Source of the DNA: Sphingomonadales bacterium
GTDB taxonomy: Bacteria > Pseudomonadota > Alphaproteobacteria > Sphingomonadales > Sphingomonadaceae
Assembly: GCA_027483465.1 (NCBI GenBank)
Contig: JAIXUQ010000031.1
Location: 62,001-126,000, forward strand
DNA length: 64,000 bases
Reading direction: 5' to 3'
The translations under genes were made by a program, and so were the position numbers. This document shows positions 1 through 64,000 of this stretch, in pieces. A model generated the notes under the pieces. It worked only from the letters and a program-made list of their open reading frames with translations, did not search any database and was not told the origin of the DNA. Each line of letters begins with the position of its first letter. Position 1 is the first letter of the stretch.

Positions 1-1184
1 GCGGCGCCAGCGGCGGCGGCGGCGGCGCCTGCGGCGGATTTTCGGAGGCGCGCGGGGTCACGCTGATGGTGGGATCGCCCAGCCGCTCGGCAATCTGGCC
101 ACGCACCTTCTCCACGCTTTCGCCGGGGAACATGCGGCAATTCACATTCGCCTGGGCGCGTTGCGGCAGCGCGTTGCGGGCGTGGCCGGCATCCAGCATC
201 GTGGCCACGCAGGTGGTGCGCAGCGTGCTGTGCCAGCCCGGATCGCGGGAAACGATGGATTCGGCATGGGCATCGGCCGGATTGGCCAGCAGCGCCCGGA
301 TGGCCATGGCGGTTTCGGCATCGGCGATCTTGGCCATTTCGGCGAAATAGGCGCGGGTGGTGTCAGAGAGGATCACCGGAAAATCGTTGCGTGACAGGCG
401 CACCAGCCCGGCGGCCAGTTCATAGATGGCGTTGTCAGGCCGGGGCCGGCTGCTGTGACCGCCGGGGTTGCGGGTTTCCAGGGTGAAATCCTGATAGACC
501 TTCTCGCCGGCCTGGAAGGCGAGGCTGATCGGCTTGCCGCTGGCATCGGCCTTGCCGCCGCCGCCTTCGTTCAGGGCGAATTCGGCCTCGATCCAGTCGC
601 GGTGGTTTTCCACCAGCCATTTGGCGCCGTTGAACGGCCCGCCCTCCTCGCCGCAGGTGAGCGCCAGTTTCAGCGTGCGCTTCAGCGGCTTGCCGGCCTG
701 TTTCAGGCGGATCATCGCATCGGTGAAGATGGCGCCATGCGCCTTGTCGTCGGAAACGCCGCGGCCGTAAAACCAGCCGCCCTCCTCGATGAAGCTGAAC
801 GGATCGCGTTCCCAATCGGCGCGCTTGGCCTCCACCACGTCGAGGTGGGAGAGGAGGAGGATGGCCCTGGCCTTGGGGTCCTTGCCCGGCAGCGTGGCGA
901 CCAGCCCGCCATCAAGCGGGCGTTCCGGCGGGCCGGGAAACAGCTTGATGTCGGCATCGGCATAGCCCGCCGCCTTCAGCCGCGCCGCCATGCGCTCGGC
1001 CGCCAGATTGCAGCTGCCGGTGGAGACGGTTGTGTTGGTTTCCACCAGCTCCTTGTAGAGCGCGCGAAAGGCGACCTGATCGGGCCGCAGCGGGGCGACG
1101 GGTTGGGGCGCCGCTGGTTGGGCGGCGGCCGGAACAGCAAGGCTGGCGGCCAGCAGGCCGGCGATGATGGTGCGCATGGTCATA
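1..1184 (-). CDS. M20 family metallopeptidase (carboxypeptidase/dipeptidase-like), truncated at the window edge
   Basis: Reverse-strand translation from ATG at 1184 or 1178: MTMRTIIAGLLAASLAVPAAAQ... (signal peptide), then ILLLSHLDVVEAKRADWERDPFSFIEEGGWFYGRGVSDDKAHGA, typical of M20 peptidases. The stop lies outside the window. Confidence 0.85.
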
Positions 1185-1240
1185 CCCCCTTGTCGCCGCC
1201 ACCAAAGCCGCGGCCGCGCCGCTTGGCAAGAGGCTGTGCG

Positions 1241-2248
1241 TCAGATGTCCACGCAGATCTTGCCGAAATGGCTGCCCGATTCCTGGTGGCGGAAGGCGGC
1301 GCCCAGTTCGGCCAGCGGGAAGTGGCGATCGATCACCGGCTTCAGCCCGCTCTGGTTGATGGCGCGGATCATCTCCTGCTGCTGGCGGCGGGTGCCCACG
1401 GTGATGCCGATCAGGCGGATCTGCTTGGCCATCAGCATCATGGTGGGCACCGTGCCGGCATAGCCGGCCAGCACGCCGATCAGGCTGATATGGCCGCCCA
1501 CGGCGCAGGCAGTGATCGATTCGGGCAGCGTGCCGGCGCCGCCGATCTCGACGATATGATCAACCCCGCGGCCGTGGGTGAGCTTTTGCGCCTCCGCCCC
1601 CCAGCCGGGCGTGGCCTTGTAGTTGATCAGGTGATCGGCCCCCATTGCTTTCAGCCGCGCCAGTTTCTCATCGCTGCTGCTGGTGGCGATCACGGTGGCG
1701 CCCATCAGCTTGGCAAATTGCAGCGCAAAGATCGAAACGCCGCCGGTGCCCTGCACCAGCACGACATCGCCGGCCTTGATCCGCCCTTCCGGCACCAGCG
1801 CCCGCCAGGCGGTGAGCCCGGCGCAGGTGAGGGTGGCGGCCTCGGCGTGGCTGTAGCCGAAGGGCGCATGGGTGAAGCTGGTGGCCGGCGCGATCACCTG
1901 CTCGACGGCATAGCCATCGGCGCCATCCCCTGGCACGCCGGCAAAACCGGCCATCGAGGGCAGGCCATCGGTCCAGCTCGGGAAGAAGGTGGAGACCACC
2001 ATGTCGCCGGGGCGGAACTCGCTCACGCCCTCGCCCACCTCCAGCACCTCGCCGGCGCCGTCGCTCATCGGGATGCGGCCATCGGGCGTGGGGATGCCGC
2101 CCACCACCACGATATAATCATGATAATTCAGGCTGCTGGCGCGGATGCGCACCTTGATCTGGCCGGGGCCGGGGCTGCCCGGTTCGGCCATGTCCTCATG
2201 GCGCAGATTGTCGATGCCGGCGGGGTGGCGAAGGCGGATGGCTTTCAT
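1241..2248 (-). CDS. zinc-type alcohol dehydrogenase-like / NAD(P)-dependent quinone-oxidoreductase-like (MDR superfamily)
   Basis: 335 aa; MDR motifs (VLVQGTGGVSIFALQFAKLMGATVIATSSSDEKLARLKAMGADHLINY). Confidence 0.88.
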   Translation of the reverse strand: MKAIRLRHPAGIDNLRHEDMAEPGSPGPGQIKVRIRASSLNYHDYIVVVGGIPTPDGRIPMSDGAGEVLEVGEGVSEFRPGDMVVSTFFPSWTDGLPSMAGFAGVPGDGADGYAVEQVIAPATSFTHAPFGYSHAEAATLTCAGLTAWRALVPEGRIKAGDVVLVQGTGGVSIFALQFAKLMGATVIATSSSDEKLARLKAMGADHLINYKATPGWGAEAQKLTHGRGVDHIVEIGGAGTLPESITACAVGGHISLIGVLAGYAGTVPTMMLMAKQIRLIGITVGTRRQQQEMIRAINQSGLKPVIDRHFPLAELGAAFRHQESGSHFGKICVDI

Positions 2249-2290
2249 TGGTGGCTGCTCCCTTGATTGTCGGCAGCCTAGCGCGTTTCA

Positions 2291-2384
2291 CGATCCTCCC
2301 CATTCTCTGAATGGGGAGGGGGACCGCCGGCACGGCGGTGGAGGGGCCAGTGCCACGCACCCCTCGCCCCAAACACGTTTGGGG
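2291..2384. repeat. REP-like cluster of three adjacent palindromes
   Basis: cctccccatt-ctctg-aatggggagg (2295-2319), then accgccg-gca-cggcggt, then ccccaaacacgtttgggg (2367-2384), in the gap between two minus-strand genes. Confidence 0.55.
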
Positions 2385-2397
2385 AAGATCTGTGCTG

Positions 2398-3393
2398 TCA
2401 GGCCCACCCTTCCAGCACGATATCCGGCGGCCGGTGCCCGTCCACCCACACGCGGATGTTGGCGATCACCTTCTCGCCCATGGCCTGGCGGCCTTCGAAG
2501 GTGGCGCTGCCCATGTGCGGCAGCAGCACGACACCGGGCAGATCCAGCAGGCGCGGATCAACCGCCGGTTCATGTTCGAACACGTCAAGCCCGGCGCCGG
2601 CGATCTGGCCGCTGGCCAGCGCCTCGCACAGGGCGTTTTCATCGACAATCTCGCCGCGCGCCGCGTTGATGATATAGGCCGATTTCTGCATCAGGCCGAA
2701 ACGGCGGGCATCAATCAGATGATGGGTGTCGGGCGTGTGCGGGCAGTTGATGCTGATGATGTCCACCCGGGCCAGCATGGCGTCCAGATCGGCCCACCAG
2801 GTCGCCTCCATCTCCGCCTCGATGCTGGGCGGCAGGCGGTGGCGGTTGTGATAATGCACAGTCAGGCCAAAGGCGCGGGCGCGGCGGGCCACGGCGCTGC
2901 CGATGCGGCCCATGCCGATGATGCCCAGCCGCTTGCCGGTGATCCGGTGGCCCAGCATGCCGGTGGGCGACCAGCCGGCCCAATTGCCCTGGCGCACCAG
3001 CTTCTCGCCCTCGCCCAACCGGCGCGGCACCGAAAGGATCAGCGCCATCACCATGTCGGCCGTATCATCGGTCAGCACGCCGGGCGTGTTTGACACGGTG
3101 ACCTTGGCGGCACGGGCGGCGTGCAGATCGATATGATCCACCCCCACGCCGAAATTGGCGCACAGCTTCAGCCGGCCGGCGGCGGCGGCCGCGGCAAACA
3201 CCGCCGCATCCACATTGTCGGTCACGGTCGGCACCAGCACGTCGCAGCGGGCGGCGGCATCGGCCAGCTGATCCTGGCTGAACGGCGCATCGGTGAGATT
3301 CAATTCCAAATCGAACAATTCGGCCATGCGGGTTTCCACCGCCTGCGGCAGGCGGCGGGTGACGATGACCTTGGGGCGCGGCTTGTTCGGCAT
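2398..3393 (-). CDS. D-2-hydroxyacid dehydrogenase (glyoxylate/hydroxypyruvate reductase type)
   Basis: MPNKPRPKVIVTRRLPQAVETRM... with LGIIGMGRIGSAVARRARAFG and INAARGEIVDENAL motifs; start at 3393 preferred over the longer ORF. Confidence 0.9.
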   Translation of the reverse strand: MPNKPRPKVIVTRRLPQAVETRMAELFDLELNLTDAPFSQDQLADAAARCDVLVPTVTDNVDAAVFAAAAAAGRLKLCANFGVGVDHIDLHAARAAKVTVSNTPGVLTDDTADMVMALILSVPRRLGEGEKLVRQGNWAGWSPTGMLGHRITGKRLGIIGMGRIGSAVARRARAFGLTVHYHNRHRLPPSIEAEMEATWWADLDAMLARVDIISINCPHTPDTHHLIDARRFGLMQKSAYIINAARGEIVDENALCEALASGQIAGAGLDVFEHEPAVDPRLLDLPGVVLLPHMGSATFEGRQAMGEKVIANIRVWVDGHRPPDIVLEGWA

Positions 3394-3471
3394 GGGGCGG
3401 CCTTCCGGATGCTGGCGGGACGACGCGGCAGAGGCTTGCGCGGCAACGGCCGAGCGGTCAAGAGGAAGCCC

Positions 3472-3990
3472 ATGCTTCGCCCACGATCGCGTCTTCTCCT
3501 GCCGCTGCTCCTGCTGGCCGCTGCTGCCCCGGCGGCCGCCAAGGAATATGCCGATGGCACCACCGATCTGCCGCGCCCGCGCTTCGTGTCGATCAAGGGC
3601 GGGCGGGCGATGATGCGCGCCGGCCCCGGTGAGCGCTTCCCGATCAAGTGGGAATATCGCCGGCCCGGCCTGCCGATGGAGATCCTGAAGGAGTATCAGA
3701 TCTGGCGGCAGGTGCGCGACCCGGCCGGGGAAACCGGCTGGATGAACAAGGCGCTGCTCACCAACCAGCGCACGGGCATCATCACCGCCACGCCCGGCGG
3801 CCAGCCGCGGCTGCTCTATGTTTCCCCGGATGTGAAGAGCCGCATCGCCTGGCGGATCGCCCCCGGCGCGGTCGTGCTCGTCACCCTGTGCGATGAAGGC
3901 TGGTGCCGGGTGAGCAAGGACGGCAAATCCGGCTATATCCCGCGCGGCGAAATGTGGGGCACCTATCCGGCCGAGAAGATCGAGGGCTGA
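3472..3990 (+). CDS. secreted SH3-domain protein
   Basis: Signal peptide MLRPRSRLLLPLLLLAAAAPAAA, then GGRAMMRAGPGERFPIKWEYRRPGLPMEILKEYQIWRQVRDPAGETGWMN (bacterial SH3-like). Confidence 0.82.
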   Translation: MLRPRSRLLLPLLLLAAAAPAAAKEYADGTTDLPRPRFVSIKGGRAMMRAGPGERFPIKWEYRRPGLPMEILKEYQIWRQVRDPAGETGWMNKALLTNQRTGIITATPGGQPRLLYVSPDVKSRIAWRIAPGAVVLVTLCDEGWCRVSKDGKSGYIPRGEMWGTYPAEKIEG

Positions 3991-5354
3991 GGCGCCAGCC
4001 GGCCGCCGCCCTTCACCAGCGCCAACAGGGCCAGGCCCACCACCAGCAGGCCGATCACCGGCCAGAAGCCGGCAGCCTGCGTGCCACCGGCCCGCGTGGC
4101 GGTTTCCACCAGCAGGGGCCCCAGCCACATGGTGGCCGAACCGGCCAGTGCATAAAGGCCGAAGAAGGCGCCCAGTTGTTCGGGCGGTGCCAGCCGGGTG
4201 AGCAGGGTGCGCGACGAGGCATAGGCGGCCGTGATGGTGACAGCGAGGCCGCAGCCCAGCGCCAGAAAGCCCAGTTCGGGCAGGCTGGCATAGACCGGGC
4301 TGGCCCACACCGGGGCCGCATCCACCGCCACAAAGCCGATATGGCCGCGATCGGTGCCGATCACCGCCAGTTGCAGCAGGATCAGCAGCGCCAGTTCGCC
4401 CATCACCGCCGGGCGCGGGCCGATCGCCATGTCAAGCCGGCCGGCCAGCAGCCCGCCGGCCACCGCCGCGCCGCTGAGCAAGAGGCCATAGCCCAGCATC
4501 TCCAGCGTGCCCCAGCCCATCGTGCCGCTGGCAAAAATGCCGCCAAACAGCAGGATGGCGGTGAGGCCATCGGTGTAGACCATGCGCGCCAGCAGATAGA
4601 GCAGCGGATTGGCATTGCCCCTGACATTGGCAAACAGCCGCAGCAGATCGCCAATCCCGCCCGCCAGCGCCGCACCCAGGCTGGCCTGGCTGCGCGGCCG
4701 GTCCGGCACCAGCGGGAACAGCGGCAGGCTGGCCAGCGCCATCACCAGCGCCACGATCGGCCCGGCGATGCGGGCCGGTTCGCCCAGCGCCGGATCAAGG
4801 CCGAGCAGCGGCCGGGATGGCAGCCACGGCAGCGCCACCGTGCCGGGCAGGGCAAAGGCGAACAGCACCAGCAGTAGCAGCCCCACGCTCACCGCGTTGC
4901 CGGCGGCCAGCCCGGCACCGCTGGCTCGCGCCGCGCCCGCCGCCCCGGCCGCCGGCACCAGCAGCGCATTGTGCAGCATTTCATGGGCGGAGATCAGCCA
5001 GGTCATCGCCGCCCCGGCGCCGAGCACCCAGGCCACGCCGAGCAATGGCTCGGGATGGCCGCGCGGCGTGACAAACCACAGGCTGGCGCAGATCGCCACC
5101 ATGGTGGCAATCACCACCGCCAGCAGCGGCTTGCGCGGGCCCAGCCGGTCAACCGCCGCGCCCAGGATCGGCATTGACAGCATCACCGCCCAGCCGCCCC
5201 ATTTGCCGCTGGCTGCGATCAGCGCCTGGCCCTCCACCGGATCGCCCACCACGGCGGTGACGAACCAGGGCGCAAAAATATAGATGGAAATCAGGATGAC
5301 ATAGGGATCGCGCCCGCCCTGTGCGGCCACCCAGGCGCGCACGGCGCCGTTCAC
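3963..5354 (-). CDS. MFS transporter
   Basis: 463 aa polytopic membrane protein; GTG start overlaps the stop of the upstream gene. Confidence 0.8.
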   Translation of the reverse strand: MNGAVRAWVAAQGGRDPYVILISIYIFAPWFVTAVVGDPVEGQALIAASGKWGGWAVMLSMPILGAAVDRLGPRKPLLAVVIATMVAICASLWFVTPRGHPEPLLGVAWVLGAGAAMTWLISAHEMLHNALLVPAAGAAGAARASGAGLAAGNAVSVGLLLLVLFAFALPGTVALPWLPSRPLLGLDPALGEPARIAGPIVALVMALASLPLFPLVPDRPRSQASLGAALAGGIGDLLRLFANVRGNANPLLYLLARMVYTDGLTAILLFGGIFASGTMGWGTLEMLGYGLLLSGAAVAGGLLAGRLDMAIGPRPAVMGELALLILLQLAVIGTDRGHIGFVAVDAAPVWASPVYASLPELGFLALGCGLAVTITAAYASSRTLLTRLAPPEQLGAFFGLYALAGSATMWLGPLLVETATRAGGTQAAGFWPVIGLLVVGLALLALVKGGGRLAPQPSIFSAG

Positions 5355-6361
5355 CGGGGTGCGCCGGCCGCGGGAAGCAGCGGGGCCGGATTGGCCAGCG
5401 GCGTGGTGGCGGCGGCCTCCAGCCGGGCCAGCGCGGCTTCGGCGGCCAGCAGGCGATCGGCATTGGCCAGCCAGCCGCGCACGGTGGGATTGGCCGGCAG
5501 CGCCGGGGATTGGCGCAGCCGGGCGACCGCGGTGGCGACATCGCCGCGCGCCATGGCAGCGCGGGCCGCCGCCACCGGGCCCTGGGTTTCGGCGCCCGAC
5601 ATGGCATCATCCAGCCGCACCATCAGCGCCCGCCACCAATTGGGCCGGGCATCGGCCGTGTCTGACAGCACGCCCAGATCGCGGGCCAGGGTGGCGCGGG
5701 TCACGGGTTTGGCCGCCAGTGCCGCCAGCGCGTTCACCGCATCGCCATCGCTGCTTTCAAACAGGCGGCGGGCGGCCGGCAGCAGCGCATCCAGCGGCCG
5801 GCCATCGGCCAGCGCGCGGCGCAGCAGCAGCACGGTCAACATTGCTTCGGCGCGGTTGGCCGCCCCTTGCGCGGTGGCAACCACGCTGGCGTCGCGTGCC
5901 TCCTGCGCCGCCAGCCGGGCGCTCAGGCTGGCCAGTTCGCCGGCCAGCGCATCGATGCGCTGGGCATCGCGCTGCAACTGGTCGGTGCTGCTTTCCACCT
6001 TGGCTTCGGCGCGGGCCAGCCGTTCGGCCGCCACCACCGGCGCGCTGGGCGCGCGCTTTTCCAGCGCCGCCAGCCGTTGTTCCAGTGCGCGGGTGGCAGC
6101 GGTGCTGGCCGGCTGCGCAAAGGGGGCGGCAAAGGGCAGGCGCCCGCGCACCGCCGCTTCAAACCAGGGGTTGGCAATCAAGCCGGCGGCAAAGGCAAAC
6201 AACGCCGCTGTGACCGCCCACGGCAGCACGCTGCGCCCGCCGGCCGGCTTGGCCGGGGTGGCGGGCTGGCTCATCAGCCGGGCGCGCAGCCGTTCGGCCG
6301 CCGCCAGACTGGCCTCGTTGATCTCGCCACGGTCAAACGCGTCGTTCATGCGTGATGACAC
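5351..6361 (-). CDS. mitofilin/Mic60-like inner-membrane protein
   Basis: Single N-terminal TM (VLPWAVTAALFAFAAGLIANPWF), long coiled coil, helical C-terminus; directly downstream of hemC-hemD, the known alphaproteobacterial context of Mic60 homologues. Confidence 0.65.
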   Translation of the reverse strand: MSSRMNDAFDRGEINEASLAAAERLRARLMSQPATPAKPAGGRSVLPWAVTAALFAFAAGLIANPWFEAAVRGRLPFAAPFAQPASTAATRALEQRLAALEKRAPSAPVVAAERLARAEAKVESSTDQLQRDAQRIDALAGELASLSARLAAQEARDASVVATAQGAANRAEAMLTVLLLRRALADGRPLDALLPAARRLFESSDGDAVNALAALAAKPVTRATLARDLGVLSDTADARPNWWRALMVRLDDAMSGAETQGPVAAARAAMARGDVATAVARLRQSPALPANPTVRGWLANADRLLAAEAALARLEAAATTPLANPAPLLPAAGAPR

Positions 6362-7017
6362 TAGCCGGCTTTGCCCAGCATCGCCAGCAGCGCGGCTTCA
6401 TCCGGGCGGGCGGCAGCCTGGGCGCTGCGCCAGCCGGGGCCGGCGGCGGCCAGCGTGAGCGGGCTGATGGCAAACAGGCTCACACTGCGGCGGTTGCCGC
6501 CCAGCCGGTCCCACTCGGCGGCCAGATGGCGGGCGGTGCGCTGGGAATGCAGCAGCATGGCATCCACCGGCAACAGCATCGGCAACGGCAGCAGCCGGGC
6601 GCGATAGACGGTGCGGGTGATGATGGTGAGGCCGGCGGGGATGGTCACCTCGGTGCGGTCTTCACCGGCCAGATGCAGCAGCGCCGGCGGGGCGGCAGCG
6701 GCCAGTTGATCGATCAGGCCCTGCATGGTGCCCGGTCCGGTTTCCACCCGGGCCCAGCCGGCGGCGCGGGCGGCGCGGGCCGTGGCCTCCCCCACGCAGT
6801 GCAGCGGCAGGCCGTGCAGCGCGGCGGCCGCCGGCCCGGCATGGCGCACGGCCGCCGCACTGGTGATGATCACCGCGGCCGGCGGCTGATCGGGCGGGCG
6901 CCAGTCCAGCGCCTCGGTGGCGAGCAGCGGCAGCGGCATCGCCTCGTGGCCCAGCGCCCGCACCCGCGCCGCCGTGGCGCTGGCGCCCGGTTCGGGCCGG
7001 ACGACAAGCACCCGCAT
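6361..7017 (-). CDS. hemD: uroporphyrinogen-III synthase
   Basis: MRVLVVRPEPGASATAARVRALGHEAMPLPLL...; directly follows hemC with overlapping stop/start. Confidence 0.88.
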   Translation of the reverse strand: MRVLVVRPEPGASATAARVRALGHEAMPLPLLATEALDWRPPDQPPAAVIITSAAAVRHAGPAAAALHGLPLHCVGEATARAARAAGWARVETGPGTMQGLIDQLAAAAPPALLHLAGEDRTEVTIPAGLTIITRTVYRARLLPLPMLLPVDAMLLHSQRTARHLAAEWDRLGGNRRSVSLFAISPLTLAAAGPGWRSAQAAARPDEAALLAMLGKAG

Positions 7018-7928
7018 CAGGGGTTGAACAAGGCCCTGAGGGCCGGGCCGGCCTGGCCCAGCAGGCGGGCGGCCAGGGCGGCGATCGCGGCCGGGGCATC
7101 GGCGAGCGCGCCGGTGAAGCCGCCTTCCTGCATCTCGCTGCCGTCCTCGGCGAAAATCTGGCCGCGGAAACATATGGCACCATCAACAAATTCGGCCAGC
7201 GCCGCCACCGGCGAATGGCAGGTGCCGCCCAGCGCCGCCAGGAACCCGCGTTCCAACAGCACGCAATCCAGCGTGGGCTGGTGGTTGATCGCCGCCAGCC
7301 GCGCCAGCGTTTCAGCATCGCCGGCGCGCGCCGTGATGCCCACCGCGCCCTGCGCGCTGGCCGGCAGCATCTGCTCCACCGGGATGGTGCTGCCCACCGC
7401 CATGCCCAGCCGCGCCAGGCCGGCGGCGGCCAGCAAAGTGGCATCGATGGCGCCCTGTTCCACCTTGGCCAGCCGGGTCGCCACATTGCCGCGCAGGATC
7501 TCGGTGCGCAGATCCGGCCGCTGCGCCTTCAACTGCGCCGCCCGGCGCGGGGAGGAGGTGCCGATCAGCGCGCCGGGCTTCAGCGCGGCGATGCTGGGCG
7601 CCCCGATCAGCGTTTCGCGCACATCGGCGCGCGGCAGCATGGCGGGCAGCACGATGCCGTCTTTCAGGATGGTTTCGACATCCTTCATCGAATGCACGCC
7701 GATATCGATGCGGCCGTCCAGCAGGGCGGCGTCCAGCTCCTTGGTCCACAGCGCCTTGCCGCCGATCTCGGCCAGCGCCCGGTCCTGCACCTTGTCACCG
7801 GTGGTGTGGATGATGATGATCTCCACATCGCCATCGCCCCAGCCGTGCGCCTGTTTCAGCGCGTCGGCCGTCATGTGCGCCTGGGCGAGGGCAAGGGGAG
7901 AACCGCGGGTACCGATCTTGAAGCTCAT
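7017..7928 (-). CDS. hemC: hydroxymethylbilane synthase
   Basis: MSFKIGTRGSPLALAQAHM...GGKALWTKELDAALLDGRIDIGVHSMKDVET...GTSSPRRAAQL. Confidence 0.97.
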   Translation of the reverse strand: MSFKIGTRGSPLALAQAHMTADALKQAHGWGDGDVEIIIIHTTGDKVQDRALAEIGGKALWTKELDAALLDGRIDIGVHSMKDVETILKDGIVLPAMLPRADVRETLIGAPSIAALKPGALIGTSSPRRAAQLKAQRPDLRTEILRGNVATRLAKVEQGAIDATLLAAAGLARLGMAVGSTIPVEQMLPASAQGAVGITARAGDAETLARLAAINHQPTLDCVLLERGFLAALGGTCHSPVAALAEFVDGAICFRGQIFAEDGSEMQEGGFTGALADAPAAIAALAARLLGQAGPALRALFNP

Positions 7929-7985
7929 GCCCCTGCCCATGGCGCGATGGTTGCGGATTGGCAAGGGAGCGCCTAGCTGGGCGGC

Positions 7986-9038
7986 ATGGCAAACCCGCTT
8001 GTTCTGGGCATTGAATCGAGCTGCGATGAAACCGCTGTGGCGCTGGTGCGCGGCGACCGCACCATCCTGGCCCAGCGCATCGCCAGCCAGAACGAGGCGC
8101 ACGAACGCTTTGGCGGCGTGGTGCCCGAACTGGCGGCGCGCGCCCACGCCGATCGGCTGGCGCCGATGGTGGCCGCCGTGCTGGCCGAAGCCGGCGTGGG
8201 CCTGGCCGATGTGGACGCGATTGCCGGCACCGCCGGGCCCGGCCTGATCGGCGGGGTGATGGTGGGCCTGGTCACCGCCAAGGCGCTGGCGATGGCGGCG
8301 GGCAAGCCGCTGATCGCGGTCAACCATCTCGAAGGCCATGCGCTGTCGCCCCGGCTGGCCGATGCGGCGCTGGGCTTTCCCTATCTGCTGCTGCTGGTTT
8401 CGGGCGGGCATTGCCAATTGCTGCTGGTCGAGGCGGTGGGCCGTTATCGCCGGCTGGCCACCACCATCGATGATGCGGTGGGGGAGGCGTTTGACAAATC
8501 GGCCAAGGTCCTTGGCCTCGGTTTTCCCGGCGGCCCGGCGCTGGAGCGGGCGGCGCGCGCCGGTGATGCCGGCCGCTTTGCGCTGCCGCGCCCGCTGGTG
8601 GGCACGCCAGAGCCGCATTTCTCCTTTGCCGGGCTGAAGAGCGCCGTGCTGCGCGCCCGCGCCGCCATGGCCGCGCCATCGGAGCAAGACATTGCCGATC
8701 TGGCCGCCAGCTTTCAGCAGGCCGCCTGCGATTGCCTGGTGGACCGCACCGAACGGGCATTGGCCCAGGTGCCGGGCACCACGGCGCTGGTGGTGGCCGG
8801 CGGGGTGGCGGCCAACCAGCATATCCGGGGCGCGCTGCTGGCACTGGCCAGCGCGCACGGCCTGCCCTTCGTCGCCCCGCCGCTGTGGCTGTGCACCGAC
8901 AATGGCGCGATGATCGCCTGGGCCGGGGTGGAGCGGTTTCGGGTTGGCGACATCGATGATCTCAACGCCCCGGCCCGCCCGCGCTGGCCGCTCGATCCCG
9001 AAGCCGAGGCCGTGCGCGGGGCCGGGGTGAAGGCGTGA
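7986..9038 (+). CDS. tsaD: tRNA N6-adenosine threonylcarbamoyltransferase
   Basis: [51 protein letters not shown]. Confidence 0.97.
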
Positions 9039-9040
9039 CC

Positions 9041-10003
9041 ATGTTCGGCGTCATCGGTGGCGGTGCATGGGGAACCGCACTGGCCGCCACCTTGGCCGGC
9101 AATGGCCCGGTCACGCTGTGGGCGCGGGAGGCCGACGTGGTGGCCGCCATCAACGGCGCGCGCGAAAACCCGCCGTTCCTGCCTGGCATCCGCCTGCCCG
9201 CCGGCATCAGCGCAACCGAAGATCTGGCCGCCATCGCCGCTTGCCCCATCGTGCTGCTGGTGGTGCCGGCCCAGCATCTGCGCACCACGCTGGCACAGGC
9301 GGCGCTGCCGGCCGCCACGCCCATCATTTTGTGCGCCAAGGGGATCGAGGCCGGCACGCACAAATTGATGCTGGAGGTGGCGCGCGATCTCGTCGCCAAT
9401 CCGATCGCCGTGCTGTCGGGCCCCAGTTTCGCGCACGAGGTGGCGGCCGGCAAACCCTGCGCCATCACGCTGGCCTGCGAAGACCGGGCGCTCGGCGAGC
9501 GCCTGGTCACCGCCATGGCCCGGCCGACGTTTCGGCTCTACCAGTCCGATGATGTGATCGGCGCTGAAATCGGCGGCGCCGTGAAGAATGTGCTCGCCAT
9601 CGCCTGCGGGGTGGTGGAGGGCGCCGGGCTGGGTCTGAACGCCCGCGCCGCCCTGATCGCGCGTGGCTTTGCCGAGATGACCCGCTTTGGCGTCGCCCGC
9701 GGCGCGCGCCCCGAAACCCTGGCCGGCCTGTCCGGGCTGGGCGATCTCGTCCTCACCTGCTCATCGGAAAACAGCCGCAATTTCCGTCTCGGTGTCGGCC
9801 TGGGCCAGGGCCGCCCGCTGGCCGATCTGCTCGCCGGCCCGGCCGTCGCCGAAGGGGCTGCCACCGCACCGGTGCTGGTCGAGGCCGCGCGCGCGGCCGG
9901 CGTTGACATGCCGATCGGCGCGGCGGTCGCCGCCCTGCTCGCCGGCGCGCCGGTGCCGGACACGATCAACGCCCTGCTGGCCCGGCCGCTGAAGGCGGAA
10001 TGA
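9041..10003 (+). CDS. gpsA: NAD(P)H-dependent glycerol-3-phosphate dehydrogenase
   Basis: MFGVIGGGAWGTALAATL...GPSFAHEVAAGKPCAITLA...GAEIGGAVKNVLAIACG; an alternative GTG start at 9035 overlaps the tsaD stop. Confidence 0.96.
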   Translation: MFGVIGGGAWGTALAATLAGNGPVTLWAREADVVAAINGARENPPFLPGIRLPAGISATEDLAAIAACPIVLLVVPAQHLRTTLAQAALPAATPIILCAKGIEAGTHKLMLEVARDLVANPIAVLSGPSFAHEVAAGKPCAITLACEDRALGERLVTAMARPTFRLYQSDDVIGAEIGGAVKNVLAIACGVVEGAGLGLNARAALIARGFAEMTRFGVARGARPETLAGLSGLGDLVLTCSSENSRNFRLGVGLGQGRPLADLLAGPAVAEGAATAPVLVEAARAAGVDMPIGAAVAALLAGAPVPDTINALLARPLKAE

Positions 10004-10006
10004 GCA

Positions 10007-10297
10007 TCACAGCGGGCCGCTCAACAACCGGCCGGCGTGGAACACCCCCAGAATCAACACCTGCTCGCGGTCCACCCGATAGGCAATGGTCGCACGCCCT
10101 TCGAAACTGATCGTGCGCACGCCCGGGCACAGATCATCGCGCGGCGTGCCCCGCCGGGGGAAGTCGCGCAAAACGGCACAGGCCTGTTCCAGGCGGTCAA
10201 GATAGGCCAGAGCCACTGCTGCCCCGGCATTGGCAGCGATCCAGTCCCCGATGCGCTCCAGATCGGCCAGCGCCAGCCGGCTCAGTTCAACCCGCAT
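10007..10297 (-). CDS. parE: ParE/RelE-family toxin
   Basis: MRVELSRLALADLERIGDWIAANAGAAVALAYLDRLEQAC...RTISFEGRATIAYRVDREQVLILGVFHAGR. Confidence 0.85.
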   Translation of the reverse strand: MRVELSRLALADLERIGDWIAANAGAAVALAYLDRLEQACAVLRDFPRRGTPRDDLCPGVRTISFEGRATIAYRVDREQVLILGVFHAGRLLSGPL

Positions 10298-10547
10298 CAG
10301 CCAGGCGCGCGCGCAGCCCGGCCATCGCATCGGCCAGCGGCACGGCATCGGCCGGAGCCGCATTCACCGCCGCAATGCGGGCGCGGATCAGATCGTCCAG
10401 CGCCGCCTCCTCGCGGTCCAGCGCCCGCAACCCGGCGCGGACCACTTCGCTCAGGCTGGCATAGCGCCCATCGGCAACGCGCGCCTGCGCAGCCTCGGCC
10501 AACTCGCCAAGCGTCACGGTTACGGGTTTGGAAGGGCGGGCCGCCAT
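10287..10547 (-). CDS. parD: ParD-family ribbon-helix-helix antitoxin
   Basis: VTVTLGELAEAAQARVADGRYASLSEVVRAGLRALDREEAALDDL; overlaps the toxin start. Confidence 0.85.
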   Translation of the reverse strand: MAARPSKPVTVTLGELAEAAQARVADGRYASLSEVVRAGLRALDREEAALDDLIRARIAAVNAAPADAVPLADAMAGLRARLADAG

Positions 10548-10557
10548 GGCCTGACGT

Positions 10558-10572
10558 TATGACAATGTCATA
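10558..10572. promoter_or_regulatory. palindromic operator candidate for ParDE autoregulation
   Basis: tatgac-aat-gtcata palindrome 11 nt upstream of the parD start. Confidence 0.5.
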
Positions 10573-10691
10573 CGCCCGACAAGCGCCGTGGCATCACGGA
10601 TCCTGCTGCAGGCCATCGGCGATGTGGACATAATCGCCCCTGCAGCCCAAAAACGTCACCCGGCGGCAGCGGGCGTCATGCACCTGCCCCA

Positions 10692-10841
10692 TCAGAAATC
10701 CACGGCGATGCCGCCCTTTTCCCAGTCGCCATAGCGCACCGGGTCGGGGCCGCCGCGGCCGCCCACTTCCTTGTCGGTGGGGGGCGGTGGCGGGGCTTTC
10801 GGCTGTTTGTCGCGCGGATCGGGTTGCTTGTCCTTGTCCAT
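10692..10841 (-). CDS. DUF1674 protein (SDHAF4-like succinate dehydrogenase assembly factor)
   Basis: MDKDKQPDPRDKQPKAPPPPPTDKEVGGRGGPDPVRYGDWEKGGIAVDF; the C-terminal DPVRYGDWE.KGI..DF signature. Confidence 0.85.
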   Translation of the reverse strand: MDKDKQPDPRDKQPKAPPPPPTDKEVGGRGGPDPVRYGDWEKGGIAVDF

Positions 10842-10897
10842 AAGCCAGTGTTGCCACCGCCCGCCGGCTGTTAGCAATGGGGTGAAGGGAAGCAGCC

Positions 10898-11725
10898 ATG
10901 TTCGAGCATAAGGTGATTGCCATCACGGGCGCCGGCAGCGGCATCGGCCGGGCGCTGGCGCTCGATCTGGCGGCGCGTGGCGCGGTGCTGGCGCTGGCCG
11001 ACAAGGATGAGGCGGGCCTGGCTGAAACCAAACGCCTGCTCGGCAACCGGCCGGCCAGCATCACTGCACTGGATGTGACCGACACGCCGGCGCTGCACGC
11101 CTGGATTTCGGCCGCTGTCAGCGATTTCGGCCGGCTGGATGGCATCATCAACAATGCCGGCCTTTCGGTCGTCGCCCCCTTTGCCGACTGCCCGCGCGCG
11201 GATTTCGATCGGGTGATGGCGGTGAACTTCACCGGCGTGGTGGAAGGCTGCCGGGCGGCGCTGCCCCATGTGAGGGCCAGTGCCGCCAAGGATGGCGTGG
11301 GCTGGATCGTCAATATTTCCAGCGTGTTCGGCATGATGGGCTATCCCACCCAAAGCGCCTATAATGCCAGCAAATATGCAGTGCGCGGCCTCACCGAGGC
11401 GTTGGCGATGGAATTGGCGCTCACCGATCCCAATGTCTGCGTGATCCGGGTCCACCCCGGCGGCATCAAGACCAATGTGGCGAAAAACGCCAAGCGCGTC
11501 GCCCTGTTGCCGGGGCAGGATCCCAACACGGATTTTGCCGCCGAGTTCGAGAAGAATGCCCCGACCACGCCCGAGCAGGCCGCCGCCACCATCATCAGGG
11601 GCATGGAGCGCCGGCAGCACCGTGTGCTGATCGGACCGGATGCGCGCTTCATCGATTGGATGGTGCGGCTGTTCCCGGTCAAACATTTCAAGGTGATCGG
11701 CAATTTCCTCGGCCGGCGGAAATAG
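10898..11725 (+). CDS. SDR family NAD(P)-dependent oxidoreductase
   Basis: VIAITGAGSGIGRALA, NNAGLS, YNASKYAVRGL motifs. Confidence 0.92.
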   Translation: MFEHKVIAITGAGSGIGRALALDLAARGAVLALADKDEAGLAETKRLLGNRPASITALDVTDTPALHAWISAAVSDFGRLDGIINNAGLSVVAPFADCPRADFDRVMAVNFTGVVEGCRAALPHVRASAAKDGVGWIVNISSVFGMMGYPTQSAYNASKYAVRGLTEALAMELALTDPNVCVIRVHPGGIKTNVAKNAKRVALLPGQDPNTDFAAEFEKNAPTTPEQAAATIIRGMERRQHRVLIGPDARFIDWMVRLFPVKHFKVIGNFLGRRK

Positions 11726-11763
11726 ATGGGAAAGCGGCGCGCTTTGCGGCAAGGGGCGCTGGC

Positions 11764-13074
11764 ATGACCAGCCCGCGCCGCCCCACCGCCAAGCCCGTCC
11801 GTTCCGGCCGCCCGACCACCAACCGCGATGATTCCGGCGTCGCCGCCCGCCGCGCCGCGTTGAAGATCGGCATGGCGGTGCTGGATCGCGGCGTGCCCTT
11901 CGATGTCGCCGCCGCTGCCGCCGATGGCCTGCCGCTCAGCCAGGATCGCGCGCTGGCGCGCCTGCTGGCCCTCACCGTGCTGCGCTGGCTGCCCGAGCTT
12001 GATCCGCTGATCGACAGCGCCACCCCGCGCCCGCTGCCCATCGATGCCCGCGCCCGCCATGTGCTGCGCCTGGCGCTGGCCGGCTGGCTGCGGCTGAACA
12101 CGCCGCCGCATGCCGTGGTCGCCACCGCGCTGCCGCTGGTGGAAAGCGGGCCGCGCCGGCTGGTGCACGGCGTGCTGGGCAGCCTGATCCGCCGCCCGGC
12201 GGTGCTGCCGGCCAGCCCCCGCTTGCCCGCCCCCTTCGATGTGCAATGGGCGCGCGATTGGGGCGCGGCCATGGCCGATGCCGCCAGCGCCGCACTGGCT
12301 GATGAGCCGGCCACCGATCTCACCCTGAAAAACCCGGCCGAAACCGAACAGTGGGCGCAGGCGCTGGAGGGCATCAGCCTGGCCCCCGGCCATGTCCGCA
12401 CCGCCCGCAAGGGCAGCATCACCGAATGGCCGGGCTTTGGCGAAGGCGCCTGGTGGGTGCAGGATTTCGCCGCCAGCCTGCCCGCGCGGCTGCTGCCGGC
12501 CCATGCCGGCCAGCATGTGCTCGATCTGTGCGCCGCGCCGGGCGGCAAGACGCTGCAACTGGCGGCGCGCGGCTGCCATGTCACCGCGGTTGATGTGTCG
12601 GATGACCGGCTGGAGCGGGTGCGCCAGAATCTCGAGCGCACCGGGTTGCAGGCCACGCTGATCGCCGCCGATGCGCTGCGCTGGCAGCCGCCAGGCCTGT
12701 TCGATCATATCCTGCTGGATGCGCCCTGTTCGGCCACCGGCATTTTCCGCCGTCACCCCGATGTGCTGCACCTGAAGGGCTGGGCCGATCTGGCCCCTGT
12801 CACCCTGTTGCAGGCCGCGCTGCTGCGGCGGGCGGTGGGCTGGCTGAAACCGGGCGGGCGCATCGTCTATGCCACGTGCAGCCTTGATCCGCGTGAGGGT
12901 GAGCGGATTGCCGAACGGGTGATCGCCGGCGCCCCGCGCGATCTGATCGCCGCCGATGAGCTGCCCGCCGGCCTGAAGCCCACGGCCGAAGGCTTTGTGC
13001 GCACCCTGCCTGGCCAACTGGACGGCGGCCTTGATGGCTTTTTCATCGCCCGGCTGCACAAGCTGGCTGATTGA
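11764..13074 (+). CDS. rsmB: 16S rRNA (cytosine967-C5)-methyltransferase RsmB-like
   Basis: NusB-like N-terminus plus VLDLCAAPGGKTLQLAARG, DAPCSATGIFRRHPDV, YATCSLDPREGE. Confidence 0.9.
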   Translation: MTSPRRPTAKPVRSGRPTTNRDDSGVAARRAALKIGMAVLDRGVPFDVAAAAADGLPLSQDRALARLLALTVLRWLPELDPLIDSATPRPLPIDARARHVLRLALAGWLRLNTPPHAVVATALPLVESGPRRLVHGVLGSLIRRPAVLPASPRLPAPFDVQWARDWGAAMADAASAALADEPATDLTLKNPAETEQWAQALEGISLAPGHVRTARKGSITEWPGFGEGAWWVQDFAASLPARLLPAHAGQHVLDLCAAPGGKTLQLAARGCHVTAVDVSDDRLERVRQNLERTGLQATLIAADALRWQPPGLFDHILLDAPCSATGIFRRHPDVLHLKGWADLAPVTLLQAALLRRAVGWLKPGGRIVYATCSLDPREGERIAERVIAGAPRDLIAADELPAGLKPTAEGFVRTLPGQLDGGLDGFFIARLHKLAD

Positions 13075-13223
13075 CCGAGGCCTGTCCTACATGGGCAAAG
13101 CCTGTCATCATCATGATTCGGCGTTCAGGAATTTTGGCTGATTTTGCAATCGAAATCCCGGCCATATGCGTAAAAACTGTCAAAACCCGACGGTTGCACC
13201 TGTTCTTTCCCGGTTGAATCGGC

Positions 13224-14816
13224 TCAGAATCGCGGCTCCAGCTTCCAGCCCGGCCGCTGCCAGCGGTTGGCCACCTCCAGCCCCACCCGCCAGGCGGCCT
13301 CGGCCTCCTGCGCGGCGGCTTCGAAGCTGAAGCCGGGGCCGATCTGGTCGCAGGGCTGGTGATAGCAACACTGGTTGTACCGATCGATCAGCGCCTGCCC
13401 GGCTGCCGTGCCGCCGGCCGCGATGTCCCGCCCGGCGCGGAAGGCCAGCGCCGGCACGCCGCGCTGCACGAAGGGAAAATGGTCTGACCGGAAATACCAG
13501 CCCGCCTCCGGATTGGGTTCCGGCACCGTCACCAGCCCCATCGCCCGGGCGGCCGCCGCCAGATCATCCTCCAGGCTGGTGCGGCCGGCGCCGATCACCT
13601 CCAGGCTTTGGGTGCGCGGCAGTTGCACATGGGGATCAAGATTGATCACCGCCACTGTCTTGCCCAGCGGCACCACCGGGTAAGCCGCGTAATAGTCGGC
13701 GCCCAGCAGGCCCTTTTCCTCCGCCGTCCAGGCCGCAAACAGGATGGTGCGCTCAGGGCGCGGCCCGGCGGCAAAGGCGCGGGCCACCTCGATCAGTTCG
13801 GCGGTGCCGGTGGCATTGTCGATGGCGCCGTTGCGGATGGCGTCCCCGGCCGCATCGGCCACGCCCTGGCCGTTGGCATCCCAGTGGGCGCCATACAGCA
13901 GCGCCTCGTCGGGCCGGCTGGTGCCGGGCAGCCGGCCGATCACATTGTGGCTGATGAACGGGGTGGCGGTGAGCGTGCCGCTGGCGCTGACGGTGGCCGG
14001 CAGCGGCAGACTGCGAAATCCCGGCTTGCGGGCGGCGGCCTTGGCGCTGGCCAGATCAAGGCCGATGGCGGCCAGCAGCCGGGCTGCCACCGCGCCTTCC
14101 ACCCAGCTGGCAAAGCGCAGCGGCCCGCCAAAGCCGGTTCCGGCCGGCACCATCTGGGGCACCAGTTCGGTGCCGGTAAGCTGGGCAAGCGGGTAGGAGG
14201 CAGGAAAATCCTCGTGCAGCACGATCACGCCCACCGCACCGGCCTTGGCAGCGGCAGCGATCTTCACGCCCAGCCGGCCCCGGTAGGCCAGGGCGCGGCC
14301 GCCAAAGCCGAGATCGGCGCCGGCCTCGCCATCCGGATCGCCGGCCAGCAGCAGCACCACCCGGCCGGCCACATCCACACCGGCATAGGGATCAAACCCC
14401 TGATCCACCACACCAAAACCGGCAAAGACGATGGGCACATCGGCCATCCGCGTCTCCCCCGGCTGGCGCAGCGCCAGCGTGGCGTTGCGGCCCAGACTGA
14501 TCGGCAATGGGCCATCGCGGCTGGTGATGGACAGCGTGGCGCCCGGCTGCCGCTCCATCCGGATCAGCGGCACCTCCTGTAGCCAGCTGCCGCCCGGCCC
14601 GGCTGGCTCCAGCCCGGCGGCGCGGAACTGGCGGGCAAGATAGGCCAGCGTATAGGCCTCCCCTGCCTCCCCCGGCCCGCGCCCGGCAAAATCGTCGGAG
14701 GCCAGCGCTGCCGTGTCGGCCGCGATGCGTTGGGCGGAAAAGGCAAAGGGCGCGGCGGTGGCCGGGGCGGCGAGCAGCAGGGCGAGCATGGGGGCGAGGA
14801 TCGGCGTGATGCGCAT
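13224..14816 (-). CDS. M28 family metallopeptidase with PA domain
   Basis: Signal peptide; LLYGAHWDANG...RNGAIDNATGTAELIEVARAF, TAEEKGLLGADYYA, RSDHFPFVQRGVPALAF. Confidence 0.9.
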   Translation of the reverse strand: MRITPILAPMLALLLAAPATAAPFAFSAQRIAADTAALASDDFAGRGPGEAGEAYTLAYLARQFRAAGLEPAGPGGSWLQEVPLIRMERQPGATLSITSRDGPLPISLGRNATLALRQPGETRMADVPIVFAGFGVVDQGFDPYAGVDVAGRVVLLLAGDPDGEAGADLGFGGRALAYRGRLGVKIAAAAKAGAVGVIVLHEDFPASYPLAQLTGTELVPQMVPAGTGFGGPLRFASWVEGAVAARLLAAIGLDLASAKAAARKPGFRSLPLPATVSASGTLTATPFISHNVIGRLPGTSRPDEALLYGAHWDANGQGVADAAGDAIRNGAIDNATGTAELIEVARAFAAGPRPERTILFAAWTAEEKGLLGADYYAAYPVVPLGKTVAVINLDPHVQLPRTQSLEVIGAGRTSLEDDLAAAARAMGLVTVPEPNPEAGWYFRSDHFPFVQRGVPALAFRAGRDIAAGGTAAGQALIDRYNQCCYHQPCDQIGPGFSFEAAAQEAEAAWRVGLEVANRWQRPGWKLEPRF

Positions 14817-14887
14817 GGCCGGCAGCATGGCGGCGTTGCGTTCGCTTGCCAAGCGGCTATGTTCTGCACCCGTTCCCCCTGCTGCCA

Positions 14888-16201
14888 ATGGTGCTGCCCG
14901 TGACCGAAGCCATGATTGCGATTGCCGCCCTGCTGGTTGGCCTGGGTGCGGGCTGGTGGCTGGCCAGCCGCCCGGCAGCCGCCTTCAGGGCCGAACGCGA
15001 TGAGGCCCGGCGTGAGGCGGACGAGCGGCGGACGAAGCTGGCCGAGGCGGCGGTGGAAATCCGCGCGTTGCAAACCCAGCGCGAGGAGCGCGACGCCGCT
15101 CACGCCCGCCAGCTGGAGGAACTGAACACACGGTTCGAAGCGCTGGCCGGCCGCGTGCTGGAACAGGCGCAGGGCCAGCTGATCAACCGTGCCGAACAGC
15201 GTTTTGCCGAGGCCGAAGCCAAGAATCAGGCCAGCTTGAAGGCCGTGCTGGCCCCGGTGGCCGAGACGCTGGCAAAATATGAAAATCGGTTGGGCGAGGT
15301 GGAAAAGGCCCGCGCCGAGAATTATGGCGCCCTGACCCAGGCGCTGGAGCAGGTGGCCCAGGGCCAGGCCCGGGTATCGGACGAGGCCGCGCGGCTGGTC
15401 ACGGCCCTGCGCAGCAGCGGCAAGACCAGCGGCAGCTGGGGCGAACAGCAACTGGCCAACACGCTGGAAATGGCCGGGTTGCGGGCAGGCATCGATTTCA
15501 CCCTGCAGGCCAGCAGCGAAGGCGGCGGCAAGCGGCCTGATGCCATCATCAATCTGCCAGGCGGTCGCCAGCTGATCATCGATTCCAAGTGCAGTCTGAA
15601 TGATTATCTGGCCGCACTGGAAGCCGGCACCGATGCCGAGCGGCTGGCCGCCATGAAGCGCCACGCCACCGCCGTGCGCAGCCATGCCCGCGGCCTTTCG
15701 GAAAAGGCCTATTGGAACGAGTTCGGCGCGGCGGCGGACTTCGTCATCATGTTCATCCCCGGCGAAAATTTCCTGTCGGCCGCACTGGAACATGATCTGG
15801 CGCTGCTGGGCTGGGCCTTTGATCAGCGTATCCTGCTGGCCGGGCCGATCAACCTGCTGGCCATCGCCAAGACGGTGGCGCTGAACTGGCGCCAGGAAAA
15901 GCTGGCCGATGAGGCGCGCGAGATCGGCAAGCTGGGGGCCGATATCTACAGCGCGATCGCGGTGATGGCCGAGCATCTGGCGAAGATGCGCCGGAACCTC
16001 ACCGAAACGGTGAGCAATTATAATGATTTCGTCGGCTCGCTGGAGCGCAACGTGCTGCCCAAGGCGAGGCGCTTTGCCGACATGGGCGTGGAGCAGGGCA
16101 AGAAGCCGGTGCCGCAGCTGGCCACGGCCGACGCGCCGGTGCGCAGCGAGCAGGCGGCCGAACTGCTGCCACCGGCCCCAGCGGCGTTGCCGCCGGCCTG
16201 A
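14888..16201 (+). CDS. rmuC: DNA recombination protein RmuC
   Basis: N-terminal TM, coiled coil, SGKTSGSWGEQQLANTLEMAGL..., PDAIINLPGGRQLIIDSKCSLNDYLAAL. Confidence 0.93.
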   Translation: MVLPVTEAMIAIAALLVGLGAGWWLASRPAAAFRAERDEARREADERRTKLAEAAVEIRALQTQREERDAAHARQLEELNTRFEALAGRVLEQAQGQLINRAEQRFAEAEAKNQASLKAVLAPVAETLAKYENRLGEVEKARAENYGALTQALEQVAQGQARVSDEAARLVTALRSSGKTSGSWGEQQLANTLEMAGLRAGIDFTLQASSEGGGKRPDAIINLPGGRQLIIDSKCSLNDYLAALEAGTDAERLAAMKRHATAVRSHARGLSEKAYWNEFGAAADFVIMFIPGENFLSAALEHDLALLGWAFDQRILLAGPINLLAIAKTVALNWRQEKLADEAREIGKLGADIYSAIAVMAEHLAKMRRNLTETVSNYNDFVGSLERNVLPKARRFADMGVEQGKKPVPQLATADAPVRSEQAAELLPPAPAALPPA

Positions 16202-17281
16202 TCAATCGAGCAGGCCGGCCAGGACCAGGATCAGGAGATAGAAGGAGAGGGTGAGCACGGCCGCGATGCTGAGATGCAGGGTGCGCCAGCCCGCGCCCCA
16301 CCAGCCCAGGCCATAGGCACCGCGCAACTGGACGAACATGTGCACCGCCGGCAGCAGCGACAGCACCAGCCAGAAGCCGCCGGCCGTCACCCCGGCGGTG
16401 AAGGCGAGGCTGCCGACGATGAACAACAGGCTCATGAAGCTGATCGAATACAGGGTGAAGATGGCGTGATCATACATGCCGATCCCGCGCTTCCAGAAAA
16501 AGGCCAGCCACAGCCACGGCAGTGACAGAGGCACCAGCAGGAAGCTGAGCTTGTAGGCCTTGGTCTGGAGCTTGTAGATGACCAGGCTGGGATTTTTGAG
16601 CGCCTCGCGCGCCTTGGCGTCCAGCGTCGCGTTGCCGGTGTTCACCTCCACCTTGCCGTCCAGGGCGGTTTTCTGCATTTCCTCGCTCAATGCCTGTGTG
16701 GCTTCGCCCAGGGTCACGTTCGGGTCGCTGGTCAGCCGCTTGATGGTGGCGCGTGCGGTTTCCAGCCGGGCCACCTCCGCCTTGTCCCCCTTGGTGCGGG
16801 CTTCGGCGATCTGCCGGTCAAGATCGGCCAGCGCCCGCTTGGCATCCTGCGCGCGGCTGGCGGTGGTGCCTTCGCCGCCGATGCGGATCTCGTCCGCCGG
16901 CAGATGCGCAAAGCTGAGCGCGAAGAACATCAGGAACACCACCATCAGGAACATCGGCACCGGCGCGATGTAGCGGGCGCGCTGGCCTTCGATATAGCTG
17001 CGGGTCAACTGGCCGGGGCGGAACAACAGCATCGGCAGGGTTTTCCATGCCTTGCCGTCCAGGTGGGTGATGCCGTGCAGAAACTCGTGGAACACCTCGC
17101 CGACATGGCGGTGCAGGTGGGCGCGCTGGCCGCACTGGCCGCAGAAGGGCCCGCTGAGCGGGGCCCCGCAATTGGCGCAAGTGGCTGAATGTGGGCCTTT
17201 TCCGGGCCCCGGCTGATCAAGCGCGTGCGCGGCCAGCCCGGCTGTGGCCAGCGCCCCGGCGGCTTCGAACTGGTCTGACAT
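16202..17281 (-). CDS. DUF3667 membrane protein with N-terminal zinc ribbon
   Basis: [20 protein letters not shown]..., [52 protein letters not shown]-terminal TM helices. Confidence 0.8.
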
Positions 17282-17416
17282 CAGGGCCCCCACTGGCAGA
17301 ACGTCGTGCCGCAGCAAGCGCGAAATCCACAACAAAGGCAAGGGGCAGGGCAGCGCATGCAATTGCCTGACAGGCTGGTGCCGGTTAGGGTTGCAGGCAA
17401 GACAGAGGAGAAACAG

Positions 17417-17938
17417 ATGGCGGGCGTGAACAAGGTGATTCTGGTCGGGCGGTTGGGCAAGGACCCGCAGACCAAGAATTTCCCCAACGGCGGCAGCGTG
17501 GTGGAATTCTCCCTGGCCACCTCGGAAACCTGGCGGGACAAGGCCAGTGGCGAGCGCAAGGAAAAGACCGAGTGGCACAACATCGTTATTCGCAACGAGA
17601 ATATTGGCCGGATCGCCACGCAATATCTGCGCAAGGGCAGCGAGGTCTATATCGAAGGCAGCATCTCCACCCGCAAATGGCAGGACCAGAGCGGCCAGGA
17701 CCGTTACACCACCGAAATCGTGATCGGCCCGTTCAAGGGGGAACTGGCGCTGATCGGTGGCCGCGACGGGGGCGGGGGTGACCGCATGATGGGCGGCGGT
17801 GGCCGGTCCGAGGACTTTGGTGGCGGTTATCGGGGCGGCGGTGACGGCGGCGCGGGCGGCTTTGGCGGCAGTGCCCCCGCCCCGGCCAAGCGCCCCGGCG
17901 CCTTCGACGACGACCTTGATGACGACGTGCCGTTCTGA
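17417..17938 (+). CDS. ssb: single-stranded DNA-binding protein
   Basis: [39 protein letters not shown]...; Gly-rich linker and acidic tip [10 protein letters not shown]. Confidence 0.98.
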
Positions 17939-17950
17939 CGAAATATTGAA

Positions 17951-18089
17951 ATTTGGGTCGGCCTCCCGAGCAAGGTGCAACCGACCCAAATCCAGCCCCC
18001 TTCCAAAAGGGGCCCAGGCGGGCCGCCACCGAGTCCATACCGGTGGCGGCCTTACTGTCTTTGGTATTCTTGACCAGCCGGCTGGTCAA
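17951..18089. terminator. cluster of three inverted repeats between convergent ssb and DUF177 genes
   Basis: atttgggtcgg/ccgacccaaat (17951-17991), ggccgccaccg/cggtggcggcc (18021-18051), perfect 20-bp palindrome ttgaccagccggctggtcaa (18070-18089). Confidence 0.6.
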
Positions 18090-18590
18090 TCAACCCTTTT
18101 TGAGCACCGCAAACGGGCTGCGCGCCTCGGCGGCCTCTTCCTCGCTCAGCAGGCCGGCGACGCTGCCGGGCCGGCGCGGGTAGGGATCAAGGCCCAGCGC
18201 CAGCGCCTGGGCGGCAATCTCGCCCAGATCGATGATGTCGCCGGCCTGCGGCTCCACGTCCAGATCCTCGGCGGCCAGTTCGATCTCGCCGCCATCCGGC
18301 GCATCGGCCAACAGCAGCGCCACCGGTTCCGACAGGCGGAACGGCACCGGCTCGCCGCTGGCCACGCAGGCCTGGTCGCCCACGGCGCGCACCGTGCCGG
18401 TCACCCGGATGCCGGCGGCCTCCCGCTTCACCTCCAGGCTGGCGGCCAGGCTGGCCAGCGCCAGCAGATCAAAGCGGCTGGCCAGCGCCGCCCGTTCGGC
18501 TTCGTTCGCCGCGATGTCCACGCGCCGGGGCGCGCCGCCAATCTCGTGGGCGCGCAGCGGGTGGCTGAATTCCGGGGCCGGCGCGCTCAA
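18090..18590 (-). CDS. YceD/DUF177 family protein
   Basis: PEFSHPLRAHEIG...ANEAERAALASRFDLLAL...DLDVEPQAGDIIDLGEIAAQALALGLDPYPRRPG; TTG start overlaps the upstream stop. Confidence 0.88.
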   Translation of the reverse strand: MSAPAPEFSHPLRAHEIGGAPRRVDIAANEAERAALASRFDLLALASLAASLEVKREAAGIRVTGTVRAVGDQACVASGEPVPFRLSEPVALLLADAPDGGEIELAAEDLDVEPQAGDIIDLGEIAAQALALGLDPYPRRPGSVAGLLSEEEAAEARSPFAVLKKG

Positions 18591-19135
18591 TTGGCCGGCT
18601 CCATGATGCCGGCGCTCAACCGGGCAAAGCTGGTCGCCGCCAGCCGGCCCGAAAGCCGGGCCCATTCCGCCACGACATGGCCAACAGCAGCCGCCGGCAC
18701 CGCGGCACCGCGATAAAGATTGCGCTGCAGCGCCTGGGCCAGCGCTTGCGGATCGCCGCGGGCGGCGCGATAGGCGCCCAGCCGGCCACCCAGCGCCGCC
18801 ATCATCTGGCCCAGGTGGCGCGGCACCGCCTGGTCGCTGATCCCGTCTTCCCGCAGATTGCCCTCCATGTCGGCGATGAAGCGATCGGCCAGATCGGCCG
18901 AAAGCTGCGCCGCCGGGTGGCCGGGGTTGCCCGCCGTCACCTCCTCCAGCCGCAGCAGCAGCAGCGACAGCACCAGCGCCACCATGTCAAACCGGCCGTC
19001 CAGCGTGTCGGGCACCGCGCCGTCCACATACCAATCGGGCCGGCGCGCTTCGGCCACCACGGCGGCATAAAGCAGATCAACCGGGGAAGCCGGGGGGCCG
19101 GAAACCAGGCGCTTGAGGCTGGCAAGGATCGACAT
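18587..19135 (-). CDS. ubiquinol-cytochrome c chaperone (CBP3/UQCC1-like)
   Basis: RRPDWYVDGAVPDTLDGRFDMVALVLSLLLLRLEE...DLADRFIADMEGNLREDGISDQAVPRHLGQMMAALGGRLGAY. Confidence 0.9.
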   Translation of the reverse strand: MSILASLKRLVSGPPASPVDLLYAAVVAEARRPDWYVDGAVPDTLDGRFDMVALVLSLLLLRLEEVTAGNPGHPAAQLSADLADRFIADMEGNLREDGISDQAVPRHLGQMMAALGGRLGAYRAARGDPQALAQALQRNLYRGAAVPAAAVGHVVAEWARLSGRLAATSFARLSAGIMEPAN

Positions 19136-19261
19136 GGCGGGCACGGCTAGCATAATCGCGGCGGCTGGCATAATGACAAGGTGAACGGGATTGTCGCAGC
19201 CGGGGCCGGCCGCGCCACACACGCAAGCGGGGGCGGGTTGTTCGGTTTGGAGCCTGATGGA

Positions 19262-19753
19262 ATGAAGATTGCCGTGCACCGGGTTTTGCCCCACCTGATC
19301 CTGATCGGCGCCGCGCTGGCCACCGCCGGCTGTTCACGCATCAAGGCGAATCAGGGCTATCTGATCGATGAAACCCTGTTCACCTCCATCCTGCCGGGGG
19401 TGGACAACCGCGAATCCGTGTCGCGCACGCTGGGCCGGCCCACCTTTGCCGCCCAGTTCGACAATGGCAGCTGGTATTATGTCAGCCGTCTCACCGGCCA
19501 ATATGCCTTTGTGGCGCCCAAGACGCTGGATCAGCAGATCCTGATCGTCAGCTTTGATGCCGAGGGCAATGTGGCCAAGGTGGAACGGCGCGGCATGGAG
19601 AAGATCGCCCGCATCAACCCGGTGAGCGACAAGACCCCCACGCTGGGCAAATCCGAAGGCTTCTTCGAAACCCTGTTCGGCAATGTCGGCGCGGTGGGCG
19701 CCGCCGGCGGCCCGCTGGGCGGCCAGCCCGACGGTCGCGACGGCCCGCGCTGA
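19262..19753 (+). CDS. bamE: outer membrane protein assembly factor BamE
   Basis: Lipobox ATAGC; NQGYLIDETLFTSILPGVDNRESVSRTLGRPTFAAQFDNGSWYYVS. Confidence 0.92.
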   Translation: MKIAVHRVLPHLILIGAALATAGCSRIKANQGYLIDETLFTSILPGVDNRESVSRTLGRPTFAAQFDNGSWYYVSRLTGQYAFVAPKTLDQQILIVSFDAEGNVAKVERRGMEKIARINPVSDKTPTLGKSEGFFETLFGNVGAVGAAGGPLGGQPDGRDGPR

Positions 19754-19761
19754 TCGCGGCC

Positions 19762-21927
19762 ATGGCGGTGCGGCCGGCCCTGCTTGCTGCGGCCGTGCTG
19801 GCCGTCCCCGCGGCGGCGCAGGCGCCGCCGCCAACAGCGTCTCCGGCGGCGCAAACGCCGCCACCAACAGCCGCTCAGGCGGCGCAATCGTCGCCGCCCG
19901 ATACGGGGGCCATTGCCGCCCAGCCCCGGCTGGCCGGCTGGCTGGCCGACCGGGCGGCGCAGGATGTCACCCAATCGCTGTGGTGGCTTGATCCCGATGC
20001 CCGCGATGCCGCCGGGCCGGCCACGCTGACCGAGGCTGCCCGCGCCGCGCCCGGCTGGCTGGCGCTGGCTGCGCCGGGCAATGGCAGCCTGGCGCTGATC
20101 ACCCACCATGGCCGGGCGCGGCCGCAGCTTGGCATCAACGGCATTGCCTTGCCGGGGCAGGCGCCCTTGCTGGCGGCGCTGGGCGATGCCGATCTGCTGC
20201 TGGGCAGCGGCCCGGCGGTGGGCCCGGCGGCGGCTGCGGCAGCCGGCAGCCTGTCGCTTGATCTGCGGCGGCCCGATGCCACGCTGGCCGGGGCCGGCGA
20301 GTTCGGCGCCGGCGGCTTTGGCAGCCGGCGGCTGCTGGGCCGGCTTGATCTGCCGCTGGCGGCCGGTGTGCGGCTGGGCATCGGCGGGCAATTGCATCAT
20401 GATCAGGGCTGGCTGGCCAATGTCAGCACCGGGGAACGGTTGAACCGCGGCCAGCGCGCCGGCCTGTCGGCGCTGGTGGATCTGGATCTGACCCCCGGCC
20501 TCAAATGGGGGCTTTCGGCCAGTTACCACCGCAGCCAGGCCGGCAACCTGCCGGCCAGCGCCTGCGATCCGGGCGCGCCGTCGCGCTGCGGCGGCCGCTT
20601 CATCGCCAGCCCGGCCACCACCACGCTGGCATTTGATGCGCCCGGCCTGTGGGGGCCGATCAGCGCCGATCTGGCGCGGCTACCGCTGGGCCAGCGCGGC
20701 GATCTCCAGCTCTATGGCTCTGATCTGGCGTGGGAGGCGGGCCGCATCAGCGTGCTGGTGCACAATGGCTTTGGCCGGCAGGGCGGCCGGCTGGCGCTTG
20801 ATCCGGGCGGCCAGGCCCAGGTGGCGCGCACCAGCGCCACTGGCCAGCAGCACCGGATCGAATTGTTGGCCGAGTTCAACATCCTGCGCCTGGGCCTGGA
20901 AGCCGGGGTGGACGACAGCCGCGAAACCCGAACCGCCGCCGATACCGCCGCCGCCAATACGGCCGCCGGCCGCATCATCGCCGATCGCCGCATCAGCCAG
21001 CAGCACAGCAACCGCCACATCGCCGCCCGTGCCAGCTGGCAGGCCAGCGGCCGGTTGGAACTGGCCGGCGAAGTGCGGTTGAGCGATACCGATGTGCGGC
21101 TGACGCTGGAGGATCGCCGCCCCGGCTGTGCCCCGTGCCTCGCCATCCCCGGCCTGGCGCGGCAACGGGCCAGCCTGCTCACCGGGGAGGCCAGCGCCGG
21201 CTTTGCCGCCGGAGACGTGCTGCTGTTTACGCGCAGCGTGCGCACCGCCCGGCTGCCGGGCTGGAATCTGCTGGCGCGTGATGCCGCCGGGCTGGCGGCG
21301 CTGCCGCGCGAAACCGGTTGGCATCATGAAGCCGGGGTGAAGGGCGACCTCTGGGGCCAGCGGCTGCGGGTGAACGCCGCGCTGTTCGTTGATCGCACCC
21401 GCGCGCCGGTCTCGCCGCTGCTGGGCATTGATCCCACCGCCATGGTTGATGCCGGCCGCGCCCTGATGCGCAATCACGGGCTTGATCTGTGGGCCGCCGC
21501 CCGGCCGCTGCCCCGGCTGGAACTGGCCGGCAGCCTGGCCGTGCAGCAGGCGCGCTGGCAGGGCGCGGCCCCCGCCGGCGGGCCGCCGCGCCCGCTTTAC
21601 GCCCCCGATGTGAGCGCCGGGGTTTCGGCCGCCTGGCACCAGCCGCTGGCCGGCGCCGGGGCCGATCTGGTGCCGCGCGTGGGCGCGCGCTGGCGCAGCG
21701 CCATGCAGGTGGCGATGGCGGGCCTGCCGGGCGCGGCTGGTGGGCTGGCAGCGGCCGGCTGGCAGGTGGATGCCGCCCTGCAACTGGATGTGCGCGAAGG
21801 CGGCTGGCTGGCCAGTCTGGAGTGCGAGAATTGCCTGAATCAGACGATGGTGGATGGCGCGGTGGCGGGCAGGCTGGTGTTGAACCGGCCGCGCTGGTGG
21901 CAATTGCGGCTGTTGCGCCGTTTTTGA
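19762..21927 (+). CDS. TonB-dependent receptor-like outer-membrane beta-barrel with degenerate plug
   Basis: 721 aa; signal peptide, Pro/Ala repeats, plug-like N-terminus, amphipathic barrel strands ending LVLNRPRWWQLRLLRRF. Confidence 0.65.
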   Translation: MAVRPALLAAAVLAVPAAAQAPPPTASPAAQTPPPTAAQAAQSSPPDTGAIAAQPRLAGWLADRAAQDVTQSLWWLDPDARDAAGPATLTEAARAAPGWLALAAPGNGSLALITHHGRARPQLGINGIALPGQAPLLAALGDADLLLGSGPAVGPAAAAAAGSLSLDLRRPDATLAGAGEFGAGGFGSRRLLGRLDLPLAAGVRLGIGGQLHHDQGWLANVSTGERLNRGQRAGLSALVDLDLTPGLKWGLSASYHRSQAGNLPASACDPGAPSRCGGRFIASPATTTLAFDAPGLWGPISADLARLPLGQRGDLQLYGSDLAWEAGRISVLVHNGFGRQGGRLALDPGGQAQVARTSATGQQHRIELLAEFNILRLGLEAGVDDSRETRTAADTAAANTAAGRIIADRRISQQHSNRHIAARASWQASGRLELAGEVRLSDTDVRLTLEDRRPGCAPCLAIPGLARQRASLLTGEASAGFAAGDVLLFTRSVRTARLPGWNLLARDAAGLAALPRETGWHHEAGVKGDLWGQRLRVNAALFVDRTRAPVSPLLGIDPTAMVDAGRALMRNHGLDLWAAARPLPRLELAGSLAVQQARWQGAAPAGGPPRPLYAPDVSAGVSAAWHQPLAGAGADLVPRVGARWRSAMQVAMAGLPGAAGGLAAAGWQVDAALQLDVREGGWLASLECENCLNQTMVDGAVAGRLVLNRPRWWQLRLLRRF

Positions 21928-22113
21928 GGCCGGGGACTTGTGGCATTTTGGTGGCAGTTTTGTCACGGCCGGTCGGCATTGGCAGCGATGCTGCGGCAAA
22001 TCACGCATTTTGGGCTTGCGCTGGGCCGGGGAAGCTCGCTTTAAGCCATGGGTCAGGATCAAACTGATGTGGACGGGCCGCGCTCGCGGCCCAAAGCGAC
22101 AAAGGGGATCGGA

Positions 22114-22386
22114 ATGGCAAAGGATGCCAAGCCCGCGGGCAAGAAGATGGACGCGTTGATGAAGCCGCTGACGCCGCAGGGGCCGCTGGTGGCCGTTGTG
22201 GGCGCCGAGCCGCTGCCGCGCGGCCAGGTGGTTGCCAAGGTGTGGGACTATATCCGCAAGCACAATCTCCAGAAGCCGACCGACAAGCGGGTGATCGTTG
22301 CCGATGCCACGCTGAAGGCGCTGTTCGGCAAGGACGAGTGCTCGATGTTCGAGATGAACAAATATATCTCGGCCTATCTGAAGTAA
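22114..22386 (+). CDS. SWIB/MDM2 domain-containing protein
   Basis: GQVVAKVWDYIRKHNLQKPTDKRVIVADATLKALFGKDECSMFEMNKYISAYLK. Confidence 0.9.
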   Translation: MAKDAKPAGKKMDALMKPLTPQGPLVAVVGAEPLPRGQVVAKVWDYIRKHNLQKPTDKRVIVADATLKALFGKDECSMFEMNKYISAYLK

Positions 22387-22406
22387 GCCCGGCCACGCGC
22401 CGGACA

Positions 22407-22442
22407 AAAGGGGTGCCGCGCCAATGGCCGCGGCACCCCTTT
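22407..22442 (+). terminator. intrinsic terminator-like hairpin downstream of the SWIB gene
   Basis: Perfect 14-bp stem aaaggggtgccgcg / cgcggcaccccttt with 8-nt loop. Confidence 0.75.
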
Positions 22443-22457
22443 CGCGTTTCTGGGCCC

Positions 22458-22499
22458 CTGTTTCTGGCCCCCTGTTTCTGGCCCCCTGTTTCTGGCCCC
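22458..22499. repeat. 14-bp tandem repeat, 3 perfect copies (ctgtttctggcccc)
   Basis: 22458-22471, 22472-22485, 22486-22499, plus a degenerate copy upstream (gtttctgggcccc). Confidence 0.9.
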
Positions 22500-22502
22500 C
22501 CT

Positions 22503-23390
22503 TCAGGCCCGCCGCGCCGGCAGCCGGGCGATAACCAGCGCCGCCACCACCAGCGCGGCGCCGGCCAGTTCGGGCGGGCCCGGCATCTCGCCAAAGCGCC
22601 ACGCGCCGACGGCCGCCCCGATCGCCGGCTGCACCAGGAACGACAGGCCCACCACCAGCGGCGGCAGGTGCCTGACGGCATAGACGATCAGCCCCTGGCC
22701 GATCACCTGGCTGCCGATGGCCAGCGCCAGCACCGGGCCCCAATCCTGCGGCCAGAAGCGGCCGCCGGCGGCCAGCGGGGCCAGCACCAGCGCCGATGCC
22801 AGCGTGGCCAGCGCCAGCGCCGGCAGCGCATCCAGCCGGGCGCGCAGCTTTTCGATCACCACCAGATAGAGCGTGTAGAAGACGGCGGCGGCCAGGCACA
22901 GGAGATCACCGGCCAGATGCGTGGCCGAAAGTTCGGCACTGCGGCCCAGCAGCAGCGCCACGCCGGCCGCCGCCACCGCCAGCGCCAGCCATTGCGGCCG
23001 CGTGGGCCGCTGGCCCAGCACGACCAGGGCATAGAGCGGCAGCAGGAAAGTGGCGGCATTGGCCAGCAGCGAGGCATTGCCCAGCGTGGTGCGCACGATG
23101 CCCAGGTGCCACACCGCCAGATCGCCGGCAAAACCGGCGCCGGCCAGCGCCGCCAGCGCCAGCCCGGCACCGCCGGCCGCGCCCAGGCCGCGCCCGGCCG
23201 GCGCGCGCAGGGCAAGGACCAACAGGAAGGGAACGGCCAGCGCCTGCCGCCAGAAGGCGGAAGCCAGCGGCGCCACATCGGCCAGCCGCACCAGGAACGG
23301 CCCGAAGGCCAGGCAGGCCGAACCGGCCAGCATGGCCGGAAAGGCGAGACCGCCCCTTGGGTGGCTGGCAGGCGGGACAGGGGCGGTCAT
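22503..23390 (-). CDS. EamA/DMT-family transporter
   Basis: Ten TM helices in an EamA duplication pattern; ...LPPLVVGLSFLVQPAIGAAVGAWRFGEMPGPPELAGAALVVAALV. Confidence 0.85.
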   Translation of the reverse strand: MTAPVPPASHPRGGLAFPAMLAGSACLAFGPFLVRLADVAPLASAFWRQALAVPFLLVLALRAPAGRGLGAAGGAGLALAALAGAGFAGDLAVWHLGIVRTTLGNASLLANAATFLLPLYALVVLGQRPTRPQWLALAVAAAGVALLLGRSAELSATHLAGDLLCLAAAVFYTLYLVVIEKLRARLDALPALALATLASALVLAPLAAGGRFWPQDWGPVLALAIGSQVIGQGLIVYAVRHLPPLVVGLSFLVQPAIGAAVGAWRFGEMPGPPELAGAALVVAALVIARLPARRA

Positions 23391-23501
23391 GGCCCTGCAT
23401 GGGTGTTTTGTCGGAAATTTACAATATCCCGCCGGGCCACCGGCCTAGCATGGCAATGCGACCCGTAAGGTGCTGCTGTGGCAGTGCTTTTCGAACTTTG
23501 G

Positions 23502-23532
23502 GGCTCCGGCTGCGGCCGGAGCCTCTTTTTTT
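23502..23532 (+). terminator. orphan intrinsic terminator
   Basis: ggctccggc-tgcg-gccggagcc stem followed by tcttttttt; lies in the divergent intergenic gap, ~68 nt before the AraC-type gene. Confidence 0.8.
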
Positions 23533-23599
23533 GCAGCCTTTTCCCGCGCCTGGCGTTATGATGCGCATGGGCGGCAGCTGCGGCAGCCGGGGAGGGGTC

Positions 23600-24448
23600 A
23601 TGATCGCGATCCAGTATTTCGAACCACCGCCAGCGCTGCGGCAGCATGTGTCGTCGCTCTACTGGTTCGAAAGCCCGAGCAGCGGCTTCACCGATCTGCT
23701 GCGCGCCGAACTGGGCCAGATCCGCCTGCTGATCGAAGGCAGCGCCACCAACCGTTATGGCGATGTGCGCGAACGCGTGGCCAGCGGCGCAGTGCTGCAG
23801 GGGCCCACCTCGGCGCCCACCCATTATTGCGCCACCGGCACGCTGCGGCTGTTTGGCATCGGCCTGTTGCCGCTGGGCTGGGCCGAACTGATCGGCGCGC
23901 CGGCCGATGAACTGGCCGATGATGTTGCCGATCTGGCCGGGGTGATGCCGGCGGCCGGCATCGCGCGGCTGATGGAGGCCATCGCCTGCGCGCCCGACAA
24001 TGATGCCCGCAACGCGGCGGTGTGTGATTTCCTGCGCGAACGGCTGGCGGCCAACCGCCATCCCGCCGGCTGGTTCACCCGCCTGGCCGATGAATGGCTG
24101 ACCGCCACGGTCAACCCCCAGGTGGATGATCTGGTGGCGGCGTCGGGCATGTCGGCCCGTTCGGTGGAGCGGTTGACGCACCGGCTGTATGGCGCGTCGC
24201 CCAAGCTGCTGGCGCGCAAGTATCGCGCGCTGGGCGCGGCGGTGCGGCTGGGCATGGGGGAGGCGCGCAACTGGGCCGATGCGGCCGGTGACGCCTTTTA
24301 TGACCAGGCGCATTTCATCCGCGAATTCAAGGCCTTCACCGGGATGACGCCCACCCGCTTCCAGGCCACGATCACCCCGCTCACCCGTATCACCATGACC
24401 CGGCGGCGGCAGTTGCCGGGCCTGCCCAGCCTGGTGCGGATCGCCTGA
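23600..24448 (+). CDS. AraC-family helix-turn-helix transcriptional regulator
   Basis: C-terminal VDDLVAASGMSARSVERLTHRLYGASPKLLARKYRALGAA...DQAHFIREFKAFTGMTPTRF; RBS ggagggg. Confidence 0.9.
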   Translation: MIAIQYFEPPPALRQHVSSLYWFESPSSGFTDLLRAELGQIRLLIEGSATNRYGDVRERVASGAVLQGPTSAPTHYCATGTLRLFGIGLLPLGWAELIGAPADELADDVADLAGVMPAAGIARLMEAIACAPDNDARNAAVCDFLRERLAANRHPAGWFTRLADEWLTATVNPQVDDLVAASGMSARSVERLTHRLYGASPKLLARKYRALGAAVRLGMGEARNWADAAGDAFYDQAHFIREFKAFTGMTPTRFQATITPLTRITMTRRRQLPGLPSLVRIA

Positions 24449-24488
24449 GGCCGCCCCTGCGGCGCAATCGCCGCAGCAGTGGCCAATC

Positions 24489-24517
24489 TTGACTATTGGG
24501 CCCGGGCGGACCATAAC
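24489..24517 (+). promoter_or_regulatory. sigma70-like promoter of the suf operon
   Basis: TTGACT (24489-24494), 17-nt spacer, CATAAC (24512-24517), upstream of the Rrf2 gene. Confidence 0.5.
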
Positions 24518-24560
24518 CCGACCAGATTTGTCCACTTTGCCGGAAAGCGGGCGGGAAGCC

Positions 24561-25007
24561 TTGATTCGCCTGACCAATCTTGCCGATTATGCCGTGGTGG
24601 TCATGGCGGCCGCCGCGCGCGAACCGTCGGCGAAATTGTCGGCCGCGCGGGTTTCGGACCTGACGATGATCCCGGCGCCCACGGTGGCCAAGCTGATGGG
24701 CACGCTGGCGCGCGGCGGCCTGCTCACCGCTTCGCGCGGGGCGGCCGGCGGTTTCACCCTGGCGCGCGGCCCCGATCTGATCAGCGTGGCCGAAATCGTC
24801 GAGGCGGTGGACGGCCCGATTGCGCTGACCAGTTGCGTGGGCGGCGATGTGCAGGATTGCGCGATGGAAGGCCATTGCGCCATTCGCGGCCATTGGCCGC
24901 CGATCAATCAGGCCGTGCGGGCGGCGCTTGCCGCCGTGTCATTGGCTGATCTGGTGAAGCCGGCGGCAGCGGCGGCACCGGTGCCGGCGCCCGCGCTGGC
25001 CGACTGA
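24561..25007 (+). CDS. Rrf2-family Fe-S-responsive transcriptional regulator of the suf operon
   Basis: (TTG)[18 protein letters not shown]...[15 protein letters not shown]...[21 protein letters not shown], with cluster-ligating Cys. Confidence 0.88.
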
Positions 25008-25029
25008 ACGAACCGGAAGAGACAGAACA

Positions 25030-26541
25030 ATGTCTGATGAAGTGTCTGCCGACACGGTGAATGCCGTTGAACCCCCGGTGCAGGATGCCGCTGCCCGCGC
25101 TGCCGTGGACGAGCTTTCCACCTACAAGTGGGGCTTCACCTCGGACGTGGAATCGGAACTGGCGCCCAAGGGCCTCAACACCGATATCGTGCGCTATATC
25201 TCGGCCAAGAAGGGCGAGCCGCAATGGCTGCTGGATTGGCGGCTGAAGGCCTTTGCCAAGTGGGAAGCGATGGCCAGCCCGGACTGGGCCAAGCTGAACA
25301 TCGCGCCGATCGATTATCAGGACGCCTATTACTACGCCGCGCCCAAGGCCAAGCCGAGCCTGAAATCGCTGGACGAACTCGATCCCGAAATCCGCCGCAC
25401 CTATGAAAAGCTGGGCATCCCGATCGAGGAGCAGAAGGTGCTGGCCGGGGTGGAGGGCGCGCGGAAAATCGCCGTGGACGCGGTGTTTGACAGCGTGTCG
25501 GTGGCCACCACCTTCCGCGAGGAGCTGAAGAAGGCCGGGGTGATCTTCCTGTCGATCAGCGAGGCGGTGAAGGAATATCCCGAGCTGGTGAAGAAATGGC
25601 TGGGCAGCGTGGTGCCGGTGACGGACAATTATTTTGCCTGCCTGAACAGCGCGGTCTTCTCCGATGGCACCTTCGTCTACATCCCTGAAGGCGTGCGCTG
25701 CCCGATGGAGCTTTCCACCTATTTCCGCATCAACGCCGCCAACACCGGCCAGTTCGAACGCACGCTGATCATTGCCGACAAGGGCAGCTATGTTTCCTAT
25801 CTGGAAGGCTGCACCGCCCCGATGCGCGACGAGAATCAGCTGCACGCCGCCGTCGTCGAACTGGTGGCGCTGGACGATGCCGAGATCAAGTACAGCACCG
25901 TGCAGAACTGGTATCCCGGCGATGCCGACGGCAAGGGCGGCATCTACAATTTCGTCACCAAGCGGGCCAACTGCCTGGGGCGCAATTCGAAGGTGAGCTG
26001 GACCCAGGTCGAAACCGGCAGCGCCATCACCTGGAAATATCCCAGCTGCGTGCTTTCGGGCGAGAACAGCGTGGGCGAATTTTATTCGGTGGCGGTCACC
26101 AACAATTGCCAGCAGGCCGATACCGGCACCAAGATGATCCACATCGGCAAGGGCAGCAGCTCCACCATCGTTTCCAAGGGCATTTCGGCCGGCCGGTCCA
26201 ACGGCACCTATCGCGGGCTGGTGCGGGTGGCGGCCACCGCGGAAGGCGCGCGCAATTTCACCCAGTGTGACAGCCTGTTGCTGGGCAGCCAGTGCGGCGC
26301 CCACACCGTGCCCTATATCGAGGTGCGCAACCCCAGCGCCACTATCGAGCATGAGGCGACCACATCCAAGATCAGCGATGATCAGCTGTTTTATGCCCAG
26401 TCGCGCGGGCTGGATGCGGAGGCCGCGGTTGGCCTGATCGTCAACGGTTTCTGCCGCGAGGTGTTGCAGCAACTGCCGATGGAATTCGCCGTGGAGGCGC
26501 AGAAGCTGCTCGGCCTCAGCCTGGAAGGATCGGTCGGGTGA
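25030..26541 (+). CDS. sufB: Fe-S cluster assembly protein SufB
   Basis: [19 protein letters not shown]...; [43 protein letters not shown]. Confidence 0.97.
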
Positions 26542-26960
26542 ACCAGGCCGAGGTCCAGGCATTTTTCACCGCCTATGCGGCCGCCTTTGTCCGGCAGGAC
26601 AGCGCGGCGCTCGCGGCGGCCTGGGCGTTTCCGGCGCTGATTTCCGGCCCCGGCGCCAATCTGGCCTGCGACGAGGCGGTGTTCCGCCGCAATGTCGATG
26701 CCCTGTTCGGCTTTTATGACCGGCAGGGCGTGGCCGATGCCCGCGCCACGGTGACCGGGGTGGAGACGTTCGCACCCGGTGTTGTCCTGTCGCATACCCA
26801 TTATGCCATGCTGGCCGGCGATGGCGGCACCATCGCGGCGTGGGACACGCAATATCTGCTGCGCGATCGCGGCCAGGGCCTGCGCGCCTTTGCCGCCGTG
26901 AGCGATGGCGAGGTCGCGGCGTGGGCGGCGCGCGGCACCCCGCTGGGCGGGCGGGCCTGA
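26538..26960 (+). CDS. SnoaL/NTF2-like hypothetical protein within the suf operon
   Basis: 140 aa, cone-fold-like pattern; GTG start overlaps the sufB stop. Confidence 0.6.
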
Positions 26961-27349
26961 TGCGCGCCCCGGCCTTCCTCCTGCTGCTCCCGCTGCTGCT
27001 GGCGGCCTGCGATGCCGCGCCGCCGCGCCCCGATCCCAGGGGCCAGCAATTGCGCGCCGAACTTGACAGGCTGACCGCCGATTATGCCGCCTGTGTCGAC
27101 AAGCAGGTGGCCGCCGCCGATGTGTCCGGCGATCCGGCCGGCGGCATCGCCATCGCGGCGGTGAAGGCCTGCCGGCCGATCCGCAACGCGCTCGCCCTGA
27201 AAGTGGCGTCGTTCGACCGTTTTGGCCACCCCAATCACACGCCGGCCCAGGCCGAGGTGGTGGCCCAGGCCAGTGTGGGCGTGATCGAGAAGGACCTGCG
27301 CCAGAAGGCGGTGGTCGATATCGTCAAGCGCCAGAACCAGATGAAGTGA
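26960..27349 (+). CDS. small predicted lipoprotein within the suf operon
   Basis: Signal peptide with lipobox LLLAAC; ATG overlaps the upstream stop. Confidence 0.7.
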   Translation: MRAPAFLLLLPLLLAACDAAPPRPDPRGQQLRAELDRLTADYAACVDKQVAAADVSGDPAGGIAIAAVKACRPIRNALALKVASFDRFGHPNHTPAQAEVVAQASVGVIEKDLRQKAVVDIVKRQNQMK

Positions 27350-27359
27350 GACGCCCCCC

Positions 27360-28112
27360 ATGTCTACGCCAATGCTGATCATCGACAATCTTCATGCCGA
27401 AGTGGACGGCAAGCCCATCCTGAAGGGCCTCAGCCTCACCGTGAACGCCGGCGAGGTCCACGCCATCATGGGGCCCAACGGCGCCGGCAAGTCCACCCTG
27501 TCCTATGTGCTGGCCGGGCGCGACGGCTATGAGGTGACCGGCGGCAGCGTGACCTTCCGCGGTGAGGATCTGCTGGGCCGCGCGCCGCACGAGCGCGCCG
27601 CCGCCGGGCTGTTCCTGGGCCTGCAATATCCGGTGGAAATCCCCGGCGTGTCCAACCTGTTGTTCCTGCGCACCGCGCTCAATGCCCAGCGCACGTTGCG
27701 CGGTGAGCCCGAAGTTTCGGGCGCCGAGTTCATGAAGCTGGCCAGGGCCGCCGCCGAGAAGCTTGGCCTGCCGTTCGACATGATGAAGCGGGCGGTGAAC
27801 CAGGGCTTTTCCGGCGGCGAGAAGAAGCGCAACGAAATGGTGCAGATGCACGTGCTCAAGCCGTGGCTGGCCGTGCTGGACGAGACCGATTCGGGCCTTG
27901 ATATCGATGCGCTGCGGGTGGTGTCGGATGGCATCAACGCCATGCGCTCGCCCGAACATGCCACGCTGCTGATCACCCATTATCAGCGGCTGCTGGATTA
28001 TGTCGTGCCCGATCATATCCATGTGCTGATGGATGGCCGCATCGTCCATTCGGGCGGGGCCGATCTGGCCCACAGGCTGGAGGCGGAAGGCTATTCCGCC
28101 CTCGCCGCGTGA
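27360..28112 (+). CDS. sufC: Fe-S cluster assembly ATPase SufC
   Basis: MGPNGAGKSTLSYVLAGRDGYEVTGG...FSGGEKKRNEMVQ...DETDSGLDIDAL. Confidence 0.97.
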   Translation: MSTPMLIIDNLHAEVDGKPILKGLSLTVNAGEVHAIMGPNGAGKSTLSYVLAGRDGYEVTGGSVTFRGEDLLGRAPHERAAAGLFLGLQYPVEIPGVSNLLFLRTALNAQRTLRGEPEVSGAEFMKLARAAAEKLGLPFDMMKRAVNQGFSGGEKKRNEMVQMHVLKPWLAVLDETDSGLDIDALRVVSDGINAMRSPEHATLLITHYQRLLDYVVPDHIHVLMDGRIVHSGGADLAHRLEAEGYSALAA

Positions 28113-28867
28113 TGGCGACACAGGAAATCCGCATGAGCGCGCTTCCCACCCGCAAGGATGAGGCCTTTCGCTACAGCGATCTGGCCGCCGTCGCCCGCCA
28201 CTGGCCGGTGGCGGTGGAGCCGGTGGTGGTGGCGGCCGGCGAAAGCCATGCCGAGGTGATCGTCTCCACGGCCGACAGCCCGGCGATCCGGCATCTCGCC
28301 ATCGATGTCGGCGCCGGCGCCGCCTGCCGTTATACCATCATCGATGGCGGCCGCGATTATGGCCGCCTCGCGCTTGACGTGACCTTGCATGAGGGTGCCG
28401 ATTTCGCGCTGGGCTGCGTGCTGATCGGCACGGGCGCCCAGACGCTGGAACTGGTCACCACCGTGCGCCATGCTGGCCCCGGCGCCACCAGCCGCCAGAT
28501 CGTGCGGGCGGTGGCCGGCGGCGCCGCCACCACCACCTATCTGGGCCAGGTCGCCGTGGCGCGCGAAGCCCAGAAGACCGACAGCAGCCAGTCGTTCAAG
28601 GCGATCCTGCTGAACCGCGGCGCCACCGCCAACGCCAAGCCGGAGCTGGAAATCTTTGCCGATGATGTGAAATGCGCCCACGGCGCCGCCATCGGCGAAC
28701 TGGACCGGAACGCGCTGTTTTACCTGACCAGCCGTGGCGTGCCGCCCGCCCAGGCCCGCGCCCTCCTCACCCGTGCCTTCCTGTCGGACGCGCTGGAGGG
28801 GCTGGACGAGGCTGCCGTCGAAACGCTGGACGCCGCCATCACCGCCCGGCTGGAGGCAGCGGCGTGA
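28109..28867 (+). CDS. sufD: Fe-S cluster assembly protein SufD
   Basis: C-terminal DSSQSFKAILLNRGATANAKPELEIFADDVKCAHGAAIGELDRNALFYLTSRGVP. Confidence 0.94.
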   Translation: MMATQEIRMSALPTRKDEAFRYSDLAAVARHWPVAVEPVVVAAGESHAEVIVSTADSPAIRHLAIDVGAGAACRYTIIDGGRDYGRLALDVTLHEGADFALGCVLIGTGAQTLELVTTVRHAGPGATSRQIVRAVAGGAATTTYLGQVAVAREAQKTDSSQSFKAILLNRGATANAKPELEIFADDVKCAHGAAIGELDRNALFYLTSRGVPPAQARALLTRAFLSDALEGLDEAAVETLDAAITARLEAAA

Positions 28868-30084
28868 CCGTCGCCACGGCCTCGGCAATGCTCGACCTGA
28901 AGGGCGATTTCCCCGGCCTGGCCGGCGATTGGGCCTATCTCGACACGGCGGCCACCGCCCAGAAGCCGCAGGCGGTGATCGATGCCATCGCGCGCTGCTA
29001 TGGCCCCGATTATGCCACCGTGCACCGCGGCGTCTATGAACGCTCCGCCACCATGACATTGCGCTTTGAAGAGGCGCGGGCGCGCGTGGCGCGCTTCATC
29101 GGGGCCGCCAGCCCGGATGAGGTGGTGTTCGTGCGCGGTGCCACCGAAGGCATCAACCTGGTCGCCAACAGCTGGGGCCAGCGCCTGCAGGCCGGGGACC
29201 GCATCCTGATTTCCGCGCTGGAGCATCACAGCAACATCGTGCCCTGGCAATTGCTGTGCGAACGTTCGGGCGCGGTGCTGGACGTGGCACCGATCACCGA
29301 TGATGGCCGCATCGACGAGGATGCGCTGATCGCCCTGATCCGGCCGGAAACGCGCCTGGTCAGCATCGCCCATGTCTCCAATGTGCTGGGCGGCACCGCC
29401 GATGTGCGCCGCATTGCCGATGCCGCCCACGCCATGGGCGCGCTGCTGCTGGTGGATGGCTGCCAGGCCGCGCCCCGGCTGGCGCTCGACATGGCGGCAT
29501 TGGGTTGTGATTTCTATGTGTTGTCCGGCCACAAGCTTTATGGCCCCACCGGCATCGGCGTGCTGTGGGCGCGGGCGGCGATCCTCGATTCGATGCCGCC
29601 CTGGCAGGGTGGCGGTGCGATGATCGAAACGGTGACGTTCGAACGCACCAGCTATGCCCCGCCGCCGGGCCGCTTTGAGGCCGGCACGCCCCACATCGAA
29701 GGCGTGATCGGGCTGGCCGCCGCCATCGATTATGTGGAGGCGATCGGGCTGGACCGCATCCATGCCCACGAGGCGGCGCTGGTCCGCGCGGCGCGCAGCG
29801 CGCTGCAGGGCATCAACAGCCTGACGTTGCTGGGGCCGGACGACAGCGCCGGCATCATCAGCTTCACCATGGCCGGCGTGCATCCGCACGATATCGGCAC
29901 CATCCTGGACGAAGCCGGCGTGGCCATCCGGGCCGGCCATCATTGCGCCCAGCCGCTGATGCAGCGCCTGGGCGTGCCGGCCACCGCGCGCGCCAGCTTT
30001 GGCCTTTATTCCAGCCAGCGCGACGTGGAACGGCTGGTGGCCGGCCTCACCCGGGTTTCCCGCATCTTTGGGAGTGCAGCATGA
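28864..30084 (+). CDS. sufS: cysteine desulfurase SufS
   Basis: YLDTAATAQKPQAVIDAI, HHSNIVPWQLL, LSGHKLYGPTGIGVLW, RAGHHCAQPLMQRLG. Confidence 0.97.
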   Translation: MTVATASAMLDLKGDFPGLAGDWAYLDTAATAQKPQAVIDAIARCYGPDYATVHRGVYERSATMTLRFEEARARVARFIGAASPDEVVFVRGATEGINLVANSWGQRLQAGDRILISALEHHSNIVPWQLLCERSGAVLDVAPITDDGRIDEDALIALIRPETRLVSIAHVSNVLGGTADVRRIADAAHAMGALLLVDGCQAAPRLALDMAALGCDFYVLSGHKLYGPTGIGVLWARAAILDSMPPWQGGGAMIETVTFERTSYAPPPGRFEAGTPHIEGVIGLAAAIDYVEAIGLDRIHAHEAALVRAARSALQGINSLTLLGPDDSAGIISFTMAGVHPHDIGTILDEAGVAIRAGHHCAQPLMQRLGVPATARASFGLYSSQRDVERLVAGLTRVSRIFGSAA

Positions 30085-30560
30085 CCGAACGGGCATTCGA
30101 GATCGAGGAAGTGAGCGAGGCCAAGCCGGTGGCGAAGGCGCCGCCGCTGCGCGCCCTGGCCGAAGCCGAGGCGGGGGCGGACGCGGGGCCGCGCCAGCCG
30201 GATTATCTTGACGGGTTCCTGAAGCAGAAGCCCGAACCGGTGGCCCCGGAAGCCCCCGGCGGCGATCTGCACGACGAGGTGATCGCCGCCCTGCGCCAGA
30301 TCCACGATCCGGAAATCCCGGTGAACATCTACGATCTGGGCCTGATCTATGGCGTGGAGATCGTGGGCGGCCACGCCACGGTGACGATGACGCTGACCAC
30401 GCCGCATTGCCCGGTGGCCGAATCGATGCCGGGCGAAGTGGAAATCCGCGTGTGCGCCGTGCCCGGCATCCAGAGCTGCGATGTCGCCCTGGTGTGGGAC
30501 CCGCCGTGGGATCCGGGCAAGATGAGCGACGAGGCCCGGCTGGAAATGGGGATGTTGTGA
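30081..30560 (+). CDS. sufT: SUF system DUF59/MIP18-family protein (SufT-like)
   Basis: VIAALRQIHDPEIPVNIYDLGLIYGVEI...TTPHCPVAESMPGEVE. Confidence 0.9.
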   Translation: MTERAFEIEEVSEAKPVAKAPPLRALAEAEAGADAGPRQPDYLDGFLKQKPEPVAPEAPGGDLHDEVIAALRQIHDPEIPVNIYDLGLIYGVEIVGGHATVTMTLTTPHCPVAESMPGEVEIRVCAVPGIQSCDVALVWDPPWDPGKMSDEARLEMGML

Positions 30561-30922
30561 TGGAACAGACCACCACCCTGCGCCGCCCGCGCCCGGCGCC
30601 ATTGACCGTGACCGAGAACGGCGCCCGGCGCATTGCCGAAATCCTGGCCCAGGCCCCGGCCGATGCGGTGGGCGTGCGCCTTTCCACCCCGCGCCGCGGC
30701 TGTTCGGGCCTGGCCTATGATCTGGCCTATGTGACGGCGGCCAAGCCCGGCGATGAGCGCATCGACACGCCCGGCGGCACCTTGTTCATCGATGGCGGCA
30801 GCCTGATGTATCTGATCGGCAGCACGATGGACTGGCGCGAGGATGATTTCACCGCCGGCTTCGTGTTCAACAATCCCAATGCCAAGGGCTCGTGCGGTTG
30901 CGGGGAAAGCTTCACGGTGTAA
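30560..30922 (+). CDS. sufA: A-type Fe-S carrier (SufA/HesB/IscA)
   Basis: LTVTENGARRIAEIL...RGCSGLAYDL...NPNAKGSCGCGESF, three conserved Cys. Confidence 0.95.
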   Translation: MEQTTTLRRPRPAPLTVTENGARRIAEILAQAPADAVGVRLSTPRRGCSGLAYDLAYVTAAKPGDERIDTPGGTLFIDGGSLMYLIGSTMDWREDDFTAGFVFNNPNAKGSCGCGESFTV

Positions 30923-30981
30923 GCCCCCGCGACACCGGCACAACTGCCCAGCGGCGGGCCGGCCTTCTATGAGCGCCGGCC

Positions 30982-32190
30982 ATGCGCTTTCCCCTCACCC
31001 GCGATGCGGCTTTGGCCCGCCTCAACGAGTTCGTGCCGCTGGCCGGCCGCGCCTATGCCGCGCGGCGCAACCATGATGGCGGGCCGGATGGCCGGGCCAC
31101 CACCTCGCTGCTGTCGCCGGCCATCCGCCGCCGGCTGGTGAGCGAGGCCGAAGTGGCGGCCGCCGCTGTGGCTGCCCATGGCTTTGGGGCTGCGGAGAAA
31201 TTCGTGCAGGAGGTGTGCTGGCGCACCTATTGGGTGGGCTGGCTCAACCAGCGGCCGGAGATCTGGACGCGCTGGCAGGCCGATGTGGTGCGCATGGAGG
31301 CGATGCTGGCCGAGGATGGCAAGTGGCAGCGCCGCTACCAGCAGGCCATGGCCGGGCAGACCGGGATCGACTGTTTCGATGCCTGGGTAGCCGAATTGCA
31401 GCAGACCGGCTGGCTGCACAATCATGTGCGGATGAGCTTTGCCAGCATCTGGTGCTTCACCCTGCGCCTGCCCTGGCAACTGGGCGCGGCCTTCTTCCAT
31501 CGCCATCTCCTTGATGCCTGCCCGGCCAGCAACACGCTGGGCTGGCGCTGGGTGGTGGGGCTGCAAACGGCGGGCAAGACCTATCTGGCGCGCGCCGATC
31601 TGATCCGCGACCTTTCGGGCGGGCGCTTCCGGGTGGAGGCGCCGCTGGCCCGCGAGGCGGCGCCGTGGCCGGCTGACGTGGTTCCGCCGCCGATCCCGCC
31701 GGCACCCGCGATGCGCGCCGATCCGGCCCTGCGCACCGGGCTGTTCGTCACCTCGGAAGACCTTGGCCTGGAAACCCTGCCGCTGCCGGCCAGCCCGGTG
31801 GCGCTGGCGGCCACCAGCGGCATCGGCGGCGCGCCGGCGGCGCTGAAGCGGCACGTGGCGGATGCCATGCTGGCCGATGGGGTGGACCGCGCCGCCGCCC
31901 GGCTGGGGCTGGCACCGGAGCGGCTGGACGAGGCGGATGCGGTGGACGCCATGCGGGCCTGGGCGGCGCGCCACCGCCTGGGCCAGATCATCACCGCCGA
32001 TGCGCCGGTGGGCCCGGTGAAGGACCGGCTGGACGCGCTGGCCCCGGCGCTGGCCGGCGACGGCGTGCGCCTGGTGCGGTTGCGGCGGGCGTGGGACGAT
32101 GTGGCCTGGCCGCACGCCAAGAAGGGCTTCTTCCCGTTCAAGGCGGCGATTCCGAAACTTCTGGCCTTGCCGCCCACCGCTCTGGCATGA
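30982..32190 (+). CDS. photolyase/cryptochrome-like FAD-binding protein with C-terminal alpha/beta domain
   Basis: FAD-binding domain is N-terminal (FVQEVCWRTYWVGWL..., HNHVRMSFASIWCFTLRLPWQLGAAFFHRHLLDACPASNTLGWRWVVG), followed by ~160 aa of alpha/beta-like sequence. Confidence 0.8.
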   Translation: MRFPLTRDAALARLNEFVPLAGRAYAARRNHDGGPDGRATTSLLSPAIRRRLVSEAEVAAAAVAAHGFGAAEKFVQEVCWRTYWVGWLNQRPEIWTRWQADVVRMEAMLAEDGKWQRRYQQAMAGQTGIDCFDAWVAELQQTGWLHNHVRMSFASIWCFTLRLPWQLGAAFFHRHLLDACPASNTLGWRWVVGLQTAGKTYLARADLIRDLSGGRFRVEAPLAREAAPWPADVVPPPIPPAPAMRADPALRTGLFVTSEDLGLETLPLPASPVALAATSGIGGAPAALKRHVADAMLADGVDRAAARLGLAPERLDEADAVDAMRAWAARHRLGQIITADAPVGPVKDRLDALAPALAGDGVRLVRLRRAWDDVAWPHAKKGFFPFKAAIPKLLALPPTALA

Positions 32191-32197
32191 ACGGCGG

Positions 32198-32419
32198 ATG
32201 CGCGCGCCTCTTCTCCTCCTTCCCCTTGTGCTTGGCGGCTGCAGTGTCGCCAAGGCGGTGATTTCGGTGCCGATCAAGGCCGGCGAGGTGGTGGTTGACG
32301 CCACCACCGAGAGCCAGGAGGAGGCCGATGCCAAGCGTGGCCGCGCTGCCCGCAAGGCCGAGGAACAGGCGGAGAAGGACCGCAAGCGCGCGGAAAAGGC
32401 CGCGCGCGCCCCGCGTTGA
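32198..32419 (+). CDS. small lipoprotein with charged coiled coil
   Basis: MRAPLLLLPLVLGGCSVAKAVISVPIKAGEVVVDATTESQEEADAKRGRAARKAEEQAEKDRKRAEKAARAPR. Confidence 0.75.
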   Translation: MRAPLLLLPLVLGGCSVAKAVISVPIKAGEVVVDATTESQEEADAKRGRAARKAEEQAEKDRKRAEKAARAPR

Positions 32420-33750
32420 TGGCCGGCACCCGCGAATTCGGCGGCCATCCGGCCGGCCTGGCGATCGTGACGGTGGCCGAGGGCGTGCAGGCCGCCGGCG
32501 TCTATGGCGTGCAGTCGCTGCTCATCCTCTACATGGCCAATGCGCTGTTCACGCCGGCAATGCTGGCTGACGTCGGCGGCTTTGCGGCCTGGCGCGGCCT
32601 GCTCGAAGGGCTGTTCGGGCCGATGAGCCTGCAGGCGCTGAGCACGCAGACGATGGGGCTGTATCTGGGGCTGTTCTTCCTCACCCCGCTGCTCGGCGGC
32701 TGGCTGGGGGACCGGGTCTGGGGCGCGCGGCTCACCTGCATCATCGGGGCGGTGCTGGCCACGGCGGGCATGGTGATGATCATCCTGCCGGCCAGCTTCC
32801 TGCCCGGCCTGCTGGTTTCCGCGCTGGGGGCCGGGGCGCTGCGCTGCAACCTCAACGCCCAGACCGGGCATCTTTATGCCCGCGATGATGGCCGCCGCGA
32901 TGCCGCCTTCTCGATCCTGGCCGCCGGGCTCAACACCGGGGCCTTTCTGGGCCCGCTGCTGATCGGCGCGCTGGGGGAGCGGGTGAACTGGCAATGGGGC
33001 TTTGCCGTGGCCAGCGGCTGCATGGGGCTGGCGGCGCTCACCCTGCTGGCCGCCAATGGCCTGATGCCGCCCGATACGCCGCCGGCGGCGCGGCGCAGTG
33101 CCCGGCTGCACCCCGGCGATGGCCGCACCATTGCGGCGCTGCTGGCGGTGATGCTGCTCACCAGCCTGTTCTGGCTGGCGCAAAGCCAGGTGTGGAATGT
33201 CTATGCGCTGTGGGGCCGCGACCATCTTGACCGGCTGGTGCTGGGCTTCGAGGTGCCCGTCACCTGGCTGCAGGCCTTTGACAGTCTGGCCCCCATCCTG
33301 GCGGTGCCGCCGGTGCTGGCGCTGTGGAAACGCCAGGCCGCGCGCGGGGCGGTGCCGGGCGAACTGGGCAAGATCGGCATCGGCATGGCGCTGATGGGCG
33401 GCGCATTCGTCTGGCTGGCGCTGGGCAGCGGACTGCTGCTGGGCGAGGCGCAAACGCCGATCCTGTGGGCGGCCCTGTTCCACCTCATCCTCAACACCGG
33501 CTGGCTCTATCTGGTGCCCACGGTCAACGCGCTGTTCTCGCGCTGTGCGCCGGTGGCGGTGACCGGGGTGATGCTGGGCGTGGTGCAGCTGGCGGTGTTT
33601 CTGGGCAGCACCGCTTCGGGCTGGCTGGGGCGCTATTATGAAACCATGGCCGGCCCGGCCTTCTGGTTGCTGCACGCCGCCTTTCCGCTGGCCGGGGCGG
33701 CGATCATGTGGGCGGTGCGCGGCCGGCTGGGGGCGGTCCTCAGGCTGTGA
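32416..33750 (+). CDS. POT/PTR-family peptide MFS transporter
   Basis: VTVAEGVQAAGVYGVQSLLILYM..., LTPLLGGWLGDRVWGARLTCIIGA (POT signature-like). Confidence 0.82.
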   Translation: MMAGTREFGGHPAGLAIVTVAEGVQAAGVYGVQSLLILYMANALFTPAMLADVGGFAAWRGLLEGLFGPMSLQALSTQTMGLYLGLFFLTPLLGGWLGDRVWGARLTCIIGAVLATAGMVMIILPASFLPGLLVSALGAGALRCNLNAQTGHLYARDDGRRDAAFSILAAGLNTGAFLGPLLIGALGERVNWQWGFAVASGCMGLAALTLLAANGLMPPDTPPAARRSARLHPGDGRTIAALLAVMLLTSLFWLAQSQVWNVYALWGRDHLDRLVLGFEVPVTWLQAFDSLAPILAVPPVLALWKRQAARGAVPGELGKIGIGMALMGGAFVWLALGSGLLLGEAQTPILWAALFHLILNTGWLYLVPTVNALFSRCAPVAVTGVMLGVVQLAVFLGSTASGWLGRYYETMAGPAFWLLHAAFPLAGAAIMWAVRGRLGAVLRL

Positions 33751-33752
33751 CC

Positions 33753-33786
33753 AACAAAATGGGGGCTGATGTTGCCATCAGCCCCC
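33753..33786 (-). terminator. intrinsic terminator-like hairpin (minus strand)
   Basis: GGGGGCTGATG-GCAA-CATCAGCCCCC followed by ATTTTGTT on the minus strand. Confidence 0.7.
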
Positions 33787-34500
33787 ACTGTGTCGTGCCA
33801 TTCGCTTCGGTCGGCGCCTGCGCTCACAGCTTCGTCAGCTGGAGCTGCGGCGGCTGGCCTTACGCGAGGTCGCGGCACTTGTTCGCATCCGGTGGTGGGA
33901 TGGCCGGTGAAAGCCATCTCGCCACCGTTGCCGGACCATTGCGCTCCGCTCGCCCGCCTGTTTTCCGCTGGCTTCAGGCGCCTTGCCGGGCCTGTTGCCT
34001 TGGGTGGCCTTGCCGTTGCCGGCTGCGTCACCCGTTTCGGTCATCACCGCCCTGGCCTGCGCCGGTGGGGCTGGTGGTGCGATCGGGCCTGGTGGCCCTT
34101 CCGCCGGCTCGCTTGCCCGGATCCGTTTCGCCCGCCGATTCCGGGGCACAGGGCCCAGGCATCCTTGGATTGTTCGCATCCGTCTGGCGCTGCCGCCGGT
34201 TCCGGCGCTGCCCGGTGTCCGTTGCCTGGTGGCAGGTTGCCCTGCCGCTTTGGCGCTGGTCACTGGCGTTTCGCCGCTGGGTTGACGCTCCGTCCCGGTG
34301 GCGATGGCCCGGTTTTCACCGGGCGGTCACCATGCTCCGGGCTGGCCTTCCAACCCCACCAATCTCCGGTTCCGAATTCCCTGCAATTACGCGGGATCAT
34401 CTCCAGTAACTGGCGGTAACCGCTTCATTTCCTTTGGCATTTCTGCCGCCGTCAATTCCCGGCTACAGATGGATGGTCTCACCGTTCGGGTGAGTCGTCA
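33756..34500 (-). ncRNA. candidate long structured non-coding RNA (unassigned)
   Basis: No convincing conserved protein in any frame; purine-rich minus strand with several hairpins closed by GNRA-like loops and a 3'-proximal terminator-like hairpin (33761-33786). The 5' end is not defined. Confidence 0.4.
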
Positions 34501-34524
34501 AAATGAAATATTTGCCATGGGGCC

Positions 34525-34533
34525 TGTGGATAA
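34525..34533. promoter_or_regulatory. perfect DnaA-box-like 9-mer (TGTGGATAA / TTATCCACA) within a 9-bp tandem repeat
   Basis: tgtggataacggggataacggggatgg at 34525-34551. Confidence 0.5.
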
Positions 34534-34595
34534 CGGGGATAACGGGGATGGAATCGCCCGCCCCGCCCCGATCAGGCCGAATCCCGGGCCAAGGC

Positions 34596-35381
34596 TCAGG
34601 CCGCTGTCCAGCCGCCATCCATGCTGATATTGGCCCCGGTGATCTGGCTGGCGGCGTCGCTGCACAGGAACAGCGCGGTTTGCGCCACTTGGCTTACCGT
34701 CACGAACTGGCGGGTGGGCTGGGCCTTCAACAGCACATCCTCGATCACCTGTTCCCGGCTCAGGCCGCGGGCGGCCATCGTGTCGGGGATCTGCCGTTCC
34801 ACCAGCGGCGTCCACACATAGCCGGGCGAGATGCAGTTCACCGTCACGCCATGGGTTGCCACCTCAAGCGCCACCGATTTGGTGAAGCCGGCCAGCCCGT
34901 GCTTGGCCGCGACATAGGCCGATTTGAACGGCGAGGCGACCAGGCTGTGGGCCGAGGCGGTGTTGATGATGCGGCCCCAGCCGGCGGCCTTCATGCCCGG
35001 CACCGCGAGGCGCGTGGTGTGGAAGGCGCTGCTCAGATTGATGGCCAGGATGGCATCCCATTTCGCCGCCGGAAACTCCTCCACCGGCGCCACAAACTGG
35101 ATGCCGGCGTTGTTGACCAGGATGTCCACCCCGCCCAGTTCCGCGATCGCCGTGGCCATCATGGCTTCGATCTCGTCGGGCCGGCTCATGTCGGCGCCGT
35201 GATGGAGGGCGCCGCCGGCCTCGGCCCGCGCCGCGGCGATCTGATCGGCATCGCCAAAGCCGTTGATCATCACCCGCGCCCCGGCCCCGGCCAGCGCCTT
35301 GGCAATGGCCAGCCCGATGCCGCTGGTGGCGCCCGTGATCAGCGCGCGCTTGCCCGCCAATGTCATCGGATCAGCCGTCAT
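34596..35381 (-). CDS. 3-hydroxybutyrate dehydrogenase
   Basis: ALITGATSGIGLAIAKALAGAGARVMINGFGDADQIAAARAE...NNAGIQFVAPVEEFPAAKWDAILAINLSSAFHTTR...YVAAKHGLAGFTKSVALE...CISPGYVWTPLVERQIPD. Confidence 0.9.
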   Translation of the reverse strand: MTADPMTLAGKRALITGATSGIGLAIAKALAGAGARVMINGFGDADQIAAARAEAGGALHHGADMSRPDEIEAMMATAIAELGGVDILVNNAGIQFVAPVEEFPAAKWDAILAINLSSAFHTTRLAVPGMKAAGWGRIINTASAHSLVASPFKSAYVAAKHGLAGFTKSVALEVATHGVTVNCISPGYVWTPLVERQIPDTMAARGLSREQVIEDVLLKAQPTRQFVTVSQVAQTALFLCSDAASQITGANISMDGGWTAA

Positions 35382-36565
35382 CAGATCAGCTCCACGGCCA
35401 TGGCGGTGGCCTCGCCGCCGCCGATGCACAGGGCGGCCACCCCGCGCCGCCCGCCCGTGCGTTCCAGCGCGGCGATGAGGGTGGAGAGGATGCGCGCGCC
35501 CGATGCGCCGATCGGATGGCCCAGCGCGCAGGCGCCGCCGTGGATGTTCAGCCGTTCGTGCGGAATGGCCAGATCATGCATGGCGATCATCGCCACGGCG
35601 GCGAACGCCTCGTTCACCTCGAACAGATCGACATCGGCCACGCTCCAGCCGGCCCGCCCCAAGCATTTGCGGATGGCCGGCACCGGGGCGGTGGTGAAGC
35701 GCGCCGGTTCGTGGGCATGGGCGGCGTGGGCCACCACGCGGGCCTTCGCATTGAGGCCCAGCGCGCTGGCCACGCTGGCGCGCGTCATCACCAGTGCGGC
35801 GGCGCCATCGCTGATCGAGGAGGCGTTGGCGGCGGTGATGGTGCCGTCCTTGGCAAAGGCCGGCTTCAGGCCGGGAATCTTGTCGATCCGGGCCTTGCCG
35901 GGCTGTTCATCGGTTTCCACCACCACGTCGCCACCGCGGCCCGGCACTGTCACCGGCACGATCTCCCCGGCAAAGGCGCCGGCGGCGATGGCGCGCTGGG
36001 CGCGTTCCAGGCTGGCGATGGCAAATTCGTCCTGCGCCTGGCGGCTGAACTGGTAATCGCGCGCCGCCTCCTCGGCAAAGCTGCCCATCAGCCGGCCGGG
36101 TTCATAGGCATCTTCCAGCCCATCCAGATACATGCTGTCCATAATCGAATCATGGCCGATGCGGGCACCGCCGCGATGCTTTTTCAGCAGATAGGGCGCA
36201 TTGGTCATGCTCTCCATGCCGCCGGCCACGATCACATCGGCACTGCCGGCGCTGAGCGCATCATGCGCCATGCAGGCGGCCTGCATGCCGCTGCCGCACA
36301 TCTTGTTCACCGTGGTGGCCTCCACCTGCAAGGGCAGGCCGGCACCCAGTGCGGCCTGGCGCGCCGGGGCCTGGCCCAGGCCGGCCGGCAGCACGCAGCC
36401 CATGAAGATCCGGTCAACCCGGTCCCCGGCCAGCCCGGCACGGGCCACCGCCGCCTGCACCGCGGCGGCCCCCAGCGCGGTGGCGGAAAGGCCCGCCAAT
36501 GCGCCCTGGAACGCCCCCATCGGCGTGCGGGCATGGGCGGCAATCAGCACGGGATCAGCGGTCAT
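35381..36565 (-). CDS. acetyl-CoA C-acetyltransferase (thiolase)
   Basis: NKMCGSGMQAACMAHDAL, NEAFAAVAMIA, NIHGGACALGHPIGASGARI. Confidence 0.95.
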   Translation of the reverse strand: MTADPVLIAAHARTPMGAFQGALAGLSATALGAAAVQAAVARAGLAGDRVDRIFMGCVLPAGLGQAPARQAALGAGLPLQVEATTVNKMCGSGMQAACMAHDALSAGSADVIVAGGMESMTNAPYLLKKHRGGARIGHDSIMDSMYLDGLEDAYEPGRLMGSFAEEAARDYQFSRQAQDEFAIASLERAQRAIAAGAFAGEIVPVTVPGRGGDVVVETDEQPGKARIDKIPGLKPAFAKDGTITAANASSISDGAAALVMTRASVASALGLNAKARVVAHAAHAHEPARFTTAPVPAIRKCLGRAGWSVADVDLFEVNEAFAAVAMIAMHDLAIPHERLNIHGGACALGHPIGASGARILSTLIAALERTGGRRGVAALCIGGGEATAMAVELI

Positions 36566-36788
36566 GGTCCGGAATATTCCCTCGTTGTGGCGCCGCCTTC
36601 CATAAGCGGGCCCGCCGCTGGAATCACGCGCTTTCGGCAACGGCCGCGCCGGCCGCTTTGCACCCTTGCCAGCCTGAGGTGGACGGGTTAGCTCTGGCAA
36701 AGATGAAAATTATCTTAAGCATGCTGTGGCGCGGCCCGGCGTGTCCGCCGCCGGCGGTGCCAGAACGCGCCGCCGGGGAGAGGCAGGC

Positions 36789-38408
36789 ATGAACCGGTCG
36801 ACCAGTCTGCGCCGGCATTGGCCATCCGTGCTGCTGGTGCTGGCAACGGTGGCGCTGCTGGCCGGGCTGGGCTATCTGGCGGCCTGGCGCCAGGCGCGGC
36901 AGATCGAAACGGCGCGGGCCAGCCTGCTTGCCAGCGCCCTGCTGCGGCAGCTTGAGGTTGCCACCACCCAGGCGGGGCAGGGTTTTGACGAAATCCGCCG
37001 TTATCGCGGGGTGGTGCCCTGCTCGCCCGAGCATCTGCGCATCATGCGCCAGGCCGATATCGGGGCCGGCTTCATCGCGCTGTTTGGCGCCTTTCTTGAT
37101 GGCGGCCTCTATTGTTCCTCGCTGGGGGTGGAGGATGGCACTGCCGTGCCGCTGGGGCCGCCTGACTATATCCTGCGCAACACCCGGCTGTGGTCACAGA
37201 AATCGCTGCCTTTTGCCGATGACGTGCCGGTGCTGATCCTGGCGCGTGGTGATCTGCTGGCGGTGATCGCCAAGGATCTGATCCTCTCGGCGTTGCCCGA
37301 GGAACCGGGCCTGTCGGGCATGATCGTGCATCCGGCGTCGGGGATCGTGCTGGCCGGGCGCGGCGGCTTCGATACCGGCTGGTTGCGGGTGCAGACACCG
37401 GGCACGCTGAGCAGCCACATGCGCGAGGGGCGGATCATCGCCATGGCCACCGCCCGCGATCTGGAGGTGACGGCCGCCGTTGCCATCGCCCCGCCGGCGC
37501 TGGCCGCCACGGTGGCGGCGCTGGCGCGCTGGCTGGTGCCGGGCGGCGCGGTGCTGGGGCTGGTGATCGGCCTGGCCGCCGCCCGCCTGCTGCGCCGCCG
37601 CTCCTCGCCGGAAGCCGAACTGCGCCTGGCGCTGCGCAACCGGCAATTGCATCTCGTCTATCAGCCGATGATCGATCAGGAGACCGGGCGCTGGGCGGGC
37701 GCCGAGGCGCTGCTGCGCTGGGAGCGGCCCGATGGCACCAGCACCGCGCCGGCCGCCTTTGTGGCCATTGCCGAAACCGGCGGCCTGATGGCGGAGCTGA
37801 CACAGGAAATGCTCCGCCTGCTGGCCAATGATCTGGGCCCCATCCACGCCGCCAGCCCGGTGGGCTTCCACATGGCCTTCAACATCGCCACGCCCGATCT
37901 GCATGACGAGGCGACGATGGATTGCATCGCCGCGCTGATCGAGGATCTGGGCATCCGCCGCGGCTATCTCACCGCCGAAATCCGCGAACATTCGCTGCTC
38001 AACCCGCAAACCACCTATCAGCATCTGCTGGCGCTGCAGGATCTGGGGGTGAATGTGGCGATCGATGATTTCGGCTCCGGCTATTCCGGTCTGGGCCTGC
38101 TCGAATCCTTCCGGGTGGACTATATCAAGATCGAACCCGACTTCATCCGCGCGCTGAACCGCACCGCGGCGGCCACCACGCTGGTGCGCAACGTGGTGGA
38201 GATCGCCCGCTCGCTGGCCGTGGGCATCGTGGCGGAAGGGGTGGAAAGCGCGGCCCAGGCCGATGCGCTCAAGGCGCTGGGCGTCCGCTATGGCCAGGGC
38301 TGGCTGCACGCGCCGCCGCTGTCGGCCACGGCGCTGCTCGAAGGGCTGAAGGGGCAGCAGGCCCCGGCGGCGGCTGACAGCCTCAATCCACCACCGACAG
38401 GCGGGTGA
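36789..38408 (+). CDS. EAL-domain c-di-GMP phosphodiesterase with periplasmic CSS-motif domain
   Basis: Two TMs flanking PCSPEHLRIMRQ...GLYCSSLG (CSS motif); GAEALLRWERPDG, AEIREHS, AIDDFGSGYSGLGLL, DYIKIEPDFI, VAEGVES. Confidence 0.9.
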   Translation: MNRSTSLRRHWPSVLLVLATVALLAGLGYLAAWRQARQIETARASLLASALLRQLEVATTQAGQGFDEIRRYRGVVPCSPEHLRIMRQADIGAGFIALFGAFLDGGLYCSSLGVEDGTAVPLGPPDYILRNTRLWSQKSLPFADDVPVLILARGDLLAVIAKDLILSALPEEPGLSGMIVHPASGIVLAGRGGFDTGWLRVQTPGTLSSHMREGRIIAMATARDLEVTAAVAIAPPALAATVAALARWLVPGGAVLGLVIGLAAARLLRRRSSPEAELRLALRNRQLHLVYQPMIDQETGRWAGAEALLRWERPDGTSTAPAAFVAIAETGGLMAELTQEMLRLLANDLGPIHAASPVGFHMAFNIATPDLHDEATMDCIAALIEDLGIRRGYLTAEIREHSLLNPQTTYQHLLALQDLGVNVAIDDFGSGYSGLGLLESFRVDYIKIEPDFIRALNRTAAATTLVRNVVEIARSLAVGIVAEGVESAAQADALKALGVRYGQGWLHAPPLSATALLEGLKGQQAPAAADSLNPPPTGG

Positions 38409-38742
38409 TGCGCAAGCGCCGGCCATAGGCGCCCTGAAAGCCGCAGCGCACTGGCTGGTCCACCAACGTGCCTTCGAACACCACCCGATGCCCGGCGATG
38501 GTGTTCAGCGGCTGGCTGAGCACGGCCGAGGCGGTGATTTCGAGCGGCACCGAATGCATGCCATTGGCATCCTGAAAGGACAGGACCAGCCCTTCCGAGG
38601 CCCCCTCCAGCGTGCCGATGCCATATTTGGGCTCCGCAGCGGCCGTGTCGCAGCCATCGTCGGCCGCCTGGCAGCCGTGCAGGGCAAGGCCGGCCGCCAG
38701 CGGCAGCAGCATAGGCACAAAGCGATGCGTTCCCCAGCCCAT
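38383..38742 (-). CDS. predicted lipoprotein of unknown function
   Basis: 119 aa with signal peptide and lipobox-like ALHGC; overlaps the EAL gene 3' end by 26 nt. Confidence 0.65.
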   Translation of the reverse strand: MGWGTHRFVPMLLPLAAGLALHGCQAADDGCDTAAAEPKYGIGTLEGASEGLVLSFQDANGMHSVPLEITASAVLSQPLNTIAGHRVVFEGTLVDQPVRCGFQGAYGRRLRITRLSVVD

Positions 38743-39058
38743 CGGGGAAGTAAACTAGGCTGCGGCCGGCCACTGCACAAGAAAAAATTAACGCCTTTGT
38801 ATTGAATTTTTCAGGCTTGGGCCGCCGGCTGCGAACAGGGGCGCGAAAGCGGCAAGGATCAGAAGGCGATATACCGAAGGCTATGGCTGACGGTTTTTCA
38901 CCTTCTTGCACCGGTGCCGCGCCATAAACGCCGCTGATTGCCGGCCGTCTATCCGCTTGCAAGCTTGGTGCGTGATGATAGGAGCCGCCATCGGTTCCTT
39001 GTCCCGTCGCATCCGCTGCTGGATCAGGTGCTGATGGTGAGCAGGTTCAACCGGGCCC

Positions 39059-40168
39059 ATGCCGACGTCTGTCGATAACCGCACTGCCCCGCCGGCCGGC
39101 GCCTGGCGCCGTGGGCTGCTGGCGCTGGGCATCGGGCGCGGCCGCATCAGCGCGGCGCCGCAACCGGTGTGCAATGATCATCCGCCCGCCCGCGAATATG
39201 GCCATTTCGGGCCGGCGGCGATGGTTTTTCCGGAAAGCGAGGCCACGGCGGATGCGCCGCCACCCGTGATGGCGCGCTCGATCCAGCCGCCGCCGCGCCC
39301 GCTGGCTGAACCGGAACTGTCCGCCGCCTTGCTGCCACGCACCGGCCCGCTGCCCTGGCAGCTGGCCCGTGCCGGCAAGGGGCCGATGCTGTGGCCGGTG
39401 GCCATCCTGCCGCAACGCCTGCGCTCCCCGGTGGGGCCGATCAGCCCGCCCGTGGCACCGCAGGCGGGCATGTTTGCCGGGATGGATGGCGTGCTTGATC
39501 ATCTGCGCGCCGCCCCGGCGGATGCGGCGGAACCGGCACCCCTGCACGAGGATCTGGCCGCCATGATCGCCGCCTGGTCGGGCGGGGCCGAAGCGGTGGT
39601 GCCGCCGCCGCTGCTGGCGCCTGCGCCGCGCTTGCGGCGGGCACCCGTGGCGGTGCCGGCCGCCGTGCCCTCCGATCGCTGGGCGGCCATGCTGCTGGCC
39701 GGGCTGGCGCTGCTGGCGCTGCTGGCCGGCGTGATGCTCACCGGGCAGCGCCCGCCGCCGGTGCAGGCCCGGCTGGCCCGGCCGGCCCCGTCAGCCACGC
39801 CGGGCGAATTCTGGCTGATCGGCATGGCGCCCAACGAAACCGCCCTGATCGGCCGGCTGGTGCCCAGCGGCGCGGGCACGGTTTCGCTGCGGGTGGATCT
39901 GGTGTCGGGCGCGCCCGGTGGGGAGCGCTGGGATTATCTGATCGCCTGCCCGGCTGGGGCCGTGCTGCACCGATCGGGCGACCGCTGGCGCGACCGGCTG
40001 CGCACCGTGCCGCTGGGGCTGGTTGATCACACGCCGGACTGGGAGCCGCGTGCCGTCCGCTTTGCCTGCCAGGGCGATGCCAGCGGCGGCCCGTGGCCGG
40101 CCTTCGAGGCGGCGCGCGACGATGCCGAACAACAGATGCGCGGCGGCAACCCGCTGCTGGATTTCTGA
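39059..40168 (+). CDS. single-pass membrane protein of unknown function
   Basis: 369 aa, Pro-rich N-terminal region, one TM (AAMLLAGLALLALLAGVMLTG), C-terminal globular domain. Confidence 0.6.
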   Translation: MPTSVDNRTAPPAGAWRRGLLALGIGRGRISAAPQPVCNDHPPAREYGHFGPAAMVFPESEATADAPPPVMARSIQPPPRPLAEPELSAALLPRTGPLPWQLARAGKGPMLWPVAILPQRLRSPVGPISPPVAPQAGMFAGMDGVLDHLRAAPADAAEPAPLHEDLAAMIAAWSGGAEAVVPPPLLAPAPRLRRAPVAVPAAVPSDRWAAMLLAGLALLALLAGVMLTGQRPPPVQARLARPAPSATPGEFWLIGMAPNETALIGRLVPSGAGTVSLRVDLVSGAPGGERWDYLIACPAGAVLHRSGDRWRDRLRTVPLGLVDHTPDWEPRAVRFACQGDASGGPWPAFEAARDDAEQQMRGGNPLLDF

Positions 40169-40174
40169 TCCGCG

Positions 40175-41533
40175 TCAAAACACGCGGGCCAAGGTCATTT
40201 CCACCCGGTGGCGGGCAAAGCTGTAAAGCGGGATGGAGGAATCCGCGCCAACAAAACTATAGGCCACCACCGGCGAGAACCCCAGCACCCGGATGCGGCG
40301 GGAGGCCAGCGTGAACCGCGCGCCATAGCGCCAATCGGTGCGCGGCCGGCTGGCCAGCAGGGGCAGCGCGGCATCCGCCCACCCGCGCGCAGCATCAAGG
40401 CTGAGCCCCAGGTTGATGCCGCGTGGCAGTTCCCCACCCAGCCCCAGCAGCAGGCCCGCTTCGGTGCTGGCGAAGGCCGGATCGTTCAGATCCTCGCGCC
40501 GCAGCGTGGCACCGGCGGTGAGGATCAGGCTCTGCTTCACCACCCGGTCAACCGTCATGCGCGCCACCAGCTGCCGGCCGGCAAAAGCCGCGCCAATGGC
40601 CGACCCGAGCAGGCGGACATCGATGATCCCCGTGAGCCGCGTGGCGCGATCGGTGGTGCGTTCCGCCACCAGCCGCACCCCGCCGGCCCGCTGCAGCAGC
40701 CGGCCGGCAAACCAGCGGCCTGAAACCTGCCCCAACGCCGAAAGCCGCGTGCGGCCATCGCCCGACCGCCATTCCGGCCCGGCGGCCAGGTTCAGGGCAT
40801 GATCATCGAAATCGGCCGGGGCAGAGGGGTAGAGGGTGCTGCGCGCAAACGCCTCTGCCACCAGATTGAGCGTTTCGCCCACCGGCTGGCGCAACCGGGC
40901 GGCCAGGGTGGCGGTAACCCCCAGGCCGCTGGTCTGGCGGGCATCGTCCGACAATTGCAACGGCACCTTCTCGCCCAGGATGTCGATATCCAGGCTGCGC
41001 TCGGTGGTGGCGTTGTTGATGTTGGAATCGGGGGCGATGCCGATCGCCACGTCCACACCGATCCGGTCCCGGTCGCGCAGCAGCGCCCGCATGGCAAAGA
41101 CGGTGCGCGCCAGATCGGCGGGCAGGGTGCCGGCGGCGCCGGCCAGGCGGAAATGATAATCCGCCGCCTGGTTGCGACCCAGCAGGGCCAGTGCCCGCGC
41201 CAGTTCCAGCCGCGCGCGGGTGAGTTCCGGCCGCTGCACCAGCACGAAGCGGAACAGGCGCACCGCCTCCTCCAGCCGGCCGCTTTCGGCGGCGATATAG
41301 CCCAGCAGGAAGGCCCGCTCCACCGCCAGCCGCGGCACGGTGGCCAGGGCGCGCAGCAGCGGCTCGGCCTCGGCAAAGCGCCGCGCCATCGTCAGCCGGT
41401 CGGCCAGCGCCAGCAGTTCATCGGCGCTCAGGGTCGCTTCGCAGGTGCCCGCCACACAGGCCGGCGGTGGCGGTGGCGGCGGGGCGGGCGGCGGCGCGCT
41501 TTGCAGGAAGGCCACGGCCGCGCAGCCCGTCAA
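40175..41533 (-). CDS. surface lipoprotein assembly modifier (Slam)-like outer-membrane protein: TPR plus DUF560-like barrel
   Basis: TPR-like helices followed by a beta-barrel ending YSFVGADSSIPLYSFARHRVEMTLARVF; adjacent to a TbpB-like lipoprotein; TTG start overlaps the upstream stop. Confidence 0.82.
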   Translation of the reverse strand: MTGCAAVAFLQSAPPPAPPPPPPPACVAGTCEATLSADELLALADRLTMARRFAEAEPLLRALATVPRLAVERAFLLGYIAAESGRLEEAVRLFRFVLVQRPELTRARLELARALALLGRNQAADYHFRLAGAAGTLPADLARTVFAMRALLRDRDRIGVDVAIGIAPDSNINNATTERSLDIDILGEKVPLQLSDDARQTSGLGVTATLAARLRQPVGETLNLVAEAFARSTLYPSAPADFDDHALNLAAGPEWRSGDGRTRLSALGQVSGRWFAGRLLQRAGGVRLVAERTTDRATRLTGIIDVRLLGSAIGAAFAGRQLVARMTVDRVVKQSLILTAGATLRREDLNDPAFASTEAGLLLGLGGELPRGINLGLSLDAARGWADAALPLLASRPRTDWRYGARFTLASRRIRVLGFSPVVAYSFVGADSSIPLYSFARHRVEMTLARVF

Positions 41534-42714
41534 CGGGCGCCGGTGAAGCCGCCGATGATGTCCACCCGCTGATCGGCGCCGCCACCAACGATGCGGAAAT
41601 TGCCGCCGATCTCTTCGGCCCGGCTGCCGTAAAGGCTGCCGTTGAGGATGCCGACCGCCACCGGAACCGTGCGGCCACCCACGGCCAAGCTGCTGATATT
41701 GCCGGCAAAGCCAGGCCTGTCGCTGCCAAATGAAGCAACACCGGTGGCGGAGAAGCTGCGGCCCGCATTGCTGCTGTTGTAGGCCGCAAGGCCACCGGTG
41801 CTGCCTTCAAAGGCATCATTGGTGGCCGTGAACGTGCCCGACAAGGCGATGTTGATGCTGTTCTGGGCGAAATTCACCGCCACGGTCGCCGTGCCCGAAA
41901 TCCATTCGGTGCGGGAACGGATCGACGGCGCCGAATCGATTTCGGTGTTGTAGATGGCGGTGGCCAGCAGGCCGCCGTTGAACGTGCCGCTGCCGGTGGT
42001 GGGCACGCGGCTGGCCGGCGTGGGCGTGCCAAACACGAAGGCGGAGCGTTCGCGGGTGTAGAGCCCCTGGGTGGCGGCCGTGCCCGCTGTCACCGTGGCC
42101 GGAACCACCGCGGTGTTGCGCACAAAGCCGGCAAGCGTGACAAAACGGGTGCGCGTGCCCGGATTTTCGTAAAAGAAGGTCACCACTTCATCGGGGATCG
42201 ACGGTGTCGGCCCGCGCTGCAGATAGGAGAAATTGGGCAGATCGGGCGTGCCCGCCTGCGGTGCCCGGGTGCCGCCGAATGCGGTGCGGAACAGCGGATC
42301 ATCAAACACCGAATCGGCCACCACCCCGCCCGCCGGCTGCTGGATGCGCAGGCGGAAGGTGGCGTTGGTGGGTTCGAACACCACGGAAATCTGCGACGGT
42401 GTCACCGGCGAGGTGGTGGCCAGAAATTCCTCGGTGCGCACACCGGTGGGGCTCACCCGCTCGTCCACCTGGCGCGAACCGCCCATGCCGGAATAGTTGG
42501 TCGTCACGGTTTCGGTGAGCATGGTGACCGAAGCCGGCGTGGTGGTTGGCGTGGGTGTCACCGTTGCAACACTGCAACCACCGGTGGCGGAAATCACGGC
42601 GCACGAGGCATCGGCAAGACCACCGCTGGAAGCGCACCCAGCGAGCATGGCCAGCGGGGACAAGCCCAACATGCTGCGGGCCAACACGCTGCGGGAAAAT
42701 GCTGCTGCCCTCAC
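41530..42714 (-). CDS. transferrin-binding-protein-like (TbpB barrel) surface lipoprotein
   Basis: Signal plus lipobox LAMLAGCASS; C-terminal 8-strand-like barrel ...SLYGSRAEEIGGNFRIVGGGADQRVDIIGGFTGAR. Confidence 0.78.
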   Translation of the reverse strand: MRAAAFSRSVLARSMLGLSPLAMLAGCASSGGLADASCAVISATGGCSVATVTPTPTTTPASVTMLTETVTTNYSGMGGSRQVDERVSPTGVRTEEFLATTSPVTPSQISVVFEPTNATFRLRIQQPAGGVVADSVFDDPLFRTAFGGTRAPQAGTPDLPNFSYLQRGPTPSIPDEVVTFFYENPGTRTRFVTLAGFVRNTAVVPATVTAGTAATQGLYTRERSAFVFGTPTPASRVPTTGSGTFNGGLLATAIYNTEIDSAPSIRSRTEWISGTATVAVNFAQNSINIALSGTFTATNDAFEGSTGGLAAYNSSNAGRSFSATGVASFGSDRPGFAGNISSLAVGGRTVPVAVGILNGSLYGSRAEEIGGNFRIVGGGADQRVDIIGGFTGAR

Positions 42715-43022
42715 CTCTGCCCCCGGATGCTCATGCGGCCAGCCTGGCGGGCGCCATTGCCCGTTACCCGACCAATTGTCTGAAATTGAGGGAAAAACCG
42801 CCAATGTTCATGTTTCTCACATATTCTTGTATCGCCACAGCCTCGGTTAGCGCAAGCTGCAAAAGCGGCACGCCCGGCCAGCGGGGGGCTGGCCACCCGG
42901 GTTTCGCCAAACCTGCGCCAATTCTCATTCAAAGTCACGTTTGTTCATCTTTTGGAAATAAGACCATTGTGCAATTCCGGTATCCGTCATAGACAAACCG
43001 AGAGCGATCAGAGCGGGGGACG

Positions 43023-43748
43023 GTGGTGAACGACATTAACAAGCTGGTCGATAAGCTGGGCACCAAGATCGAGTATCACCAGTTCGACAATGTGCCGTCA
43101 CCACAGCGCCAGCCGTGGCCGGTTCTGCAACGGATTGCCGAGGCCCAGCGGGTCGCCGCATCGTCGGGCTCTGCGATGGGCGCAGCGATCGCGGCTGCCG
43201 CGGCCCCGGTTCCGGCCACGGCGCCGGCGGCCGGCCCGCTGGCGTTCATGGCTGCCGCGCGTGGCGCCCCTGCAACCCAGCCGCAATCCGCGCCCGCCAT
43301 TGCGCCGCAGCCCTCGCCCATCCCGCCGACCCTCACCGCTGCCGAACTGGCAGCCAGGGCCGCCGCCGCTCCGGCGTCGCCGCGCGCGGCGACGCCGGTC
43401 GCTGGCCCGCTCGCCGGCATCTTTGCCCGTCCGGCGCCGGCTGCGGCCCCTGCACCGCCGGCGGCGCCCGTCCCGCCTTCCCCGCTGGCAGAGCCGGTTG
43501 CGTTTGCCGCGCTGGCCAGCTCGCCGCCGGTTGCCGATACCGCGCCCGAAGCCCCGCCGCCGGCACCGCCCGTGATGGTCGCGGCCGAGGTGCCGGTGCC
43601 GTCACCGCAGCCGCTGCGTTCCTTCCTGTCGCGCTACAGCCCGGCCGCGCCAGCGGCCGAAACGGCCGTGCCGGCCGAGCCGCCCGCCAGTGCCGGGCCC
43701 GAGCCCCTGACGGCGGTGTTTGCGCGCCTGAAAGCCACCAGCGCCTGA
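43023..43748 (+). CDS. BcsP/BcsR-like proline-rich cellulose biosynthesis accessory protein
   Basis: N-terminal DINKLVDKLGTKIEYHQFDNVPS...QPWPVLQRIAEAQR, then a Pro/Ala-rich region; immediately upstream of bcsQ. Confidence 0.65.
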   Translation: MVNDINKLVDKLGTKIEYHQFDNVPSPQRQPWPVLQRIAEAQRVAASSGSAMGAAIAAAAAPVPATAPAAGPLAFMAAARGAPATQPQSAPAIAPQPSPIPPTLTAAELAARAAAAPASPRAATPVAGPLAGIFARPAPAAAPAPPAAPVPPSPLAEPVAFAALASSPPVADTAPEAPPPAPPVMVAAEVPVPSPQPLRSFLSRYSPAAPAAETAVPAEPPASAGPEPLTAVFARLKATSA

Positions 43749-43749
43749 C

Positions 43750-44505
43750 ATGCCGCTTGTCCTCGTCTCATCGCCCAAGGGCGGGGTTGGCAAGACCAGC
43801 CTGGCAGCCAATCTCGCCGTGGCTCTGGCCCGCCAGCAGCGGGCGGTCACCGCTGTCGATTTTGATCCCCAGAATGGCTTGCGCTTTCATTTCGGCATTG
43901 ATCGCCGCCCGGAAGCCGGCCTGGGTGCCTGCCTCGCCAGCGGTGCCGATTTGTCGGGCGCGGTGCTGGAAACCGGGCTGGGCGTGCGCCTGATCCCCCA
44001 TGGCACGTCCGATCTGGCCCAACAGCTTGCCGCCGAACAGCGGGTGACAACGGAGGATCTGCGCGCGCGTTTCCAGCAGCTGGCGCCCGGCCCGCGCGAC
44101 ATCGTGATTGCTGACACGCCGCCTGGCGAGAGCCGCTTCCTTTCCGCACTCCAGCCGCTGGCCGATATCATGCTGGTGGTGTTCCTGGCCGATGCCGGCT
44201 CGATGGCGCTCTTACCGGCCTATGGCGGTGGCCTGTTCCTGCGGCCACAGCGCCCGGGCGAGGCGCGGATCTTTGCCCTGCTCAACCAGGTTGATCCGCG
44301 CCGCCGGCTCAGCCGCGAGATCAGCGAATTTGTCCGCGAACGGCTCTTTGACCGGTTCATCGGCACGGTCCATTATGATGAGGCCATGGCCGAGGCGCTT
44401 GCCAACGGAACCACGCTGATCGCGGGCAGCACGGTGCCGGCTGGTGCCGCGCAGGACATGCTGGCGGTGGCTGACCGGATTTCCGCGCTGTTGGTGGAGC
44501 GCTGA
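43750..44505 (+). CDS. bcsQ: cellulose biosynthesis ParA-like ATPase BcsQ
   Basis: LVSSPKGGVGKTSLAANLAVALARQQRAVTAVDFDPQNGLRFHFG; operon position. Confidence 0.92.
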   Translation: MPLVLVSSPKGGVGKTSLAANLAVALARQQRAVTAVDFDPQNGLRFHFGIDRRPEAGLGACLASGADLSGAVLETGLGVRLIPHGTSDLAQQLAAEQRVTTEDLRARFQQLAPGPRDIVIADTPPGESRFLSALQPLADIMLVVFLADAGSMALLPAYGGGLFLRPQRPGEARIFALLNQVDPRRRLSREISEFVRERLFDRFIGTVHYDEAMAEALANGTTLIAGSTVPAGAAQDMLAVADRISALLVER

Positions 44506-44507
44506 GC

Positions 44508-47500
44508 ATGGCTTCTTCGGCGGGCAGGGCAGGCAATCGTGGCGATCAGGGTGGCCCGGTGCGCGCGCCGGGGTTCAACTGGGCCCGTGCCGGCATTGCC
44601 GCCTATGCCTGGGTGATGGGCTTGCCTGATGTGCTGCGCTGGGTGGTGCTGGCGCTGGTCGGCGGCTTCGGCATCATCGGCCTTTCAGCCACGATTGCGA
44701 CACCGCTGGACGTGCAGAACCAGATGCTGTTCGGGTTTGCCGCCTTTGCCGTGGCCTTTGCCATTCATCGGGTTGACCCATCCAAGCGGGTGACGGTGGC
44801 GCTGGCGATTCTCTCCACCCTGGTGTCCACGCGCTACATCTATTGGCGCGTCACCGAAACGCTGAAGTTCGAAGAGCCGCTGTCGCTGGTGCTGGGCACC
44901 GGGCTGTTCCTGGCCGAGATTTATGCCTGGGCCATTCTGGTGATCGGCTACATGCAGACGATCTGGCCGTTGAAGCGCACGATCCGGCCGATCCAGGGGC
45001 CGCCCAAGACCTGGCCGACCGTGGATGTCTATGTCCCCACCTACAATGAAAGCCTGGCGCTGGTGCAGGATACGGTGCTGGCCGCGATGGCGATGGATTA
45101 CCCGCCTGACCGGTTCAAGGTCTGGATCCTCGATGATGGCCGCCGCCCGGAGTTCGAGGCCTTTGCCCGCGAGGCCGGCTGTGGCTATCTCACCCGCGGC
45201 GACAATCTTCATGCCAAGGCCGGCAATCTGAACGCGGCGCTGAGCCGGACCACAGGCGAGATATTGTGCGTGTTCGATGCCGATCACGTGCCCACCCGCG
45301 CCTTCCTGCAGCTGACCGTGGGCTGGTTCCAGGCCGATCCCAAGCTGGCGGTGCTGCAAACCCCGCACTTCTTCTATTCGCCCGATCCCGTGCAGCGCAA
45401 CATGCCGGAGGTGACCGAACTGCAGGGCGAAGGCTCATTGTTCTATGGCGTGGTGCAGGAAGGCAATGATTTCTGGAATGCCGCCTTCTTCTGCGGTTCC
45501 TGTGCGCTGATCCGCCGGGTGGCCTTGAAGGACACCAACGGCTTCACCGGCGAAACGGTGACCGAAGACGCCCACACCTCGCTCAAGCTGCAGCGCAAGG
45601 GCTGGAACACCGCCTATCTCAACCTGCGTCTGTCGGCTGGTCTCGCCACCGAACGGCTGGCGCTGCACATGGGCCAGCGCGCGCGTTGGGCGCGGGGCAT
45701 GACCCAGATTTTCCGCATCGACAACCCGCTGCTCGGCCCCGGCCTCAGCCTGATGCAGCGCTTCTGTTACGTGAACGCGATGCTGGCCTTCCAGTTTCCG
45801 CTGCCGCGCATCGTCTTTCTCACCTCGCCGCTCTGCTATCTCCTGCTTGGCCAGAACATCATCAACGCCTCGCCGCTGATGATTGTCGCCTATGCCGGCC
45901 CCCACCTGGCCTTTGCCATGCTGGGCAACCTCAGGGTGCAGGGCAAATATGGCCGCGCCTTGTGGTCGGAAGTCTATGAGGCGCTGATTGCCTTCCAGAT
46001 GGTGGGCCCGTCGGTGTTGCCGCTGTTCAACCCCAAGGCCGGCAAGTTCAACGTGACCGACAAGGGCGGCCTGCTGGAGGAATCCTATTACGACTGGCGT
46101 TCGCTCAGGCCGCAGCTGATCACGGTCGGGCTGCTGCTGCTGGGGCTGGCGACCGGGGTTGTCCGGCTGCTGATGGGCCAGACGGCTGACGATGCGGCCA
46201 CGCTGGTCCTCAACATGTTCTGGTCACTCTATTCGCTGTTCACCCTGATGGTGGTGCTGGTGGTGGGCCGTGAGCGCCGGCAGGTGCGCGTCCATCTGCG
46301 CGCCAAGGCCGATCTGCCGGTGAGCATCTATTTCGACGATGGGCATATCGAAAGCGGCCAGCTGATCGATATCTCGATGGGCGGGGCGGCGGTGCAGCTG
46401 GATGATCCGGCCCAGGCCGGCATGCGCCAGGCATCGCATTTGGAAATCAACGCCGCCGGGCGCACCTATCTGCTGCCGGCGCGCACCATCCGTGCCGGAG
46501 ACGGGCGGATGACGATGCAATTCCGCGAGATTTCGCTGGAGAACCGGCGCTGTCTGGTGCGGATCGTCTTTGGCCGGGCCGATGCGTGGCCCACCGCCGA
46601 GGATGCGCCGCTGGTGACGGCGACCAAGTCGCTTTCAGACCAGTCAAAGGCGGCGAAGAGTTTCCTGATGTGGCTGTGGCACGATGTGATTGGAAAAGGC
46701 ATGTGGAAGAGGTCCAAGAGAGTGGAGCCGGTGGCCCCCGTCGAGCCGGTGCTGGGCACGGCCGCTGAGCCCGGCGCGGCGCTGCCGGTGCCCGGCCCGG
46801 CCGTGCCGGCAACCGTCACCGCCATGCTGGCGGCCCTGCTGCTGCCGCTGGCCGCCCTGCTGCTGCCCGGCAAGGCAGAGGCCCAGCCCGCGCGGGCGCC
46901 GGCGGCGGCCACGGCGCCTGCCGCCGCCCCGGCCGGCGGCGTGCGGCGGGTTTCGGTCAGCCTCAAGGATCTGGGCGTTGAATTCCCGCTGCAGCTGGTC
47001 TCCAACATGGGCGAGGCGGGCATCACCTACAATCTGCGCGCCGACGAGGTGGTGACCGAAGCCGCGCTCACGCTCAACTTCGCCTATTCGCCGCAGCTGC
47101 TGGCCGATCTCAGCCAGATGGTGGTGCTGCTCAACAACGAGGTCGTCGCCTCGGTGCCGCTGGTGCGCGAGGCGGCCGGCGGCACCACGGTGACCATCCC
47201 GATCAACCCGGCGCTGTTCTCGTCGCGCAACCGGCTGAACTTCCGCTTCATCGGCCATTATACCCGCCGCTGCGAGGATCCGCTCCACTCCACCTTGTGG
47301 TCCAACATCTCCAACAGCCGCACCCGGCTGAACCTCACCCTGCAGCGGCTTGACACCGGGGCCGATCTGGCCCGGCTGCCGGCGCCGTTCTTTGACCAGT
47401 CGGACCCCTCGAAGCTGCGCCTGCCGTTCGTGTTCCTTGAAAACCCGTCGAACACCATGCTGAAGGCGGCGGCGGCCACGGCCAGCTATTTCGGCATGGC

Positions 47501-49073
47501 GGCCAGCTTCCGCGGGTTCAGCTTCCCGGTTTCGTTCAACGTGCCGCCGCCCGGCGAGGCGGTGGTGTTTGCCCGCTCGGGCAGCCAGATGGCGGGCGTG
47601 GTGCTGCCCACGGTGGACGGACCCAGTGTCATCCTGATGCGCAATCCCAGCAACCCTTTCAGCCAGTTGCTGGTGGTCACCGGCCGCACCGATGCCGAGA
47701 TCCTGGCGGCGGCCCGCGTGCTTGCGGCCTCGCCCAGTTCGCTGTCGGGCGCCCGTGCCAGTGTGGCGCCGATCACCATTCCGCCGCGCAAGCCCTATGA
47801 CGGTCCGCGCTGGCTCAACACCAGCAAGCCCGCACGTCTGGGCGATCTGGTGGCGCTTGAGCAACTCGAAGGCCAGGGCCTGCGCCCCGGCCTGCTGACG
47901 GTGCCGTTCCGCGTGCCGCCCGATCTGTTCTTCTGGCCGGCCAAGGGGGGCAAGGTCACCTTGCTCTATCGCTATCCCAACGGCAGCTGGCTGGATTACC
48001 GCATCTCGCGGCTGGACGTGCTGACCAACGGCAAGTTCCTGCGCTCCTTCCCGCTGGAAGGCCCCTCGGCGGTGGACAATGCCCGCGATTATGTCGGCTT
48101 CCCCGCCTATCAGACCGAAGGCCTGATCGATCTGCCGGCCTATAATCTGTTCGCGCAGAGCCAGCTGCAATTCTATTATGACCTCAAGGTCGAGAAGAAG
48201 GGCGAGTGCCAGACCTATCTGCCCGACAATGTGCGGGTTGGCATCGATGCCGATTCCAAGCTCGATCTCTCCTCTGCCCGGCATTTCGCGAAGATGCCCG
48301 ATCTGGCCTTCTTCGCCTCGTCCGGTTTCCCCTTCTCGCGCATGGGTGACCAGTCCGAAACCGTCGCCGTGCTTTCGGACCAGCCGACGGCGCCCGAGAT
48401 CGAGACCTTCCTGACCGTGATCGGCCGCATTTCCGACGTGTCTGGCGTGCCGGCCACCGCGGTGGAGGTGTTCCGTCCCACCCAGCTCACCGGTTCGGTG
48501 GGCAATCGTGATCTGCTGGTGATCGGCCCGATCAACCTCGCCACCCGCATGCCGCGTCTGTTTGACGGCGCCCCGATCATCATCGAAGGCGGCCAGGTCA
48601 GGGTGCGGTCCACCGAATTGTGGCAGCGCATCTTTGGCGGTTTCGGTTCCAACGTGGCTGGCAGCAGCCTGAAGGACGCCGCCCAGGTGGCCGTCTCCCA
48701 GGGCAATCTCACCACGATGATGAGCTGGCAATCGCCGTTTGATGCCAAGCGGGTGGTGGTGGCCCTGATGTCGGCCACGCCGGAACGGCTGCCTGCCATC
48801 CCGGCCTCGTTCAGCGATCCGCGCGTCAACTACACCATCCAGGGGGATCTCGCGATCGTCAGCAACGGCGGCTATTCCAGCTTCCGGGTGGGCGAAGCCT
48901 TCTGGCTGGGCGATCTGCCGCTGCCGATCTATGGCATGTGGTGGCTCAGCGAAAATCCGCTTATCCTTGCCTTGATCTTCTTGGGTTCTGCCCTGATCAT
49001 CGCCACCGCTGCCTGGGTGTTCCTGAGCGGCCGGGCCCGGCGCCGGGTGAAGGAACTGGGGGAACAGGGATGA
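44508..49073 (+). CDS. bcsAB: fused cellulose synthase catalytic and c-di-GMP-binding subunits (BcsA-BcsB, AcsAB-type)
   Basis: GT2 core (DDGRRPEF, VFDADHVPTR, TEDAHTSLKL, QRARWARG), PilZ (GRERRQVRVHLR...DISMGGAAV), then a BcsB domain (VSLKDLGVEFPLQLVSNMGEAGITYNLRADEVV...), in one 1521-aa ORF. Confidence 0.96.
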   Translation: MASSAGRAGNRGDQGGPVRAPGFNWARAGIAAYAWVMGLPDVLRWVVLALVGGFGIIGLSATIATPLDVQNQMLFGFAAFAVAFAIHRVDPSKRVTVALAILSTLVSTRYIYWRVTETLKFEEPLSLVLGTGLFLAEIYAWAILVIGYMQTIWPLKRTIRPIQGPPKTWPTVDVYVPTYNESLALVQDTVLAAMAMDYPPDRFKVWILDDGRRPEFEAFAREAGCGYLTRGDNLHAKAGNLNAALSRTTGEILCVFDADHVPTRAFLQLTVGWFQADPKLAVLQTPHFFYSPDPVQRNMPEVTELQGEGSLFYGVVQEGNDFWNAAFFCGSCALIRRVALKDTNGFTGETVTEDAHTSLKLQRKGWNTAYLNLRLSAGLATERLALHMGQRARWARGMTQIFRIDNPLLGPGLSLMQRFCYVNAMLAFQFPLPRIVFLTSPLCYLLLGQNIINASPLMIVAYAGPHLAFAMLGNLRVQGKYGRALWSEVYEALIAFQMVGPSVLPLFNPKAGKFNVTDKGGLLEESYYDWRSLRPQLITVGLLLLGLATGVVRLLMGQTADDAATLVLNMFWSLYSLFTLMVVLVVGRERRQVRVHLRAKADLPVSIYFDDGHIESGQLIDISMGGAAVQLDDPAQAGMRQASHLEINAAGRTYLLPARTIRAGDGRMTMQFREISLENRRCLVRIVFGRADAWPTAEDAPLVTATKSLSDQSKAAKSFLMWLWHDVIGKGMWKRSKRVEPVAPVEPVLGTAAEPGAALPVPGPAVPATVTAMLAALLLPLAALLLPGKAEAQPARAPAAATAPAAAPAGGVRRVSVSLKDLGVEFPLQLVSNMGEAGITYNLRADEVVTEAALTLNFAYSPQLLADLSQMVVLLNNEVVASVPLVREAAGGTTVTIPINPALFSSRNRLNFRFIGHYTRRCEDPLHSTLWSNISNSRTRLNLTLQRLDTGADLARLPAPFFDQSDPSKLRLPFVFLENPSNTMLKAAAATASYFGMAASFRGFSFPVSFNVPPPGEAVVFARSGSQMAGVVLPTVDGPSVILMRNPSNPFSQLLVVTGRTDAEILAAARVLAASPSSLSGARASVAPITIPPRKPYDGPRWLNTSKPARLGDLVALEQLEGQGLRPGLLTVPFRVPPDLFFWPAKGGKVTLLYRYPNGSWLDYRISRLDVLTNGKFLRSFPLEGPSAVDNARDYVGFPAYQTEGLIDLPAYNLFAQSQLQFYYDLKVEKKGECQTYLPDNVRVGIDADSKLDLSSARHFAKMPDLAFFASSGFPFSRMGDQSETVAVLSDQPTAPEIETFLTVIGRISDVSGVPATAVEVFRPTQLTGSVGNRDLLVIGPINLATRMPRLFDGAPIIIEGGQVRVRSTELWQRIFGGFGSNVAGSSLKDAAQVAVSQGNLTTMMSWQSPFDAKRVVVALMSATPERLPAIPASFSDPRVNYTIQGDLAIVSNGGYSSFRVGEAFWLGDLPLPIYGMWWLSENPLILALIFLGSALIIATAAWVFLSGRARRRVKELGEQG

Positions 49074-52000
49074 TCCGGCCACTGCATGTCTCGGCGCTGG
49101 CGCTGGCAACCGCGCTGGGCGGCCCGGCACTGGCCCAGGCCGCCGCGCCAACGGTTATCCTGCCCACCGATCAGGATGTTCTCAAGCCCACCGCCGAAGG
49201 CCAGACGGCCCCGCCCGTGGCGCGGCCCCGCGCCGGCGCGGCTGCCCCGCAACGCGCCGCCGCGCCCGCCGCCCAGCCGGCACCCGCCCGCGTTGATCTG
49301 ACCGCGGCGCTGATCCGCCAGGGCAAGGGCTGGCGCGCGCGTGGCCGCAAGGATCTCGCCAACGAATCGCTGCGTCGTGCCGTGCAGGCATCCCCCGGCA
49401 ATGCCGAGGCGATCTTTCTCCTCGCCCAATATGCCGCCCAGGATGGCAATGCCGAGAATGCCAATGCCTGGCTGAACCGGCTGCGCGGCCTGGTTGGCCC
49501 CGGTGATGGCCGTGTCGCCTCGGTGGAGCGCCTGCTCAACCGGGGGGCGTCGCCGCCGCCCACCGTGGCGCGCGCCAATGATGGCCTGTTTCCACAGCGC
49601 CCGGCCCCGGTTGCAGCCACGCCGGTTGCGGCCACCCCGCCGCCCCAACGCCCGGCCCCCCGCGTGGCCGAAGCGGCCGCACGCCCGGCCCCGGCTGCCC
49701 CGCGGGCCGCGCCCGTGGTCGTCCGCCCGGCTCCGCAGCCTGCCGAGGTGATGCTGCCGCGCGCGCAGGTGCAGAAACTCGCCGAGATGGCACCCCCGCC
49801 GCCGCCGCCCGAAGCCGCGCCGGCTGCGCCCGCCACGCCGGGGGAACCGCCTGCCGCTGCCCCCCGCAAGGCCGATCCCGATCCGGGCGGAGAGGCCCGG
49901 GCGTCCGGCTTCCGCGCGCTCAACGCCGGCCAGATCCGCGAGGCCGAGACCCAGTTCGAGCGGGCGCTTGCCGCCCGCGTCACCGACAGTGATGCCCGCG
50001 GCGGCCTTGGCATTGTCCGGGTGCGCCAGCAGCGCTTTGGCGAGGCCGAACAATTGCTGGTGCAGGCCATGCGCGGCCCGGAACCCCAGCGCTGGCAGGA
50101 AGCGCTGGACACCGCGCGCTTTTTTGGCGGGCTGATCAGGGCGCGCAACAGCGCCGAAGCCGGCCGGCTGGCCGATTCCGAAACCCAGGTGCGCAGCCTG
50201 ATGCGTGGCGGTTACCGCGACAAGACCGAAGCCGAAATCCTGCTGGCCAGCGTGCTCCTGCGCCAGCAGCGCTTTGGTGAATCGGAAAGCCTGTATCGCG
50301 GCCTCTATGGCCGGGTGAATGACCGGCCGGAGATCGTGCTGGGCCTCGCCGAATCGCTGGCCCGGCTGGGCCGCGAAGACGAAGCCATCGCATTTCTCGA
50401 CAAGGCGCCGCGCACGCGGGACACCCAGCAGGTGCGCGCCCAGTTGGAACGCACCCGCGCCACGGCACTGATGAGCAAGGGCGACAATTTTGGCGCCGGT
50501 GCCGCGCTGGCCGCGGCGCTGAACGCGGACCCGGAAAATCCGTGGACGCGCTATGAATTCGCCAAGTTCCTGATCAACGCCAACCAGCCGCGTGAAGCCA
50601 GCGAAGTGGCCGCACCGCTGTTTGCACAGGCCAACAGTGACAGCGAGGCGCTGCAGGCGGCGGCGCTCTATGCCGATTTTGCCGGTGATCCGCAGCGCGC
50701 CCAGGCCCTGCTGCAGCGCATTCCGCCGGCCGAGCGCAACGCCCAGGTGCGCGAGTTCGCCGAACGGGTGGACGTGAAATCACAGCTCACCCGCGCCCAG
50801 CTGCTGCAGCGCCAGGGCCAGACCGTGCAGGCAGTGAGCCTGCTGCGCCAGATCGTGGCCAAACCCGGCCTGCCCTTTGGCGCGCGCGCCCAGATCGCCC
50901 AGTCGCTGTTTGACATGGGAGACAATTATCAGGCCGGCAGCCTCGCGCTGCAGGCCGCGCGCGATCCCCTGCCCCAATCCGCCACGCCGGGGGATGGCAC
51001 CGGCTTTCTGCTGGTGCTGGGCGGGGCGGGCCAGGATGACGCCGCCAACATGCTGCTGCAAAAGCTGGCCGAGCGCGTGCGCACGCCCGAGGACCAGGCG
51101 GCGTGGCGTCAGGCCTATGGCGCCTACGCGGAAAAGCGGGCCGATGCCCTGCGGCTGGGCGGCGATCTTGCCGGCGCCTTTGATATCCTGTCGGCCGCCG
51201 TGGCGGTGTTGCCGCGCCATGCGGGCCTGATGTCCACCCTCGCCCGTGTCTATGCCACCGGCAATATGCAGCGCGAAGCGGGGCAGGCCTATGATGCGGC
51301 CCTGTCGATGCGGCCCAACGACCCGTCGCTGGCGCTGGACGCGGCCCGGTCTGCCGCGGCCGGCGAGGATTATGGCCGTGCCGTGCGACTGATCGAGCGC
51401 GCGCTGCGCCAGCGACCGGACGATCCCGAAACTTATTATGAGCTGGGCAAGATCGAGCAGGCGCGCGGCCGCGAACGGGCTGCCGTCCAGGCGTTTGAGC
51501 GGGCCGATCGCCTGCTGGCCCGCAGTGCCGGCGGCCCCGCCGGCCTGCGCAATCCGCAGGGCGTGCTGGGCCCCAATCCCTTTGCCCGGATTGCCGGTGC
51601 AGCAGCGCCGGCGGTTCCAGCCCCGCAGGGCAGCTATGCCAGCTTTGGCCCGGCCCCGGCCAACGCGCCCGCCGCAGCACCCAACCCGGCCTTGCCGGCC
51701 TGGGCAGGCGGCCGTGCCTCTGCCCCGGCTGCCTATGGCCAGGCGACCGCGCCGGCCGTTCCGCCGTCCTTTGCGGCCTATGCGCTGCCCGCCAACGGCC
51801 AGGCCGCGATGGTGCCGGCGATGGCATCGCCGTCTGCCGTGCCGCAGCCGCCCGTGCCGCAACCGGCAATGCCCGTGGCGGCAATGCCACAAGCCTATGC
51901 CCAGGCCCAGGCGCCGTTCCCGCAGCCCCGCGTGCCGGAAATCGGCTATCAGCCGCAGTCCGCCTATCCGGCGGCCGAGCCCTATGCCGGCCGTGGCTAT

Positions 52001-53290
52001 GGCCCGGTGCAGCGCACCGCGGAAGCCCGCCCGCCGCGGGACCGGTCTGCACCGGTGTATGAAGCCGAACCCAATGTGGATGTGCCCGTTCTGGGTGGCC
52101 GCATCACGGCGGTGACGGATGCCAGTGCGCCGCTGGCGGTGAGGGTGCGCAGCGAGCTGACCGCAGCGCAGCTGGATTCGATTCCGCTGGTCGAAGGCCA
52201 GGTGAACATGCGCGCCCGCAGCGGCGAGAGCGGCACCAGCAATCTCACCGAGATCGGCGCCACCATCGAAGCGCTCGCCCCGCTGCGCGGTGTGGGCCAG
52301 CTGGGTGTGCGGGTGCGGCCGGTGCTGATTTCCGCCGGCACCCCCAACCTCAGCGCCACGGGGCGCACCGGCACCTATCCGCTGATCACCGCGCCCGGGA
52401 TCATCAACGGTGTTGATATCGTGCTGCCGGCACAGCGCACCCGCAACGATGCCGGGGTTGAGGCGTCGCTGCTGTTCCGCAGTGGCTGGCTCAGCGCCGA
52501 TGTCGGCATGTCGCCCTATGGCTTCCTCTACAACGACATCATCGGCGGGGTGCGGGCCACACCGCGCTTTGGCGCGCTGGAGCTGAGGGTTGGTGCCGAG
52601 CGCCGGGCGGTGGAGGATTCGGTGCTGTCGTGGGCGGGCACGCTTGATCCGGTCACCGGAATCGCATCGGGCGGGGTGCGGCGCAATGCGGCCAACATCG
52701 GCGTGTCTGTCACCGGGGGCAGCGTGGGTGGCTATCTCGATGGCTCCTTCCGCCGCTTCACCGGCCGCAACGTCCCTGACAATGATTCGATCGAGGTCAA
52801 CGGCGGCTTTTATTGGCGGCTGATCAACGAGACCGACCGGCGGCTCCAGATCGGCATGAACGTCAATTACCAGAGCTTCGAGCGCAACCTGCGCTATTTC
52901 ACCCTCGGTCACGGTGGCTATTTCAGCCCGCAGCAGTTCGTCGCCATCGGCCTGCCGATCAACTATCTGGGCGCGGGCGATGATTGGCGATTCTCGCTGA
53001 ACGTAACCCCCGGCGTTCAGTCGTTCAGCGAGGATCCGGCGCCCTATTTCCCGGGTTTTGCCACCCAGCAGAACCAACTGGTCAGCCTGTCTTTGCTGGA
53101 TGATGCGGTGCCGGCCTTCTATCTTGGCACCAGCCGCTCCGGATTCGGGATTGCCTCGCGGGTCAGCGGTGAATATCGCATCCAGCGGGCCACGTCGCTG
53201 GGTGGGCTGTTGTCACTCGATACCTTTGGCGCCTTCTCCGAATTCCGCGCCGGCATCTTCCTGCGCCGGCAATTCAATATTGGGAAGTGA
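49070..53290 (+). CDS. bcsC: cellulose synthase outer-membrane export protein BcsC (TPR plus barrel)
   Basis: Signal peptide, multiple TPRs, C-terminal BCSC barrel (GNLRYFTLGHGGYFSPQQFVAIGLPINY). Confidence 0.95.
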   Translation: MIRPLHVSALALATALGGPALAQAAAPTVILPTDQDVLKPTAEGQTAPPVARPRAGAAAPQRAAAPAAQPAPARVDLTAALIRQGKGWRARGRKDLANESLRRAVQASPGNAEAIFLLAQYAAQDGNAENANAWLNRLRGLVGPGDGRVASVERLLNRGASPPPTVARANDGLFPQRPAPVAATPVAATPPPQRPAPRVAEAAARPAPAAPRAAPVVVRPAPQPAEVMLPRAQVQKLAEMAPPPPPPEAAPAAPATPGEPPAAAPRKADPDPGGEARASGFRALNAGQIREAETQFERALAARVTDSDARGGLGIVRVRQQRFGEAEQLLVQAMRGPEPQRWQEALDTARFFGGLIRARNSAEAGRLADSETQVRSLMRGGYRDKTEAEILLASVLLRQQRFGESESLYRGLYGRVNDRPEIVLGLAESLARLGREDEAIAFLDKAPRTRDTQQVRAQLERTRATALMSKGDNFGAGAALAAALNADPENPWTRYEFAKFLINANQPREASEVAAPLFAQANSDSEALQAAALYADFAGDPQRAQALLQRIPPAERNAQVREFAERVDVKSQLTRAQLLQRQGQTVQAVSLLRQIVAKPGLPFGARAQIAQSLFDMGDNYQAGSLALQAARDPLPQSATPGDGTGFLLVLGGAGQDDAANMLLQKLAERVRTPEDQAAWRQAYGAYAEKRADALRLGGDLAGAFDILSAAVAVLPRHAGLMSTLARVYATGNMQREAGQAYDAALSMRPNDPSLALDAARSAAAGEDYGRAVRLIERALRQRPDDPETYYELGKIEQARGRERAAVQAFERADRLLARSAGGPAGLRNPQGVLGPNPFARIAGAAAPAVPAPQGSYASFGPAPANAPAAAPNPALPAWAGGRASAPAAYGQATAPAVPPSFAAYALPANGQAAMVPAMASPSAVPQPPVPQPAMPVAAMPQAYAQAQAPFPQPRVPEIGYQPQSAYPAAEPYAGRGYGPVQRTAEARPPRDRSAPVYEAEPNVDVPVLGGRITAVTDASAPLAVRVRSELTAAQLDSIPLVEGQVNMRARSGESGTSNLTEIGATIEALAPLRGVGQLGVRVRPVLISAGTPNLSATGRTGTYPLITAPGIINGVDIVLPAQRTRNDAGVEASLLFRSGWLSADVGMSPYGFLYNDIIGGVRATPRFGALELRVGAERRAVEDSVLSWAGTLDPVTGIASGGVRRNAANIGVSVTGGSVGGYLDGSFRRFTGRNVPDNDSIEVNGGFYWRLINETDRRLQIGMNVNYQSFERNLRYFTLGHGGYFSPQQFVAIGLPINYLGAGDDWRFSLNVTPGVQSFSEDPAPYFPGFATQQNQLVSLSLLDDAVPAFYLGTSRSGFGIASRVSGEYRIQRATSLGGLLSLDTFGAFSEFRAGIFLRRQFNIGK

Positions 53291-53292
53291 AG

Positions 53293-53778
53293 ATGATGAA
53301 TGCACCCGAAGCTGCCGGTGCCGACCCGCGTGACCAGGATCTCGCCTATCTGGCGGCCCGCGCCTTTGATCCGCAATGGCGGCTGTTCCTGGATTGCCTG
53401 GCCGGCGAATTGTTCCAGAATTTCGCCGCCGAGGAAGCCGGCGGCTTTTTCCGCCAGATCGGCATCCGCATGGCCGGCCAGTTGCAGCCCGGCCCCAGCG
53501 CAACGGTGCCCGAACTGGAGCAGGCGCTGAATGCCGTGTGGCAGGGCATCGGCTGGGGCCGGGTGCAACTGGTGGTGAATGATCAGGGCCTGTTCATCCT
53601 GCACCGCGCCTTCCCGGGCAGTCATGCGCCTGCCAGCGCCTGGCGCCAGGCCTTTGCCGCGGTGCTGGAAGGGCTCTATACCCATTGGCTGCAAAGCCAG
53701 GGCGGCGATCCTGCCATGCGCGCCGTTCATCTTGATGACGGCGCCGCCGATGCGCTGGTGTTCAAATTTGGCTTCTAG
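53293..53778 (+). CDS. bcsD: cellulose synthase subunit D
   Basis: WRLFLDCLAGELFQNFAAEEAGGFFRQIGIRMAGQLQPG...LEQALNAVWQGIGWGRVQL. Confidence 0.92.
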   Translation: MMNAPEAAGADPRDQDLAYLAARAFDPQWRLFLDCLAGELFQNFAAEEAGGFFRQIGIRMAGQLQPGPSATVPELEQALNAVWQGIGWGRVQLVVNDQGLFILHRAFPGSHAPASAWRQAFAAVLEGLYTHWLQSQGGDPAMRAVHLDDGAADALVFKFGF

Positions 53779-54784
53779 GCGGCGGTTTCTCGCGCTTGTG
53801 GGCGCGGCCGGCGTGAGCACGGCTGTCGCCCCTGTGGCCGCCGCCACGCCCGATGCCGAATGGCTGGCCTTCAAGGCCCGCTTTGTCGGCAGCGACGGCC
53901 GGGTGGTGGACAACGGCAATGGCGGCATCAGCCATTCCGAAGGCCAATCCTATGCGCTGTTGCTGGCCGAAAGCGCCAATGACCGCGAAGCCTTTGATCG
54001 CATCTGGGCCTGGACCAGCGCGAACCTGGCCCGCAAGGACGTGGCGCTGTTTGCCTGGCGCTTTGATCCGGTGAAGGGCGTCATTGACCGCAACAACGCC
54101 ACCGACGGCGATCTGCTGATGGCCTATGCCTTGCAGCGGGCAGCCACCCGCTGGAAACTGCCGGCCTATGCCGAAATCTCGCGCCGCATCCGGGCCGACA
54201 TCATCGGCCGGCTGGTCCGCCGCTTTGGCGGCCGCCTGTTGCTGCTCCCCGGGCTCGACGGTTTTTCCTTCGTCGATTCGATCACGGTCAATCCCTCCTA
54301 TTTCGTGTTTCCGGCGCTGGATCTGTTTGCCCGGCTGGAACCGCGCTCGGCCTGGCCAGAACTGCGCGACGAATGTTTGCGGATCGTGCGCGAGGGCCAT
54401 TTCGGCCCGGCTGACCTGCCGGTGGACTGGCTTCGTGTTGATCAGGGTGGCCGGCTGTGGAGCGACCCGGATCGGCCGCCCACCTTTGGCTATGATGCCA
54501 TTCGCATCCCGCTGTATCTGCTGTGGTCGCGCCGTGCCGGTGATCAGGCGCTGCGCGGCATCCGGGCCTGGTGGCTGCGGGCGCAGGCCAATGGGCGCGG
54601 CATCCCGGCCAGCATCAATGTCGCCACCGGCGTCACCTCGCCGGAACTGCTTTCGCCGGGCGCGTTGCGCGTGGTCGAACTGGCGCTCAGCGGCCGGCTG
54701 TCAGGCGCCGCGTTGCCGATGGGCCTTGATTATTATGCCAGCGCGCTGTGGCTGCTGGCCGGCCAGGCCGCCGCCGCGCGATAG
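53768..54784 (+). CDS. bcsZ: GH8 endo-1,4-beta-glucanase BcsZ
   Basis: GHS(E) SEGQSYALLLA, NNATDGDLLMAYALQRAA; N-terminal SRRRFLALVGAAG signal; TTG start at 53768 or ATG at 53750, overlapping bcsD. Confidence 0.93.
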   Translation: MASRRRFLALVGAAGVSTAVAPVAAATPDAEWLAFKARFVGSDGRVVDNGNGGISHSEGQSYALLLAESANDREAFDRIWAWTSANLARKDVALFAWRFDPVKGVIDRNNATDGDLLMAYALQRAATRWKLPAYAEISRRIRADIIGRLVRRFGGRLLLLPGLDGFSFVDSITVNPSYFVFPALDLFARLEPRSAWPELRDECLRIVREGHFGPADLPVDWLRVDQGGRLWSDPDRPPTFGYDAIRIPLYLLWSRRAGDQALRGIRAWWLRAQANGRGIPASINVATGVTSPELLSPGALRVVELALSGRLSGAALPMGLDYYASALWLLAGQAAAAR

Positions 54785-54794
54785 CCACGGCCCT

Positions 54795-55490
54795 TCAGGC
54801 CGCCGCGTCGCCCGGTTTGTCTTGCAGGGCATAGCCCATGCCCCACATGGTGGCGATATGGCCCGATTCCGGGGCACCCGCCTCGTGCAGCTTGCGGCGG
54901 ATCTTGCACACGAACACGTCGATGATCTTGGAATCGGGTTTCTTGCGGCCTTCATACAGGTGCAGCACGAAATAATCCTTGGGCAGGGTCTTGCCCTTGC
55001 GCAGCGCCATCAGCTCCAGCAGCTTGAACTCGGTGGCCGTCAGCGCCACCCGCTTGCCGTCCACGCACACCTGGTGCGACGCCAGATCGATGGTGATCGG
55101 CCCCACCGTCACGATCGCCTGGCTGTGCCCCTGCGACCGCCGCCGCAAGGCATGCAACCGCGCGATCAGTTCGCCGGTTTCAAACGGCTTGACGACATAA
55201 TCATCCGCACCGGCATTGAGACAGGCGATCTTGGTGCTGGTTTCGGCATGGCCGGAAATGATCACCACCGGCTGCTGCACCTTGTAGGCCCGGGCCAGCC
55301 GCAGCATGTCGAGGCCATTGCTGTCGGGCAGCATCAGATCCAGGATGATGGCATCATATTGCGCCGATCGCGCCAGCTCCAGCCCGGCCTTGGCTTCGGC
55401 CGCGCGCTGCGTGTCGATGCCGGCCTTGCCAAATGCCAGGGTGAGGGAACGTGCCAGCGTGTCATCGTCCTCGATCAACAGCACCCGCAT
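54795..55490 (-). CDS. CtrA-like OmpR-family response regulator
   Basis: MRVLLIEDDDTLARSL...ILDLMLPDSNGLDMLR...KPFETGELIARLHALRRRSQGHSQ...LTATEFKLLELMALRKGKTLPKDYFVLHLYEGRKKPDSKIIDVFVCKIRRKL; closely resembles CtrA. A longer in-frame start exists at 55541. Confidence 0.88.
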   Translation of the reverse strand: MRVLLIEDDDTLARSLTLAFGKAGIDTQRAAEAKAGLELARSAQYDAIILDLMLPDSNGLDMLRLARAYKVQQPVVIISGHAETSTKIACLNAGADDYVVKPFETGELIARLHALRRRSQGHSQAIVTVGPITIDLASHQVCVDGKRVALTATEFKLLELMALRKGKTLPKDYFVLHLYEGRKKPDSKIIDVFVCKIRRKLHEAGAPESGHIATMWGMGYALQDKPGDAAA

Positions 55491-55617
55491 CGACCCAGCC
55501 TCGTTATCGTTCGAATTCGTCAATTTCATGCGCCCGTGCACAATGATCTGTTAACCATCCGCGCAGACGGCGGCAATCCTTATCATTCGGATATGTGGCA
55601 GATCGCAGGTGGCGGGT

Positions 55618-56883
55618 TCAGGCCGCCGGTTGCAGGCGCTGGTCAAGCTGGCCGTGGTGCAGCACCCGGTTGCGGCCGGCCGCCTTGGCGGCATAAAGGG
55701 CGGTATCGGCGTCGCGCAGCAGCTGTTCGAACAGCAGCGCCGGATCCTTGCCGGCCGCAGGCGCTTCGCAGCTTGCCACACCGATGCTCACTGTCACCCG
55801 CGGGTGCTGCTCCTGATCCTGCCTGGCGTTGATGCGCGATGCCACCGTGAGCGCCTCGTCCCGGCCGGTCACCGGCAGGATCACTACAAATTCCTCACCG
55901 CCATAGCGGCCGAACGCGTCGTGCCGGCGCAGGGTGGCCCGCACATGATCGGCAAAGGCCCGCAACACCTGGTCACCGGCCAGATGCCCGTACCGGTCAT
56001 TCACCTGCTTGAAATGGTCAAGATCCAGCATCAGCACCGAAAACGCCCGGCCCTGTCGCAGGAACAGGCCGGCCTCCGCTGCCCCCCGGTCCATCAGGGC
56101 GCCGCGGGTCAGGGCGCCGGTCAGCCGGTCGTGCAGGGCCAGATGTTCGACGTGGTTGCGCACGCCTTCTTCGCCCAGCAGCACGAAACCGATGGTGAGC
56201 CAGAACAGCAGCAGGCCGTAGACCGCGAGATAGACCATCTGCGTGATCATCAGGCCGGCCAGGCCGGCGTGCTGGCCGGGCAGGCTGATCATCACCGCCC
56301 GCACCAGCATCAGCACCGCCACCAGCGCCAGCCCGATCAGCAGGAAACCGCCGGTGAATGTGTTGCGCCGGTGGCTCCACAGCGCCGCAATCGTCTCCCC
56401 TGCCAAGGCGCAGATCATGATCGCCAGAATCCACGCCCGCGCCACCATGCTGGGGCTGATGCTGGTAAAGACCCACATTGCCGCCACCGCGGCGACCAGC
56501 ATAACCCAGGGCCAGCGCGGCGCGGTTTCGCCCAGAAACTGCCGCGTGCCCGTGGCATAGGCTGCCAGGCCGGTGAAGATCAGGCCGGCGCCGGCGGGGG
56601 GCAACAGCGCGAAGGCCATCGTGTCGCGAAACGCATAGAGCGTGCCACCCACGAAGATGAGCGCCGGCGCCGCGCTCCACAGGCCCATGCCGCGAAACAC
56701 GTCGCGATAGCTGCGCCACTGATAGACAAGGATGACAGACATGAGGACCGCCATGGCGGCCGCCAGCAGCACCGTGACGCGCAGATCGACAACGGTCAGC
56801 CGCACGTCTGCCTCTGGCGCCTGATATGCCCGGTCCCTCGCATGACCGCCCATCTCCTGCCACACCGGCCCGGCGGCCGCCAA
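55618..56883 (-). CDS. membrane GGDEF diguanylate cyclase
   Basis: Multiple TMs, then LTGALTRGALMD...DLDHFKQVNDRYGHLAGDQVLR...FGRYGGEEFVVILP (intact GGEEF). Confidence 0.93.
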   Translation of the reverse strand: MAAAGPVWQEMGGHARDRAYQAPEADVRLTVVDLRVTVLLAAAMAVLMSVILVYQWRSYRDVFRGMGLWSAAPALIFVGGTLYAFRDTMAFALLPPAGAGLIFTGLAAYATGTRQFLGETAPRWPWVMLVAAVAAMWVFTSISPSMVARAWILAIMICALAGETIAALWSHRRNTFTGGFLLIGLALVAVLMLVRAVMISLPGQHAGLAGLMITQMVYLAVYGLLLFWLTIGFVLLGEEGVRNHVEHLALHDRLTGALTRGALMDRGAAEAGLFLRQGRAFSVLMLDLDHFKQVNDRYGHLAGDQVLRAFADHVRATLRRHDAFGRYGGEEFVVILPVTGRDEALTVASRINARQDQEQHPRVTVSIGVASCEAPAAGKDPALLFEQLLRDADTALYAAKAAGRNRVLHHGQLDQRLQPAA

Positions 56884-57061
56884 CAGCGCCCCGTGCCTAA
56901 TATAATGTTAACATCAATTCTTCTGCCTGCCAGACAAGAATGGCTGCGGGTTGCCCCGCTTTCGCATCACTCTTGCTGCCCATCTGCCTTGGCCGGGCAT
57001 TTCCGGCTTGTGGCGATGGTGCCATTTGTTAGATTGCCGTTCATCCTCATTCCGTGTCCCG

Positions 57062-58903
57062 ATGGCCGCCACCGCACCAGTCTCCTTCAGCATCCATCGG
57101 GATCCCGGCCAGCCACCGCCGCCGCTGGTGACCAGCGGGCCGATCATGGCCATGTGGCAGGCGCTGGCCATCACGGCCATCGTGCTGGGGGGGTGGTATC
57201 TCGGCTGGCGCTGGACCCATTCGCTCAATGCCGATGCCTATTGGCTGGCGGTGCCCATGGCCGTGGCCGAAACCCTCGCCTATGTCGGCCTGCTGCTGTT
57301 CGTCCACGCGCTGTGGGATCAGGGCCAGGTGCGTCTGCGCCCGCCACCGGCCAGCGTCGGCGAATGTGATCCGGCCGCGATCGACCCGCAGCGGCGGATT
57401 GCGGTGGATGTGTTTATCTGCACCAGGGCCGAGCCGGTGGACCTGCTGCGCGACACCATCCGGGCCGCTCGCCAGCTGCGCGTGCCGCCCGGCGTGTCGG
57501 TGCTGGTGCATGTGCTGGACGATGGCGCCCGGCCCGCAGTTGCCGCGCTGGCTGCGGCCGAAGGTGCCAATTGCCTGCAACGCCAGGACAACAGCGACTT
57601 CAAGGCTGGCAACCTGCGCCACGGCCTCGAAAACAGCAACGGCGATTTCCTCATCATCTGCCATGCCGACACGCTGCTGTTTCCTGGCTTTCTGGAACAG
57701 ACGCTCGGCCATTTCCGCGATCCCGAAGTGGCCTTCGTGCAAACGCCGCTGTGGTTCCGGCACGATCCGCCGCGCGAAACCCTGGCGGCCAACTGGCGCC
57801 GGCGCTTTGGCCTGCCGGGCCGGCTGGCTGCCTGGCTTGCCGGGCTGGTCACGGGCCCGGTCACGGTTGGCGCCGATCCGTTCAGCGCCGAAGCGCGGCT
57901 GTTTCATGATATCGTGCAGCCACGCCATGGCCGGCTGAATGCGGGTGTCAGCTGCGGCGCGGCCTCCATCCACCGCCGCGAAGCCATCATGTCGGTGGCG
58001 CTGCGGGCGTGGACCCAGCGGGTGACGCGCGCGGCCCCTGTGGCGCCTGCGGCCGGCGGGCGACGCCGGCGCGGCAAGGCCCGGGCCGAGGCGCTGGCCG
58101 CCCAGGCGCGCTGGCAGGCCGCCCAGGCGATCGCGTTCACGCCCTATCGCCACCATGTCGCTGATGATCTGCATTCGACCATCATGCTGCATCAGGACCG
58201 GGCGCGGCGCTGGAAGAGCATCATGCACCCCGCCATCCAATCCTGCATGCTGGCGGCGCCGGATTTCGGCACCTGGGCTGCCCGCCGCTGGAAACGGCTC
58301 TATGGCAGTCTGGATATCTTCATCCGCGACAATCCCGTGTTTGGCGGCGGGCTCTCGCTGCGCCAGCGGCTGATCTATCTGTCGGGCTTCTGGCAGAGCC
58401 TGTCGGGCCTGTGGCTGGCCGTGCTGGTGCTGGTGCCGATCATCCACCTGTTCAGCGGCGTCGCGCCGGTCAATGATTATGGCCTGGCCTATTTTGCCCA
58501 TCTGCTGCCGTTCCTGATGGTTCTGGAACTGGCGTTGATGTTCGGCCTGTGGGGCCGATCGGCCCATGTTGGCCGGGCCCAGGCCGTGGCCGGTTTTGCC
58601 CTTTCGCTGCAGGCGCTGTGGCAGGTGCTGCGCGGCAAGCCCTTTGCGCCATTGGCGCCGCCAGCCAACCCGCGCGCCCTGGTGCGGCTGCATCAAATCC
58701 TGATCGGCCTTGGCCTGCTGGCCATCGCCTATGCGGCGGTGCGGCTGTGGCTGGCCCAGCAGGGCCAGTATCCCACAAGCCACACGCCCGGCAGCCTGAT
58801 TGCCAATGGCGGGCTGGTGCTGTTCAACAATGCCGCCTTCGGCCGCCTCGTCCGTGCGTCCGGCTGGCGGCCCGCGCTGTTCACCGGGGAGACGGATAGA
58901 TGA
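57062..58903 (+). CDS. second BcsA-like GT2 family glycosyltransferase without PilZ, with altered catalytic motifs
   Basis: VLDDGARPAV, SDFKAGNLRHGLENSNGDFLIICHADTLLFPGF, FVQTPLWF, CGAASIHRR, ADDLHSTIMLHQ, AARRWKRL, TM helices. Confidence 0.85.
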   Translation: MAATAPVSFSIHRDPGQPPPPLVTSGPIMAMWQALAITAIVLGGWYLGWRWTHSLNADAYWLAVPMAVAETLAYVGLLLFVHALWDQGQVRLRPPPASVGECDPAAIDPQRRIAVDVFICTRAEPVDLLRDTIRAARQLRVPPGVSVLVHVLDDGARPAVAALAAAEGANCLQRQDNSDFKAGNLRHGLENSNGDFLIICHADTLLFPGFLEQTLGHFRDPEVAFVQTPLWFRHDPPRETLAANWRRRFGLPGRLAAWLAGLVTGPVTVGADPFSAEARLFHDIVQPRHGRLNAGVSCGAASIHRREAIMSVALRAWTQRVTRAAPVAPAAGGRRRRGKARAEALAAQARWQAAQAIAFTPYRHHVADDLHSTIMLHQDRARRWKSIMHPAIQSCMLAAPDFGTWAARRWKRLYGSLDIFIRDNPVFGGGLSLRQRLIYLSGFWQSLSGLWLAVLVLVPIIHLFSGVAPVNDYGLAYFAHLLPFLMVLELALMFGLWGRSAHVGRAQAVAGFALSLQALWQVLRGKPFAPLAPPANPRALVRLHQILIGLGLLAIAYAAVRLWLAQQGQYPTSHTPGSLIANGGLVLFNNAAFGRLVRASGWRPALFTGETDR

Positions 58904-59319
58904 GCGACGACGGCACGGCGTCGGGGGTGCGTGGCCATGTGGCGATCATCGCCGGGCTGGTGGCATCGGGCTGGCTGATCTGGCAGGTGGAGGCTTGGCT
59001 GCATCCCGCCGCGCCATTGCCGGCCGCTGCCGCTGCCGCGCCGCGCCTGGCCGCTGCCCCCCTGCCGGCGGCGATCACCCTTGATCTGGGGCAAACCCCA
59101 TCGCCCTCGGCCGCCGCTGACCTGTGGGACAGTGCCCGTGCCAATGCGCCCGATGCGATCGGCCTTTCGGCCCGGATGCGGGATACCGGCGCCGCCGTTG
59201 CCCTTGAACTCGGCCCGGTGGGCAGCCTGGGGCAGGCAAAGACCATCTGTGACCGGCTGAATTACAACAATATTGCCTGCACGGTGAAAAGCCAGCCCAT
59301 CACGGCAGGTGCTTCTTGA
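58900..59319 (+). CDS. single-TM protein with SPOR-like C-terminus
   Basis: TM VAIIAGLVASGWLIWQVEAWL; C-terminal ALELGPVGSLGQAKTICDRLNYNNIACTVKSQPI resembles SPOR. Confidence 0.6.
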   Translation: MSDDGTASGVRGHVAIIAGLVASGWLIWQVEAWLHPAAPLPAAAAAAPRLAAAPLPAAITLDLGQTPSPSAAADLWDSARANAPDAIGLSARMRDTGAAVALELGPVGSLGQAKTICDRLNYNNIACTVKSQPITAGAS

Positions 59320-59716
59320 GCCGCCAGACATTGATGCCGTCGCGCCGCTCATAGGCGAATTCATCCACGCAGGCGCGGATCAGCAACAGCCCGCGGCCGC
59401 GTTCCGCGCGGCTGTCGGGCATCGCTTCGGGCGCGGGCAGCATGATCGCCACCGGCTTGCCGGCGGCGTGAAGCTCGATCACCACCGCGCCCCGGCACTG
59501 GGCCGGATCTTCCAGATACAGGGCGATGGCGCCGGCCGGGGGCTCCTGGTCGCCATGGGCAACGATATTGTTGGCCGCCTCCACCAGCGCCAGTTCCAGT
59601 TCGAACAATTGGGCATCCGCCATGCCCAGCGCCGCGCCATGATGACGAACCGCTTCCGCCAATCGCCGGACATCGACGAAGGTGGCAGCGGCCGTCATGT
59701 TGTGGCGCATCATCAT
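59300..59716 (-). CDS. serine-protein-kinase/anti-sigma-type ATP-binding protein (HATPase_c_2)
   Basis: LFELELALVEAANNIVAHG (N box), SRAERGRGLLLIRACVDEFAY (G2 box). Confidence 0.85.
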   Translation of the reverse strand: MMMRHNMTAAATFVDVRRLAEAVRHHGAALGMADAQLFELELALVEAANNIVAHGDQEPPAGAIALYLEDPAQCRGAVVIELHAAGKPVAIMLPAPEAMPDSRAERGRGLLLIRACVDEFAYERRDGINVWRLKKHLP

Positions 59717-60060
59717 CCGGCGCGTTTCAGCAGGGCGGCTTCGGCCTGACCCATGTCGCGGAACAGGCGGAACACCTGATCAAGCCCGGTCATTGCCAAC
59801 AGCCGGGCGAAATTGGGGGAGGCGCCGACAATGGCCAGCGTGCCATCGCTGCGCATCTGTTTCATCACGCCAACAATGGCACCCAGCCCGGTGGAATCAA
59901 CGAAGTTCAGCGAAGTGGCATTGATGATGGTCACCCGTGGCGCTTCGGTGATGGCATTGCTCACCGCCGTCTTGAACGCCGGGGTGACAGCGGCATCCAG
60001 CCGCGGCCCGTACGGGCGCACCCACAGGATATCACCCTCCTGCCTGACCCCCACCATCAT
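59713..60060 (-). CDS. STAS-domain anti-sigma factor antagonist
   Basis: ILWVRPYGPRLDAAVTPAFKTAV...INATSLNFVDSTGLGAIVGVMKQM; alternative upstream start at 60165. Confidence 0.9.
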   Translation of the reverse strand: MMVGVRQEGDILWVRPYGPRLDAAVTPAFKTAVSNAITEAPRVTIINATSLNFVDSTGLGAIVGVMKQMRSDGTLAIVGASPNFARLLAMTGLDQVFRLFRDMGQAEAALLKRAG

Positions 60061-60193
60061 GCTGATGCCAAGCCCCGAGCGGGGCCAAAATTCGTCATGA
60101 TCTTCATTCCAATCACGCGCCTGTTTCCGTGATCCTAGGGCGAAAAACCGGCGATTGTCCATCAACCCGGCTGGTTAACGGCCGCAGGGGCGT

Positions 60194-61426
60194 TCAGATA
60201 CACTCCAATATCATCAGCGACAGATCATCCGCCGGCGGCTGGTCGGCCGCGATCCGGGTGATGGTGGCTTCGAACTGGGCCATGGCCACGGTCAACGGCA
60301 GCGCTTTTTTCTCGGCCCAGAATGCCACCAGCCCGCTGGTGCCCAGGCTGGGAGCCTCGCCATCGCCATCCGTCAGCCCGTCGGAATAGATCAGCAGCCG
60401 GTCTCCCGGTGCCATGCCGAGTGAAACCACGGGCTGTTTGGTGAGCGGGAACAGGCCGAGCGGCAGCCCACCCACCTCCAGGAAGCGCGGATCGCCATGG
60501 CGGGGCACCAGCAGCGGCGGCGGATGGCCGGCGCGCAGCAGCGTGACGCCCATGCCATCGCGATCGAGCAGGCCGATCACCAGGGTCGCACTGCTGCCAT
60601 CGCGGCTGAGCAGTTCGGCGTTGAGCCGGTCCGCCACCAGCGCCAGCCGTTCGGGCGTGTCGGGCGGCGGAAAGGCCAGCCGGCTGTGCAGGGCAAAGGC
60701 CTCAAGCGCCGCCGGCACGCCGTGGCCGGCCACATCCAGATTGAAGAACAGCAGCTTGCCATTGGGCAATTGCTGGGCACCCAGCACATCGCCGCCGATT
60801 TCCTGCGATGGCATGAACAGGCTTTCCAGCCTGAACGGCCCGCTGCGGATGGGCGGCGGCAGCAGGCCGCGCTGCAGCACGGCAGCGGCCTGCAGGCTGT
60901 GGCGCACCGCTTCCAGCTGCCGGTCAGCCTCGGCCCGGGCGGCGGCCAGCGCCCGGTTCTGCACCTGCAGATCCTGCTGCATGGCCACGATGCGCCGGGC
61001 CGACGTGATCGCCAGCGCCAGATCCACCCCGGAAAATGGCTGCTGCAACAGATCATCGGCGCCGGCATCCAGCGCCTCGGTCTTGGCCGCCTCGTCCTCG
61101 CGATCGGCCACCAGGATCACATGGACATGGCGCTCCAGCCCGCGCACCCGCCGGCACAGATCAATGCCGTCCAGCGGCCCGCCGGTGCGCCCGGCCACCA
61201 CCACGTTGCACCGTTCGGTCTGGAGGATGCGCATGGTGTCGGGCCAGTCACCGGCGATGCGCACCACGCAGCCCAGCGCCTCCAGTTCAGGCACCAGCGT
61301 GGTGAGCGGGCCGGGATCGCCCTCCACGATCAGCAGGTGCAGGCGATGCGCGCCTGCCCGCACCGGCGCCGGCGGGTCGCTGATGGCGGCGGGGCTGTGG
61401 ATGATGCGCTCCGGCTCGTGCTGCAT
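60194..61426 (-). CDS. receiver-like plus SpoIIE/PP2C-type phosphatase
   Basis: N-terminal REC fold, coiled coil LQVQNRALAAARAEADRQLE, PP2C: LESLFMPSQEIGGDVLG, FFNLDVAGHGVPAAL, DRLLIYSDGLTDG, ADDLSLMILE. Confidence 0.9.
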   Translation of the reverse strand: MQHEPERIIHSPAAISDPPAPVRAGAHRLHLLIVEGDPGPLTTLVPELEALGCVVRIAGDWPDTMRILQTERCNVVVAGRTGGPLDGIDLCRRVRGLERHVHVILVADREDEAAKTEALDAGADDLLQQPFSGVDLALAITSARRIVAMQQDLQVQNRALAAARAEADRQLEAVRHSLQAAAVLQRGLLPPPIRSGPFRLESLFMPSQEIGGDVLGAQQLPNGKLLFFNLDVAGHGVPAALEAFALHSRLAFPPPDTPERLALVADRLNAELLSRDGSSATLVIGLLDRDGMGVTLLRAGHPPPLLVPRHGDPRFLEVGGLPLGLFPLTKQPVVSLGMAPGDRLLIYSDGLTDGDGEAPSLGTSGLVAFWAEKKALPLTVAMAQFEATITRIAADQPPADDLSLMILECI

Positions 61427-61437
61427 GGCGGCAATGA

Positions 61438-62064
61438 TCAGGCGACGCGGGTCACGGCGGCACCGGTGCCGATATGCAGCAGCTCTTCGCGCCCTTCACG
61501 GATGCGGAACACCGTGCCCTGTGGTGCCCGTGGTGCCACCGGCACGCCGTGCCAATCCTCCCCGCCCACCAGCAGGCCGCGCAGCACCCCGGCGGTGATG
61601 CCGTGGCTGATCACCAGGGCCGGGCGGGCGGGATCGAGCCCATCGAGCCAGTTGCGCAGGCGCGCCGCAATGGCGGGAAACCATTCCCCGCCCGGTGGCG
61701 GCTCGCAAAACAGGCCGCGGTCGGCATCCACGATCGGCCGGCCCAGTTCGGCCACGATGTCCTGATACCAGCGCCCCTCCCACTGGCCGACATCGATTTC
61801 CAGCAGGCGTTCGTCCTTGCGCCAGCGGAAGAAATCCAGGCCCAGATGCTCGCCGATGATCGCGGCGGTCTGCTGGGTGCGGCCCGATGGCGACACCCAC
61901 AGATCAAGATCGGGGGCTTCCCCCAGCACACCGCGCAGCGCGGCCCCCATGGCTTCGGCCTGGGCGATGCCGGCGCGGGTGAGCGGGGTGTGCGCCATGT
62001 GGCCCTGCATGCGGGCGGCGGCGTTGAACACGGTTTCGGCGTGACGGGCGAGAATCAGATCCAT
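61438..62064 (-). CDS. histidine phosphatase family protein
   Basis: MDLILARHAETVFNAAARMQGHMAHTPLTRAGIAQAEAMG...VISHGITAGVLR. Confidence 0.92.
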   Translation of the reverse strand: MDLILARHAETVFNAAARMQGHMAHTPLTRAGIAQAEAMGAALRGVLGEAPDLDLWVSPSGRTQQTAAIIGEHLGLDFFRWRKDERLLEIDVGQWEGRWYQDIVAELGRPIVDADRGLFCEPPPGGEWFPAIAARLRNWLDGLDPARPALVISHGITAGVLRGLLVGGEDWHGVPVAPRAPQGTVFRIREGREELLHIGTGAAVTRVA

Positions 62065-62165
62065 GGGCCATGCTTATCGGCGTTTTGGCTGCACTTCGCC
62101 ACTACCGCGCTGCGCCTGAACGGTTATAGTGATCCCGCCACAACCCATTTTGCACAGGGATCGGA

Positions 62166-63287
62166 ATGAAGGCCACCGTCGAACGCGCAACCTTGCTGAA
62201 GTGCCTGGGCCATATCCAGTCGGTGGTTGAACGTCGCAACACCATCCCCATCCTGTCCAACGTGCTGATCGAGGCGCGCAGTGACGGCCTGCGGCTGATG
62301 GCGACCGATCTTGATTTGCAAGTGGTGGAAACCATTGCCGCTGCCATCGACGTGAACGGCGCCACCACGGTTTCGGCCCACACATTGTTCGATATCGCGC
62401 GCAAGTTGCCGGAAGGCGCGCAGGTGGAACTGGCCGTTTCCGGTGAGCGGATGAGCGTGGTGGCAGGGCGCAGCCGGTTCAGCCTGGCCACGCTGAAGCG
62501 CGATGATTTCCCGGTGATTGCCGAAACCGATCTGCCGGTGCGCTTCACCCTGTCGGCCGCCGATCTCAAGGAGCTGATCGACGCCACCCGCTTTGCCATT
62601 TCCACCGAGGAAACCCGCTATTATCTGAACGGCATCTACATGCATGCCACCACCGGCCCGGCGCCAAGGCTGCGCGGGGTGGCCACCGATGGCCACCGAC
62701 TGGCCCGCATCGAGCTGGACCTGCCGGCCGGCGCCGCCGAGATGCCGGGCGTGATCGTGCCGCGCAAATGCGTGGGGGAGGTGCGCAAGCTGCTGGACGA
62801 GATGGCTGCCGACGCACCGGTGGAGATCAGCCTGTCGCCCGCCAAGATCCGCTTCCGCTTTTCGGCCGATTCCACTCTCACCAGCAAGCTGATCGATGGC
62901 ACATTCCCGGATTACAGCCGCGTGATCCCCACAGCCAACGACAAGCTGCTGAAGATCGATGCCAAATCGCTGGCCGAAGGCGTGGACCGGGTGGCCGCCA
63001 TCGCCACCACCGAGAAGACGCGCGCGGTCAAGCTCGCGCTGGGCCGGGACAAGGTGACATTGTCGGTCACCAGCCCGGAAAACGGCACCGCTTCAGAGGA
63101 TCTGGCCGCCGATTATGCCGCCAGCGACCTCGAGGTTGGCTTCAATTACCGCTATCTGCTCGATATCCTGGGCCAGGTGCGCAGCGACAGCGTGGATGTC
63201 CACCTCTCGGACGCGTCGGCCCCCACCCTGATCCGCGAGGGTGACGACGCCCGGGCGCTCTATGTGCTGATGCCGATGCGGGTGTGA
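62166..63287 (+). CDS. dnaN: DNA polymerase III subunit beta (sliding clamp)
   Basis: MKATVERATLLKCLGHIQSVVERRNTIPILSNVLIEA...YYLNGIYMH...VATDGHRLARIEL...LYVLMPMRV. Confidence 0.98.
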   Translation: MKATVERATLLKCLGHIQSVVERRNTIPILSNVLIEARSDGLRLMATDLDLQVVETIAAAIDVNGATTVSAHTLFDIARKLPEGAQVELAVSGERMSVVAGRSRFSLATLKRDDFPVIAETDLPVRFTLSAADLKELIDATRFAISTEETRYYLNGIYMHATTGPAPRLRGVATDGHRLARIELDLPAGAAEMPGVIVPRKCVGEVRKLLDEMAADAPVEISLSPAKIRFRFSADSTLTSKLIDGTFPDYSRVIPTANDKLLKIDAKSLAEGVDRVAAIATTEKTRAVKLALGRDKVTLSVTSPENGTASEDLAADYAASDLEVGFNYRYLLDILGQVRSDSVDVHLSDASAPTLIREGDDARALYVLMPMRV

Positions 63288-63309
63288 CCGCGCCGGTCTG
63301 CGGGCCGGC

Positions 63310-64000
63310 TCAATGCGCGCCGGTGCGTTCCGCCACGATATGCTGCACGGTTGGCTGCATGCGCGCATTGTAGCGGGCCAGCACCGGATGGTCGCCGCCG
63401 CTGCCAAAATGGGTGATCAGATCCTGGCCGGTCCACCAGTGGACGGCAAAGCCGGGGGTTTCGGCCACGATCATGTCCCGCCCGTCAGGGTCTTCGGGAT
63501 CGATGCTGCGGAAATCGATGGCCACCTGCGGCGCCGATGAAGGGCACACCGCCAAAGTGGTGCCGTGCCAGCCGGTGACAATGGCGCGGTGGAGATGGCC
63601 GGTGATCATGCGGATCACCTGGGGGTGGCGGCGCACCACGGCGGCCAGCCGCTGCACCCAGGGCGCATCCAGATCCTCGGTCATCCAGCCGTTGCCGGTT
63701 TCGATCGGCGGGTGATGCAATACCAGCACGGTGGGCCGCGCATCGCCCGCCAGCCGTTCATCCAGCCACGCCGCCTGGCCCGCCGAAAATGCCCCGCCAT
63801 GATGGCCTTCCAGCAGCGTGTCGAGCACGACGAAGCGCAGCGGGCCATGCACGAAATCATATTGGACCAGGCCATCGGCCGTGGTGGGCACCATGGGAAA
63901 CACGGTGCGGAAATTGGCCCGGTTGTCGTGATTGCCCAGGGCGAAATGCACCGGAAAGGGCAGTCGGTCGGTGATGGATTTCAGCGTCTGGTAAGCGGCC
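63310..64000 (-). CDS. metallophosphoesterase (CpdA/Icc-like), 5' end outside window
   Basis: LGNHDNRANF, VLDTLLEGHHGG, LVLHHPPI, MITGHLHRAIVT. Confidence 0.88.
   Translation of the reverse strand, partial: AAYQTLKSITDRLPFPVHFALGNHDNRANFRTVFPMVPTTADGLVQYDFVHGPLRFVVLDTLLEGHHGGAFSAGQAAWLDERLAGDARPTVLVLHHPPIETGNGWMTEDLDAPWVQRLAAVVRRHPQVIRMITGHLHRAIVTGWHGTTLAVCPSSAPQVAIDFRSIDPEDPDGRDMIVAETPGFAVHWWTGQDLITHFGSGGDHPVLARYNARMQPTVQHIVAERTGAH

Follow-up and report, generated by a model that had tools for sequence, protein, structure and literature searches.

In a Sandarakinorhabdus-type bacterium, does the sequence that separates two metabolic genes encode an RNA, a protein, or only the remains of a gene? 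We addressed this question in a 64,000-nucleotide stretch of the genome (the window). An initial annotation of this window had proposed that the locus is a large structured RNA rather than a degraded gene. That proposal held up well, because the locus has homologues, covarying stems, GNRA loops on one strand, indels that are not triplets, and no match in Rfam. We conclude that the minus strand from ~34466 to 33753 is probably the gene for a large, stand-alone, structured noncoding RNA (ncRNA). Large structured ncRNAs are uncommon in bacteria, and the majority of the known ones have no assigned function.

The predicted features of the locus are collected in Table 1. The start of the ncRNA was placed from the position of the −10 element, and its end was placed from the terminator. 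The initial annotation had pointed out a final hairpin with a GCAA loop and a U-rich tail (33753-33786), and this coincides with the predicted intrinsic terminator and its 14-bp stem. An ACA near the end of the 3′ domain, adjoining the terminator, pairs with a UGU at the 5′ end of the RNA and so closes the RNA. The end of the terminator and the stop codon of a convergent POT transporter gene are 3 nt apart (window positions 33750-33753), which means that the two transcripts would meet tail to tail.

Table 1. Predicted features of the ncRNA locus (window coordinates)
Feature	Positions	Strand	Details
Predicted DnaA-box-like array	34523..34550	minus	CATCCCCG (34550-34543), TTATCCCCG (34542-34534), TTATCCACAGG (34533-34523)
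Predicted promoter	34473..34501	minus	−35 TTGACG (34501-34496), 17-nt spacer, −10 GACCAT (34478-34473)
CGACTC	34492..34497	minus	GANTC (putative CcrM) site; with the next base, the reverse complement TGAGTCG fits YGAKTCG
Putative ncRNA	33753..34466	minus	~714 nt; 5′ end predicted to within a few nt of 34466, 3′ end set by the terminator
Predicted 5′ domain	34416..34466	minus	GUAGCC (34466-34461) pairs with GGUUAC (34421-34416), enclosing a GGCA-GAAA-UGCC hairpin (34447-34436)
Variable middle region	33891..34415	minus	Hairpin rich, including 34324-34307 and 34246-34231
Conserved 3′ domain	33788..33890	minus	GATGCGAAcaAGTGCCGCGA ... GGCACGACACAG; GUGCC pairs with GGCAC
Predicted intrinsic terminator	33753..33789	minus	AGTGGGGGCTGATG-GCAA-CATCAGCCCCCATT plus T-rich tail; 14-bp stem

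In Sandarakinorhabdus, the neighbors of the RNA are genes for 3-hydroxybutyrate dehydrogenase and acetyl-CoA acetyltransferase; a UvrD-type helicase gene is the neighbor at ~15 loci, and other genes are found elsewhere. Because the neighbors differ between clades, the gene is independent and probably acts in trans. We also considered that the locus might belong to the upstream 3-hydroxybutyrate dehydrogenase gene, as its 3′ untranslated region or the tail of its operon. This reading is disfavored by the locus having its own promoter module and by the other neighbors that it has in other clades.

Folding and strand of the element

The minus strand of the segment from 33750 to 34500 had a minimum free energy of −368.3 kcal/mol, compared with −317.5 ± 4.9 kcal/mol in dinucleotide shuffles (z, −10.4). 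The plus strand gave the same z of −10.4. Folding energy by itself therefore gives no indication of the strand, and we discarded it as strand evidence. The element has 5.6 hairpins with GNRA loops (stem of at least 4, with at least 3 GC pairs) per kb, all on the minus strand, compared with 0.2 per kb on either strand in the rest of the window, a difference of ~25-fold. Among 83 family members, the RNA strand carried 215 such hairpins and its complement carried 5, compared with 14.4 in shuffles. Confinement of these loops to one strand confirms the minus strand as the RNA strand, which the initial annotation had deduced from loop type.

Every hairpin named in that annotation, as well as its pair of 12-mers, was found where it had been placed. 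However, not all of the readings survived. GNRA hairpins do recur, as claimed, but some of the hairpins named are not of this type (one has an ACCA loop, and another has a 2-nt loop that is wider in the consensus). CTCACC-CGAAC-GGTGAG (34494-34478), offered as part of the RNA, belongs to the promoter, where it falls between the −35 and −10 elements, and is outside the RNA. The minus strand was called purine rich, and it is indeed rich in A, but it is better described as A rich and T poor (A, 24%; T, 10%). Lastly, both copies of the 12-nt repeat GGATGCGAACAA are present, but the copy at 34181 is not conserved and the copy at 33890 overlaps the conserved GATGCGAAAGTGCC block. Alignment of relatives ruled out the direct repeat as a conserved feature.

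Homologues and covariation

When 200 related genomes were searched by DNA similarity, almost every sampled member of the genus proved to have the element, which was recognized mostly by the ~150 nt at its start and the ~100 nt at its end. We examined 22 loci from the genus and two neighboring genera, and the conserved 5′ block, the conserved 3′ block, and the terminator were present in all 22, with the ends 365 to 766 nt apart. The length of the element ranges from ~350 to ~840 nt among relatives, and the middle region differs strongly in length. Homologous regions, for which the initial annotation had suggested a search, therefore exist both in the host genus and in other genera.

We extended the analysis with covariance models, using strict filters, so that the counts are lower bounds. 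Of 399 genomes of the family, 74 matched a model of the 5′ end, and these represent 18 genera of the Sphingomonadaceae; in a first order-wide sample, the model matched 45 of 299 genomes. Across the class it matched 2 of 289 genomes, which were the host genome and one other with a 46-nt match. A second, more diverse model matched 79 of 339 genomes of the order and gave weaker matches in further genera. Most of these weaker matches show the box, CGACTC, an A-rich body, and a terminator, and their GNRA excess is modest (11 versus 2); their membership is less certain. Two of these loci, L256 and L259, were rejected as members when reading showed that they are not this RNA. Finally, a scan of 84,980 species genomes returned 87 stretches. 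Going by record titles, all of those named to genus or order were sphingomonads (Sandarakinorhabdus, Polymorphobacter, Glacieibacterium, Sphingomonas, Sphingosinicella, Sphingomicrobium, and Hephaestia among them), and the remainder were metagenome-assembled genomes named only to class or phylum. Judged by these matches, the RNA family appears to span much of the Sphingomonadaceae, including many culturable Sphingomonas-type species, and it is absent from Rfam. Genomes of one genus, g21 (L102, which is G269:C2; G315:C57; and G352), had a second match to the promoter model. It was ~440 bp away in G269 and G315, which suggests a tandem duplication.

Covariation was assessed with our own simplified implementation of the R-scape idea, and with 12 to 18 sequences few pairs are individually significant. 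A kept double change was seen in 42 of 113 consensus pairs (12 full-length relatives). In the phylogeny-aware test, also of 12 sequences, 6 of the 113 pairs were significant at an E value of <0.05, with a mean pair score of 2.14 compared with 0.04 for the null. An independent cluster of 18 members had 5 significant pairs of 80 and a mean score of 2.84, compared with 0.10 for the null. Covariation at the stems, which the initial annotation had named as the evidence to look for, was thus above the phylogeny-aware null in two independent clades. In the stem of the 5′ domain, 96% of cells were paired over 20 sequences. The loop-closing pair of the GAAA hairpin was never broken in 20 sequences, even though its identity changed (AU, 10; GC, 7; UA, 2; CG, 1). 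A terminator-like hairpin with compensatory changes is present in most members, and the helices of the middle region were poorly alignable.

The promoter module

The most conserved part of the locus is its predicted promoter, a module that was overlooked in the initial annotation. Its order is an extended box array (TATCCNCGTTATCCACAGG), ~25 nt, CGACTC, and then a −10-like element. The −35 and −10 elements were assigned from conservation and spacing in the alignment; a scan with the strict sigma-70 consensus did not list this promoter. The core of the DnaA-box-like array was invariant in 20 aligned members. CGACTC was at a fixed offset from the box here and in 21 of 21 homologues found by DNA similarity. 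The 84,980-genome scan required CGACTC, and therefore only the DNA-similarity set is unbiased for this feature.

CGACTC adjoins the −35 element and contains a GANTC site. On the other strand, CGACTC(R) reads YGAGTCG, which matches YGAKTCG. PMC7987155 (citing Haakonsen et al. 2015) gives YGAKTCG as the motif found in methylated promoters that GcrA activates. The host genome encodes GcrA. It also encodes a RAMA-domain methylase, which from its domain would be of the CcrM type.

With up to one mismatch allowed, the array is the only match to ATCCNCGTTATCCACAGG in the host genome. Relatives have a few other near-exact extended boxes, upstream of genes that we take, from their translated starts, to be PPSR (DUF299), hemE (in one genome), dnaB, and fumarase. 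A published sphingomonad oriC is near hemE (PMC4741004). Therefore, oriC is the most likely identity of the PPSR and hemE sites, and the box itself is most likely a DnaA box. This means that the predicted ncRNA promoter has oriC-like candidate DnaA boxes close to it, since the same extended box occurs at the oriC-type sites of relatives. Located upstream of PPSR/DUF299, loci L200 to L204, L207, L209, and L210 are oriC-type regions with GTCCCCGTTATCCACAGG-like boxes. CGAGTCG was 14 to 15 nt from the box in 6 of 8 oriC-type sites, and the other 2 had variants. L208, L205, and L206 also have extended DnaA-like boxes, in front of apparent dnaB and class I fumarase genes, and these might represent a small DnaA regulon. 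In another family of the order, L259 (G136:C1, ~510878) has a DnaA box and CGACTC directly upstream of a uvrC-like gene, without the ncRNA.

We ruled out the locus as oriC itself by its distance from the origin in two genomes. In G021, 513 kb separate the ncRNA from the oriC-type site that precedes PPSR on the same contig, and in G061, where sampling was sparse, it is ~740 kb from a sign change in GC skew at the contig start. A location within the replication origin, as for CcnA (see below), does not apply in either genome.

The promoter shares its extended DnaA box, and often also its GANTC motif, with the replication origin. This is a strong regulatory clue, and it suggests that the ncRNA is probably switched on by the cell cycle machinery. 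It also makes the function testable, unlike that of most orphan large RNAs. In the mechanism that we propose, DnaA would bind the predicted oriC-like box array upstream of the −35 element, and GcrA, together with sigma-70 RNA polymerase, would act at the CcrM-methylated GANTC between −35 and −10. The identity and spacing of the motifs point to this action of DnaA and GcrA. This would couple transcription to the initiation of replication and to how the site is methylated once the fork has passed. The transcript would then fold, its 5′ and 3′ ends pairing just before the terminator, and its many GNRA hairpins might favor tertiary packing.

Alternative explanations, function, and known systems

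A protein-coding gene or pseudogene in a long frame, such as the 233-amino-acid frame on the plus strand at 33708-34409, is barely credible. Long open frames do exist, but those on the opposite strand follow from the T-poverty of the RNA strand (10% T). Furthermore, in comparison with three relatives, 28 of 31 indels were not multiples of 3, and the mismatch rate was flat across codon phases. No frame was open throughout the relatives, and the frame with the fewest stops shifted between species. Thus, the conserved protein in one frame that the initial annotation had named as counterevidence did not appear. It is also very unlikely that the locus is a diverged housekeeping RNA (RNase P, tmRNA, or 6S) or a known large class missed by Rfam. 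The size range and GNRA content would fit, but the housekeeping RNAs are accounted for elsewhere in the genome: RNase P (251 bits) is on C107 and alpha tmRNA (220 bits) is on C71, whereas the ncRNA locus is on C117. A 6S-like RNA at G000:C45:8436-8593 (L260) scored a subthreshold 34 bits, compared with the Rfam gathering score of 46. With all three elsewhere, we rejected the locus as the genome's copy of a housekeeping RNA. The Rfam 15 covariance models gave no match at gathering score in the window or at 20 homologous loci; the known-family match that the initial annotation had listed as counting against novelty was thus not found. A relaxed search gave only subthreshold matches of up to 13.9 bits. 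The lack of a match to any Rfam family extends to GOLLD, ROOL, and OLE, whose models are presumed to be in the library. In the open-license PMC literature, we found no published sphingomonad RNA of a like kind. Large structured bacterial ncRNAs and cell cycle ncRNAs are known as kinds, but we found no known family with such a structure or such a promoter module.

If the locus does encode an ncRNA, then how the RNA acts must be weighed as well. Our best guess is a cell-cycle-phased, trans-acting scaffold or sponge that binds protein, rather than an antisense RNA. Conservation of the structure, with no conserved antisense seed apparent among the enriched k-mers, suggests that the RNA probably acts through protein contacts. 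A trans antisense regulator like CcnA or EcpR1, whose unpaired segments would base pair with dnaA, gcrA, or ctrA mRNAs at their ribosome-binding sites, would suit the cell-cycle-type promoter and has alphaproteobacterial precedents in those two RNAs (PMC8959179 and PMC4414408). However, we consider it unlikely, because the k-mers most enriched in the family are tetraloops with their closing pairs (CGGAAACG, CCGCAAGG, GCGCAAGC, and CUUCGG) and not an unpaired seed, and because 350 to 840 nt is long for such RNAs. Much more doubtful is the idea that the DnaA-box array is the main functional element, as a datA-like titration site or a timing element, with the RNA as a by-product. No part of the locus is more conserved than the array, which matches the oriC box, but strand-specific GNRA loops and covariation would not persist in a by-product. 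Also, there are only two or three boxes, and their spacing from the promoter is fixed. A sponge for CsrA was ruled out separately: ANGGA occurred 282 times, compared with 260 in shuffles, which is no excess in a count made irrespective of whether GGA is in a loop. Returning to the protein-binding scaffold or sponge, we tentatively suggest that it might be an ancestral sphingomonad cell cycle RNA, made once per replication round under joint control by DnaA and CcrM/GcrA and acting in trans to couple initiation to downstream events.

Some features of the locus are reminiscent of known systems. CcnA of Caulobacter crescentus (PMC8959179) is also an alphaproteobacterial ncRNA with a promoter read by cell cycle master regulators, as is predicted here. 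However, CcnA is inside the replication origin, is described as CtrA regulated, and pairs with the ctrA and gcrA mRNAs (PMC8959179), whereas the sphingomonad RNA is away from the origin (513 kb in G021), is 350 to 840 nt long and highly structured, and has DnaA-box and GANTC signals. EcpR1 of Sinorhizobium meliloti (PMC4414408) is another alphaproteobacterial ncRNA linked to cell cycle control, but it differs in being a small, stress-induced RNA that acts by base pairing and is conserved in Rhizobiales, and no sequence relation to it was noticed. A set of predicted cell-cycle-regulated ncRNAs in Caulobacter had its promoters scanned for DnaA, CcrM, CtrA, and GcrA sites. These are single-species predictions, among which we found no description of a large structured family with a fixed combined DnaA-box/GANTC module (PMC5988900). 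GOLLD, ROOL, and OLE, large ornate RNAs of bacteria (PMC12286853), resemble the sphingomonad RNA in being structured and standing alone and in having no clear function. The sphingomonad RNA differs from them in having no Rfam match, strong length variation, an occurrence in sphingomonads only, and a cell-cycle-type promoter.
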